Origin: Thiogranum sp.
Lineage (GTDB): Bacteria; Pseudomonadota; Gammaproteobacteria; DSM-19610
Assembly (NCBI GenBank): GCA_022340245.1
Contig: JAJDOI010000002.1
Location: 1 to 47,956, forward strand
Direction: 5' to 3'
Length of the DNA: 47,956 bases
Position 1 is the stretch's first letter, and every line of letters starts with the position of its first letter. The notes under the pieces are model-generated. The model did no database searches, had not been told where the DNA came from, and worked only from the letters and a program-made list of their open reading frames with translations. The translations under genes were made by a program, and so were the position numbers. Shown here piece after piece: positions 1 through 47,956 of the stretch.

Positions 1-101
1 ACGGAGAATCTCATGCTGCAATTGCAGACCTCGGAGGTGTGTCGGTAGCGGTTGAGCCAGCCACCGAATGCTTTGATGTGTTCTGTCCGCTGCATGAGCA
101 T
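1..101 (-). CDS. fghA: S-formylglutathione hydrolase, N-terminal part (cut by window edge)
   Basis: Only the first 33 or so codons are inside the window. The minus-strand reading begins MLMQRTEHIKAFGGWLN and continues RYRHTSEVCNCSMRFSV. This matches the conserved start of S-formylglutathione hydrolases (an FGGW element, then YRH-S and a C-MRFS/T strand). The enzyme is a cytosolic serine esterase that hydrolyses S-formylglutathione to formate and glutathione, the last step of glutathione-dependent formaldehyde oxidation. The start could be the ATG at 101 or the one at 95. Its product, formate, is the substrate of the dehydrogenase encoded 1 kb away on the other strand. The catalytic triad lies outside the window, so the call rests on the N-terminal signature only. 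Confidence 0.75.
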   Translation of the reverse strand, partial: MLMQRTEHIKAFGGWLNRYRHTSEVCNCSMRFS

Positions 102-213
102 GTTCCCTGGCGAATAGTCACGGAGTAACCGGGTTTACCCCGGCAGATCGTCGACTCGGTTTCTGTGTCGGGTATAATCGGATCCTGTTTCCGATCCGCC
201 CGGTATCCTGTCT

Positions 214-516
214 ATGCACGCAATTGTCGGCTTTACCCTGGTACCCATCGATGCGGGCATTTCGGTCTCTCCCTATGTCGCCGCCATTGAACGGGTGCTC
301 GAGGACTCGGGCCTGACGTTCGAGGTCAACTGCAACAGCACCAACGTTGAAGGTGAGTGGGAGGACGTGTTTGCCGCGATCAAACGCTGCCACGAGGTGG
401 TCCATGGCGAGGGCGCACCGCGGATCCACACGTGCCTGCAGGTGGGCACGCGGACGGACCGCGAACAACGCATGGCCGAGAAGCTCGAAAGCGTACACAG
501 ACGACGCCATCGATAG
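214..516 (+). CDS. Thiamine-binding protein, MTH1187/DUF77 family
   Basis: This 100-residue protein matches the MTH1187 (DUF77, YqgV-like) family of small cytosolic thiamine-binding proteins. Visible landmarks are the first strand HAIVGFTLVP, SVSPYV, the STNVEGEWEDVF element, AIKRCHE, and the closing GTRTDR segment. The length is normal for the family. The gene is divergent from S-formylglutathione hydrolase with about 110 bp between them, and lies upstream of formate dehydrogenase on the same strand. Family members bind thiamine and may buffer or deliver it. A link to the thiamine-diphosphate enzyme Oxc encoded 9 kb downstream is inference. The C-terminus after EKLESV is short and basic, so the tail may be slightly degenerate. 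Confidence 0.8.
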   Translation: MHAIVGFTLVPIDAGISVSPYVAAIERVLEDSGLTFEVNCNSTNVEGEWEDVFAAIKRCHEVVHGEGAPRIHTCLQVGTRTDREQRMAEKLESVHRRRHR

Positions 517-673
517 ACGCGGCATCCGCCGGCGACCCCATTCGATTCCATAGCACCGCGCGTCAGCAGGGCCTGCGCCGGGCAGGCGAGCCAATTTCCT
601 GCGCTCGACCTGACGCGATCGAGATTTTCTTCCTGTTTCCAGCTCCGTGGCGGGGCTTTTGTGGATAATCATT

Positions 674-690
674 TGGTATACAGTATACGA
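674..690. promoter_or_regulatory. GntR-type operator, copy 1 (fdh)
   Basis: The 17-bp site reads TGGTATAC-A-GTATACGA and is a near-perfect inverted repeat around A682. The same palindrome recurs at 804, 5832, 15457, 17983 and 20563, always in non-coding DNA near oxalate or formate genes. The odd-length, TA-rich symmetry is typical of operators of FadR/VanR-type GntR regulators. Two such regulators are encoded in this window. Assignment to them is inference. Confidence 0.75.
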
Positions 691-803
691 TAAACAACCC
701 GAGGTAAATGCGGGACTCAGGATCGCGGCAAATGTGCGGGCTCAGGTCAGGACGACTCTCGGTCCTCCTCGATAATGACTAATCGCTTGCATGGCATATC
801 TTC

Positions 804-820
804 TGGTATACAATATACAA
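804..820. promoter_or_regulatory. GntR-type operator, copy 2 (fdh)
   Basis: The site reads TGGTATAC-A-ATATACAA. The left half is the perfect consensus and the right half has three changes. Its centre lies 130 bp from that of copy 1, so two bound dimers could cooperate over the formate dehydrogenase promoter. It lies about 240 bp before the fdhB start codon. Confidence 0.7.
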
Positions 821-1061
821 CGATACTGGGGCTACCGTCTTATTTCCGCCGGGAACACGAGGATGGCGAAAGCATGAATGTCCAGGATTATCAGGCTGAA
901 AGCCAGCTTGCGAGGCCTTGAACGGTGTGTAGCCATTGCTGCTCTCGCACCGGTAGGCGACGAGGCTTTCGTGGACTTTTCCGGCCCGCCGTGAGAAGCG
1001 TCCATCAAGCTTGCAGCGACCAGTGCGCGGCTGTACCAGGCAACCAATCGGAGGTTAGGCG

Positions 1062-2765
1062 ATGACAGAGTCCACGCAGACAGCCAGCAGGCGCGGCCAC
1101 CCGGGCGCGGGCAGGAAGCGGACAAGGAAGACACCGAAAGGCCGGCAGGTAGACCCGGCCGCTCTGGCGGAAGTTCGCGAGCTGTTGGGGGAGGAGCCCC
1201 GTCGACGCGATCTGCTCATCGAATATCTGCATACGGTCCAGGATCACTACGGCCATCTGTCGGCGCGCCACCTGTCGGCGCTGGCGCAGGAGATGCGCCT
1301 GGCACAGACCGAGGTTTACGAGGTCGCGACTTTCTATGCCCATTTTGACGTCGTGAGGGAGGGGGATGAGCCGCCTCCACCCCTGACAGTGCGCGTGTGC
1401 GATGGCATTGCCTGTGAGATGGCCGGTGCCGGAACGCTGCTGGCGGAGCTGAGCGAGCAGACGGGGCGCGAGGTGCGCGTGCTGCGGGCACCCTGCATGG
1501 GGCGTTGTGATAAAGCCCCGGTCGCCGAGGTGGGTCACAATCACGTGATGCACACGAGTACCGACGCCGTGATGACCGCGATCCGCGAGGGGCGCACGGC
1601 ACCTCCGGTGCCGGAGTACATCGACTACGACGCCTATGTGGCGAATGGCGGCTACACGCTGTTACGCGAGTGCCTGTCCGGACAGCGTACTGTCGAGGAG
1701 ATCGTCGCAGCGCTGGAGCATTCGGAGCTGCGTGGCCTCGGCGGTGCGGGCTTTCCGACCGGACGCAAGTGGCGCATTGTGCGCGGTTATGAAGCCCCCC
1801 GACTGATGGCGGTCAATTGCGACGAAGGCGAGCCGGGCACTTTCAAGGACCGTCACTATCTGGAGCATGATCCCCACCGCTTCCTCGAGGGAATGCTGAT
1901 TGCCGCCTGGGTGGTGGAAGCGGCGACCTGCTACGTTTACGTGCGCGACGAATATCCGGCGATCAGGGCGATCATGAAGAAGGCGCTCGCACGCCTTGCG
2001 GCCGACGGTCTGCTGGACACGCTACCGGTAGAGGTCCGCCGTGGCGCCGGCGCCTATATCTGCGGAGAGGAATCCGCAATGATCGAGTCCATCGAGGGCA
2101 AGCGGGGTCTGCCGCGCAACCGGCCACCTTACGTCGCCGAAGTCGGGCTGTTCGGTCGACCTACGCTGGAAAACAACGTGGAGACCCTTTACTGGGTACG
2201 CGATATCGTCGAGCGGGGTCCGGAGTGGTTCGCCGGTGCCGGGCGCAACGGCCGCAAGGGCTGGCGCAGCTACTCGGTCTCGGGGCGGGTAAGGGAGCCG
2301 GGTGTCAAGCTGGCCCCCGCGGGCATCACCATCACGGAACTGATCGACGAGTTCTGCGGCGGCATGCAGGACGGCCACCGTTTCAAGGCCTATCTCCCCG
2401 GTGGCGCATCCGGGGGCATCCTGCCTGCCTCCCTGGGCGACGTGCCGCTGGATTTCGGAACCCTGGAGCAATACGGCTGTTTCATTGGCTCCGCTGCGGT
2501 GGTGGTATTCAGCGATCAGGACAACATGAAGGGTGTAGCGCTTAACCTGATGCGTTTCTTCGAGGACGAGAGCTGTGGCCAGTGCACACCGTGCCGGGCG
2601 GGCACCGAGAAGGCGGTCAAGCTGATGTCCCGCGACCGGTGGGACGAAGGGCTGCTGTCCGAACTGTCCAAAACCATGACGGACGCTTCCATTTGCGGGC
2701 TCGGGCAGGCTGCCGGTAACCCGATCAACTCGGTGCTCAAGTACTTTCGCGAGGACTTCTCATGA
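1062..2765 (+). CDS. fdhB: NAD-dependent formate dehydrogenase, beta subunit (NuoE-NuoF fusion)
   Basis: This 567-residue diaphorase subunit is cytosolic and passes electrons from the catalytic subunit to NAD+. The N-terminal third (about residues 30-170) is a NuoE/FdsG-like thioredoxin-fold [2Fe-2S] domain with cysteines in VCDGIACE and APCMGRC. The rest is NuoF/FdsB-like: GLGGAGFPTGRKW binds FMN, CDEGEPGTFKDR and GAYICGEESA line the NADH site, and ESCGQCTPCRAG plus a later SICGLG supply a [4Fe-4S] cluster. The fusion matches FDH1 of Methylobacterium extorquens, whose beta subunit is also fused and of similar length. A short basic N-terminal extension is present. The stop overlaps the start of the catalytic subunit by 4 bp, indicating translational coupling. 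Two GntR-type operators lie upstream. Confidence 0.92.
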   Translation: MTESTQTASRRGHPGAGRKRTRKTPKGRQVDPAALAEVRELLGEEPRRRDLLIEYLHTVQDHYGHLSARHLSALAQEMRLAQTEVYEVATFYAHFDVVREGDEPPPPLTVRVCDGIACEMAGAGTLLAELSEQTGREVRVLRAPCMGRCDKAPVAEVGHNHVMHTSTDAVMTAIREGRTAPPVPEYIDYDAYVANGGYTLLRECLSGQRTVEEIVAALEHSELRGLGGAGFPTGRKWRIVRGYEAPRLMAVNCDEGEPGTFKDRHYLEHDPHRFLEGMLIAAWVVEAATCYVYVRDEYPAIRAIMKKALARLAADGLLDTLPVEVRRGAGAYICGEESAMIESIEGKRGLPRNRPPYVAEVGLFGRPTLENNVETLYWVRDIVERGPEWFAGAGRNGRKGWRSYSVSGRVREPGVKLAPAGITITELIDEFCGGMQDGHRFKAYLPGGASGGILPASLGDVPLDFGTLEQYGCFIGSAAVVVFSDQDNMKGVALNLMRFFEDESCGQCTPCRAGTEKAVKLMSRDRWDEGLLSELSKTMTDASICGLGQAAGNPINSVLKYFREDFS

Positions 2766-5506
2766 GCGACTCAATCCGCTTCACCCTCGACGGAAAGGAC
2801 GTCGAGGCCGGGCCGGAGGAAACCATCTGGCAGGTTGCCAGGCGTTGCGGCACCGATGTCCCGCACTTGTGCTACTCGCCGGAACCGGGCTACCGGGCCG
2901 ACGGCAACTGCCGCGCCTGCATGGTTGAGATCGAAGGTGAACGGGTACTGGCCGCCTCGTGCCTGCGCAAGCCCACCGAGGGCATGAAGGTCCACTCGGG
3001 CAACGCGCGCGCCAGCGCCGCGCAGCGCATGGTCATGGAACTTCTGCTTGCGGATCAGCCGGCACGCCGTGTTGCCCATGACCGCGACTCTCATCTGTGG
3101 CGGTGGGCCGACCGTCTCGGTGTCAGTGAGAGCCGCTTTCCGGGCCGGGAGTCGCCCGCGCCCGATGCCAGTCACCCTGCCATGCGGGTCGCGCTGGACG
3201 CCTGTATCAATTGTAACCTGTGTGTGCGCGCCTGCCGGGAAGTGCAGGTCAACGACGTCATCGGCATGGCGTACCGCGGACACAGGTCGAAGATCGTCTT
3301 CGACCAGGACGACCCCATGGGTGCGAGCACTTGCGTCGCCTGCGGCGAGTGTGTCCAGGCCTGTCCCACCGGTGCCCTTATGGAGGCGACGCTGGTGGAC
3401 GAGCAGGGTGTCGGCATGACCGATGGACTCAAGGAGGTGGACAGCGTCTGCCCCTTCTGTGGTGTGGGATGCCAGCTGACCTACCAGGTCAGGGGCAACC
3501 GGATCGCTGCCGTACAGGGTCGCTCCGGACCGTCGAACGAGAACCGGCTGTGTGTGAAGGGGCGGTTTGGCTTTGACTACATCAACAGCCCGCAGCGGCT
3601 GACCAGGCCCCTGATCCGGCGTGACGATGCGCCCAAACGCGGGGACCTCGATCTCGACCCGAAGAACCCGTTGACGCATTTCCGGGAGGCAAGTTGGGAA
3701 GAGGCGCTGGACAGGGCAGCCAGCGGCTTCAAGGCCCTTCGTGACCGTGACGGCGGCAACGCCCTGTCGGGTTTCGGTTCGGCCAAGTGCTCGAATGAAG
3801 AGGCCTATCTGTTCCAGAAGCTGGTGCGTACCGGGTTCGGCACCAACAATGTGGACCATTGCACGCGCCTGTGTCATGCCTCGTCGGTGGCCGCGCTTCT
3901 CGAAGGCGTCGGCTCCGGCGCGGTCAGCGCGCCGTTTGGCGCCGTCAAGGATGCGGATGTGGTGATGGTGATCGGTGCCAACCCGACCGAGAACCACCCC
4001 GTTGCGGCAACCTATTTCAAGCAGGCGGCGAAGACGGGCACGCTGATTGTCATCGACCCGCGCGGTATGGCGCTCAAACGGCACGCCACGCACATGCTGC
4101 AGTTCAGGCCCGGCAGCGACGTCGCCCTGCTCAATGCCATGCTGAATGTGATCGTAGCGGAGAGGCTTTACGATCAGTCCTACGTCGATGCCCATACGGA
4201 GGGTTTCGAGAGCCTCAGCGAACACGTCAAGGCATTCACGCCGGAGGCCATGGCGCCCATTTGCGGCATCGACGCCGAGACCCTGCGCACGGTGGCGCGC
4301 ACGTATGCGACCGCCAGGGCGGCCATCATCTTCTGGGGCATGGGCGTCTCCCAGCATATCCACGGCACGGACAACTGCCGCTGCCTGATCGCACTCGCCC
4401 TGATAACCGGGCAGGTCGGTCGGCCGGGCACCGGCCTGCATCCGCTGCGTGGCCAGAATAACGTCCAGGGCGCCTCGGACGCGGGGTTGATTCCCATGAT
4501 GTACCCGGACTACCAGTTCGTGGAGAACGCCGACATCCGTCAGCACTTCGAGGACGTCTGGGGAACGCCCCTGGAGCCGCAGAAGGGGCTGACCGTGGTG
4601 GAAACCATGGAGGCGATCCACGCCGGCAAGCTGAAGGGCATGTATATTATGGGTGAAAACCCGGCCATGTCCGACCCCAACGTCCAGCACGCGCGGGATG
4701 CGCTGGCCAAGCTGGAGCATCTGGTGGTTCAGGATATCTTCCTGACCGAGACCGCCTTCCACGCTGACGTGGTGCTGCCCGCGTCCGCCTGGCCGGAGAA
4801 GGATGGCACCGTGACCAACACCAATCGCCAGGTCCAGCGCGGTCGAAAGGCCGTGGAGTTGCCGGGAGACGCACGCCAGGACTGGTGGATCACCAACGAG
4901 CTCGCCAGGCGGGTCGGTTGCGAATGGAGCTTTGCCGATCCCGCTGAGATCTATGCCGAGATGGCAAGCGTGATGCCTTCGCTGGACAACATCAGCTGGG
5001 AGCGTGTGTCCGCGGAGGCGTCGGTGACCTACCCCTGCAAGGCCCCTGACCAGCCCGGTGACGAGATCGTGTTCAGCGACGGCTTCCCCACCCCGAGTGG
5101 GCGCGGCAAGCTGGTACCGGCCGGTATCATTCCGCCCGACGAGCTGCCCGATGAATCCTTTCCCATGATTCTGACCACCGGGCGCCAGCTCGAGCACTGG
5201 CATACCGGGGCCATGACGCGACGATCCAGCGTGCTCGACGAGCTGGAGCCCGAAGCGGTTGCCAGCCTGTCGCCCGACGACATGTCGCGGATGAACATCG
5301 CGCCCGGGGCCATGATCAAGGTATCGACCCGCCGAGGGATCCTGGAACTGCGAGCAAGGGCCGACGGTGCCGTGCCCAGTGGCATGGTGTTCATTCCCTT
5401 CTGCTACGCGGAGGCACCGGCCAACGTGCTGACTAACCAGGCGCTCGACCCGTTCGGCAAGATCCCCGAGTTCAAATTCTGTGCGGCCAGGGTGGAGGCG
5501 GTATGA
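2762..5506 (+). CDS. fdhA: NAD-dependent formate dehydrogenase, catalytic alpha subunit (Mo/W-bis-MGD)
   Basis: This 914-residue cytosolic oxidoreductase subunit oxidises formate to CO2. The N-terminus is a NuoG-like [2Fe-2S] ferredoxin domain (HLCYSPEPG, GNCRAC, AASC). Two ferredoxin clusters follow (ACINCNLCVRAC and CVACGECVQACP), then the CPFCGVGC cluster that opens the molybdopterin domain. The active-site motif CTRLCH places the metal ligand at Cys371 next to His372; it is a cysteine, not selenocysteine. A C-terminal molydopterin dinucleotide-binding domain carries the TTGRQLEHWHTG element. No cysteine occurs between AASC and ACINC, so the His/Cys cluster of NuoG (H-x3-C-x2-C-x5-C) is absent. 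No fdsD, fdhD or mobA follows; only a 7-codon ORF overlaps the stop. Confidence 0.93.
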   Translation: MSDSIRFTLDGKDVEAGPEETIWQVARRCGTDVPHLCYSPEPGYRADGNCRACMVEIEGERVLAASCLRKPTEGMKVHSGNARASAAQRMVMELLLADQPARRVAHDRDSHLWRWADRLGVSESRFPGRESPAPDASHPAMRVALDACINCNLCVRACREVQVNDVIGMAYRGHRSKIVFDQDDPMGASTCVACGECVQACPTGALMEATLVDEQGVGMTDGLKEVDSVCPFCGVGCQLTYQVRGNRIAAVQGRSGPSNENRLCVKGRFGFDYINSPQRLTRPLIRRDDAPKRGDLDLDPKNPLTHFREASWEEALDRAASGFKALRDRDGGNALSGFGSAKCSNEEAYLFQKLVRTGFGTNNVDHCTRLCHASSVAALLEGVGSGAVSAPFGAVKDADVVMVIGANPTENHPVAATYFKQAAKTGTLIVIDPRGMALKRHATHMLQFRPGSDVALLNAMLNVIVAERLYDQSYVDAHTEGFESLSEHVKAFTPEAMAPICGIDAETLRTVARTYATARAAIIFWGMGVSQHIHGTDNCRCLIALALITGQVGRPGTGLHPLRGQNNVQGASDAGLIPMMYPDYQFVENADIRQHFEDVWGTPLEPQKGLTVVETMEAIHAGKLKGMYIMGENPAMSDPNVQHARDALAKLEHLVVQDIFLTETAFHADVVLPASAWPEKDGTVTNTNRQVQRGRKAVELPGDARQDWWITNELARRVGCEWSFADPAEIYAEMASVMPSLDNISWERVSAEASVTYPCKAPDQPGDEIVFSDGFPTPSGRGKLVPAGIIPPDELPDESFPMILTTGRQLEHWHTGAMTRRSSVLDELEPEAVASLSPDDMSRMNIAPGAMIKVSTRRGILELRARADGAVPSGMVFIPFCYAEAPANVLTNQALDPFGKIPEFKFCAARVEAV

Positions 5507-5594
5507 ACGCCGCTCCGACCAGCTAAGTGTTCGCATGAAGCAGCGAAATGCCGTTCCCCCCCTCCCGCAGATTCTCCTCCTCTGTGGGCTTTTT

Positions 5595-5627
5595 GCCGGT
5601 CACCGAGGGTGGCCGGCATTTTTTTTT
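5595..5627 (+). terminator. Rho-independent terminator after fdhA
   Basis: The sequence forms a 10-bp stem, GCCGGTCACC with GGTGGCCGGC (one mismatch), around a GAG loop, followed by a run of nine T residues. It lies about 90 bp after the fdhA stop and closes the formate dehydrogenase transcription unit, so tctC needs its own promoter. Confidence 0.88.
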
Positions 5628-5793
5628 GCTTGAATGCGTAAGCCGGCCCGGTTTGATGGTTCGCGCCTTGCGCAGGCATCTGTCTCAGGCTGCTGGTGAA
5701 AGCTGCTTTCGCTGAAAAAACAACAGGTAGCATGCTCTGGACGCAGTGCCTGCCGCATCGTTTTAAAGACATAAAATTTTTCTCGAAATGCTC

Positions 5794-5821
5794 TTGATAA
5801 ATTTTTCGATAGGGCTATTAT
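5794..5821 (+). promoter_or_regulatory. Candidate sigma-70 promoter for the tct-oxc operon
   Basis: TTGATA at 5794-5799 and TATTAT at 5816-5821 are spaced by 16 bp. The predicted start point falls at about 5828, so the operator at 5832-5848 would sit just downstream of the start of transcription, a position suited to repression. About 100 nt of leader precede an AGGAGG ribosome binding site and the tctC ATG. Confidence 0.55.
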
Positions 5822-5831
5822 TCCTGTTACT

Positions 5832-5848
5832 TGGTATTCTGTATACCA
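5832..5848. promoter_or_regulatory. GntR-type operator, copy 3 (tct-oxc operon)
   Basis: The site reads TGGTATTC-T-GTATACCA and is the copy nearest to the full consensus, with a single mismatch between arms; symmetry extends outward by one base on each side. It lies just downstream of the candidate promoter and about 100 bp before tctC, the first gene of a seven-gene string. Confidence 0.8.
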
Positions 5849-5951
5849 AACACCAGGATTGAGCAAGGCCCCCCACGTTACCTGCCGCCTGGGGGACGGC
5901 GTGAACCCTGCTACGACAAGGGTTTGTAAATCCACTTAGGAGGACGACTAG

Positions 5952-6941
5952 ATGACAGCAAAAACAAGCAAGCTGGCATTGTTTTCTGCGGCACTGATTG
6001 CCGCGGCGACCATTGTCACCAACATATCCGTGGCTAAAGCCGAGGAATGGGTGCCCAGGAAGCCGGTCGAATTCGTCATCATGGCCGGTCCCGGCGGCGG
6101 TGCGGACAAGATGGCTCGTCTGATGCAGACGGTGATCCAGAAGCACCACATTTCACCCAAGCCCTTTATTCCCGTCAACAAGCCGGGCGGTTCCGGGGCC
6201 GAAGCGCTGATTTACATGAAGAGCAAGACAGGGGAGGACCACACGGTTATGGTCACCCTCAACAGCTTCTATACCACCCCGCTGCGTCAGCCCGCTCTCG
6301 GCATCGATCCGCTGACCTTCACGCCCATCGCGCGCATGGCCGAGGACACCTTCGTCCTCTGGGTTAACAAGGATAGCGGGATCACCAACATGGAGCAGTA
6401 CGTGGCGGCGGCCAAGAAGGCGGGGCGCAACTGGTCCATGGCCGGCACGGGCAGGGGCCAGGAAGACGAACTGCTCACGGCGTTTCTGAACACGACCTAC
6501 GGGCTGGATATGAAGTACGTGCCCTTCAAGGGCGGTGGTGATGTCGCCAAGCAGCTGGCCGGTAATCACGTCAACTCGACAGTGAACAACCCGTCCGAGG
6601 CTATTGGCTTCTACCAGTCAGGCGACCTGGTGCCCATCGCGGCTTTCACCAAGACGCGTCTGGCCCAGTTTCCGAACGTCCCGACGATGACCGAGCTTGG
6701 TAAGCCTTACTCCTACTTTATGCAGCGCAGTGTCGTCGGTCCGCCCGAGATGGACGAAGCGGCCTACGAGTTCTACCGGGGCGTATTCAAGAAGGTGTAC
6801 GACTCGAAAGAGTGGCAGGACTACATGAAAAAGAAGAGCCTGCTCGGCGAGTTCATTACCGGCAACGATCTGCTGGACTACTGGAAGGTGAATTACGCAC
6901 TTCACAAGAAACTGCTGACCGAGATCGGCGAGATCAAATAG
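5952..6941 (+). CDS. tctC: Tripartite tricarboxylate transporter, periplasmic binding protein
   Basis: This 329-residue protein has a clear signal peptide (basic start, hydrophobic LALFSAALIAAA, cleavage after SVAKA near residue 30). It then shows the TctC/Bug fold with PVEFVIMAGPGGGADK, the NKPGGSG loop that binds carboxylate ligands, and the late VPTMTELG motif. It captures the substrate in the periplasm and delivers it to TctA-TctB. Bug proteins bind many carboxylates, so the ligand cannot be read from the sequence. The position at the head of an operon with oxc suggests oxalate or a related small dicarboxylate, which is inference. A strong AGGAGG ribosome binding site sets the start. The protein is unusually rich in Lys and Tyr towards its C-terminus. 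Confidence 0.92.
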   Translation: MTAKTSKLALFSAALIAAATIVTNISVAKAEEWVPRKPVEFVIMAGPGGGADKMARLMQTVIQKHHISPKPFIPVNKPGGSGAEALIYMKSKTGEDHTVMVTLNSFYTTPLRQPALGIDPLTFTPIARMAEDTFVLWVNKDSGITNMEQYVAAAKKAGRNWSMAGTGRGQEDELLTAFLNTTYGLDMKYVPFKGGGDVAKQLAGNHVNSTVNNPSEAIGFYQSGDLVPIAAFTKTRLAQFPNVPTMTELGKPYSYFMQRSVVGPPEMDEAAYEFYRGVFKKVYDSKEWQDYMKKKSLLGEFITGNDLLDYWKVNYALHKKLLTEIGEIK

Positions 6942-7000
6942 ACGCGGTTTTATCTGGTAGGAGTTCAAGGAAAAATCAGAGCATAGCGGAGGAAATTTGA

Positions 7001-7498
7001 ATGCGGCGTGCTGAACTGCTAATGGCTGTAGTCCTGGCGATTTTCTCCGGCTATTTGATGTGGAAGAGCACGGAGCTACCCATCGGCTGGGTCCCTGACA
7101 GGGGGCCTGGCGGTGGGGCGTTCCCCTTCTGGCTGTCTACCGGCATGTTGCTGAGCTCGCTGTGGATATTTGTGCGCGCGCTCAGGGGCGTCTCGCCGCA
7201 ATCGCAGTCGACCGAGCCCTACTTCGACAGCCAGTCCGCGGTCCTGGTCGCTCTGGTGGTCGGAGCGCTGACCATGATGATCGGCGCGATACACTGGGTC
7301 GGTGTCTATGGCGCGATTCCCTTGTTCTTCGTGTTCTACATGAAAATTATCGGTCGGCACAGCTGGTTGCAGACGGCGGCCTTCGCAATCCTTGCGCCGA
7401 TCGTTACGTTCTTCTTCTTCGAGATTCTGCTGAACATCACCTTGCCCAAGGGGATGACAGAACCACTGTTCTACCCCTTGTACGATATATTCATGTAG
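7001..7498 (+). CDS. tctB: Tripartite tricarboxylate transporter, small membrane subunit
   Basis: This 165-residue protein has four predicted membrane segments: near residues 3-20, 38-58, a pair around 75-120, and 125-150. The loop GWVPDRGPGGGAFPFWL after the first helix is typical of TctB. It is the small integral subunit that pairs with TctA in the inner membrane. The gene lies 59 bp after tctC with a GGAGGAAA ribosome binding site and 81 bp before tctA. The order tctC-tctB-tctA is standard. Confidence 0.88.
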   Translation: MRRAELLMAVVLAIFSGYLMWKSTELPIGWVPDRGPGGGAFPFWLSTGMLLSSLWIFVRALRGVSPQSQSTEPYFDSQSAVLVALVVGALTMMIGAIHWVGVYGAIPLFFVFYMKIIGRHSWLQTAAFAILAPIVTFFFFEILLNITLPKGMTEPLFYPLYDIFM

Positions 7499-7579
7499 CG
7501 CCCAGAGCCGTGACGCCTTCAGCGGACTACACACACCGGTTTGGTTTCCTGACCACCCGTTTATTCCAAGGATCGTAGC

Positions 7580-9109
7580 ATGGACATAATCCCGCATTTG
7601 CTCGACGGCTTTCTAGTCGCACTGCAGCCGATGAATCTGTTCCTGGTGATCATTGGCTGTGCCGTTGGCCTGTTCATCGGCGCAATGCCCGGCCTGGGTT
7701 CGGTCAATGGTGTGGCCATCCTGCTGCCGGTCACCTTCATCGTTCCGCCCACCTCGGCGATAATCTTTCTGGCTGCGATTTACTACGGCGCCATGTACGG
7801 GGGTGCCATCAGCTCGATCATGCTGGGTATACCGGGGGCCTCGACCGCGGTAGCGACCACCTTCGACGGGCGTCCGATGGCCGTTCAGGGAAGGGCCGAC
7901 GTGGCGCTGGTGGCGGCGGCGACGGCTTCCTTTGTCGGCGGCACCATCTCGGTCATCCTGTTCACGGCCTTTGCACCGCCCCTGGCGCACGTGGCGCTGG
8001 CGTTCGGTGCCGAGGAGGAGTTCGCGCTCATGATGCTGGCCTTCAGCACCTTTGTCGGTCTGGGCGGTGACGATATTCCCAAGACCATCTTCTCCATCCT
8101 GATCGGCCTGGTGCTCAGTGCGGTCGGCCTGGATATTATAAGCGGAGCGCCACGCCTGATCTTCGGCGATCTGCCGGGTTTTTACCACGGTATCAACTTC
8201 CTTGTGCTGGCGATCGGTATCTACGGTATCGGCGAGATTCTCTGGACCATCGAGAGCAGCCGTGGCGAGGTGGAGGTCTCCCAGGCGGTGGTGTCGGTTC
8301 ACCGCATCTTCGCTGCCCTCAAGGAAATGGGGGGGTGCATCAAGACCATGATCATGGGCTCCCTCGTCGGCTACTTTGTCGGTCTGCTCCCGGCCGCCGG
8401 GGCCACCCCCGGTTCTATCATGGCCTATGGGTTTGCCAAAACCATGTCCAGGAACCCGGACAGCTTTGGCAAGGGGAACATCCAGGGCGTCGCCGCGCCC
8501 GAGTCCGCCAACAATGCCGCCAGTACCGGTTCCATGCTGCCCATGCTCACGCTCGGCATCCCGGGCTCGCCGACCACGGCCATCCTGCTGGGTGGGATGG
8601 TGATCTGGGGCCTGGAACCCGGCCCGCGGTTGTTCGTCGACCAGACCGAGTTCGTCTGGGGTCTGATCGCCAGTCTCTACGTGGCCAACCTGTTTGCACT
8701 GGTGTTGAATGTGGCCTTCATCCCGGTCTTCATCTGGGTCCTCAAGCTTCCCTTCACCATTCTGGCCCCGGTCATCTTCGTGCTGTGTGTGGTCGGTGGC
8801 TACGCACCGACCCAGGATATGCACGACGTCTGGCTGATGCTTCTCTTCGGTGTCGTCGGCTATCTGTTGCGCAAACTCGACTACCCCATGGCGCCGATGG
8901 TTCTGGCGATCGTGCTCGGCCCGCTGGCCGAGTCCTCGCTGCGCCAGTCCCTGCTGCTGTCGAGAGGGTCAATGACGGTCTTCTTCGAGCGACCCATCTC
9001 CGGGCCCATTATGGGTATTGCCCTGCTGCTTTTCCTGCTGCCGGTTTTCAAGGCGTTCCAGCGAAAGCGCGCCGCCGGTAAGGCGTCAGAGGGCGGATCG
9101 CACGGTTGA
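7580..9109 (+). CDS. tctA: Tripartite tricarboxylate transporter, large membrane subunit
   Basis: This 509-residue protein has about 11-12 membrane segments. The family signature is visible twice: GLFIGAMPGLG near residues 30-40 and VGLLPAAGATPGSIMAYGFAK near 265-285. These are the two pseudo-symmetric re-entrant loops of TctA. The conserved TLGIPGSPTTAILLGG follows near residue 325. It is the secondary-transport channel subunit driven by an ion gradient. Its stop codon overlaps the ATG of the GntR regulator (TGATG), which ties the regulator to the transport operon. Confidence 0.92.
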   Translation: MDIIPHLLDGFLVALQPMNLFLVIIGCAVGLFIGAMPGLGSVNGVAILLPVTFIVPPTSAIIFLAAIYYGAMYGGAISSIMLGIPGASTAVATTFDGRPMAVQGRADVALVAAATASFVGGTISVILFTAFAPPLAHVALAFGAEEEFALMMLAFSTFVGLGGDDIPKTIFSILIGLVLSAVGLDIISGAPRLIFGDLPGFYHGINFLVLAIGIYGIGEILWTIESSRGEVEVSQAVVSVHRIFAALKEMGGCIKTMIMGSLVGYFVGLLPAAGATPGSIMAYGFAKTMSRNPDSFGKGNIQGVAAPESANNAASTGSMLPMLTLGIPGSPTTAILLGGMVIWGLEPGPRLFVDQTEFVWGLIASLYVANLFALVLNVAFIPVFIWVLKLPFTILAPVIFVLCVVGGYAPTQDMHDVWLMLLFGVVGYLLRKLDYPMAPMVLAIVLGPLAESSLRQSLLLSRGSMTVFFERPISGPIMGIALLLFLLPVFKAFQRKRAAGKASEGGSHG

Positions 9110-9807
9110 TGCAAGTGGTTATGCGTCAAATCCGTTTAAAACCAGTCGACGCCAATGTTGGCTTGAAAGACAAGGTGTACGAGGCGTTGAGGTCGGCCAT
9201 CATATTGGTGGATACCTATTCGGATGACGCCGATGCCAAGCTGGACGAACGCCGTATGGCGGAAGAACTCGGAGTCAGCCGGACCCCGATCCGCGAGGCG
9301 CTCTCGCGCCTGGAGCAGGAAGGGCTGGTGCGTACGGAGCCGCGCCGCGGGACGTTTGTGGTCCGCAAGTCCAGGCAGGAAATCCTGGAGATGATCTGTG
9401 TATGGGGCGCACTGGAAAGCCTTGCTGCACGCCTGGGCTGCGCCAACGCCAGCGACGAGCAGATCGCCGGCCTGAGAAAGGTGTTTGTGCATCTGGGTAG
9501 CCCGGAACGGGCGATGGCGGCGATCGACGAGTACTCGGATGAAAACATCCATTTCCACCAAATGATGATCCGCCTGGGCAAGTGTGAGCTGTTGTCCGAG
9601 ATCGCCGACCGATTGTTCATCCACATGCACGCGATCCGGGCCCGCTCGCTCAGGGGGCAGGGTCGCGTGGCCGAGTCGGTCGTGGATCACCTGCACATCA
9701 TCGAGGCCATGGAACAGCGCGATGCCGTACTGGCAGAAAAACTGGTACGCGAACATACGGATCACCTGGCGCAACACGTCAAGGAATTTGTTAACTGGGA
9801 GCACTAA
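9109..9807 (+). CDS. GntR-family regulator 1 (FadR/VanR type)
   Basis: This 232-residue DNA-binding protein has an N-terminal winged helix-turn-helix (LDERRMAEELGVSRTPIREA, about residues 47-66, then LEQEGLV and RRGTFV) and an all-helical C-terminal FCD ligand-binding domain. FCD features include ALESLAARL, the D-Y-H-FH pattern (DEYSDENIHFHQ) and the late VVDHLHIIEA and REHTDHL histidines that usually bind a metal and a carboxylate effector. The start ATG overlaps the tctA stop. The gene sits inside the tct-oxc operon, so it would be controlled by the operator at 5832. A close paralogue is encoded at 20601. The effector is probably oxalate, formate or a CoA-linked intermediate; this is inference. 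Confidence 0.92.
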   Translation: MQVVMRQIRLKPVDANVGLKDKVYEALRSAIILVDTYSDDADAKLDERRMAEELGVSRTPIREALSRLEQEGLVRTEPRRGTFVVRKSRQEILEMICVWGALESLAARLGCANASDEQIAGLRKVFVHLGSPERAMAAIDEYSDENIHFHQMMIRLGKCELLSEIADRLFIHMHAIRARSLRGQGRVAESVVDHLHIIEAMEQRDAVLAEKLVREHTDHLAQHVKEFVNWEH

Positions 9808-9810
9808 GTG

Positions 9811-11520
9811 ATGAGTAACGAGGCAGCAATGGTACCTGAAGACGCACAATTGACTGACGGCTTCCATCTTCTGATGGAAGCCCTTGAAATGAACGGCATT
9901 GACACCATATATGGTCTGCTCGGTATCCCGGTTACCGAACTCGGCCGCTTGTGGCAGGCCCGTGGCAACCGTTTCTTCAGCTTCCGCAACGAACAGAACG
10001 CGGGTTATGCCGCGTCGGTGGCCGGCTTTATTACGAAAAAACCGGGTATCTGCGTGACCGTTTCCGCGCCGGGGTTTCTGAACGGACTGACCGCACTTGC
10101 CAACGCCACCACGAACTGCTTCCCGATGATTATGATCAGCGGTTCGAGCGAACGCGAAATCGTCGACCTGCAACAAGGCGACTACGAAGAAATGGATCAG
10201 CTGAACATCGCCCGGCCGCATTGCAAGGCTGCCTACCGTATCAACCGTACCGAAGACATCGGCGTTGCCGTTGTGCGCGCAATACGTACCGCGCTCTCCG
10301 GGCGTCCCGGCGGCGTATACCTTGATATTCCGGCGCGACTGTTCTCCACGACGATGAGCGCTGAAGACGGTGCGAAGTCCCTGTTTGTGCCGGTTGATCC
10401 GGCCCCGAGCCAATTGCCCGGCCCTGATGCGGTTGCGCGCGCCGTCGATCTGATCAAGGGCGCCGAAAAGCCGCTGATCCTTCTCGGCAAGGGCGCCGCT
10501 TACGCGCAATGCGACGACGAAATCAAGGCGCTCATTGAAGAAACCGGTATTCCGTTCACCCCGATGTCGATGGCCAAGGGCCTGGTGCCCGACACCCATC
10601 CACAATGTGCGGCCGCCGCTCGCTCCCTCGTTCTGAAGGAATCCGACGTTGTCGTGCTGGTCGGCGCTCGCCTGAACTGGCTGCTCGCCCACGGCAAGGG
10701 CAAGACCTGGGGCGGTTCGACGAAGTTCGTGCAGATCGACATCCAGGCTAACGAAATGGACAGCAACGTGCCGATCGCGGCACCGCTGGTTGGTGACATC
10801 GGTTCTTGCGTCGCGGCGCTGCGTGCCGGTCTGAGTGGCATGGAGAAGCCTGCGGCATGGGCCAGCGCTGTTGCTGAAAAAGCCTCTGGCAACCGGGCCA
10901 AGCTGAGCACCAAGCTGACCACCGCCACGCCGGTAATGAACTACTTCAACTCGCTGGGCGCAATCCGCGAAGTGCTGAAGAACTACCCGGACATCAACCT
11001 GGTTAATGAAGGTGCAAACGCCCTGGACAACGCCCGCATGATTATCGACCAGTACCAACCGCGTCGTCGTCTGGACACCGGCACCTGGGGTGTCATGGGT
11101 GTCGGTATGGGCTCCTGCGTTGCTGCTGCTGCAGAAACCGGCAAACCGGTTGTTGCTATCTGTGGCGACAGTGCATTCGGTTTCAGCGGCATGGAGGCCG
11201 AAACAATCACTCGTTACAACCTGCCGGTTACCATTATCATCATGAACAACGGCGGTATCTACCGGGGTGACGAAGCCAGCCCTGAGCACCAGGTTTCCTG
11301 CATGGTGTTCAACCCCAAAACCCGTTACGATCAGTTGATGATCGCTCTTGGCGGCGAAGGCTATCGCGTCACCACTCCGGAAGAGCTGGCCGAGACACTG
11401 GATAGCGCCATCAAATCCGGCAAGCCGACTCTCATCGATGCCATTATCGATCCGGCCGCCGGCGTTGAATCCGGTCGTATCGGCAACCTGAACGTTGTCA
11501 GTACCATTGGCAAAAAGTAG
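9811..11520 (+). CDS. oxc: Oxalyl-CoA decarboxylase
   Basis: This 569-residue thiamine-diphosphate enzyme converts oxalyl-CoA to formyl-CoA and CO2 in the cytosol. From memory it aligns almost without gaps with Oxalobacter formigenes Oxc (568 residues). Shared blocks include [11 protein letters not shown], the catalytic Glu61 in [64 protein letters not shown] and the ThDP-Mg motif GDSAFGFSG...MNN. The C-terminus [14 protein letters not shown] is also conserved. A GTG at 9808 is in frame, but the ATG at 9811 fits the family start. The gene follows gntR1 with 3 bp between. Codon choice (many GAA and CGT) looks different from the neighbouring tctA. Identification is secure. Confidence 0.97.
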
Positions 11521-11533
11521 CACGGCATCGGTA

Positions 11534-11561
11534 CGCTGCCTTGCAGTACGAGCAGGCAGCG
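11534..11561 (+). repeat. Inverted repeat after oxc
   Basis: CGCTGCCT and AGGCAGCG form a perfect 8-bp stem around a 12-base loop, 13 bp after the oxc stop. There is no T run, so it is a weak terminator candidate or an mRNA-stabilising hairpin between oxc and the downstream usp gene. The 165-bp gap holds no coding region. Confidence 0.5.
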
Positions 11562-11685
11562 AGCCGACCGTGGTGGACAGCATCAGGGATGCGCGCGGTG
11601 GCACCGGTGCGGAGACGTCGTCCGAAGCCCGGCGGCGTGATGAGAGGAAATCCGGACGTACGCCTGAACCTGAGGTTATATAGAC

Positions 11686-12552
11686 ATGTCGATCAAAATC
11701 ATTCTGGTTCCAATCGGTGGCAGCAAAGGTAGTATGGCGGCACTGAACCGCGCCTTCGTAGTCGCGGAACGCTTTGGTGCCCACATAAAAGGGTTGCACG
11801 TGATGGAGCGTATGTCAGACGCGGTCTCGTTCGAGTTCCACTTGCCGGAGAAGTTGCGAGGCAGTGTTCAGTCATCCGCGGAACAGACTGCGTTGGCCCG
11901 GGCCGACGAGTTACGAGCGGAGTTCGAAGCGGCCTGCCGGCAGGCCAACGTTACCCTGAGCGACAGGCCACTCGATGGAGACTCCCCGTCGGCGAGCTGG
12001 CACCAGGCGTTCGGCCATGTGGAAGATATCCTTGTGCGCCATGCACGTCTCAGCGATCTGGTTACGGTGCCCAGACCCAAGCTCGAGGGCGGACCTGTGC
12101 GGCGCTCACCGGTAGGCAGGGCCATAGAGGCCATGCTGTGCGGTACCGGGCGACCGGTCCTGATCGAGCCGCCGATGGTCAGGACCGAACAATGCGAGCG
12201 GGTGGCGATCGGCTGGAACGAGAGCACCGAGGCTTCGCGGGCAATCGCCATGACCTGGCCCTGGCTGCTCAATATGCGCGCAGTCACGATCCTTGCGTCG
12301 AAAAAACGGGAGGCGGGCGCCAACGCTCTGAACGAGTACCTTGCCTGGCACGGGATTACCTCGAACACCGTCCTCCTCGACGGCAAGGGAGAGAGTGTTG
12401 GCGAGGCGATGCTGAATGTGTGTGCCGAAGAGGAGTCGGGGTTCCTGGTCGTGGGCGGATTCAGTCACGCGCGCGCCCGCGAGCTGCTGTTCGGCGGCGT
12501 CACGCGGCACCTGCTGACGCACTCGAATATACCGACGCTGATGGTGCACTGA
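11686..12552 (+). CDS. Tandem-domain universal stress protein 1
   Basis: This 288-residue cytosolic protein has two Usp domains. The N-terminal one opens with IKIILVPIGGSKGSMAALNRA and carries an LHVM strand. The C-terminal one (from about residue 168) starts CERVAIGWNESTEASRA and ends with the nucleotide-binding loop VVGGFSHARARELLFGGVTRHLL. The second domain has the G-x2-G-x9-G-type signature and may bind ATP; the first looks less conserved there. The gene is in line with oxc, 165 bp downstream, and 27 bp before the CitE-like gene. A close paralogue lies at 21438 next to the second GntR gene. Its role in oxalate metabolism is unknown; acid or carboxylate stress is a guess. Confidence 0.85.
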   Translation: MSIKIILVPIGGSKGSMAALNRAFVVAERFGAHIKGLHVMERMSDAVSFEFHLPEKLRGSVQSSAEQTALARADELRAEFEAACRQANVTLSDRPLDGDSPSASWHQAFGHVEDILVRHARLSDLVTVPRPKLEGGPVRRSPVGRAIEAMLCGTGRPVLIEPPMVRTEQCERVAIGWNESTEASRAIAMTWPWLLNMRAVTILASKKREAGANALNEYLAWHGITSNTVLLDGKGESVGEAMLNVCAEEESGFLVVGGFSHARARELLFGGVTRHLLTHSNIPTLMVH

Positions 12553-12579
12553 CGCCTTTTTCCCGGGCTGGCAAACACG

Positions 12580-13446
12580 GTGAGAAGTCTCCTCTTCGTA
12601 CCGGGAAACATGCCTGCAATGCTCGACAAGGCGCTGGGCTTCAGTCCCGACGCTTTTGTGCCGGACCTCGAAGATTCGGTGCCGGACGCCGAAAAGGAAA
12701 ATGCGCGCCGTATCACTGCAGCGCATCTTTCGAAGCTCGGGGCGGGCGGGATACCGGTTATTCCCCGGGTGAATGCACACAACAGCGGCTGGCTCGAAGA
12801 GGATCTGGCCGCGGTTGTGGGGTCGTCGATCTACGCGATCTCGGTCGGCAAGATACAGTCGGCGGACGATATCGCGGCCATCTCGGAGACGCTTTCAGGA
12901 CTTGAATCAGAGGCGGAACTGGAAGTCGGGAAGATCCGCCTGATCCCATGGATCGAGACCGCCCGCGCTGTCGTGCACTGTTTCCAGATCTGCACCGCCA
13001 GTCCCCGTATAGTCGCCGTGGCTTTCGGTGCGGAGGACTTTACCGACGATATGGGCATCGAGCGCAGCGAGGATGAGTCAGAGCTCGCTTATGCGCGCAG
13101 CGTGGTATGTACTGCCGCGCGGGCGGCCGGCATCGACGCGCTCGACACACCCTTCTTCGGATTCAAGGACCCGGACGGGCTGCGGGAAAACGTGCGGGCA
13201 GCGAAGCGGTTGGGCTTCAAAGGTAAATTTGCCATACACCCGGCCCAGGTGGATCCCATCAATACCCTGTTTTCGCCGTCCGAGGCGGAGATAGCTTATG
13301 CACGGCGAGTCGTCTCGGCGTTCGAGGAGGCTGAGCGCACGCGAAGAGGGTCCACGTCCCTGGATGGGAAAGTCATCGACGTGCCCGTGGTCAAACGGGC
13401 GCGGTCGATACTGGCGCTGGCGGACGCCCGGTTCAGGACATCCTGA
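12580..13446 (+). CDS. CitE-like lyase (HpcH/HpaI superfamily)
   Basis: This 288-residue protein has the signature of CitE-like enzymes, a TIM-barrel family that cleaves or forms acyl-CoA esters such as malyl-CoA, methylmalyl-CoA and citramalyl-CoA. Visible motifs are RSLLFVPGN, DLEDSVP, the arginine in IPRVNA, WIETARAV, FGAEDFTDDMG (metal-binding Glu and Asp) and AIHPAQVDPIN. The start is GTG at 12580, where the conserved RS-LFVPG begins at once. The gene is 27 bp after usp and appears to be the last of the tct-oxc string. A malyl-CoA lyase or thioesterase would link glyoxylate and acetyl-CoA to malate. The exact substrate cannot be read from the sequence. Confidence 0.85.
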   Translation: MRSLLFVPGNMPAMLDKALGFSPDAFVPDLEDSVPDAEKENARRITAAHLSKLGAGGIPVIPRVNAHNSGWLEEDLAAVVGSSIYAISVGKIQSADDIAAISETLSGLESEAELEVGKIRLIPWIETARAVVHCFQICTASPRIVAVAFGAEDFTDDMGIERSEDESELAYARSVVCTAARAAGIDALDTPFFGFKDPDGLRENVRAAKRLGFKGKFAIHPAQVDPINTLFSPSEAEIAYARRVVSAFEEAERTRRGSTSLDGKVIDVPVVKRARSILALADARFRTS

Positions 13447-13458
13447 ACCGGGCGTCCG
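13421..13458. repeat. 38-bp perfect palindrome at the end of the CitE-like gene
   Basis: The two 18-base arms, CGGACGCCCGGTTCAGGA and its exact complement, are separated by only CA. The palindrome begins inside the last codons of the citE-like gene and ends just before the convergent membrane-protein gene stops. It could serve as a bidirectional stem-loop terminator or RNA-end protector. No T run follows on either side, so intrinsic termination is uncertain. Confidence 0.75.
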
Positions 13459-13467
13459 GTATTCTGC

Positions 13468-13755
13468 CTAGCCCACGGCCCCGTTGCGTTGGTGCTGGTG
13501 GTTGTCGCTCACCGAACGACTGCGGCAGACCTGGACGGCCTTGAGGCCGTAGAAAAGCAGGACTGCGCCCATGATGGCGGGAATCAGCAGCGCGGCATGC
13601 TGCATCAGCGAGTAGCCGAATGCGGACGCGGTTACGAGCAGGAGTCCCAGGGCAACCTGCAAAACGCCTATAAAACCCGAGCAGTCCCCGGCCGCGTCAT
13701 TGTTGGAAACGATATTGGAAGTTTTGAAATCCGGTTGCATGTCTTGATCCTGCAT
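13468..13755 (-). CDS. Small hypothetical membrane protein
   Basis: This 95-residue protein has two hydrophobic segments (about residues 28-48 and 53-72: GFIGVLQVALGLLLVTASAFG and LLIPAIMGAVLLFYGLKAV) between hydrophilic ends. The layout recalls small two-helix inner-membrane proteins, but no family was recognised. It is convergent with the CitE-like gene across the 38-bp palindrome. No convincing partner or regulatory site was seen. Confidence 0.5.
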   Translation of the reverse strand: MQDQDMQPDFKTSNIVSNNDAAGDCSGFIGVLQVALGLLLVTASAFGYSLMQHAALLIPAIMGAVLLFYGLKAVQVCRSRSVSDNHQHQRNGAVG

Positions 13756-13991
13756 CAGCTTTTCGAGTACGGAAGCCCGTTGGCCATTGCGCGGGGGCCT
13801 GGGTATGTCGACGACACCGATCCCTTCCTTGATGGGGGGCGTAGTCGTGCCGATCTGTACCGAAAAAATATAAAATTAGAGTAGTAGAATATACAAATAT
13901 ACTTGGCAAGTCCAGAAATCCTGAAATAAGTAGTTATCTCAGTGATTTAGTTGGATAGACAACCTGTCGGGTAGGGGGTTTCCCGGGTATG

Positions 13992-14759
13992 TCATGCGCG
14001 GTTGGCGACGAAGAGTTCGATCTGAAAGGCTTCGGCATACGCGGCCTCGAGGTCAAGTTCGCGCGCCAGTTTTCGGTTGAAATTCAGAATGCGCTCGTCA
14101 AAGCCGTGGCCGCGGGTGTCGAGATTGCGGGCCTGCTGGGTATCGTGGAACCGGAGCAGAGCGCGCTTCCAGTCAGCCTGGGATTCATCGAACCCGACGT
14201 AGAGGTCGGGGCGAAAGCTGAGGGTTTTCGCATCTTTATTATAAAGCGCCAGTAAGGGGGCGCCGAGTTCCTGCACCGCCGTTCTGGCCATGTCGTAAGC
14301 GCGTCGATGGCCGGCGTTGCTATCGTCGCCGTAGGGCAGCAACAGAACATCCGGGGACGTGTCACTGATCAGCCGGCGTATCCTGAGCTGATTGTCGGCG
14401 TGATGAGCGAGCTCACCATCCTCAGCTTCCCGCAGGCGCTGGAAGCTGAGCCGGGCAGGGGAGAGCCCGAAGAAGCTGCAGCTGTCGACCTGTTCCTGCT
14501 CACGCAGCCGCGCCTTCTGTTCCCAGGTCGGCGGGTCGGCATAGCTGTCCTGGACGCCCTTGCTGCCGCTGCTCAGTACCGCCAGGTGAATCTCGTTGCC
14601 CTGTGTCTGGAGGTATTGGAGCGTGATGGCAATAGCGTCGAAGTCATCCGGGTGCGGCGCAAGGACCAGCAGGCGCAGCAGTGGCGACAATCCGATGGAA
14701 TCAATGCGCGCGGGGCGGTTCCCGTTGTGCGCGGCGTTAAGGGCGTCGATCGGCAGCAT
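13992..14759 (-). CDS. PIG-L/LmbE-family deacetylase
   Basis: This 255-residue protein has the metal-binding start of the PIG-L family, VLAPHPDDFDAIA at about residues 32-44, and the second histidine motif in GDDSNAGHRRAYDMA near residue 150. Family members are zinc-dependent N-deacetylases acting on GlcNAc-linked or similar compounds such as mycothiol and bacillithiol precursors and antibiotics. The substrate here is unknown. The usual Glu after PHPDD is replaced by Phe-Asp, which may shift the metal or substrate site. The gene follows the panB remnant on the same strand, 32 bp away. Confidence 0.8.
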   Translation of the reverse strand: MLPIDALNAAHNGNRPARIDSIGLSPLLRLLVLAPHPDDFDAIAITLQYLQTQGNEIHLAVLSSGSKGVQDSYADPPTWEQKARLREQEQVDSCSFFGLSPARLSFQRLREAEDGELAHHADNQLRIRRLISDTSPDVLLLPYGDDSNAGHRRAYDMARTAVQELGAPLLALYNKDAKTLSFRPDLYVGFDESQADWKRALLRFHDTQQARNLDTRGHGFDERILNFNRKLARELDLEAAYAEAFQIELFVANRA

Positions 14760-14791
14760 GGCTTTCGGTTACGGTGGTTGTATCGTCGTAT

Positions 14792-15343
14792 TCAGTAACA
14801 GTGTTCCTTGCCCGGAAACCGACCGTCACGCACCTCTTCACGGAAGCATTGCAGGGCGTCGCGGGTTATGGCTCCCACGTCCGCGTAGACTTTGGCGAAC
14901 CTGGGCGTGAGGTCGAGGTAGACGTGGAGCATATCGTGGATGACCAGCACCTGACCATCGCAGTCAGGCCCGGCACCAATCCCGATCGTCGGGATGTCCA
15001 GCTCGCGGGTGATGCGTTCCCCGAGCTCCGCGGGTATGCCCTCCAGCACGATCGCGAATGCTCCGCCTTCCTGTACCGCGACCGCATCGCGGAATACCTG
15101 GTCCGCGTCCTCCTTCCTCCTCCCCTGGACTCTGAAACCGCCGAAGGTATGTATACTCTGGGGTGTCAGTCCAACGTGCCCCATGACCGGAATCTGACAG
15201 TCCACAAGGGCTCGGATTTCACCGCGAACCCGAACCCCACCTTCGATTTTCACTGCCTCGGCACCTGCCTCCCGAATCAGGCGACCTGCATTATGGACCG
15301 TCTCCCGGGCGCATACGCCGGACGTGAGAAACGGAAGATCCGC
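14792..15343 (-). pseudogene. panB: 5'-truncated ketopantoate hydroxymethyltransferase
   Basis: The reading frame matches PanB from its middle to its end: ADLPF, EAVKIEGG, GHVGLTPQS, FGGFRVQGR, PTIGIGAG, DGQVLVIHD and the PG-EHCY C-terminus. About 85 N-terminal residues of the normal 260-270 are missing, including the first metal-binding DS region. Upstream of ADLPF the frame shows no PanB similarity and no usable start codon before a stop; the first in-frame candidate is an internal GTG at 15253. No N-terminal half was found in the other frames nearby. PanB makes ketopantoate for CoA synthesis; this copy should be inactive. A GntR-type operator lies about 115 bp upstream. Confidence 0.8.
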
Positions 15344-15456
15344 ACGGGTCTGCGTCGAAGACCGAATCGGATGCCGGGGAGGCGCCCGGGCTGCCCGTCG
15401 CCCGCCGATCCTGCAGGAAGCATCTCGACAAATTTCGGCTTTTCATGCGCAGTATT

Positions 15457-15473
15457 TAGTATACAATATACCA
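15457..15473. promoter_or_regulatory. GntR-type operator, copy 4
   Basis: The site reads TAGTATAC-A-ATATACCA, with two changes from the consensus palindrome. It lies between the panB remnant (minus strand) and the CoA-binding remnant and nhaD (plus strand). Either direction could have been the regulated one. Since both adjacent genes look decayed, the site may be a relic or may now act on nhaD. Confidence 0.65.
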
Positions 15474-15659
15474 AATGCTACGATGCCGTAAACGCCTTGG
15501 GGTGGATTATATGGGGGCAGGCGAGAACCAGCGGGAGGCCAATTCTGCGGTGCGCACTGGCAGGCGCGGCGCTATCGGTCAGCATTCGACGGTCACAGGG
15601 GTGCTGCAATGCAAGGAGGTCCGGGAGGCCGCCACGCCGCTGTCACAGGAGAGCAGGCC

Positions 15660-15953
15660 ATGGCCTGTGACGACGCACAATTTGCCGCAGTCCTGAGCGA
15701 TACCGGACGCATCGCGAACTTCGGTCCGTCGGGCAGATTCGAGAGCCGCGGCTACGCGGGTGCGCCCTGCCGCAAAAGCAAGGCTTACCGGGGTATCCCG
15801 GTCAATACGATGTGCGCGGAGATACTCGGGGCCAGGCGTTACAGGTCGGTGTCCGACATTCCGGAATCCCAAAGGATTAGCCAGAGTGTGAGAGGGTATC
15901 AGGTCTTCGCCCCCGATATGGATTGCGTCCAGCCACGAGGAGACCGCCGATGA
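15660..15953 (+). pseudogene. Remnant of a YccU-like CoA-binding protein
   Basis: The 97-codon frame starts with ATG after an AGGAG ribosome binding site. It resembles the N-terminal part of small CoA-binding (Rossmann) proteins: a TGRIANFGPSG element like the usual T-IAVVG-S, then YRGIPVN, AEILGARRY and S-DIPES. The glycine-rich loop is altered. After DIPES the usual VD-VDVFR part is lost and the frame runs into the nhaD start, overlapping it by 4 bp. The call as a decayed gene rests on these motif matches. It might still be translated and couple translation into nhaD. Confidence 0.5.
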
Positions 15954-17368
15954 AACGTGCCTTTTTTTTCCCAGTGCTGTTGATGATCGCCACGCCGCCA
16001 GCCTGGGCTACCGAGGCCGCGGCCCGAACACTTTCGCTGACCACCCACAACGTCGGATACGCCGCCATTGCTATCTTCCTCGTCGCTTACCTTTTGGTGA
16101 TGGCCGAAGAATTCGTGCATCTGCGCAAGTCCAAGCCGGTCATCCTGGCGGCCGGTATTATCTGGGCCATGATCGCCTACGTTTATGCCCAGGCAGGCAT
16201 TACAGATACGGTCGAGCAGGCGATCCGTCACAACATCCTCGAGTTCGCCGAACTCATGTTGTTCCTGCTGGTGGCGATGACCTATATCAACGCCATGGAG
16301 GAGCGGCTTGTTTTCGAGTCCCTGCGTGCCTGGCTGGTACGCAAGGGTTTCAGCTACCGGAAGCTGTTCTGGCTTACCGGTTGCCTGGCGTTCCTGATAT
16401 CGCCGGTCGCGGACAACCTGACCACGGCCCTGCTCATGGGGGCGGTGGTGATGGCGGTCGGCGTCGACAGCCCGCGGTTTGTGGCTGTTGCGTGCATCAA
16501 TATCGTTGTTGCGGCCAATGCGGGCGGCGCATTCAGCCCGTTCGGCGATATCACCACGCTAATGGTCTGGCAGAAGGGCATTGTCGACTTCTGGGCCTTT
16601 TTCCATCTGTTGGTTCCCTCCATGGTCAATTTCCTGATTCCGGCTGCCTTCATGCATTTCGCAGTACCGCAGGTGAAACCCGAGGCGGCGACCGAGCGGG
16701 TGCGGATGAAGCGGGGCGCCAAGGTGATCATGGTGCTCTTTCTGGCCACCATTACCACCGCTGTAAGCTTCCACAACTTCCTGCATCTGCCCCCAATGGT
16801 GGGGATGGTGACGGGTCTGGCCTACCTGCAGTTCTTCGGTTTCTATTTGCGAATGACGCACGCGCGCGACCTCCCCAGCTTACCCTATAGCGAAGCCAAA
16901 GCCAACGAGATGGTGGGTGACGTGACGGCGTTCGAGATATTTCGACAGATCTCGCGCGCCGAGTGGGACACGCTGCTGTTTTTCTACGGCGTTGTGCTCT
17001 GCGTGGGCGGCCTCGGGTTCATCGGCTATCTGGAACTGCTGTCCAGGTTGATGTACATCGAAATCGGGCCGACTTTCGCCAATGTCATGGTCGGGGTGCT
17101 TTCTTCAATAGTCGACAATATCCCGGTGATGTTTGCCGTGTTAACCATGGGGCCGGATATGTCTGAGGGGCAGTGGCTGCTGGTAACCCTGACGGCGGGT
17201 GTCGGTGGCAGCTTGCTTTCTATCGGTTCGGCGGCGGGCGTTGCCCTCATGGGACAGGCGCGCGGGAGCTATACCTTTTTCAGTCACCTGAAGTGGACGC
17301 CCATCATCGCGCTCGGATACGGGGGGAGTATCATCGTTCACATGTGGCTAAATGCCGGTCGTTTCTGA
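15950..17368 (+). CDS. nhaD: NhaD-type Na+/H+ antiporter
   Basis: This 472-residue inner-membrane protein belongs to the NhaD branch of the ion-transporter superfamily. It has a cleavable-looking N-terminal segment (MKRAFFFPVLLMIATPPAWA) and about 12 further membrane segments. Signature pieces are SPVADNLTTALLMGAVV, NIVVAANAGGAFSPFGDITTLMVWQKG and SSIVDNIPVMFAV with its buried Asp, plus SIGSAAGVALMG. It exchanges Na+ or Li+ for protons and is found mainly in halophilic or alkaliphilic bacteria. A GAGGAG ribosome binding site precedes the ATG at 15950. Its location between oxc and frc may reflect a need to recycle Na+ or restore pH during oxalate use; this is inference. Confidence 0.92.
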   Translation: MKRAFFFPVLLMIATPPAWATEAAARTLSLTTHNVGYAAIAIFLVAYLLVMAEEFVHLRKSKPVILAAGIIWAMIAYVYAQAGITDTVEQAIRHNILEFAELMLFLLVAMTYINAMEERLVFESLRAWLVRKGFSYRKLFWLTGCLAFLISPVADNLTTALLMGAVVMAVGVDSPRFVAVACINIVVAANAGGAFSPFGDITTLMVWQKGIVDFWAFFHLLVPSMVNFLIPAAFMHFAVPQVKPEAATERVRMKRGAKVIMVLFLATITTAVSFHNFLHLPPMVGMVTGLAYLQFFGFYLRMTHARDLPSLPYSEAKANEMVGDVTAFEIFRQISRAEWDTLLFFYGVVLCVGGLGFIGYLELLSRLMYIEIGPTFANVMVGVLSSIVDNIPVMFAVLTMGPDMSEGQWLLVTLTAGVGGSLLSIGSAAGVALMGQARGSYTFFSHLKWTPIIALGYGGSIIVHMWLNAGRF

Positions 17369-17499
17369 CCGCGGTCATGCGGAAATCGTCGAATTGATGA
17401 AGATCATGATCGAATCTTTTGGGCGGCGGGGGGTGTCTGTCCCTTCATTCCCGAATCACTTCGTATTCATCAAAGAGCTTTACAAAACAGGAGGCAGTC

Positions 17500-17850
17500 A
17501 TGAAGAAAATGACTTTTGATCCCGACAAACTGCAGACGCCGGTAACTGTGATTTATGACGGCAGGGACGCTGCGAGCGTGGGCGAGGTTACGTTCTTGGA
17601 ATCTAAAAACAAGGACGGGGTGCTCGCGTTTGTCGATCTGTCTGCATCGGCCGATCGCGCAAGCGACTACGGTGTGAGCGCCGAGGCTGTGCAAGAGCAG
17701 ATGCATGCCCGTGATGCGTCCGGTCAGCTGTTCGCCGGCAACGAGGCCCTCTACGCTGCGCACGCCGCTGTTGGCCTGGCCGCCTGGTTCGAGATGTGCC
17801 GTCTGCCGGGTTTTCGGAGCGTCGGCACCGGAATTGGCCCGAAAAATTGA
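17500..17850 (+). CDS. DCC-family (DUF393) protein lacking the cysteine pair
   Basis: This 116-residue protein follows the pattern of DCC proteins (thiol-disulphide oxidoreductase-like DUF393). It has the first strand VTVIYDGRDAASVGEVTFLE, the LAFVDLS strand, a GVSAEAVQEQMHARDASGQL segment and a G-EAL-A-HAAVG helix. The family normally reads YDG-CPLC or DxCC at the start; here YDG is followed by RDAAS, so both redox cysteines are missing. The only cysteine is in the last helix. The start ATG at 17500 has an AGGAGG ribosome binding site. It lies 131 bp after nhaD and before the frc promoter. The fold is likely kept but redox chemistry is not expected. Confidence 0.65.
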   Translation: MKKMTFDPDKLQTPVTVIYDGRDAASVGEVTFLESKNKDGVLAFVDLSASADRASDYGVSAEAVQEQMHARDASGQLFAGNEALYAAHAAVGLAAWFEMCRLPGFRSVGTGIGPKN

Positions 17851-17962
17851 TTGCTGAATGAGCTGCCCCGGGATTGGACGCTGACGGCTGCTGTCCGCTC
17901 GACGGCCGAGGGGCTGGCCCGCCCCTCGTTGCCCAGAACGGTTGAATTGGCTGCAGTGGTAC

Positions 17963-17991
17963 TTGACATGTCGGAGCAATCTTTGTATACA
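17963..17991 (+). promoter_or_regulatory. Promoter of frc
   Basis: A perfect -35 box TTGACA (17963-17968) and a TATACA -10 box (17986-17991) are separated by the ideal 17 bp. The -10 box is part of the GntR-type palindrome, so a bound regulator would directly block RNA polymerase. It is the strongest-looking promoter in the accessory half of the window. Confidence 0.75.
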
Positions 17992-17999
17992 GTATACCA
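17983..17999. promoter_or_regulatory. GntR-type operator, copy 5 (frc)
   Basis: The site reads TTGTATAC-A-GTATACCA, one base off a perfect palindrome. It covers the -10 box of the frc promoter, which argues for repression that is relieved by an effector. Confidence 0.82.
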
Positions 18000-18171
18000 A
18001 ATATCCGCAGCGAGGTCTGGGCGTTGGTCTGGCAACCCTGGTGGATGAACGCTTTGGTGGATCAAACGGGAATTACTGTTCTGACAAGGCGCCAGGCAGG
18101 AACCTGACCGGTACATTGCCAGACTTGGCAAGGCATATAATTTCAACGAGTTACATGATGGAGACTTGGAT

Positions 18172-19428
18172 ATGAGCAACTCACTACCGCTGGACGGCGT
18201 CAGGATCATCGATTTCACCCACGTCCAGGCTGGCCCCGCCTGCACGCAGTTATTGGCATGGTTTGGCGCCGATGTGATTAAGGTTGAGCGGCCCGGCTCT
18301 GGTGATGTCACGCGCAGTCAGTTACGTGATATTCCGGGCGTCGATGCCCTTTATTTCACCATGCTCAACAGCAACAAGAGATCGCTGTCGCTGAACACCA
18401 AGACCCCGGAAGGCAAGGAAGTTCTGGAGAAGCTGATCAAGGAATCAGACGTGCTGGTGGAGAATTTCGGACCTGGCGCACTCGACCGAATGGGATTTTC
18501 CTGGGAGCGCATCCAGGAACTCAATCCAAAATTGATTCATGCGTCAGTGAAGGGTTTCAGTGACGGTCATCATTATGAAGATCTGAAAGTTTACGAAAAC
18601 GTAGCGCAGTGCGCTGGTGGTGCTGCGTCGACCACCGGGTTCTGGGACGGTCCGCCAACTGTGAGTGGCGCGGCTCTCGGCGATTCGAACACGGGCATGC
18701 ACCTCGCCATCGGTATCCTGACGGCGCTCATCGGTCGCGAAAAGACCGGCAAGGGCCAGAAAGTGGCGTGCTCCATGCAGGATGCGGTACTGAATCTGTG
18801 TCGCGTTAAAATGCGCGACCAGCTGCGCCTGGATCGCGTCGGTCATCTGGAGGAGTATCCGCAGTACCCGCATGGCGAGTTCAGCGATGTGGTGCCGCGT
18901 GGTGGTAATGCCGGCGGCGGCGGACAGCCCGGCTGGGTTCTCAAATGCAAAGGTTGGGAAACCGATCCGAATGCGTATATCTACTTCACTATACAGGGCC
19001 ACGCCTGGGAACCTATCTGCCGCGCTCTCGATAAACCCGAGTGGATCGATGATCCGGAATACATGACGGCCGAAGCCCGACAGGACAAAATCTTCGATAT
19101 CTTTGCCACCATCGAAGACTGGCTCAAGGACAAGACCAAGTTCGAAGCTGTGGATATTCTGCGCAAGTTCGACATTCCCTGCGCGCCGGTACTGTCCATG
19201 AAGGAACTTGCCGCAGACAAGTCGTTGCGTGAAAGTGGCTCTATTGTCGAGGTCGAGCACAAGGAACGTGGCACCTATCTGACCATCGGTAGCCCGATCA
19301 AGTTTTCCGATATGAAGCCGGTTATCACGGGCTCTCCATTGCTTGGCGAGCACACCGACGAAGTCTTGACCGGTCTTGGCTACAACCGGGAGCAGATTGC
19401 GGCAATGCATGAGGCCAAGGCGGTTTAA
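18172..19428 (+). CDS. frc: Formyl-CoA:oxalate CoA-transferase
   Basis: This 418-residue class III CoA-transferase moves CoA from formyl-CoA to oxalate, giving oxalyl-CoA and formate. From memory it aligns closely with Oxalobacter formigenes Frc (428 residues). Shared parts are [66 protein letters not shown] with catalytic Asp171, MQDAVLNL, and the glycine loop [13 protein letters not shown] that shields the active site. An insertion present before that loop in the Oxalobacter enzyme is shorter here. The ATG at 18172 is preferred over an upstream in-frame TTG. The gene is monocistronic: its own operator-controlled promoter lies upstream and a terminator at 19471. Confidence 0.97.
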
Positions 19429-19470
19429 CGGAAAGCGCGGCCCGTTCCATCGCGCAGATCGCAGCTTGGC

Positions 19471-19500
19471 GCAGCGCCCACCTGGAGGGCGCTGCTTTTT
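19471..19500 (+). terminator. Rho-independent terminator after frc
   Basis: GCAGCGCCC and GGGCGCTGC form a perfect 9-bp GC-rich stem around a 7-base loop, followed directly by TTTTT. It lies 43 bp after the frc stop. Confidence 0.9.
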
Positions 19501-19622
19501 CCGTTGGCGCGCCGCGAGTACCGGCTATGCCGAATGCTCGGCTGGCGAGCCGGACATCTGCCGTGTAAGGCGGATGCCAGGCCGGTACAGTAGCGACTAA
19601 CATTTGAGCCAGGGAGCGTGAG

Positions 19623-20051
19623 TTGAAATCGGAAATCGAACTTCACCAGCTCGTTGAAGCCATTGGCGATGCCGTTATTGTGGCTGACCGGAACGGCGCC
19701 ATCGCGCTGTGGAACCCTGCGGCAGAACGTATTTTCGGCTTCACGGAGACCGATGCTCTGGGCCGGTCTCTCGATCTGATTATCCCGGAACGACAGCGCG
19801 AAAAGCATTGGAATGGTTATAACATGACCATGCAGACAGGGCAGACCCGTTACGCGACCGATATTCTGCGGGTGCCGGCTCTTCACAAAGAGGGGTATCG
19901 TCTGTCCATCGCGTTTACAGTGGCGCTGCTGTATTCAGCAGAGAACGAGGTGACGGGCATAGCGGCTGTTGTTCGCGACGAAACCTCGCGTTTCAAGGAG
20001 GAACGTGACCTGCGCAAACGCCTGGAGGCGCTTGAAGCAAGGTCCGGTTAG
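19623..20051 (+). CDS. Single PAS-domain protein
   Basis: This 142-residue protein is essentially one PAS sensor domain. Landmarks are EAIGDAVIVADRNGAIALWNPAAERIFGFTETDALG and DLIIPER, followed by the PAC-like end GIAAVVRDETSRFKEERDLRKRLE, which runs into a short coiled coil. No output domain (kinase, GGDEF, HTH) is present. The best start is TTG at 19623 with an AGGGAG ribosome binding site; no ATG fits the conserved start. It lies between frc and the second gntR, 49 bp before a small membrane-protein gene. It may bind a small ligand or haem and act through a partner; which one is not visible. Confidence 0.8.
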   Translation: MKSEIELHQLVEAIGDAVIVADRNGAIALWNPAAERIFGFTETDALGRSLDLIIPERQREKHWNGYNMTMQTGQTRYATDILRVPALHKEGYRLSIAFTVALLYSAENEVTGIAAVVRDETSRFKEERDLRKRLEALEARSG

Positions 20052-20100
20052 GCGGGCGACGTGCATAGATTGCCCGTCTCTCGCAACGGTATGAGATTGG

Positions 20101-20457
20101 ATGATGGGTCAAGGTGAATTGGAAACGCGCAGAGCCAGTCCGGGCGGATTTGCCATCACAGTATTTGTGGGGTCCGCGATCTACCTGGTTTTGTTTAGTC
20201 ATGGCTGGCAGACGCTTTTGACTTTCAAAGCCGTGATTTTCCTGGTCCTTGGTGTGTTCTTTTCGGTCCTGGTAGTGGGTGTTCCGTTTCATCTGTTGGG
20301 CGTCTGGATAGAAAGGCGGTTCTTCAGTTCGGTCGAGGTGCCAGTTGCGCACACAAGGGTCTGGTATCTGAAGACGCTGACTACTGCGCTGATGGTGCTG
20401 CAGGTGGTTGTGACCTTTTACGCCACGAAGTTGGCTTACTACTGGTATTTCAGTTGA
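20101..20457 (+). CDS. Small hypothetical membrane protein, three helices
   Basis: This 118-residue protein has three hydrophobic segments (about residues 17-34, 40-67 and 90-115), with a short WIERRFF loop on the presumed cytosolic side. No family was recognised. It follows the PAS gene by 49 bp on the same strand, so the two may be co-transcribed, possibly as a membrane-linked sensing pair. The ATG at 20101 has little ribosome binding signal; an in-frame ATG lies one codon later (20104). Confidence 0.55.
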   Translation: MMGQGELETRRASPGGFAITVFVGSAIYLVLFSHGWQTLLTFKAVIFLVLGVFFSVLVVGVPFHLLGVWIERRFFSSVEVPVAHTRVWYLKTLTTALMVLQVVVTFYATKLAYYWYFS

Positions 20458-20562
20458 AGTCGCTGTGGCGGCGGGTGCCGCCGAACCCGTCAGTGTGTAT
20501 GGACCGCCCTGCCTGATATGCAAGGGTATCACTCTCTGGCTGATGTACAGGACCTGAATATC

Positions 20563-20579
20563 TCGTATAATGTATACCA
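20563..20579. promoter_or_regulatory. GntR-type operator, copy 6 (gntR2)
   Basis: The site reads TCGTATAA-T-GTATACCA. The right arm is the perfect consensus half. It lies 22 bp before the ATG of the second GntR regulator, consistent with autoregulation. Confidence 0.72.
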
Positions 20580-20600
20580 GATCATGACTTACCAGGCGCT

Positions 20601-21302
20601 ATGCAGACGATGCCCAAGCAAGATATCAAATTACAGCCACTGAATGTACCTACCGTACTCAAAGACAGAGTCTATGAAGCGTTAAAGACGGCCATATCGG
20701 CGATGGACATCTATGCTGACGAGGAGTCCCCCAAGCTGGACGAACGGCGGCTGGCGGAAGAACTCGGTGTAAGCCGGACACCGATTCGTGAGGCGCTCTC
20801 CCGGCTGGAGCAGGAGGGCCTGGTGCAGAATATTCCCCGTCGGGGTGCCTTCGTGGTCCGCAAGACCAAAAAGGAAATCCTCGAGATGATATGCGTCTGG
20901 GGTGCACTGGAGAGCCTGGCTGCACGATTGGCTACAGTGTATGCCAGTGATGAAGAGATTGCCGGTTTGCGCAGTATGTTCGCAACCTTTAAGGACTCGC
21001 AGGGTGCCAGCGCGCATATTGATGAGTATTCGGAGAAGAATATTATGTTTCACCAGGCGATCATCAGATTAAGCAAATGCGATCTTCTGGTTGATATTGC
21101 CGAGGGATTGTTCGTTCACATCAACTCGATACGCTCGCGCACAATCAGGGAGCGTCACCGGGTGACGGATTCCATCATTGATCATATGCACATCATCGAG
21201 GCTTTGGAAAAGCGGGATGCCGAGTTGTCGGAGCGGTATGTGCGCGAGCACACGAACGAACTGAAAGAGCATATAAACAAATACGTGGACTGGCTGGAAT
21301 AG
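20601..21302 (+). CDS. GntR-family regulator 2 (paralogue of regulator 1)
   Basis: This 233-residue regulator is collinear with the one at 9109. It keeps LDERRLAEELGVSRTPIREA, LSRLEQEGLV, RRGAFVVRK, EILEMICVWGALESLAARL, the FHQ histidine, and IIDHMHIIEA with REHTNEL in the FCD domain. The recognition helices differ by only a few conservative residues from paralogue 1, so both should read the same palindrome. The start at 20601 lies 22 bp after operator copy 6; a second ATG at 20610 is possible. It is followed by the second tandem Usp gene, so a gntR-usp association is repeated in the window. The two may respond to different effectors or form mixed dimers. Confidence 0.93.
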   Translation: MQTMPKQDIKLQPLNVPTVLKDRVYEALKTAISAMDIYADEESPKLDERRLAEELGVSRTPIREALSRLEQEGLVQNIPRRGAFVVRKTKKEILEMICVWGALESLAARLATVYASDEEIAGLRSMFATFKDSQGASAHIDEYSEKNIMFHQAIIRLSKCDLLVDIAEGLFVHINSIRSRTIRERHRVTDSIIDHMHIIEALEKRDAELSERYVREHTNELKEHINKYVDWLE

Positions 21303-21437
21303 CCGTCCTGCGTTATCGGGCTTGAGAGGGCGATTCCGGCGGGCTCTCGAAGGGTCAGTTGCGGTGGCCCGGTGCGAAATGTTGTCGGGAGCCGGCCTGG
21401 TCAGGCTATACCTGCGGAATAAGCTGAGGGTACAAGT

Positions 21438-22307
21438 ATGGGCATAAAAATCATTCTGGTTCCTGTTGACGGCGGCAAGAGCAGTTTTAAGGCGCTGGAC
21501 AGGGCTTTTATTATCGCCGACCGGTTCGGGGCGCATATCAAGGCACTGCATGTGATGACGCGTGCATCGGATGTTGCCGTGACAGGGCTTTACAACGTTC
21601 CCGCAAAACTGAGAAAAGACGTTGAGCAGAAGTCCGACGCGGCTGTCATGGAAAGAGCCGCGGAGTTGCAACAGCAGTTTGAAGCGCTTTGCCTTGAACG
21701 GGATATCCCCATCAGTAGGCAACCAGCCAAGCAGGGGGGCGCAACCGCGTTCTGGCACCAGGAGTTCGGTAGTATTGACGAGGTGTTGACCCATCATGGT
21801 CGGGCGAGCGATGTCATCGCGGTGCCGCGGCCAAAGATCAAAACGGGGATAGTGCGGCGTTCGCCCATGGGGCAGGCCATCGAGGCTATCCTGTTGAGAA
21901 CCGGGCGCCCGGTCGTGATTACGCCGCCAAAATGTACCGTTGGAAAATGCGAGCGGGTTGCCATTGGCTGGAACGATAGCGTCGAGTGTTCGCGCGCGCT
22001 GGCCATGACAATGCCATGGCTTGTCGAAATGAAGCAAATCACCGTTCTTGTCACGAAGAAAAGAAAACAGGCTGTTAAGGAGCTGGTTGAGTATCTCGCC
22101 TGGTACGATGTCAAGGCCGATATTGTGCTGCTCGATGACAAGGGGAAATCAGTAGGGGAGGCGATGCTGAACGTGTGTGCCGAAATCAGCGCGGACTTCC
22201 TGGTGGTCGGCGGCTTCAGTCATGCGCGTGCCCGCGAGTTGCTTTTCGGCGGTGTCACCCGTCACCTGCTGATGCACGCGAACATAGTCACCATTATGGC
22301 GCACTGA
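21438..22307 (+). CDS. Tandem-domain universal stress protein 2
   Basis: This 289-residue protein is a clear paralogue of the Usp at 11686. They share the start IKIILVP, the segment VRRSPMGQAIEAILLRTGRPV, CERVAIGWNDSVE-SRA, EYLAWYD, GKSVGEAMLNVCAE and VVGGFSHARARELLFGGVTRHLL. The second domain keeps a nucleotide-binding type loop. It is 135 bp after gntR2. Divergence between the copies is spread along the protein, which suggests an old duplication. Function in the pathway is unknown. Confidence 0.85.
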   Translation: MGIKIILVPVDGGKSSFKALDRAFIIADRFGAHIKALHVMTRASDVAVTGLYNVPAKLRKDVEQKSDAAVMERAAELQQQFEALCLERDIPISRQPAKQGGATAFWHQEFGSIDEVLTHHGRASDVIAVPRPKIKTGIVRRSPMGQAIEAILLRTGRPVVITPPKCTVGKCERVAIGWNDSVECSRALAMTMPWLVEMKQITVLVTKKRKQAVKELVEYLAWYDVKADIVLLDDKGKSVGEAMLNVCAEISADFLVVGGFSHARARELLFGGVTRHLLMHANIVTIMAH

Positions 22308-22378
22308 CAGATACTGGCAGACGGTTGCGCCTGTAACAACAGCAAGAATGCAATCATCAGCCTAGTCATCCCTGCTTT

Positions 22379-23968
22379 ATGCGCGACATTCAGTATCCAG
22401 GCAGATCTGTGGTTATGGCGACCGGGGCAATGGTTGCCACAAGCCAGCCCATGGCGACGGCGGCCGCGCTCCGGATCCTCAGGCGCGGTGGTAATGCGAT
22501 GGATGCAGCTGTCGCGGCAAGTGCCACGTTGAGCGTTACCGAACCGCTTTCCACAGGCGTCGGGGGTGATTGCTTCCTTCTCTACCATGAAGCGGCGACA
22601 GGTGAGCTGCACGCGCTGAACGGTAGTGGTCGTGCGCCTGCTCGTGCGACCCCTGATGCGCTGCGTGCATCCGGCATGACAACGGTTCCCGAAAGGGGCA
22701 TCCTGTCCGTGAGTGTCCCGGGGGCGGTTGACGCCTGGCAAACCGCGGTTGAGCGTTTTGGGACCTGCGATTTCGGAGCGCTTCTCGAGCCCGCTTTTGA
22801 ATATGCGGAAAGCGGTTTCGCTGTAACACCGGTCATCGCCGGCGTCTGGCAAAAACACGCCGGACTTTTCAGGCAGTCACCTGACAGTGCGCGATCATTT
22901 CTGGCCGACGACAAGGCGCCCGCGGCAGGTGCCCTGCATCGCTTTCCCGATCTTGCGCGGTCTCTGCGACTTATTGCCGAGCAAGGCAAAGATGCGCTCT
23001 ATCGGGGGGCGCTTGCTGAAGAGATCGTACGTTTCAGTGATGAACACAGCGGCTTGCTGACACTCGAGGATCTTGCCAGTCACCGGTCTGAATGGGTTGA
23101 GCCTGTATCCAGCGATTACCGCGATCTGACAGTGTTCGAGGTGCCGCCCAATTCGCAGGGCATCACGGCGCTGATGACGCTGAATATCCTCGAGCAAGCC
23201 GGCCTCGGGAGCCTGCAGCATCTCAGCCCGGCACATATTCACCTGGTGACAGAGGCGTTCAAACTTGCGCAGGCAACCGGGGCGCGATATATCGCCGATC
23301 CCTCATTCAGTGACGTTCCCGTCCAGGCGTTGTTATCGGACCGGTTTGCGCAACAGCAATATGCCCGCATCGACCGGGGCGTGGCGATGACTTTCCCTGT
23401 CTCGCCGGGATTACCGGAGCACAAGGATACTGTTTACCTAACTGTGGTGGACAAGGATCGCAACATTGTTTCGTTCATCAATAGCCTGTACCACCCGGGT
23501 GGCAGCGGGATGGTTGCGGGGGGCACCGGGATACTGCTGCAAAACCGGGCTGCCTGTTTCGTGCTTGAGAAAAATCACGCCAATTGCATCGCGCCAGGCA
23601 AGCGCCCGATGCATACCATTATTCCGGCAATGGCCTATAGGGACGGAAAACCGGTACTGTCTTTTGGCGTGATGGGCGGTAGTTACCAGCCGCTGGGCCA
23701 TGCCTGTGTGCTCAGCAACTGGCTGGACTTCGGCCTCGATATACAGCAGGCAATCGACGCACCGCGATTTCATGTCGAGAACGGTGCGCTGGTTGTCGAG
23801 CGGCCTGTTCCGCAAACGACGCGCCAGGCGCTTGCCCGTCTTGGCCACCGGGTGGTGGAAGCCGGGACGCCAATCGGCGGCGCTCAGATGATCTACATAG
23901 ACCGGGTGAGCGGCGTATTGCACGGTGCCTCCGATGCGCGCAAGGATGGTTGTGCACTCGGTTACTAG
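22379..23968 (+). CDS. Gamma-glutamyltransferase-family Ntn hydrolase, possible oxamate amidohydrolase
   Basis: This 529-residue protein is a self-cleaving Ntn hydrolase. It shows the GGT start MVATSQPMATAAALRILRRGGNAMDA and VTEPLSTGVGGDCF. The predicted nucleophile Thr is in HKDTVYLTVVDKD near residue 350, where the chain would be cut into large and small subunits. GSGMVAGGTG and GKRPMHTIIPAM line the active site. There is no signal peptide, unlike periplasmic Ggt. Oxamate amidohydrolase HpxW of Klebsiella is a cytosolic member of this family of about the same length, and its product is oxalate. Location in an oxalate cluster makes that function attractive, but this is inference; glutathione hydrolase or a cephalosporin acylase-like enzyme is possible. 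No strong ribosome binding site precedes the ATG. Confidence 0.85.
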   Translation: MRDIQYPGRSVVMATGAMVATSQPMATAAALRILRRGGNAMDAAVAASATLSVTEPLSTGVGGDCFLLYHEAATGELHALNGSGRAPARATPDALRASGMTTVPERGILSVSVPGAVDAWQTAVERFGTCDFGALLEPAFEYAESGFAVTPVIAGVWQKHAGLFRQSPDSARSFLADDKAPAAGALHRFPDLARSLRLIAEQGKDALYRGALAEEIVRFSDEHSGLLTLEDLASHRSEWVEPVSSDYRDLTVFEVPPNSQGITALMTLNILEQAGLGSLQHLSPAHIHLVTEAFKLAQATGARYIADPSFSDVPVQALLSDRFAQQQYARIDRGVAMTFPVSPGLPEHKDTVYLTVVDKDRNIVSFINSLYHPGGSGMVAGGTGILLQNRAACFVLEKNHANCIAPGKRPMHTIIPAMAYRDGKPVLSFGVMGGSYQPLGHACVLSNWLDFGLDIQQAIDAPRFHVENGALVVERPVPQTTRQALARLGHRVVEAGTPIGGAQMIYIDRVSGVLHGASDARKDGCALGY

Positions 23969-24001
23969 CCTGAATTGTGTATGATGCAGTGAGGGCGGGG
24001 C

Positions 24002-24430
24002 TTACGCAGCGGCATAGTCGATATCTTCGACTTCTTCGATGGCATCGATGAACTGCAATTTTGTCATCCCGTCCATCAGTTCGACATGATAGCCCTCGGA
24101 CCAGGAAAGCAGGTTCTGGATCTCGTCACGGCGTGCTTCAGCGTCTTCATCAAACAGAAGAATGACCAGATAGGGTTTGTTGCAGCTGGTGATGTGCTTG
24201 ACACGTATGCGTGCGTCCGTCAGTTCCCGGACCCGTGAAGGGAGGCCGCCATTTTCGTTGATTTCCAGCTGCGGGCATGCAACCAACTTGAAATGCGAGG
24301 GCAGTCTTCCGTGGTTGCGCTGCCAGCGGTCTAGAACAGACAAGATGAAGCCGGGCACGCTTGCCACGCTCCAGCTCGCGATATAAACCGGTAGTCCGGT
24401 GATTTCCAACGGCTGCGAAGTCGATTCCAT
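24002..24430 (-). CDS. Hypothetical cytosolic protein divergent from Lrp-type regulator
   Basis: This 142-residue protein has no signal peptide or membrane segment and was not assigned to a family. It is acidic at the end (IEEVEDIDYAAA). It contains alternating strands and helices (LPVYIASWSVASVPGFI, FKLVACP, YLVILLF). The longer frame starts at 24469, but the ATG at 24430 has an AGGAGAGGA ribosome binding site and is preferred. It faces the Lrp-family gene across 164 bp of AT-rich DNA, so it is the likely target of that regulator. It is convergent with the Ntn hydrolase gene, 33 bp apart. Confidence 0.6.
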   Translation of the reverse strand: MESTSQPLEITGLPVYIASWSVASVPGFILSVLDRWQRNHGRLPSHFKLVACPQLEINENGGLPSRVRELTDARIRVKHITSCNKPYLVILLFDEDAEARRDEIQNLLSWSEGYHVELMDGMTKLQFIDAIEEVEDIDYAAA

Positions 24431-24511
24431 ATGTCCTCTCCTGCTCTGATCCCATCCGGTAAAGGTCAAGAGCAGTCTATAACAAAATATCTCTAATATG
24501 CCTAAAAATAG

Positions 24512-24525
24512 AAAATAATTATTTT
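24512..24525. promoter_or_regulatory. AT-rich palindrome, candidate Lrp-type operator
   Basis: AAAATAATTATTTT is a perfect 14-bp palindrome in the AT-rich divergent promoter region between the hypothetical gene and the Lrp-family gene. Lrp/AsnC proteins often bind such AT-rich symmetric sites near their own genes. The whole stretch 24480-24575 is far richer in A and T than the rest of the window. Confidence 0.45.
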
Positions 24526-24594
24526 ATTATTGAGATAATTCGAGTATATAGAAATATTATTCTAACGTAGTTCAATTATGGAGGAATCTGATTC

Positions 24595-25068
24595 ATGGAC
24601 GCTGTGGACAGGAAAATTCTGAATCTCCTTCAAACGGATGCCAGCCTGACGGTGAAGCAAATCGCCGAACAGATACCCCTGTCCGTGACGCCGTGCTGGA
24701 AGCGTATTCAGAAACTGGAAGACAAGCATTTTATCCGAGCCCGGGTCGCGCTGCTGGATCCCAAAATGGTCAATGCCAGCGTCACCGTATTTGTAGCGAT
24801 CAAGACTGACCAGCATACAGGTGAGTGGATAGAGCGCTTTGACCGGGAGGTGGCCAAGTTGCCGGAGGTCATGGAGGTCTATCGAATGAGCGGAGAAGTA
24901 GACTATTTGCTGCGCGTGGTGACCAGCAGTATTGAGGCCTATGACCAGTTTTATAAAAAGTTGATTGGCCGGATCGAGTTATCGAATGTCACATCCAGCT
25001 TTGCCATGGAGCAGATCAAGTACACCACGGCCCTGCCCATAAACATCGAGCCTGGTGATCGCCGCTGA
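24595..25068 (+). CDS. Lrp/AsnC-family transcriptional regulator
   Basis: This 157-residue protein has the N-terminal helix-turn-helix (MDAVDRKILNLLQTDASLTV, then IAEQIPLSVTPCWKRIQKLE). A C-terminal RAM/AsnC ligand-binding domain follows (VTVFVAIKTDQH, LPEVMEVYRMSGEVDYLLRVV). These proteins form octamers and respond to amino acids or related small molecules. The start has a GGAGG ribosome binding site. It is divergent from an unknown gene and followed, after 148 bp, by a quinone oxidoreductase. The VTPCWKRI segment is typical of a group that includes BkdR and similar local regulators, but the ligand is not known. Confidence 0.92.
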   Translation: MDAVDRKILNLLQTDASLTVKQIAEQIPLSVTPCWKRIQKLEDKHFIRARVALLDPKMVNASVTVFVAIKTDQHTGEWIERFDREVAKLPEVMEVYRMSGEVDYLLRVVTSSIEAYDQFYKKLIGRIELSNVTSSFAMEQIKYTTALPINIEPGDRR

Positions 25069-25216
25069 CTTCATCAGGGGCGTTCGAGCCCCGCATCTTT
25101 GGCGGTACAGTGAGGTAACCGCGAACAGGCGTATTTGGCTGTTTCACTGCCACGAGACTGTTTCAATTGTCGTTTTCGGGTGATAATAACCATTTTCCGC
25201 CCCCGGGGATGTTGTT

Positions 25217-26203
25217 ATGAAAGCGGTCTTGCTCGATGGCTTTGGCGGTCCGGAGGTGCTCAAGATCGCGGAAGTACAACAACCGACCCCTGGCGAGGGA
25301 CAGGTCCTCATTAAGGTCGCCGCAACATCGGTAAATCGGCCCGATATCGTGCAGCGCGAAGGTAATTATCCCCCACCAAAAGGCGATTCGGAAATTCCCG
25401 GTCTGGAGGTTGCCGGCGTTGTTGAAGTGACTGGAGCGGGAGTGACTTCATATCAGCGCGGAGATCGTGTCATGTCCCTCGTTGGCGGTGGTGGTTATGC
25501 GCAATATGCTGTCGCCTATGCTGATCACCTGATTCCGATTCCGGAAACCATGAGTTTCGAGTCGGCAGCCTGTGTCTGCGAAAGCTACATTACCGCGTTC
25601 CTGAATATCTTCATTCTAGGTGGTTTGAAAGACGGGCAGGTCTTGCTTGCCCATGGCGGTGGCGGCGGTGTAAACACAGCTGCTATCCAGTTGTGCCGAA
25701 CGCTGGTACCGAATGCCAGGGTTGTGGTTACCGCTTCTGCGGGAAAGGTCGAGCGTGTCAGGCAGCTCGGTACCGATCTCGTCATCAATTACCGGGAGGA
25801 AGATTTCGCAGAGGCGATCAGGGCGTATACCGCTAAAAAAGGCGCCGATGTTATTCTCGATCATCTTGGTGCGAGCTATCTGGCGCCGAATATGAAGTCA
25901 CTCGCTGTTGGCGGTGTTCTCATGATCATCGGCATCATGGGCGGCGCAAAGGCCGAGCTCAACCTGGCACTTATGATGGTCAAACGTCAGCGGATCATCG
26001 GTTCCGTACTTCGCTCTCGGTCAGTAGACGAGAAGCGGGAGATCGTTGCGGAGTTTTACCGAACCGTGATGCCGAAGTTTTCCGACTGCAGCATCGAGCC
26101 GGTTATCAGTCAGACCTATGCGCTCGAGGATGTTGCCGAAGCCCACAGGACGATGGAGCAGGGAAAACATTTCGGGAAGATCGTGCTGACGATAGATCCG
26201 TGA
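25217..26203 (+). CDS. NADPH:quinone oxidoreductase, PIG3-like MDR family
   Basis: This 328-residue protein belongs to the zinc-free medium-chain dehydrogenase branch. It has MKAVLLDGFGGPEVL, SVNRPDIVQREGNYPPP, the GLEVAGVV segment, and a Rossmann site in HGGGGGVNTAAIQL. DVILDHLGASYLAPN and the end HFGKIVL are also typical. The pattern NRPD-QR-G-YP-P matches the PIG3 (TP53I3) quinone oxidoreductase group. It reduces quinones or enoyl-type substrates with NADPH. The usual GASGGVG nucleotide loop is a run of glycines here. It follows the Lrp gene and precedes the malic enzyme, on the same strand. Confidence 0.85.
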   Translation: MKAVLLDGFGGPEVLKIAEVQQPTPGEGQVLIKVAATSVNRPDIVQREGNYPPPKGDSEIPGLEVAGVVEVTGAGVTSYQRGDRVMSLVGGGGYAQYAVAYADHLIPIPETMSFESAACVCESYITAFLNIFILGGLKDGQVLLAHGGGGGVNTAAIQLCRTLVPNARVVVTASAGKVERVRQLGTDLVINYREEDFAEAIRAYTAKKGADVILDHLGASYLAPNMKSLAVGGVLMIIGIMGGAKAELNLALMMVKRQRIIGSVLRSRSVDEKREIVAEFYRTVMPKFSDCSIEPVISQTYALEDVAEAHRTMEQGKHFGKIVLTIDP

Positions 26204-26307
26204 TCGCACCCGGTCCATAGCCCGCGTTCCTGGACTGATGAAACCGGGGAAGTCGGGGGAATCCTTACGAAAACCCAGCCTTGGCTGGTTCAGGGAGCAG
26301 TAACGTC

Positions 26308-27603
26308 ATGAACACAGAACTCTATAAAGCGGCCCTTGAATATCATCGTGCCGATCCCGCCGGCAAAGTGGCTATTGAAGTGACCAAGCCAATGGTTACT
26401 CAACTGGATCTTTCTCTGGCTTACTCGCCTGGCGTTGCGGCGGCGTGCGAGGAAATCGCACGCGATCCCAATGAGGCGTTCACTCTGACCGGGCGTGCAA
26501 ACCTGGTCGGTGTCATCACCAATGGTACGGCCGTTCTCGGGCTGGGTGCGATCGGGGCGCTTGCCGCAAAACCTGTGATGGAAGGCAAGGCGGCGCTGTT
26601 CAAGAAATTTTCCGGCATTAATGTGTTCGACATCGAGATCGAGGAGCGCGATCCGGCCAAGTTCGTGGACATCGTTGCCGGACTGGAGGCGACCTTCGGC
26701 GGGATTAACCTCGAGGACATCAAGGCTCCGGAATGTTTCGAAATCGAACAGGCGTTGCGTGAGCGTTTGAACATACCGGTGTTTCATGACGATCAGCATG
26801 GTACTGCCATCATCGTTGTCGCCGCACTCCTGAACGGGCTCCGCCTCGTCGGCAAGCAAATCGATACGGTTAAACTGGTGGTTTCAGGGGCGGGCGCGGC
26901 AGCGATAACCTGTCTTGATCTCCTGGTGAAGCTCGGGATGAAAAAGGAAAATATAACGGTAACGGATATTGCCGGTGTCGTGTATCAGGGCCGTAGCGAA
27001 GAAATGGATCGCTGGAAGGCATGCTATGCCATCGAGACCGGGGCGCGTACCTTGTCCGACGTGATTGAGGGGGCTGACATATTTCTGGGTCTTTCGGCAG
27101 GTGGTGTTTTGCGGCCCGAGATGGTCGCGCGCATGGCCGATGCGCCATTGATCTTCGCACTTGCCAATCCGACGCCTGAAATCTTCCCGGAAGATGCCAA
27201 AGCCGTTCGCCCCGACTGTATCATTGCAACCGGGCGTTCGGACTATCCGAACCAGGTCAATAATGCACTGTGTTTTCCGTTTATTTTTCGCGGCGCGCTG
27301 GACGTGGGGGCGACCGATTTCAGCGACGAAATGAAGATTACGTGCGTGCACGCTCTCGCCGATATTGCAGCCGCAGAAGTGCCGGACGTCGTACGTGAGG
27401 TATACGGTGAGGGGGTGCTCCATTTTGGGCCGGACTATATCATTCCAAAACCGTTTGATCCGAGATTGATTCTGGAGATCGCACCGGCGGTTGCCCGGGC
27501 TGCCATGGACAGCGGTGTGGCGACCCGGCCGCTCCCGGATCTGGAGGCATATCGAGAGCGCTTGCGTCAGTTCATATCCAGCGGTTCGTTTTACTCGCAG
27601 TAG
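26308..27603 (+). CDS. Malic enzyme, short form
   Basis: This 431-residue cytosolic enzyme decarboxylates malate to pyruvate with NAD(P)+. Motifs are [12 protein letters not shown], the tyrosine and lysine catalytic region around [10 protein letters not shown] and GKAALFKKF, metal-binding ED and DDQHGTAI, the nucleotide loop [10 protein letters not shown], and ANPTPEI. It lacks the C-terminal phosphotransacetylase-like domain of MaeB, so it is the short type. The frame is open from 26281, but the ATG at 26308 follows an AGGGAG ribosome binding site and begins [14 protein letters not shown], typical of the family. It could drain malate made from glyoxylate; that link is inference. Confidence 0.92.
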
Positions 27604-28049
27604 TGTTCGGTAAACTCGCTAACGACATCTTTCCGGCGCGATTGCGCGGTGAAAGATCAGACAGTTCGTGCAAGCTGCGTAGTTCGCCGTCGATGCGGCT
27701 TATGATAGGGGCCGGGCGGTCGCAAGCGCGACGTTCGTAGTGGATCCCTGGCGCCGGGGGGCGGGAGCGGATGCGGCCGAACAAGGATATGGGAAGGGGC
27801 TCTCTGTATGTCGGTGCGCCTGCTCGACGGGCGCGAGAACCTGCCGACCAGGAAAAGCGGTTTTAAGTCTTCAGCGGATCGCTTATGCGCGCCTGAAGGA
27901 CCGCCGCCGTGCCGGTCGGCAATCGCGAACTCGAACAAGTCGCCCACGAGGCTGTATAGCAAATAGCTTGTGCGACCTGTTCGAGTTCGCGGAACATGGT
28001 TTTGTGCGTTGAGGTCCCCCTGCCTGGAACATCAAGGCGCTAACAGGGA
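27604..28049. other. Non-coding gap between malic enzyme and rho
   Basis: No reading frame in these 446 bp resembles a protein. The main structure is the interrupted inverted repeat at 27924-27991. The gap marks the change from the accessory region to the housekeeping block; base use here is GC-rich and unlike the lower-GC stretch before it. Confidence 0.6.
27924..27991. repeat. Inverted repeat between malic enzyme and rho
   Basis: CGCGAACTCGAACA (27924-27937) is the exact reverse complement of TGTTCGAGTTCGCG (27978-27991). After one mismatch the pairing resumes with GTCGC and GCGAC, leaving a loop of about 28 bases. This makes a 20-bp stem downstream of both convergent genes. No T run follows. 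It may be a stem-loop of an RNA, a terminator-like element or a mobile-element end. Confidence 0.75.
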
Positions 28050-29303
28050 TTAACGTTTCATCGATTCAAAGAATTCGTCGTTGGTCTTGCTGTCTTTGAG
28101 TTTGTCCAGCAGGAACTCCATGGCGACGGTGTCTTCCATCGGGTGCAACAGCTTGCGCAGGATCCACACTTTCTGCAGTTCGTCGGGGGTGGTCAGCAGT
28201 TCTTCGCGGCGTGTGCCCGAACGGTTGATGTTGATGGCCGGGAAAACGCGTTTTTCGGCAATCTTGCGGTCCAGGTGGATCTCCATGTTGCCGGTACCCT
28301 TGAACTCTTCGTAGATAACGTCATCCATGCGGGAGCCGGTATCGACCAGGGCAGTGGCGATAATGGTCAGCGAACCGCCTTCCTCGATGTTGCGCGCGGC
28401 GCCAAAGAACCGCTTCGGACGGTGCAGGGCGTTGGCGTCGACGCCGCCGGTCAGGACCTTGCCGGAGGACGGTACGACGGTATTGTAGGCGCGGCCCAGG
28501 CGGGTGATGGAGTCCAGCAGAATCACCACGTCGAGCTTGTGTTCCACCAGCCGCTTGGCTTTTTCAATGACCATTTCGGCGACCTGCACATGGCGACTCG
28601 CCGGTTCGTCGAAGGTCGAAGACACGACTTCGCCGCGCACTGAGCGCGCCATTTCGGTGACTTCTTCCGGACGCTCGTCGATCAGCAAAACAATCAGGTA
28701 ACACTCCGGATGGTTGGCGGTTATCGACTGCGCGACATTCTGCAGCAACATTGTTTTACCCGCCTTGGGCGGCGACACAATCAGGCCGCGCTGCCCTTTG
28801 CCGATCGGCGAGGCGAGGTCGATGACGCGGGCGGTGATATCCTCGGTGCTGCCATTGCCCAACTCCAGCTTGAGGCGTTCGTTGGGGTGCAGCGGCGTGA
28901 GGTTCTCGAAAAGCACCTTGCCTTTGGCGTTCTCGGGCTTCTCGTAATTGATTTCGTTGACCTTGAGCAGGGCAAAGTAGCGCTCACCTTCTTTCGGCGG
29001 GCGAATCTTGCCGGATACTGTGTCGCCGGTGCGCAGCCCGAAGCGCCGGATCTGGCTGGGGGACACGTAGATATCGTCGGGACCCGCAAGGTAGGAGCTG
29101 TCCGAGGAACGCAGGAAGCCGAAGCCATCCTGGAGAATTTCCAGGACTCCGTCACCGAATATATCCTCGCCGCTCTTGGCGTGAGATTTGAGAATCGAGA
29201 AAATGACATCCTGTTTGCGCGATCGCGCGCCTTCTATACCCATCTCCTGGGCAATGTTGATCAGTTCGGATGCCGGTTTTTGCTTGAGTTCGGTCAGATT
29301 CAT
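28050..29303 (-). CDS. rho: Transcription termination factor Rho
   Basis: This 417-residue hexameric RNA helicase ends transcription at C-rich sites. It has the N-terminal helical and cold-shock-like RNA-binding domains ([31 protein letters not shown]). The ATPase part carries Walker A (SPPKAGKTM), [12 protein letters not shown], Walker B ([11 protein letters not shown]) and the Q-loop region [11 protein letters not shown]. The end DEFFESMKR is the classical C-terminus. Length and all motifs are normal. trxA lies upstream on the same strand with 153 bp between, the usual gammaproteobacterial arrangement. Confidence 0.98.
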
Positions 29304-29361
29304 AATCGTTGGTATCGTTAGGTTGGAAGGAGCGGCACGGCCGTGCGGCGGTGGTTAACGG

Positions 29362-29384
29362 TACGCTGCTATTGCAGCAGCGTA
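29362..29384. repeat. Inverted repeat in the trxA-rho gap (rho leader)
   Basis: TACGCTGCT and AGCAGCGTA form a perfect 9-bp stem with a 5-base loop. It lies 58 bp upstream of the rho start codon and after trxA. rho leaders are known to take part in autogenous attenuation, so this hairpin may function in the rho leader RNA. No T run follows it on the rho strand. Confidence 0.55.
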
Positions 29385-29456
29385 TGTTGGTTTAGGTGCG
29401 TTGGATCGTTTCCATGACTCCAGGTTACAACCGGATACTACTGGCTCACTGTCCGG

Positions 29457-29783
29457 TTAAATGTTCGTGTCGATGAACGCCGTCAGCTGAGACTTGGACA
29501 GGGCGCCGACTTTGGTGGCTTCAACATTACCGTCTTTGAACAGCATCAGGGTCGGTATGCCGCGGATGCCATACTTGGGCGGCGTCTGCGGATTCTCGTC
29601 AATATTCAGCTTGGCGACCTTGATTTTGCCCTGATATTCGGTGGCAATCTCGGTAAGAATGGGAGCGATCATCTTGCAGGGTCCGCACCACTCGGCCCAG
29701 TAATCCACCAGAACCGGCTCGGGGGATTCAAGTACCTCATTTTGGAAAGAATCATCGGTCAAATAAACGATGTTATCGCTCAC
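29457..29783 (-). CDS. trxA: Thioredoxin 1
   Basis: This 108-residue cytosolic disulphide reductase has the active site [10 protein letters not shown] and the cis-proline loop [11 protein letters not shown]. Length is typical. The start is GTG at 29783 (the family start [13 protein letters not shown]), with a strong AGGAGG ribosome binding site. A TATAAT -10 box lies on the minus strand at 29820-29815. The gene is divergent from rhlB and upstream of rho, a conserved layout. Confidence 0.98.
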
Positions 29784-30022
29784 GCTGCGGGCCTCCTGAC
29801 CACTCGAATAGAATATTATACAGTTTGAATAAGAAAACGGGGGTGCAAAATAAAAACGCGGGCCTTTTCAGACTGAACTGCTTTCGGACGCCTGTTTTTC
29901 AGTCAGGCCAATGGCATTGGCAAGAGGGCGAACTGCAGTAAAGCTAATTTCAGCCCAAAAAGCGTCAGATTGCAAGCCTAAAGCTGAGAATTAAGTTGAT
30001 AAATTGGTTATGCTTCGCTCCC

Positions 30023-31312
30023 ATGACACAGAACGCAACCACAGATATCTCATTCGGGCATTTCGATTTGCCTTCGGAGTTGGCTCAAGGTATTGAGGAG
30101 GCTGGATTTTTTGCCTGCACGCCGATTCAGGAGAAGACATTGCCGCTAACCCTGGCGGGTAAAGATGTCGCCGGGCAGGCGCAAACCGGCACCGGTAAGA
30201 CGGCCGCATTTCTGATTGCGGCGTTCAATCACCTGCTGCGCCACCCCGCGGATGCAAGCCGCAAGCCCAACCAGGCTCGCGCCCTGATGCTGGCACCGAC
30301 CCGGGAACTCGCCATCCAGATTCATCGGGACGCAACAAAACTCGGGCAGCATACCGGGCTGCGGATCGGGCTGGCCTACGGTGGCACCGACTATGACCGC
30401 CAGCGCCAGCAGCTTGCCGAAGGCGTGGACGTATTGATCGGCACGCCGGGTCGCATCATCGACTTTTTCAAGCAGCATGTTTTCGATTTGCGTATGGCGC
30501 AGGTGGTGGTGCTCGACGAAGCCGACCGGATGTTCGATCTCGGTTTCATCAAGGACGTGCGCTATCTGCTGCGCCGCTGTCCGCCGCCGGAGCAGCGCCT
30601 CGGCCTGCTGTTTTCCGCGACACTGTCGTTGCGCGTCAGTGAACTGGCCTACGAACACATGAACAACCCGCAGCAGGTGCAGGTAGAGCCGGAACAGGTA
30701 ACCGCGCGGCACGTGAGGCAAGTGGTGTACCACACTGCCAACGAGGACAAGATTCCCTTGCTGTTGGGCCTTATGAAGCGCATCGGCGCCCAGCGCAGCA
30801 TTGTGTTTGTGAACATGAAGCGGGATGCCGAGAAAGTCTGGAGCTACCTCGAGGGCAATGGGCTGAAATCCGCGATTCTCTCCGGCGACGTGCCGCAGAA
30901 GAAGCGCCAGTCGCTGCTCAGGCAGTTCCAGGATGGCGAGTTGGCGATCCTGGTGGCGACCGACGTGGCGGCGCGTGGGCTGCACATCCCCGATGTCAGC
31001 CATGTCTTCAACTACGATCTCCCGCAGGATGCGGAAGACTACGTGCACCGGATCGGGCGTACCGCGCGCCTGGGGGCTGACGGGGACGCCATCAGCTTTG
31101 CCTGCGAACGCTACGTTTATTCGCTGCCGGATATCGAGGAGTACATCGGCCAGTCGATCCCGGTGGAGCCGGTCGCCGACGAGCTGTTGGTGAAGCCCGC
31201 GCCGCCGGTGGCGCGCCCCAAGCGGGAATTGCCGCCAAGAAGGGACGCCGGGGGACGCCGGAGAGGCCCGAAACCGTCCGGAAAGCGCCGCTCGCCCCCC
31301 CGGGCATCGTGA
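30023..31312 (+). CDS. rhlB: ATP-dependent RNA helicase RhlB
   Basis: This 429-residue DEAD-box helicase works in mRNA decay with RNase E. It has the Q motif ([14 protein letters not shown]), Walker [21 protein letters not shown] ([14 protein letters not shown]), SAT, and the second-domain motifs [13 protein letters not shown] and [10 protein letters not shown]. The C-terminal tail is short, basic and rich in Arg and Pro. The call RhlB rather than another DEAD-box protein comes from [16 protein letters not shown], the LGLAYGG segment, and the trxA-rho neighbourhood. The ATG at 30023 fits the family start; a TTG at 29996 is also in frame. Confidence 0.93.
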
Positions 31313-31472
31313 CGGGGCGGGTGGCGGTGGAACCCCTTCGAGACGCGGCGGTCGAATTGAGCTACAATTTAACCCACTTAAAAATAATAGATTAGCGTCA
31401 GGCATTTAAGTTCTTTGCCAAGCGGCCGCGGTTAAATACTCAGGGATATAGTGAAGTTACAGAATCAGCACC

Positions 31473-32387
31473 ATGGTGAGTCTCACTCTTCCACAATCCG
31501 CTCTGCAGAACTGGCTGCGTCCGGAGCGCAGTGGCCAGGTCGCCAGGCTGGTGAATATCCTGCTGGCTATCTGGCTGGCCTGGGTGCTGGCGGGCCTGAG
31601 TTGGCTGCTCCTGCCCGAGCCCCGGGAGGACGGTGCGTCGCAGCCCGGGGTGCCTGTATCCGCGCCGGTGCAGCCCTCGAAACCGCGTATCGATGAACGG
31701 CAGATTGCCGCCTGGCATGTTTTCGGCGAGGCCCGCGACGACCAGCCCGCGCCGAAAGTAGCCGCGGTTGATGCGCCCGATACCAGCCTGAAACTGAACT
31801 TGCGCGGCGTGTTTGCCAGCGACGACGCCGGTAAGGCACGCGCCATTATCGCGGACCCGCGGGGCAAGGAAGATCACTACGCCGTGGGTGACGCCTTGCC
31901 GGGCGGTGCCAAGCTGTCGGAAATTTACCGCGACCGTATTATCCTGGAGAGAAACGGCCGCTACGAAACGCTTCGGTTACCCAAGGAACGTACCTCCGCG
32001 GTGCTCGACGGCCCCGGTGCGGGCGAGAGCGCGGGGGTGCTCGGTGGCGCGGGCAAAGCGGCGGCCTTCACCAGGTACCGCAATGAGATCAGGCAGAACC
32101 CGTCGGCGTTCATGAATTACGTGCGGGCGACGCCGGCACGCGGTAGCGATGGCAAATTTGTGGGCTTTCGCCTGCAGGCCGGTCCACAGCGCGGTGCGCT
32201 CAAGGAACTGGGCCTGAAACCCGGAGATGTCGTGACGGCCATCAACGGTGTGCAGATCGATTCGCCGGCAAAGGGTATGAAAGCCATGCAGGCGCTGGGC
32301 GAGGGGGACAATGTGAATGTCACGCTGCTGCGCGGCGGGCAGGAAACGTCCCTGAGTCTTACACTGCCGTCGACGAATAGGAAATAG
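31473..32387 (+). CDS. gspC: Type II secretion system protein C
   Basis: This 304-residue inner-membrane protein has a short cytosolic N-terminus, one membrane helix (about residues 24-47, ARLVNILLAIWLAWVLAGL), and a proline-rich linker. A periplasmic homology region follows (IAAWHVFGEA through YETLRLP, about 75-170), then a PDZ domain (about 205-300, GFRLQAGPQRGALKELGLKPGD with VTAINGVQ). It links the inner-membrane platform to the GspD secretin. It heads the run gspC-gspD-gspE-gspF. A possible promoter lies around 31360 (TTGAGC...TACAAT), but spacing is poor. Confidence 0.93.
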   Translation: MVSLTLPQSALQNWLRPERSGQVARLVNILLAIWLAWVLAGLSWLLLPEPREDGASQPGVPVSAPVQPSKPRIDERQIAAWHVFGEARDDQPAPKVAAVDAPDTSLKLNLRGVFASDDAGKARAIIADPRGKEDHYAVGDALPGGAKLSEIYRDRIILERNGRYETLRLPKERTSAVLDGPGAGESAGVLGGAGKAAAFTRYRNEIRQNPSAFMNYVRATPARGSDGKFVGFRLQAGPQRGALKELGLKPGDVVTAINGVQIDSPAKGMKAMQALGEGDNVNVTLLRGGQETSLSLTLPSTNRK

Positions 32388-32415
32388 TATTCAGGAATGC
32401 AGGAGCGGAATCGAA

Positions 32416-34419
32416 GTGAAAGCGCGGGTCAATAATCGCAGGCAATGGCTGTACGCCGCATGGCTGCTGTGCCTGTTGTGGGCTGCGCCGCTGTTTGCAC
32501 AGACGATTACCCTGAACCTCAAAGACGCCGATATCAACGCCCTGATCGGCACCGTGGCCGAGGTCAGTGGTAAGAATTTCATTGTTGACCCTCGCGTCAA
32601 AGGCAAGGTTACGGTGATTTCCTCGCGCCCGATGGACGCGGGCGAAGTCTATGAGGTGTTCCTGTCGATCCTGAAAGTGCATGGTTTTGCCGCCGTGCCA
32701 AGTGGCGCGGTTATCAAGATCGTTCCGGACGTCAGTGCCAAGCAGGACAGTATTCCCAACGCCACCGACAAGGAACCGGGCGTCGGTGACGAAATGGTAA
32801 CGCGGGTCGTCCAGGTCGACCATGTCGCCGCCGCGCAGCTGGTGCCGATCCTGCGGCCGCTGGTGCCGCAGCAGGGCCACCTGGCTGCTTACCCGGCCAC
32901 CAATGTGCTGATCATCTCCGACCGGGCCGAAAATGTGACCCGACTGGTGAGCATTATCCGACGCATTGATAAGGTCAGCGACAGCGAAATTGAAGTCATC
33001 CGGCTGCAACACGCCTCTGCGGCCGAGGTGGTACGTATTCTCAACGCCATCAGCCGCTCGACAGCGGGGGCGGGCAAGACGCCCGGAGTCGCCTCCGAGG
33101 CGCTGGTTGCGGACGAGCGTACCAACAGTGTGCTGCTGGGCGGCGACCGCGCCGAACGGTTACGGCTGCGCGCGATTATTTCGCACCTTGATACGCCGCT
33201 GGAATCCGAAGGCAATACCAAGGTCATCTACCTCAAGTACGCCAAGGCTCCCGACCTTGTGGAGGTCCTCCAGGGTGTGGGGAAAACCCAGGGCGAAGAA
33301 GTCAAGAAAGCCAAGGCGACAGCAGGCAGCATCGAGAAGGAACTGGATATTCACGCTGACGAGGCGACCAATTCGCTGGTGATCACGGCGCCACCGTCGT
33401 TGATGCGCTCGCTGGAAAGCGTGATACGCCAGCTGGATATACGCCGCGCGCAGGTGCTCGTCGATGCCATCATCGCCGAGGTCGGCGAGAACAAGGCGCG
33501 CCAGTTGGGTATCCAGTGGGCGGTGTTTGATCTGAGCGGGCAGACCGCCCCGGTCGGCGGCACCAACTTTAACAATGTCGGCACCAACCTGGTGGACATC
33601 GCGCAAGGTGTCATTGACAGAAGTCTGGTCGGTCTTACCCCCGGCCTGTCGTTCGGTATCGGCAAACTGGGCAACGATGGGGTCAATTTCGCCGCGGTCA
33701 TGCAGGCGCTGGCCACAGACGGTGATTCGAACATTCTTTCGACGCCATCGCTGCTTACGCTGGACAACGAAGAGGCCGAGATTGTCGTCGGTCAGAATGT
33801 GCCTTTTGTTACCGGCTCGTTCACCGACACGGGCTCCGGCGGTGGCGGCTCGGTCAATCCTTTTCAGACCATTCAGCGACAGGATGTCGGCATCACCCTC
33901 AAGATAAAGCCGCAGATCAATGAGGGCGACGCCGTGGTTATGCAGATCGAACAGGAAGTGTCATCGATCGCCAACGATGCACAGGCCTCGGATCTGATCA
34001 CCAACAAGCGTTCCATCAAGACCAACGTGCTGGCCAAGGACGGGCAGATCATTGTACTGGGTGGTCTGATAGAGGACCGCGTGCGCCAGTCGGAGCAGAA
34101 AGTGCCTTTACTCGGCGACCTGCCGCTGATAGGCGCGTTGTTCCGCGCCAAGTCCAGCAATGTCGACAAGGCCAATCTGATGGTATTTATCCATCCGACG
34201 ATTCTGCGCGACGCGGGTACGGCGGACAGCTACACGGCCAGCAAATACAACCTGATTCGCGCCGTGGAATCGCAGTCCTTCAAGGAGGGCGTGTTCATGA
34301 CGCCGGAGGTACCGCAACCCAGGTTGCCGGAAATGCAGAAGCTGCTGGAGTTGCCACCACCGTTTGAGGACACACCCGCGGGTGCTGCCAAGAAACCCGG
34401 ATCAGACGGCGATGGATGA
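32416..34419 (+). CDS. gspD: Type II secretion system secretin GspD
   Basis: This 667-residue outer-membrane channel has a signal peptide ([19 protein letters not shown]). The N0 domain follows ([20 protein letters not shown]), then three repeated N1-N3 domains ([44 protein letters not shown]) and a secretin domain from about residue 370 to 590. The secretin part shows the gate-region [30 protein letters not shown] and [17 protein letters not shown]-terminal S-type segment would bind a pilotin. The start is GTG at 32416. The gene is 28 bp after gspC and overlaps gspE by 8 bp. Confidence 0.96.
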
Positions 34420-35953
34420 GGCGCAGGCTGACAGCGTTGTCGTCGTCCCGGTCGCCGCCGATGGGCAGGTGCAGGTGCCCGGAGATCGTCGTCGACCGCC
34501 GTTCATGTTCGCCAAACGTCATGGCCTGCTGGTAACAGCCGTGGGCGAAAACGACGCCGAGGTCGTGCTCGGCCCGGATGCCGATGCCACTGCGCTGATC
34601 GAATTGCGCCGCTTTGTCGGTCGCCACCTCAATTTCCGCCAGGTCGGCAGCGAGCAGTTCGATGCGCTGCTGGCATCCACCTACGAGCAGGGTTCCAACG
34701 AAGCCATGCAAATGATGGAAGGCCTGGGTGACGACATGGATCTGTTCCAGGTGGCTCAGGCACTGCCGGAAACCGAAGATCTCCTGGAAAGCGAAGACGA
34801 TGCGCCGATCATCCGGCTCATCAATGCACTGCTTACTGAGGCGGTCAAGGAAAATGCCTCCGATATCCATATAGAGCCGTTCGAAAACCGTCTGGTGGTG
34901 CGTTTTCGTGTCGATGGCGTGCTTCGCGAGGTGTTGCAGCCCCAGCGCGTGCTTGCGCCCCTGCTGGTGTCACGCATCAAGGTTATGGCCAAGCTTGATA
35001 TCGCGGAGAAGCGCCTGCCGCAGGATGGGCGTATCTCGCTGCGCGTGGCGGGCCGCGCGGTCGACGTGCGCGTGTCGACACTGCCGTCGGGGCACGGCGA
35101 ACGCGTGGTGCTGCGTCTGCTGGACAAGCAGGCGGGTCGCCTGGATCTGAATCATCTGGGTATGTCCGCCAAGGACCAGCAGACCATGGACAGCGTTATC
35201 CGCAAGCCCCACGGGATCATCCTGGTGACCGGCCCCACCGGTTCGGGCAAGACCACAACGCTGTATGCTGCGCTCGAACGCCTGAATAACAAGCGCCGCA
35301 ATATCATGACCGTGGAAGATCCCATCGAGTATTACCTGGACGGCATCGGTCAGACACAGGTGAACACCAAGGTCGAGATGAGTTTTGCGCGTGGCCTGCG
35401 CGCCATCCTGCGCCAGGATCCTGACGTGGTCATGGTAGGCGAGATACGCGACCTGGAAACCGCGGAAATCGCCGTGCAGGCGAGTCTTACCGGCCACCTG
35501 GTATTTTCCACCCTGCACACCAACAGTGCCGTAGGTGCCGTCACCCGTCTGCGCGATATGGGGGTTGAGCCGTTCCTGTTGTCGTCGAGCCTGGTGGCGG
35601 TGCTGGCGCAGCGGCTGGTGCGGGTGCTGTGCGATCACTGCAAAGAGGCTTACACGGCGTCGGCGAGCGATTGCGAGCTGCTGGGTGTGGATCCGGCCGA
35701 TGTGCCGACCTTGTACCGGGCAGTGGGTTGCGGTGAATGCAATCAGCTGGGCTACCGCGGGCGTACCGGCATCTACGAACTTATCGAAATCGATGACGAA
35801 ATGCGCACCCGTATACACGATGGCGACGGCGAACACGAACTGGAAACTCACGCGCGCAAGCACTCATCGAGCATGCGCCATGATGGCTGGCGACGCGTAC
35901 TGGCCGGCCAGACGACCTTGGAAGAGGTATTGCGCGTCAGCCGCGAAGACTAG
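34412..35953 (+). CDS. gspE: Type II secretion ATPase GspE
   Basis: This 513-residue cytosolic ATPase drives pseudopilus assembly. It shows the N-terminal domain that binds GspL, then the ATPase core with [10 protein letters not shown] (Walker A), [17 protein letters not shown] (Asp box), [12 protein letters not shown] (Walker B) and the His box STLHTNSA. A zinc-binding pair CDHC and CGEC, typical of GspE and PilB-type ATPases, follows near residues 410 and 450. The ATG at 34412 overlaps the gspD stop by 8 bp; an earlier in-frame start at 34364 would overlap gspD more. Motifs are complete. Confidence 0.96.
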
Positions 35954-35966
35954 TTACTGAGCATCT

Positions 35967-37187
35967 ATGGGAGCCTTCGAATACGTCGCGCTGGATACCA
36001 GCGGCAAAGAAAAGAAAGGGGTGCTGGAGGGGGATACCGCGCGTCAGGTCCGCCAGCAGCTGCGTGACAAGGGCTGGATGCCGGTGGATGTGCAGGAGAC
36101 CACCAGCCAGCGCGACTCAGGTGGGCCTAAGCGCCGCTTCAAGCTGCGCCGCGGTGTCAGCGCGACAGACCTGGCACTGGTCACCCGCCAGCTGGCCACG
36201 CTGGTGCGCTCCGGTCTTCCGTTGGAAGAATCCTTGCAGGCTGCCTCCCAGCAGACGGAAAAGGCGCGTCTGAAAAGCTTGCTGCTGGCGGTGCGTTCTC
36301 GCGTTATGGAAGGTCACACGCTGGCCACCGGGCTCGGTGATTTCCCGCACGTGTTCCCCGAGCTGTATCGCACCACGGTGTCGGCTGGCGAGCAGTCGGG
36401 GCATCTGGACGTGGTTCTGGAACGGCTTGCCGACTACACTGAAAGCCGCCAGCAGATGCAGCAGAAAATCCAGCTCGCCCTGTTTTACCCGGTGTTGCTG
36501 ACGCTCGTTGCGGTCGGCGTGGTTATCGGGCTGATGACATACGTGGTGCCGCAAGTGGTTCAGGTGTTCGAGAACATCGGCCAGGAACTGCCCCTGCTTA
36601 CCCGCAGCCTGATTGCCATCAGCGACTTCATGCGCACCTATGGGCTGTTGATGCTGTTCCTGCTGGCGGTGGCCGGCGGTGTCACCGGCTGGATACTGCG
36701 CAAGGAAGGGCCCAAGCGTCGCTTTCACGCGTTGCTGCTGCGTCTGCCACTGATCGGCCGCCTGGAACGGGGTATCAATGCGGGACGTTTTGCACGTACC
36801 TTCAGTATCGTGACCGCGAGCGGCGTACCCGTATTGGATGGCTTGCGGATAGCCTCCGAGGTTATGTCCAATCTGCCGATGCGCGAGGCGGTGGAAGACG
36901 CCGCGCGTAAGGTGCGCGAAGGCGCAAGTATTTACGCTGCCCTGGACAAGAGCGGCTATTTCCCGCCCATGACCGTCCATTTGATAGCCAGCGGTGAGTC
37001 CAGCGGCAAGCTGGAGGAAATGCTGGAGCGTGCAGCCGTGAATCAGGAGCGCGAAATCGAGACGCTGATCGCTGCTGTCATGGGGCTGTTCGAGCCGGTC
37101 CTCATCCTGGTGATGGGCGCCCTGGTTCTGATCATCGTGCTGGCTATTCTGTTGCCGATCTTCAATCTTAACCAGTTGGTGAATTGA
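35967..37187 (+). CDS. gspF: Type II secretion inner-membrane platform protein GspF
   Basis: This 406-residue polytopic protein has the family's two repeated cytosolic domains (LALVTRQLATLVRSGLPLEES and GRFARTFSIVTASGVPVLDGL) and three membrane helices near residues 170-195, 222-243 and 375-400. FPHVFPELYRTTVSAGEQSG and SGESSGKLEEMLE are conserved. It is the core of the inner-membrane platform. It lies 13 bp after gspE and is the last T2SS gene here; no gspG to gspN follow. Confidence 0.96.
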   Translation: MGAFEYVALDTSGKEKKGVLEGDTARQVRQQLRDKGWMPVDVQETTSQRDSGGPKRRFKLRRGVSATDLALVTRQLATLVRSGLPLEESLQAASQQTEKARLKSLLLAVRSRVMEGHTLATGLGDFPHVFPELYRTTVSAGEQSGHLDVVLERLADYTESRQQMQQKIQLALFYPVLLTLVAVGVVIGLMTYVVPQVVQVFENIGQELPLLTRSLIAISDFMRTYGLLMLFLLAVAGGVTGWILRKEGPKRRFHALLLRLPLIGRLERGINAGRFARTFSIVTASGVPVLDGLRIASEVMSNLPMREAVEDAARKVREGASIYAALDKSGYFPPMTVHLIASGESSGKLEEMLERAAVNQEREIETLIAAVMGLFEPVLILVMGALVLIIVLAILLPIFNLNQLVN

Positions 37188-37214
37188 GCAAGGAAGCTTC
37201 TGTTGTGCCACAGG

Positions 37215-37679
37215 TCATTGGCTTGGCTTCAGGGGCGTGAGGATGCGGTCTACAATTTTTTGATAGGTGCCATCGGCCTTCATTTGCTGCAGCGCGTTGG
37301 AAACTTCCGGCACCATGACCAGGTTATGATAAATCTTATCAAGGCCGCCGACCCGCAACATTTCCCCATTGTGTATACCCTGATTGGCATTTATCAGACC
37401 GCGTTCTGCCGGCAGTTTGACTGTTTTGACCCTGACGCCAATGCGCTGGAATGCCTCTATGGCGACAAGGTCCACGAACCCTTGTTGGTCGGGCGTGTTC
37501 AGTGGTGCATTCCCGGTGGTGTTCAGGACGATGGTTGTTTCTTCTTCCGCGTTAACGGGGTGTGGAAATATCGAGACGAGTCCCGAGATTGGGAACCCGG
37601 CCAGAATAACGAACAGTGCCGGCAACTTGAGTGTCATGCCTTTGCGGGACGGGTGGCGTGTAGGGCGTGCGTTCATTGC
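37215..37679 (-). pseudogene. Internally deleted extracellular solute-binding protein (family 3)
   Basis: The 154-codon frame has a signal peptide (LKLPALFVILAGF to HPVNAEEE) and the beginning of a family-3 binding protein: FVDLVAIEAFQRIGVRVKTVKLPAERGLINANQGIHNGE, as seen in DUF-like SBP relatives. It then passes from LRVGGLDKIYHNLVMVPE straight to the C-terminal QQMKADGTYQKIVDRIL. Normal members have about 100 more residues there. The deletion is in frame, so a short product could be made, but the two-lobed ligand site would be lost. No permease or ATPase genes are adjacent. It is downstream of dnaE2 on the same strand. Confidence 0.6.
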
Positions 37680-37882
37680 CTTTTGAAATTCTATTGGGCT
37701 GGGCGACAAGTTTAGCTTATTTCCAAAGGCAGGAAGTGCTTTAGTGCGGTACTCGTTATCGCTTGGCGATGTAATGCCACTCACCTGGTCCGCACCATCC
37801 GCGGCCACGCATCCGTTGTTTCCCGGCATGGCAGGGATTGCCGGAAGGTGATGCAGAGTGCCGCTATATGGTCGGGGCCATG

Positions 37883-40800
37883 TCAGTGAAAGTCTCTCGA
37901 CTGTGTCAGGAGCCTGCCTAAAAGGTGGCTGTGGTCTTCCAGTCGTCCGGCTATCAGATGCAGCACTTCGCCTTCACGTTGTATTTCCCCTTCGACAACC
38001 AGCAACCGGGCTTGCAACAGGATACCGCGCTGGCGCCGCGCCAGGTCCGGCCAGACGATCACCTGGACGAGGCCGGTTTCATCTTCCAGGGTTACAAAAA
38101 TAACACCCGAAGCGCTGCTGGGGCTTTGCCGGTTGGTAACGATACCGCCGGTACGTATAAAGCTGCCATGATCACTGCCACGGATGCATGCCGCCGTCAG
38201 CATTTGCAGCCGGTCGAGTTTCCTGCGTAGCAAGGCCAGCGGATGGCGTCCCAGGCTCAGGCCCGTGCTGGCGTAGTCGGCGACCAGGTTTTCACCTTCG
38301 CTGGGCGCTTTCAGCAAGGGCGCGGCTTCATGGATCGGTGCATCCTGCAGCAGGGGCAGGGCGGGCTCGAGTGCGGCGCAGTCCCAGCGCGCTCGGTAGC
38401 GGTGGCCGGCCAGCGACCGCAGGGCACCGGCGGCTGCCAGGGCCTCGAGGTCGCCACGGTCCAGTTGCGCGCGACGCGCCAGGTCGGCAACGTTACGCAA
38501 CGGGCGTTGCGCGCGTGTTTTCAGCAGACGCTCAGCACCGTGGCGTGACAGCCCTTTGACCATGTGCAGGCCGAGACGCAAGCTGGAAGCAGCCGGCTCT
38601 GACGCCACTGTCTCCAGGCTGCTCTCCCAGTCGCTGCGGCAGCTATCCACTGGCAGGACCGTCCCGCCATGACGGCGCAGGTCGTCGACCAGCTGGCGCG
38701 GCGTGTAGAAGCCCATGGGTTGGCTGTTCAGCAGTGCGCAGGTGAAGGCCTCCGGGTAATGCTGTTTCAACCATGCCGAAACGTACACCAGTAAGGCAAA
38801 GCTGGCGGCATGCGATTCCGGGAAACCGTACTCCCCAAACCCCAGGATCTGTCGGAAAATCTGCCGGGCAAACGCTTCGCTGTAACCGCGCTCGCGCATC
38901 CCGTCCACCAGGCGCTGCTCGAAGCCGTGCAGTTCGCCGTTGCGGCGCCAGGCCGCCATGGAGCGGCGCAGCCGGTCGGCCTCGCCGGGCGAGAAACCGG
39001 CCGCGACCATGGCCAGTTTGATGACCTGTTCCTGAAAAATAGGAATGCCCAGGGTGCGTTCCAGTACTGCGCGTACGTTTTCCGAAGGATAGGTGACCGC
39101 CTCCAGTCCCTGACGGCGACGCAGGTAGGGGTGAACCATGTCGCCCTGGATGGGGCCCGGCCGCACAATGGCGACCTCGATCACCAGGTCGTAGAAACAG
39201 GCCGGACGCAGGCGTGGCAGCATGGACATCTGTGCGCGCGATTCGATCTGAAACACGCCCACGGTGTCGGCACGGGCAATCATGGCATATACCGCGGGGT
39301 CTTCGGCGGGGATGCTGTGCATAGCGAGCTGCCCGTCGTAATGACGGTTGACTACATCAAGGCAACGATGGATAGCGCTCAGCATGCCCAGCGACAGGCA
39401 GTCGACTTTCAGCAGACCCAGGGCATCGAGGTCGTCCTTGTCCCACTGGATGACAGTGCGCTCAGGCATGGCGGCGTTCTCGATAGGCACCAGCCGGTCC
39501 AGCGCTTCGCGGGCTATAACAAAACCACCAACATGTTGTGACAGGTGGCGGGGAAAGCCGATTAACTGCCCGGTCAGCTGTAACAGGCGCTCGATGACCG
39601 GGTTGTCGGGGTCGAAGCCGGCTTCCAGCAGATGGGCGCGGGAGACCTCCCGGCCGTCCCACCAGTGGACCGTTTTGCTCAGTCGCTCGACCTGGTCGAG
39701 GTCCAGGCCCAGCGCCTTGCCGACATCGCGCAGTGCGCTTTTCGGCCGGTAGCGGATCACGGTGGCGGCCAGGGCGGCGCGCTCACGGCCGTATTTTTCG
39801 TAGATGTACTGAATGACTTCCTCGCGCCGCTGATGTTCGAAATCCACGTCGATGTCCGGTGGTTCGTTGCGCTGCCTGGAGATGAAGCGCTCGAACAGGG
39901 TATCGATGCGCGCCGGATCGACTTCAGTAATGCCGAGGCAATAGCACACCGCCGAGTTGGCTGCCGAGCCACGCCCCTGGCAGAGAATGTTGCGCGAGCG
40001 TGCGAAGCGGACGATGTCGTATACCGTGAGAAAATAAGGTTCGTAATCCAGCTCGGCAATCAGCGCCAGTTCGTGCTCCAGCAGGTGGCGAACCCTGGCC
40101 GGTACACCCTCCGGCCAGCGTTGTTTCTGACCGGCTTCGGTGAGCTGGCGCAGGTATTCGGCCGGGGTAAGACCGGGTGGGGTGATTTCACGCGGGTACT
40201 CATAGCGCAGTTCGTCGAGGGAAAAATGACAGCGCCCGGCAATGCGCAGGCTTTCGTCGAGCAGTTCGCGCGGGTACAGGTGCGCCAGCCGGCTACGGCT
40301 GCGCATGCAGTGCTCGGCGCTGGCCTGCAGGGCAAAACCGGCGCTGCTGACAGGAACGCCCAGGCGAATAGCCGCGAGCGTGTCGTGCAACCTGCGCCGC
40401 TTGCGGCTGTGCATTTGCACGCCGCCGCAGGCAACCAGCGGCACCCCCAGTTGTTGTCGCAGTTCCCGCAGGTGTTGCCAGCGTTGCCGGTCACGGCCGT
40501 CCAGTCTGTGGTGAACGCCCAGCCAGGCACGTCCGGCAAAATACTGTTGCATCCATTTTCCTGTGTGTTGTATCACGTCGTGATCACATATGTAGGAATT
40601 GGTCCAGATCAGCAGGCAGCCCCGCAGCGGCGCCAGATCGTCCCGCTGAATAGCGTACCGACCCTTGCCGGCCCGGCGTCGTGCCCGGCTGATCAGGGCG
40701 GACAAATCACCGTAACTGCCGCGGTCGGTTGCCAGCAGCACCAGTCGTGGGCCGTCGTCGAGCTGGAATTCACTGCCGACAATCAGGTCCAGCATCGCTT

Positions 40801-40984
40801 CACGGGCAGCCAGGTGAGCGTGCACCATGCCCGCCAGCGAGCACTCATCGCTTAATGCCAGGGCGCGGTAGCCGAGTCTTTTTGCTTGCATGACAAGTTC
40901 TTCCGGATGCGAGGCGCCGCGCAGGAAGCTGAAATTACTCAGACAATGCAGCTCGGCATACCCCGGCGGCGATGGCTTTTGCAT
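37883..40984 (-). CDS. dnaE2: Error-prone DNA polymerase DnaE2
   Basis: This 1033-residue C-family polymerase is the SOS-induced translesion homologue of DnaE. It begins with the PHP domain (YAELHCLSNFSFLRGASHPEELV). The polymerase core has GRGSAANSAVCYCLGIT and the catalytic aspartates in PPDIDVDFEHQRREEVIQYIY. IFQEQVIKLAM and GFPESHAASFALLVY follow, and an OB domain (GGIVTNRQSP) lies near the end. The open frame reaches back to 41101, but the ATG at 40984 matches the family start and lies 15 bp after a perfect LexA box; the longer frame would translate that box. Neither imuA nor imuB is adjacent, which is unusual. Confidence 0.95.
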   Translation of the reverse strand: MQKPSPPGYAELHCLSNFSFLRGASHPEELVMQAKRLGYRALALSDECSLAGMVHAHLAAREAMLDLIVGSEFQLDDGPRLVLLATDRGSYGDLSALISRARRRAGKGRYAIQRDDLAPLRGCLLIWTNSYICDHDVIQHTGKWMQQYFAGRAWLGVHHRLDGRDRQRWQHLRELRQQLGVPLVACGGVQMHSRKRRRLHDTLAAIRLGVPVSSAGFALQASAEHCMRSRSRLAHLYPRELLDESLRIAGRCHFSLDELRYEYPREITPPGLTPAEYLRQLTEAGQKQRWPEGVPARVRHLLEHELALIAELDYEPYFLTVYDIVRFARSRNILCQGRGSAANSAVCYCLGITEVDPARIDTLFERFISRQRNEPPDIDVDFEHQRREEVIQYIYEKYGRERAALAATVIRYRPKSALRDVGKALGLDLDQVERLSKTVHWWDGREVSRAHLLEAGFDPDNPVIERLLQLTGQLIGFPRHLSQHVGGFVIAREALDRLVPIENAAMPERTVIQWDKDDLDALGLLKVDCLSLGMLSAIHRCLDVVNRHYDGQLAMHSIPAEDPAVYAMIARADTVGVFQIESRAQMSMLPRLRPACFYDLVIEVAIVRPGPIQGDMVHPYLRRRQGLEAVTYPSENVRAVLERTLGIPIFQEQVIKLAMVAAGFSPGEADRLRRSMAAWRRNGELHGFEQRLVDGMRERGYSEAFARQIFRQILGFGEYGFPESHAASFALLVYVSAWLKQHYPEAFTCALLNSQPMGFYTPRQLVDDLRRHGGTVLPVDSCRSDWESSLETVASEPAASSLRLGLHMVKGLSRHGAERLLKTRAQRPLRNVADLARRAQLDRGDLEALAAAGALRSLAGHRYRARWDCAALEPALPLLQDAPIHEAAPLLKAPSEGENLVADYASTGLSLGRHPLALLRRKLDRLQMLTAACIRGSDHGSFIRTGGIVTNRQSPSSASGVIFVTLEDETGLVQVIVWPDLARRQRGILLQARLLVVEGEIQREGEVLHLIAGRLEDHSHLLGRLLTQSRDFH

Positions 40985-40998
40985 GGGTGTGTTCGCAA

Positions 40999-41018
40999 TA
41001 CTGTAAATATATACAGTA
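40999..41018 (-). promoter_or_regulatory. LexA (SOS) box before dnaE2
   Basis: TACTGTAAATATATACAGTA is a full match to the gammaproteobacterial LexA consensus CTGT-N8-ACAG with both flanking TA pairs. It sits 15 bp before the dnaE2 ATG and about 130 bp before the divergent gene at 41146, so it may control one or both. Confidence 0.93.
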
Positions 41019-41145
41019 TAATGGAAACAGGGGATGACTGGAAAGATGGTGTGAGGGTTGATAAAGTCGCTGCTCAAAGTGGTATGAAAATCCGCTGACA
41101 TCCCGCATTGTTTGCGGGGTTAGAGTGAATCCAGGGGGCTGTGGC

Positions 41146-41550
41146 ATGGTTGACCCGGACCCAAAGGTCTGGCAGGGAAAAGATGGTATATTGCGAGTCC
41201 AGTACCCGCAGGATTTCAATCTCACGCTGGAGGTGATGGAGTTGGTTCACCGCAAGCGGCTGGAACTCATGGCCACGCCCTGTCCACTGCTGATCTATGC
41301 AGATACCGTTGCGTCCGCGGAATACGAAGCCCAGCAGTTCGCATCACGCGAAGATGTCGCCGAGCTTATTACCGGTATGGGTATTATTGTCAGGTCGGTA
41401 TTTACCCGCGCCATGTCAGAAATATTCATGCGCTTTCACCGGCCGCCATACCCGACGCGTATATTCAAGGAGGAACAGCCGGCGCTTGAATGGCTGACCC
41501 AGTTTCTGCCACGGGACAGCGGTGCGTGTGATGCCGGTGATGCATCCTGA
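41146..41550 (+). CDS. Hypothetical protein divergent from dnaE2
   Basis: This 134-residue cytosolic protein was not assigned to a family. Its pattern (a strand, a long helix FNLTLEVMELVHRKRLELM, a strand PLLIYADTV, a helix SREDVAELI, a strand and helix, then PTRIFKEEQPALEWLTQFL) resembles STAS or SpoIIAA-like folds. In those folds the C-terminal helix EEQPALEWL is common. A GTG at 41125 is in frame, but the ATG at 41146 has an AGGGGG ribosome binding site. It is 6 bp before the uracil-DNA glycosylase-family gene and shares an intergenic region with a LexA box. Confidence 0.65.
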   Translation: MVDPDPKVWQGKDGILRVQYPQDFNLTLEVMELVHRKRLELMATPCPLLIYADTVASAEYEAQQFASREDVAELITGMGIIVRSVFTRAMSEIFMRFHRPPYPTRIFKEEQPALEWLTQFLPRDSGACDAGDAS

Positions 41551-41556
41551 TCCAAC

Positions 41557-42159
41557 GTGAAGACCGGCAAGAGGCAACACGGCCTGCCAGCCTTACTGAA
41601 AGAGATACGCGCCTGCCGCAACTGCGAGGCCACGCTGCCATTTGCGCCAAAGCCGGTGCTGCGCGCCAGGGAGTCGGCCAGACTGCTGATTGTGGGCCAG
41701 GCGCCGGGCACCCGGGTTCATGAGACCGGCATTCCCTGGAATGACCCCAGCGGAGACCGTTTGCGGCGCTGGCTGGCGGTGGACCGGGAATTTTTCTACG
41801 ATGAAAACCGTGTCGCCATTGTGCCCATGGGGTTCTGTTATCCCGGGAAAGGTAAATCCGGCGACCTGCCTCCGCGTCCCGAGTGTGCGCAGTTGTGGCG
41901 GCAACGCTTGCTGGATTGTCTGCCCAATATTGAACTGACCTTGCTGATAGGTCAGTACGCGCAGCAGTACCATATCCCGGGGGCGGGGAAGTCCGTTACG
42001 GAAGTTGTGCAGCGCTGGCGGGAGTTGTTGCCCGCTTATTTTCCCACCCCGCATCCGTCACCGCGCAACCAGCTCTGGCTGCGGCGAAATGACTGGTTTG
42101 AACGCGATGCGGTGCCCGCCTTGCGAGGTGTTATAAAAAAGCTGTTTCCGGATATGTAG
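41557..42159 (+). CDS. Uracil-DNA glycosylase superfamily protein
   Basis: This 200-residue protein belongs to the UDG superfamily. Motif 1 is LIVGQAPGTRVHETGIPWNDPSGDRLRRWL and motif 2 is PTPHPSPRN, with a central FCYPGKGKSGDLPPRPEC. An N-terminal pair of cysteines (CRNCEA) and a later cysteine (PECAQLW) recall the families that carry an iron-sulphur cluster, but the full ligand set is not obvious. Members excise uracil or related damaged bases; some of this subgroup have no proven activity. The start is GTG at 41557. It is likely co-transcribed with the hypothetical gene upstream and may be in the SOS neighbourhood with dnaE2. Confidence 0.8.
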   Translation: MKTGKRQHGLPALLKEIRACRNCEATLPFAPKPVLRARESARLLIVGQAPGTRVHETGIPWNDPSGDRLRRWLAVDREFFYDENRVAIVPMGFCYPGKGKSGDLPPRPECAQLWRQRLLDCLPNIELTLLIGQYAQQYHIPGAGKSVTEVVQRWRELLPAYFPTPHPSPRNQLWLRRNDWFERDAVPALRGVIKKLFPDM

Positions 42160-42352
42160 TTATCGGTCTGCCATCCGGTTGTGCGGTTGCAGGGCTGCGC
42201 GCTGCGCCTCCCGTACCAGACTGCAAATGAGGTCAAAGCCTGCCACCAGCCGCTCCCGTGCGGGCGCCCGACGATGCCCCGAGAGCATTGCTGAGCGGAT
42301 TACCCGGCCAGCCGTCGGGGTAAATTCCGCACACATGCTCTATCATGGCGGC

Positions 42353-42619
42353 ATGAGCGATGAAGACAGCCTGCTGGAGTTTCCCTGTGCCTTCCCCATC
42401 AAGGCCATGGGGCGCTGCGATAGTGGCTTCGAGGCCCGGGCGCTGGCGATCGTGCGCCGCCATGTGCCGGATTTCGACGTCGCAGCGATGCGCACGGTTG
42501 CCAGCCGCCAGGGCAATTACCTGTCAGTAACCTTCACGATCCAGGCCCGCAGCCGGGAACAGTTGGATAACCTCTATCGCGAGTTGAGCGCTTGCGAAGA
42601 ATTGCTGATGGTGCTGTGA
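42353..42619 (+). CDS. ybeD: YbeD/DUF493 family protein
   Basis: This 88-residue protein matches the YbeD family: LLEFPCAFPIKAMGR, a helix, VPDFDVAAMRTVASRQGNYLSVTFTI, and the end REQLDNLYRELSACEELLMVL. It has a small ferredoxin-like ACT-related fold and no known enzymatic role. The position directly before lipB and lipA is conserved in gammaproteobacteria. The frame is open from 42179, but the ATG at 42353 fits the family start. The stop overlaps the lipB ATG by one base (TGATG). Confidence 0.92.
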   Translation: MSDEDSLLEFPCAFPIKAMGRCDSGFEARALAIVRRHVPDFDVAAMRTVASRQGNYLSVTFTIQARSREQLDNLYRELSACEELLMVL

Positions 42620-43269
42620 TGCCGATCGAGCCGCAAGCGCGCGACGCAGCGCCCGCGCTGCAGGTCACAAACCTGGGGCTGCGTGACTATATACCGGTCT
42701 GGCACGATATGCAGGCGTTCACCCAAACGCGCGATGCGGACGCCGCGGACCAGGTCTGGCTGCTGCAGCACCCGCCGGTTTTTACCCTCGGGATGAACGC
42801 CAGGCGTGAACACCTGCTGGCCCCCGGGGGCATTCCCGTGGTCGATGTCGATCGCGGCGGGCAAGTGACGTACCACGGCCCGGGGCAGTTGCTGGCCTAT
42901 GTGCTGCTCGACCTGCGGCGCCGGCATATGGGGGTACGCGGCCTGGTGGATGTGCTGGAGCAATCGGTTATTGAATGGCTGCGCTGCAACGGGGTGACAG
43001 CACGGTCACGCGCCGATGCGCCCGGTGTGTACGTCGAAGCAGCCAAGCTCGCCGCTCTGGGTCTGCGCGTCAGGCGTGGCTGCAGCTATCATGGCCTGGC
43101 GCTGAATGTGGATATGGACCTTGCGCCGTTTGCCCGGATTAATCCCTGTGGCTATGAGGGCATGCCGGTCACGCAGACGAGTGAGCTGGGTATCGATATG
43201 ACGGTCGACGAAGTGGCGCGGCAGTGGCTGCCGTATCTCGTTGAACGGCTGGAACACTTTGGGAATTAA
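42619..43269 (+). CDS. lipB: Lipoyl(octanoyl) transferase
   Basis: This 216-residue enzyme transfers octanoate from acyl carrier protein to lipoyl domains of 2-oxoacid dehydrogenases and the glycine cleavage H protein. It has HPPVFTLGM, the [12 protein letters not shown] block, [14 protein letters not shown] with the catalytic lysine, and INPCGYEGM with the catalytic cysteine. The start ATG at 42619 overlaps the ybeD stop. lipA follows after 5 bp. Confidence 0.97.
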
Positions 43270-43274
43270 ACGCT

Positions 43275-44213
43275 ATGTCCGACCAACAGAGCAAACACCA
43301 GCGCGGCGCGGAAAAAACCGCGCGTATCCCCGTCAAGATAGAGCCGACGGTGAGCCCCATGCGCAAACCCGCCTGGATCCGCGCCAAGTCACCTGCCGGA
43401 CCCGAAGTGCAACGACTGAAAAGCGTGCTGCGTGAAAACCGGCTGCATACCGTGTGCGAAGAGGCGTCGTGTCCGAACCTCGGCGAGTGTTTTGCTCACG
43501 GCACGGCGACCTTCATGATCATGGGCGACATCTGTACCCGGCGCTGTCCCTTCTGCGACGTGGCGCACGGCCGTCCTGACCCCCTGGATGCAAACGAGCC
43601 ACTCGGTCTGGCGACAACCATCAGGGGAATGGGGCTGCGCTACGTGGTGATCACTTCTGTCGATCGCGATGATTTGCGCGACGGCGGGGCCGGGCATTTC
43701 GTCGCCTGTATACAAGCGGTGCGTGAGCTCAATCCCGATATTCAGATCGAGATTCTGGTGCCGGATTTCCGCGGCCGCAAGGATCGGGCCCTGGGAATTC
43801 TGCGTGCCGCGCCACCGGACGTCTTCAATCACAATCTCGAAACCGTTCCCCGCCTGTATAAAAAGGCCCGGCCCGGTTCGGATTATCAATGGTCGCTTGA
43901 ACTCCTGAGGCAGTTCAAAAAGGAGCACCCGGAGGTGCCATCCAAGTCCGGCCTGATGCTGGGCCTCGGGGAAACACTGGATGAAGTCGAGCAGGTCATG
44001 CGCGACATGCGCATGCACGACGTGCAGATGCTCACACTCGGTCAGTACCTGCAGCCGAGCAAACACCACCTTCCGGTCGAGCGCTTTGTTCATCCGGAGG
44101 AGTTCGAGCAACTGCGCGAGCTGGGCGAGTCACTCGGCTTCAGTCAGGTCGCCAGCGGCCCGATGGTGCGTTCCTCCTACCATGCCGACCAGCAGGCCGC
44201 AGGCCTGGTGTAA
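43275..44213 (+). CDS. lipA: Lipoyl synthase
   Basis: This 312-residue radical SAM enzyme inserts two sulphur atoms into octanoyl-lysine. The auxiliary cluster motif [12 protein letters not shown] and the radical SAM motif CTRRCPFC are both present, as is the C-terminal RSSYHA whose serine binds the auxiliary cluster. [10 protein letters not shown] and [13 protein letters not shown] are typical. Length is normal. Confidence 0.98.
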
Positions 44214-44227
44214 GGATTCAGCCACCG

Positions 44228-45295
44228 GTGCACCTGCTCGCGGCGATTACACCGCATGGCTTCGGTCATGCCGCACAGGTTGCGCCCGTGCTGAATGTGC
44301 TGCGGAAACGACATCCCGAGCTGCGCCTCACGCTGCTGACCAGCCTGCCCCCGGCGTTTCTGCGCGGGCGCATCCAGGGCGAGTTCGAGCTGATCGAAGA
44401 TGCCCCGGATTTCGGGCTGATAATGAGTTCCGCATTCGCCATCGACCTCGAGGCGAGTGCAGCCGCATACCGCCGGCTGCACGATGACTGGGGCGGGCGT
44501 CTGGACCGGGAAGCGCAACGCCTTCGGCGGCTGTCCCCGACTCTGGTGCTTGCCGATGTGCCTTACCTGACGCTGGCGGCGGCCGACCGCGCGGGCATTC
44601 CCGCTGTGGCCATGTGCTCGTTGAACTGGGCCGATGTCTACCGGCACTATTTCCTGCAGCGCCCGGAAGCGCCAGGTATCCTGGAGCAGATGGAGGAGGC
44701 GTATCGCAGCGCGCGTGTTTTCCTGTGTCCCGAGCCCTCCATGCCCATGCCGTTTCTCGACCGGCGGGTCGCAATCGGTCCGATCGCGACCGTTGGCAGG
44801 TCGCAGGCCAAAAGCCTGCGTGAGCAGCTGCGGCTCGGCGCAGCTCAGCGCCTGATCCTGGTCGCGCCCGGTGGCGTGAACGCGCGCTTTCCCATGGAGT
44901 CCTGGCCCGCGGGGCAGGGTATACACTGGCTTGTGAGTGCGGATTGGCAGGTGCGACACGCCGACGTCAGCAGCTACCAGGACACGGGCCTTGCCTTTAC
45001 GGATCTGATAGCCTCGTGTGACGCGGTACTGGGCAAATGCGGCTATGGCACGGTTACCGAGTGCGCGGTCAATGGCACACCCCTGATGTACGTCCCGCGC
45101 CCCGACTGGCCGGAAGAGGCGACGCTGCTCGGCTGGTTGCAAGCCCGTCATGGCGCCCTGACAGTCGAGGCGCAGCGCCTCGAAAGCGGCCGTTTTGCAG
45201 ATCTGGTGGCGCCGCTGCACTCCTTGCAGCCCAGCCCCTGTGAGCCAAACGGTGCAAGCCAGGCCGCCGACCGGATAAGCGCTTACTTCAGCTAG
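44228..45295 (+). CDS. GT-B fold glycosyltransferase-like protein (L-arabinokinase N-domain-like)
   Basis: This 355-residue protein has a GT-B nucleotide-sugar fold. The first domain reads HLLAAITPHGFGHAAQVAPV, then VLADVPYLTLAAADRAGIPAV and SLNWADVYRHYF. The second has LILVAPGGVNARFP, FTDLIASCDAVLGKCGYGTVTECAVNGTPLMYVPR and a D-W-EEA end. HGFGHA and the NW-D-Y element recall the N-terminal domain of plant L-arabinokinase and UDP-sugar glycosyltransferases. No kinase domain is attached. The start is GTG at 44228. The gene is 14 bp after lipA and 12 bp before the GDP-hexose phosphorylase-like gene, so they may act together on sugar nucleotides. Donor and acceptor are unknown. Confidence 0.7.
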   Translation: MHLLAAITPHGFGHAAQVAPVLNVLRKRHPELRLTLLTSLPPAFLRGRIQGEFELIEDAPDFGLIMSSAFAIDLEASAAAYRRLHDDWGGRLDREAQRLRRLSPTLVLADVPYLTLAAADRAGIPAVAMCSLNWADVYRHYFLQRPEAPGILEQMEEAYRSARVFLCPEPSMPMPFLDRRVAIGPIATVGRSQAKSLREQLRLGAAQRLILVAPGGVNARFPMESWPAGQGIHWLVSADWQVRHADVSSYQDTGLAFTDLIASCDAVLGKCGYGTVTECAVNGTPLMYVPRPDWPEEATLLGWLQARHGALTVEAQRLESGRFADLVAPLHSLQPSPCEPNGASQAADRISAYFS

Positions 45296-45307
45296 GTAAT
45301 CGCAACC

Positions 45308-46366
45308 ATGAATTCACCCGACACCCGTTTGTTTGCGTCGCCGGAGTCGTTCCGCCGGGGCTTTGAGCAGGGACTTGAGCGACTGCTCGATGGCGGCGGG
45401 CTGAACCTGTTTATCCTGGTGGCGGCCAACGCCAGTTGCGAGGCATCGCTGTTTTCCGACCTGCGCGATCGACTGCAGACACGCTATGGGCAGCTGTCGG
45501 CGTGCTTGAGGGAGGCTTTCGTTCATGGCCGCCTTGTCGAAGAGTCGGACGACGATCTGCTGGTATTTCTGAAAATCACCTGTATCGGTTTCGACGCCCT
45601 GACGCTGACCGAACAGCGCCAGGCCGGCGTGTGGGAGGTGCAGTTCAATCAACTGCGCTCCTTCCGGCCGCTGCGCAACAGCCAACGGCCGATGACATCC
45701 ATCCACGCGCCATTCGATGCGCAGGGTTTCAATTTCAACAAGCCCTTTATGCAACAGGAAGCGCTGTGGTCCGGCGATCTGTTGGGCACGCACTTCGATC
45801 TCTATTACAACAAGTACCCGTTCGTTGACCTGCATTGCCTTCTGGTGCCGGAGCGGCAACGTTGCCTGCCACAGTTTCATCGCCAGGGTATGCACGCCAG
45901 GGTCTGGCAACTGGTGCAGTTGCTGGCCGAAGGGCTGCCCGGAATCAGAGTCGGCTACAATGCGCTGGGCGCATTTGCTTCGGTCAACCATCTGCATTAC
46001 CAGTTGTTTGTTCGCGATCTGCGTCTGCCGGTTGAAAGCGCAAACTGGAGGCACAACGGCGGCGCTGATGACTATCCAGTGGATTGTCGGCTGTTCAGTT
46101 CGGCCGACGCCGCCTGGCAATATATCGAGGCGCTGCATGCGCGCAATGAAGCCTACAACCTGCTCTACACGCCGGCGGGCATGTATTGCATGTCGCGCCG
46201 GATGCAGGGTGGATTTCGTCTCGCCGACTGGTCGAGTGGTTTTTCCTGGTATGAAATGTCTGGCGGTATGATTACATTCAACCATCAGGCTTTCTCGGCG
46301 CTACAGGAGGCGCAGATCAGTACGGAACTGGAGCGCGCACGCCTGGCGCGGGTGAAGGACCGGTAA
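45308..46366 (+). CDS. GDP-hexose phosphorylase-like protein (VTC2/GDPGP1, HIT/GalT superfamily)
   Basis: This 352-residue protein resembles the VTC2/GDPGP1 group of the GalT/HIT superfamily, which phosphorolyses GDP-hexoses. Shared elements are WEVQFNQLR, FDAQGFNFNK, the FVDLHCLLVPER-LPQ strand pair, and VGYNALGAFASVNHLHYQLF with the catalytic histidine motif H-x-H-x-Q. A C-terminal helix region with YNLLYTPAGMYCM also fits. There is no signal peptide. The genes in plants (vitamin C synthesis) and animals (GDP-glucose clearing) are well known; a bacterial copy beside lipA is not something I recognise. The comparison is from memory, so the substrate is open. It lies 12 bp after the glycosyltransferase-like gene. 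Confidence 0.65.
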   Translation: MNSPDTRLFASPESFRRGFEQGLERLLDGGGLNLFILVAANASCEASLFSDLRDRLQTRYGQLSACLREAFVHGRLVEESDDDLLVFLKITCIGFDALTLTEQRQAGVWEVQFNQLRSFRPLRNSQRPMTSIHAPFDAQGFNFNKPFMQQEALWSGDLLGTHFDLYYNKYPFVDLHCLLVPERQRCLPQFHRQGMHARVWQLVQLLAEGLPGIRVGYNALGAFASVNHLHYQLFVRDLRLPVESANWRHNGGADDYPVDCRLFSSADAAWQYIEALHARNEAYNLLYTPAGMYCMSRRMQGGFRLADWSSGFSWYEMSGGMITFNHQAFSALQEAQISTELERARLARVKDR

Positions 46367-46430
46367 CAATGGAGGCAACGTCGGCGACAGACGTCTTTCA
46401 ATACCGAGCCCAAGGCGGATAATAACGGCC

Positions 46431-46838
46431 ATGACTGCGTCGACAACTGACAGCAATGCCGAGCCGCTGGTGATAGTGGTCAATGGCGAGGTGCAGGTTG
46501 AATATCAACGCGGCAAACCGCTGCCGCAGGCTCAGCATGCCTACCTGGACCGGATGGACGAACAGATGGGTGCTGGCGTGCGGCTGGGTGGTGTTCGGGT
46601 AGCGCAGCCCGACGCGCTGCAGCGCGCCCAGTTCGTGGCTATCCAGCTCCTCGAGGGATTGCAAAATGGGAGCGATCCCCTGGTCGCCGCGGGTTGCGCC
46701 TATCTCGCCAGTCGCCTGCCGGACCTTACCCAGGTCAAGGCGCGTGTGGTCGATGGCGGTTTTTCGGCGGAACTGGTGTTTAACGAGCCGTACGTCAAGG
46801 AAGTGGCGGTCGAATTTCCCGCGCGCCCATCGTCCTGA
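46431..46838 (+). CDS. Hypothetical protein
   Basis: This 135-residue cytosolic protein was not recognised. It shows an N-terminal strand pair (EPLVIVVNGEVQVEYQRGK), a helical middle (AYLDRMDEQMGAGVRL, AQFVAIQLLEGLQNGSDPL) and a C-terminal strand pair (VVDGGFSAELVFNEPYVKEVAVEF). It is 12 bp before the YcgL gene on the same strand, so the two are probably co-transcribed. The ATG at 46431 has only a weak ribosome binding site. Confidence 0.65.
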   Translation: MTASTTDSNAEPLVIVVNGEVQVEYQRGKPLPQAQHAYLDRMDEQMGAGVRLGGVRVAQPDALQRAQFVAIQLLEGLQNGSDPLVAAGCAYLASRLPDLTQVKARVVDGGFSAELVFNEPYVKEVAVEFPARPSS

Positions 46839-46849
46839 GCGCCGCCGCT

Positions 46850-47104
46850 ATGCAATGCACGGTTTACAAAAGTCTGAGGCAGCTCGACTATTTTCTCTAT
46901 GTCCGGACCGTGGATGATTTGACTCGCGTTCCCGATGGCTTGAAACAGCTCCTGGGTACACTGGTAAAGGTCATGGACCTTGAATTGCGTGCGCAGCGAA
47001 CCCTGGCGCAGGCGGACGTGCGGGAGGTGATCGGCCAGATCGAAGCCGAGGGTTACTACCTGCAGATGCCGCCGCGTCCGGCCACCACGCCGCTGGTATC
47101 GTAG
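46850..47104 (+). CDS. ycgL: YcgL-family protein
   Basis: This 84-residue protein matches the YcgL family: CTVYKSLRQLDYFLYV, DDLTRVPDGL, then VMDLEL and the end IEAEGYYLQMPPRP. Length and motifs are normal. The function of YcgL is not established. The 3' end overlaps the convergent gene on the minus strand by 49 bp. Confidence 0.9.
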   Translation: MQCTVYKSLRQLDYFLYVRTVDDLTRVPDGLKQLLGTLVKVMDLELRAQRTLAQADVREVIGQIEAEGYYLQMPPRPATTPLVS

Positions 47105-47346
47105 TCAACCGCATAGCGCACGGCGCGGTATAAAGTGAATGGGTCCGGTACCTGTCCCGCGTCGCGACACTTGCGCACCGAACGGACCGCGTTCTCGAGT
47201 GTCACGATGGGAACCGCGCGGATAATCAGCCCGCGCGCCCGCTCCCAGAGGCACTGGTCGGGGGCTTCCAGGAGTTGTTCAAGTAATGCTTTGCGGCTGT
47301 CTGACAACGTCCCGTAGGGGTCGCGGCATCGATCGATAATGGCCAT
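47056..47346 (-). CDS. Hypothetical protein
   Basis: This 96-residue protein was not recognised. It is mostly helical and basic, with SRKALLEQLLEAPDQ and TLENAVRSVRKC. A GGAAGGA element precedes the ATG. Its 3' end overlaps ycgL by 49 bp in a convergent layout, and it lies 70 bp after mlaC on the same strand. In many genomes a STAS protein MlaB occupies this position, but this sequence does not look like a STAS domain. Confidence 0.45.
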   Translation of the reverse strand: MAIIDRCRDPYGTLSDSRKALLEQLLEAPDQCLWERARGLIIRAVPIVTLENAVRSVRKCRDAGQVPDPFTLYRAVRYAVDYDTSGVVAGRGGICR

Positions 47347-47416
47347 CGCACTGTCCTTCCGGTTGTTTTAACCCGTAAAACAGTGGACGCATAAATCAGA
47401 CCACCGATAGTGCGCA

Positions 47417-47956
47417 CTATTGTGGTGCGATCTTTTCGGGCAGCTCCACTTCGCCTTTACGATTACGCTCAACCAGCTGGGCGATCAGGTTATCCAGTCC
47501 TTCCCGGTTGATCTGCTCGCCGAAGCTGGTGCGGTAGGTGAGCGCCAGGCTGATGCCTTCGATGCGGATATCGTAGATTTTCCACTGACCCACGTAGTAC
47601 AGCTGGTACTGTACTTCCGCGGGCGCCCGGCCGCCCAGCGCGATGTTCGCGCGTACCGAGGCCTTGCGGTCGCCTGGCCGGTAGTTGGAGGGCATGAAAT
47701 CGATCATGTTCTTTTCTGAAACCAGGTCGTCGATGTAACTGGACATGGCGGTGACATAGGAACGCACCAGCAGGTCGCGGATCTGCTTGACGAGTTCCTC
47801 TCGCTGGGTGTCGCTGGCGTCGCGCCAGTACTTGCCTATCACCAGGCGGGTAATACGCGGGAAGTCGATCAACGGCACGATCAACTCGTCGCTGATCTTG
47901 TAGGCCACGGATTTGTCTTTGCGGATAGCCTCCGAGTTGTTGCGCAGGCGCGTCAG
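47417..47956 (-). CDS. mlaC: Phospholipid transport periplasmic protein MlaC (C-terminal part, cut by window edge)
   Basis: About 179 codons are inside the window and the frame runs off the right edge. It matches the MlaC/Ttg2D family: ELIVPLIDFPRITRLVIGKYWRDAS, REELVKQIRDLLVRSYVTAM, and the C-terminal YYVGQWKIYDIRIEGISLALTYRTSF. MlaC is a soluble periplasmic carrier that shuttles phospholipids between MlaA at the outer membrane and the MlaFEDB complex. The signal peptide lies outside the window. An internal GTG at 47908 is not a likely start because similarity continues upstream (TRLRNNSEAIRKDKS). Confidence 0.93.
   Translation of the reverse strand: MTRLRNNSEAIRKDKSVAYKISDELIVPLIDFPRITRLVIGKYWRDASDTQREELVKQIRDLLVRSYVTAMSSYIDDLVSEKNMIDFMPSNYRPGDRKASVRANIALGGRAPAEVQYQLYYVGQWKIYDIRIEGISLALTYRTSFGEQINREGLDNLIAQLVERNRKGEVELPEKIAPQ

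Follow-up and report, generated by a model that had tools for sequence, protein, structure and literature searches.

A VTC2-like protein family in bacteria that carry APS reductase: relation to plant GDP-L-galactose phosphorylase and a candidate ADP sulfurylase function

What would a bacterium do with a relative of GDP-L-galactose phosphorylase (GGP, VTC2), the plant vitamin C enzyme, and is the glycosyltransferase-like gene beside it its partner? Prokaryotes possess no clear ascorbate synthesis (PMC4396506). The window (the whole stretch of 47,956 nucleotides analysed here) comes from an incomplete genome of 3.4 Mb (92% completeness) in a small order; among named genomes, its close relatives are MAGs that bear the labels Thiogranum and Thiohalobacter. 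Both open reading frames of the predicted pair are present on the forward strand: a 355-aa glycosyltransferase-like protein with a GTG start (GT; 44228..45295), directly 3' of lipA, and a 352-aa VTC2/GGP-like protein of the HIT superfamily, a predicted nucleotidyltransferase or phosphorylase (45308..46366). Upstream, on the same strand, lie lipA (lipoyl synthase; 43275..44213) and, before it, lipB (octanoyltransferase; 42592..43269), both recognised by synteny and by reading their sequences rather than by a profile run. Only 14 nt separate lipA from the GT gene and 12 nt the GT gene from the VTC2-like gene; given these short gaps, co-transcription of all four genes is plausible. No promoter or terminator signal scored above shuffled sequences at this locus.

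Family and fold of the VTC2-like protein

As a single sequence, the window protein matched nothing significantly in Pfam, NCBIfam or the PDB, and nothing on plasmids or phages. Its score against Ap4A_phos_N (13.2 bits) lay under the curated cut-off of 23.1, and the Pfam search returned neither ATP_transf (PF09830) nor DUF4922 (PF16269). A profile built from 25 diverse homologues (A2) was more informative: it gave weak-to-moderate matches to HIT, Ap4A_phos_N, ATP_transf and DUF4922 (the last also matching weakly in 5 of the 25 members) and, in the PDB, matched yeast Apa2 (E 7e-5). Neither the window protein nor A2 matched a GalT Pfam domain, even with E values up to 1 admitted. Against plant GGP, represented by the motif sequences of potato and pepper (PMC11222470, Table 2) set in order with X between them and not by full proteins, the A2 profile scored 56.0 and 42.8 bits (E 3e-14 and 3e-10 in a PDB-sized search), and it matched none of 1000 shuffled copies of these strings; nine canonical bacterial Ap4A phosphorylases reached at most 28.6 bits with it. 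Alignment of profiles with hhalign gave 99.3% (E 3e-20, 223 columns) for A2 with the ordered GGP motif strings and 96.5% (E 7e-10, 193 columns) for A2 with Apa, while Apa aligned directly with the same GGP strings gave only 3.6%. The VTC2-like family thus appears, from these alignments, to be intermediate between Apa and plant GGP and nearer the latter. The likeness to plant GGP in the original prediction is accordingly upheld, and by sequence the protein is not closer to Ap4A phosphorylases. The protein encoded at 45308 is a member of a proteobacterial family that lacks a curated model in both Pfam and NCBIfam, within the third HIT branch (GalT, Ap4A phosphorylase and GGP). The literature places plant GGP in or beside the DUF4922 superfamily of CDD (PMC11047344, PMC9871823); DUF4922 belongs to the same superfamily as the VTC2-like family. 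A genuine DUF4922 protein from another class of the phylum (L172:1405-2520, genome G486), met in a draw of genomes from the phylum, is only distant kin of the family.

The motifs point in two directions. The HIT-type motif GYNALGAFASVNHLHYQ (residues 216-232; 45953..46003, + strand) is conserved through 89 distinct homologues, with N218, S225, N227 and H230 invariant (89/89) and H228 kept in 88; the third HIT position, Gln232 in the window protein, is Q in 68 and H in 21. Together with FNFNK (residues 141-145; 45728..45742, + strand), which is colinear with FNFTK of plant GGP, it forms the series FNF(N/T)K and GYNxLGAFAxxNHLHxQ in the same order as in plant GGP, including the HxHxQ form of the HIT motif. 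In contrast, the YNKYPF motif (residues 167-172; 45806..45823, + strand), whose Y, K and P are invariant in 89/89 homologues, resembles NKFP of Apa and differs from NVSP of GGP; the family form is YNK(F/Y)PFxxxH, and the NVSPIEYGH motif of GGP is absent from it. The Apa motif GASQxHKHLQ is absent from the 89 homologues. The family also differs from plant GGP in being bacterial, about 350 aa long and almost confined to bacteria with APS reductase; from Apa1/Apa2 (PF19327 plus PF09830) it differs in falling under the curated cut-off, in having NHLHYQ instead of QxHKHLQ and in occurring mostly in different genomes.

The AF2 model of the protein (pLDDT 93.8, pTM 0.92) matched yeast Apa2 best across the chain among solved structures (Foldseek E 3e-8, TM 0.46-0.57), followed by GalT (E about 5e-3); the structures matched included no GGP, and the ranking of Apa2 holds among those only. 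On the nearest family, solved structures point to Apa2 and sequence to GGP. The HIT-branch fold, an HxHx(Q/H) motif and an invariant central His are all present, and His230 is the predicted catalytic nucleophile. GGP lacks the third His, which according to PMC11066809 tilts the reaction towards phosphate and away from hydrolysis, and by analogy the same logic may apply to the VTC2-like family. Since the NK(F/Y)P motif is Apa-like, base and substrate specificity are not readable from the motifs alone.

Distribution and association with APS reductase

The family was found in 26 of the 369 genomes sampled from the class Gammaproteobacteria; a draw of 289 genomes from the phylum contained two carriers, both of the window's class, the source genome of the window being one. 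GTDB genomes yielded 305 encoding stretches when scanned, and the carriers named among the best 80 of these include Thiobacillus, Parasulfuritortus, Sulfuricella, Gallionellaceae, Thiohalomonas, Thiodiazotropha and tubeworm symbionts. The named carriers are for the most part lineages that oxidise sulfur or iron, together with symbionts that oxidise sulfur. In a tree of 88 family proteins, the window's genus formed one fully supported clade. One family member, from a contig assigned by its label to a Candidatus Altiarchaeales archaeon, falls within gammaproteobacterial sequences in this tree; the contig is probably mis-binned.

The gene for dissimilatory APS reductase, aprA, was called with TIGR02061 at its cut-off, which 103 of the 369 genomes pass. 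It was found in 23 of the 26 carriers, or 24 when one genome with aprA split between contigs (G257) is included, leaving two carriers without it (G106 and G235). With split copies counted, aprA is present in 24/26 carriers and 85/343 non-carriers (Fisher p 5e-12), and when genomes are collapsed by taxonomic family, which accounts for kinship only in part, in 15/16 and 39/166 (p 3e-8); the genome lists for these tests and for those with RuBisCO were entered by hand. The draw is rich in autotrophs (RuBisCO in 174/369). The association with aprA persists within RuBisCO-positive genomes (p 1e-5), and RuBisCO adds nothing significant within aprA-positive ones (p 0.15); autotrophy, as marked by RuBisCO, explains the distribution less well than aprA does. 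The distribution of the family is thus patchy and strongly tied to dissimilatory APS reductase. Many aprA-positive genomes have no VTC2-like gene, including one of the window's own genus (G011).

ATP sulfurylase is encoded in nearly all carriers and comparison genomes; because almost all carriers retain it, a role of the family as its replacement was rejected. Canonical Apa (PF09830) is rare, occurring in 26/369 genomes, and is likewise enriched with aprA (14 of the 26 are aprA-positive, p 0.006). It overlaps with the VTC2-like family in a single genome (G366, of the 26 carriers). Two Thiobacillus genomes contain the VTC2-like family, and no PF09830 protein was found in them.

The candidate reaction and its alternatives

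The preferred reading, to which we assign a probability of roughly 0.47, is that the VTC2-like protein is a nucleotidyltransferase of the ADP sulfurylase type that phosphorolyses adenylylsulfate (APS), and that the GT is not its obligate partner. The chemistry, judged from the family, is most likely a double displacement with phosphate as the acceptor: His230 would attack the alpha-phosphate of a nucleotide anhydride, a covalent nucleoside-monophosphate intermediate would form on this residue, and the nucleoside monophosphate would then be handed to inorganic phosphate. In the usual hosts, APS made by APS reductase would react with phosphate to yield ADP and sulfate, giving a phosphate-dependent branch beside ATP sulfurylase. 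The choice of APS as the substrate is tentative and a shade weaker than the reading as a whole; it is favoured on two grounds. The hosts of the family are mostly those with APS reductase, and in Thiobacillus denitrificans a nucleotidyltransferase is established to carry out the phosphorolysis of APS (Bruser et al. 2000, as cited in PMC8232776 and PMC5461723, where its title speaks of 'a new family of nucleotidyltransferases'). The VTC2-like protein resembles this adenylylsulfate:phosphate adenylyltransferase (APAT), compared by description only, in its proposed reaction class and in host physiology. APAT is reported to fall into one group with GalT and the Ap4A phosphorylases and to possess a subunit of about 41 kDa; the yeast Apa proteins also show some activity as ADP sulfurylases. 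The presence of the VTC2-like family, tied to aprA, in two Thiobacillus genomes that yielded no PF09830 protein is consistent with, and no proof of, its identity with APAT. The known T. denitrificans enzyme could instead belong to PF09830, since that family is also enriched in aprA-positive genomes. Further points against APS are the ATP sulfurylase kept by nearly all carriers, the aprA-positive non-carriers, the two carriers without aprA, the incomplete correction of the co-occurrence for kinship, the action of the GGP kin on GDP-hexoses and the neighbourhoods of the 80 named loci, whose recurring genes included none recognised as apr or sat.

Closest behind comes a bacterial GDP-hexose phosphorylase of the VTC2/GDPGP1 type that recycles or proofreads GDP-sugars to GDP and hexose-1-phosphate. 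Plant GGP is the closest sequence family among those tested, and the stretches FNF(N/T)K and GYN(S/A)LGAFA(S/T)(V/I)NHLH(Y/F)Q are common to it and the bacterial family. A GT-like gene is adjacent within the genus, and outside it, in non-adjacent positions, the GT occurs in 17/34 carriers and 4/34 aprA-positive non-carriers (p 6.5e-4, uncorrected for kinship). However, GDP-sugars are common to most bacteria, whereas the family is patchy and found mostly in those with APS reductase; moreover, NKYPF resembles Apa and not NVSP of GGP, and the 80 named loci showed no recognisable, recurrent cluster of sugar-nucleotide genes next to the VTC2-like gene. We consider this reading unlikely, and the role in nucleotide-sugar salvage proposed originally is not borne out, as the distribution points elsewhere. 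With the family almost confined to sulfur-oxidising bacteria, APS is the more likely substrate than a sugar nucleotide.

Less probable still is an Ap4A phosphorylase (Ap4A and phosphate to ADP and ATP) standing in for canonical Apa. The best solved-structure match and the significant profile match to Apa suit it, as does the near absence of PF09830 from carriers, with a clear protein only in G366. Nevertheless, the window protein scores under the Ap4A_phos_N cut-off without an ATP_transf match, GASQxHKHLQ is absent, and Ap4A metabolism offers no reason for an association with aprA.

Reports of ADP sulfurylase activity in sulfur oxidisers go back a long way, but annotations of its gene are rare. 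A family present in 26/369 genomes and tied to APS reductase is a concrete candidate for that gene; a curated sulfur-gene database holds, according to its table, a single seed sequence for apt (PMC10199032). If APS is the substrate, a substrate-level phosphorylation step would be added to many uncultured chemolithoautotrophs and symbionts, and a bacterial bridge would connect the Ap4A phosphorylases with the plant vitamin C enzyme. That sulfur oxidisers at large employ this VTC2-like protein to clear APS by a second route, dependent on phosphate, and that the family is a widespread unannotated set of ADP sulfurylases bridging Ap4A phosphorylases and GGP in sequence, is a bolder proposal and rather doubtful. 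The fold and the chemistry are known, and what is new is a family without a curated model in Pfam or NCBIfam; should it prove to be that of the T. denitrificans enzyme, the chemistry would be known already and the news would be its breadth and the link to GGP. If the substrate were a GDP-hexose instead, the bacterial protein would have its counterpart in a quality-control enzyme described, in the literature consulted on GGP-like proteins, only from plants, animals and scattered protists.

The neighbouring gene and the locus

The neighbour was originally compared with the sugar-nucleotide domain of L-arabinokinase, a likeness traced as far as a GT-B fold of the GT1 type. Its AF2 model (pLDDT 76, with residues 213-271 poorly predicted) matched GT1-family folds (best Foldseek E 3e-10), and the protein gave weak Glyco_trans_1_3 matches, in keeping with GT1/GT28 glycosyltransferases and the N-domain of L-arabinokinase. 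Unlike L-arabinokinase, in which a GT-B-like N-domain is fused to a GHMP kinase, the 355-aa neighbour has no kinase domain.

The pairing of the two genes, also part of the prediction, was seen only in the window's genus, whose 8 carriers all have them side by side. Outside the genus, the 80 named loci showed no conserved neighbour of the VTC2-like gene, and a search with the GT profile through the DNA flanking the loci of other genera, in many cases as far as 6 kb, gave no additional hit. Of the 20 genomes from the window's order, 16 matched the GT profile and 8 contained the VTC2-like gene. Two genomes (G006 and G011) show the order lipA, GT and a small orphan gene, precisely without the VTC2-like gene, and three more (G009, G017 and G003) have lipA and GT without it; these five belong to the window's genus or family. 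Since the GT is kept at the lipA locus in its absence, the VTC2-like gene is the variable element. In the genus, lipA is the conserved partner of the GT; the latter is probably a stable neighbour of lipA and not an obligate partner of the VTC2-like protein, and the partnership of GT and VTC2-like gene is local to the genus. That the two form a functional pair for nucleotide-sugar salvage is thus very improbable: the 12-nt spacing, the 8/8 adjacency and the weak genome-level co-occurrence outside the genus suit it, but the five genomes with GT alone at the lipA locus and the lack of adjacency seen in other genera argue against it.

The orphan of 135 aa (46431..46838, + strand) is conserved in the genus, where it directly follows the VTC2-like gene, or the GT where that gene is absent, and it matches no Pfam or NCBIfam family above cut-off. 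Upstream of lipB, a gene for a UDG-superfamily protein (41557-42159), which scores far under the named UdgX and family-4 models, is kept in most members of the genus. The gene for a DUF7793 protein (41125-41550) adjoins that for a DnaE2-type polymerase (37883-41101, - strand), a synteny also kept in the genus. At the other end of the window, positions 1062-5506 contain adjoining genes that resemble FdsB and FdsA of NAD-dependent formate dehydrogenase.
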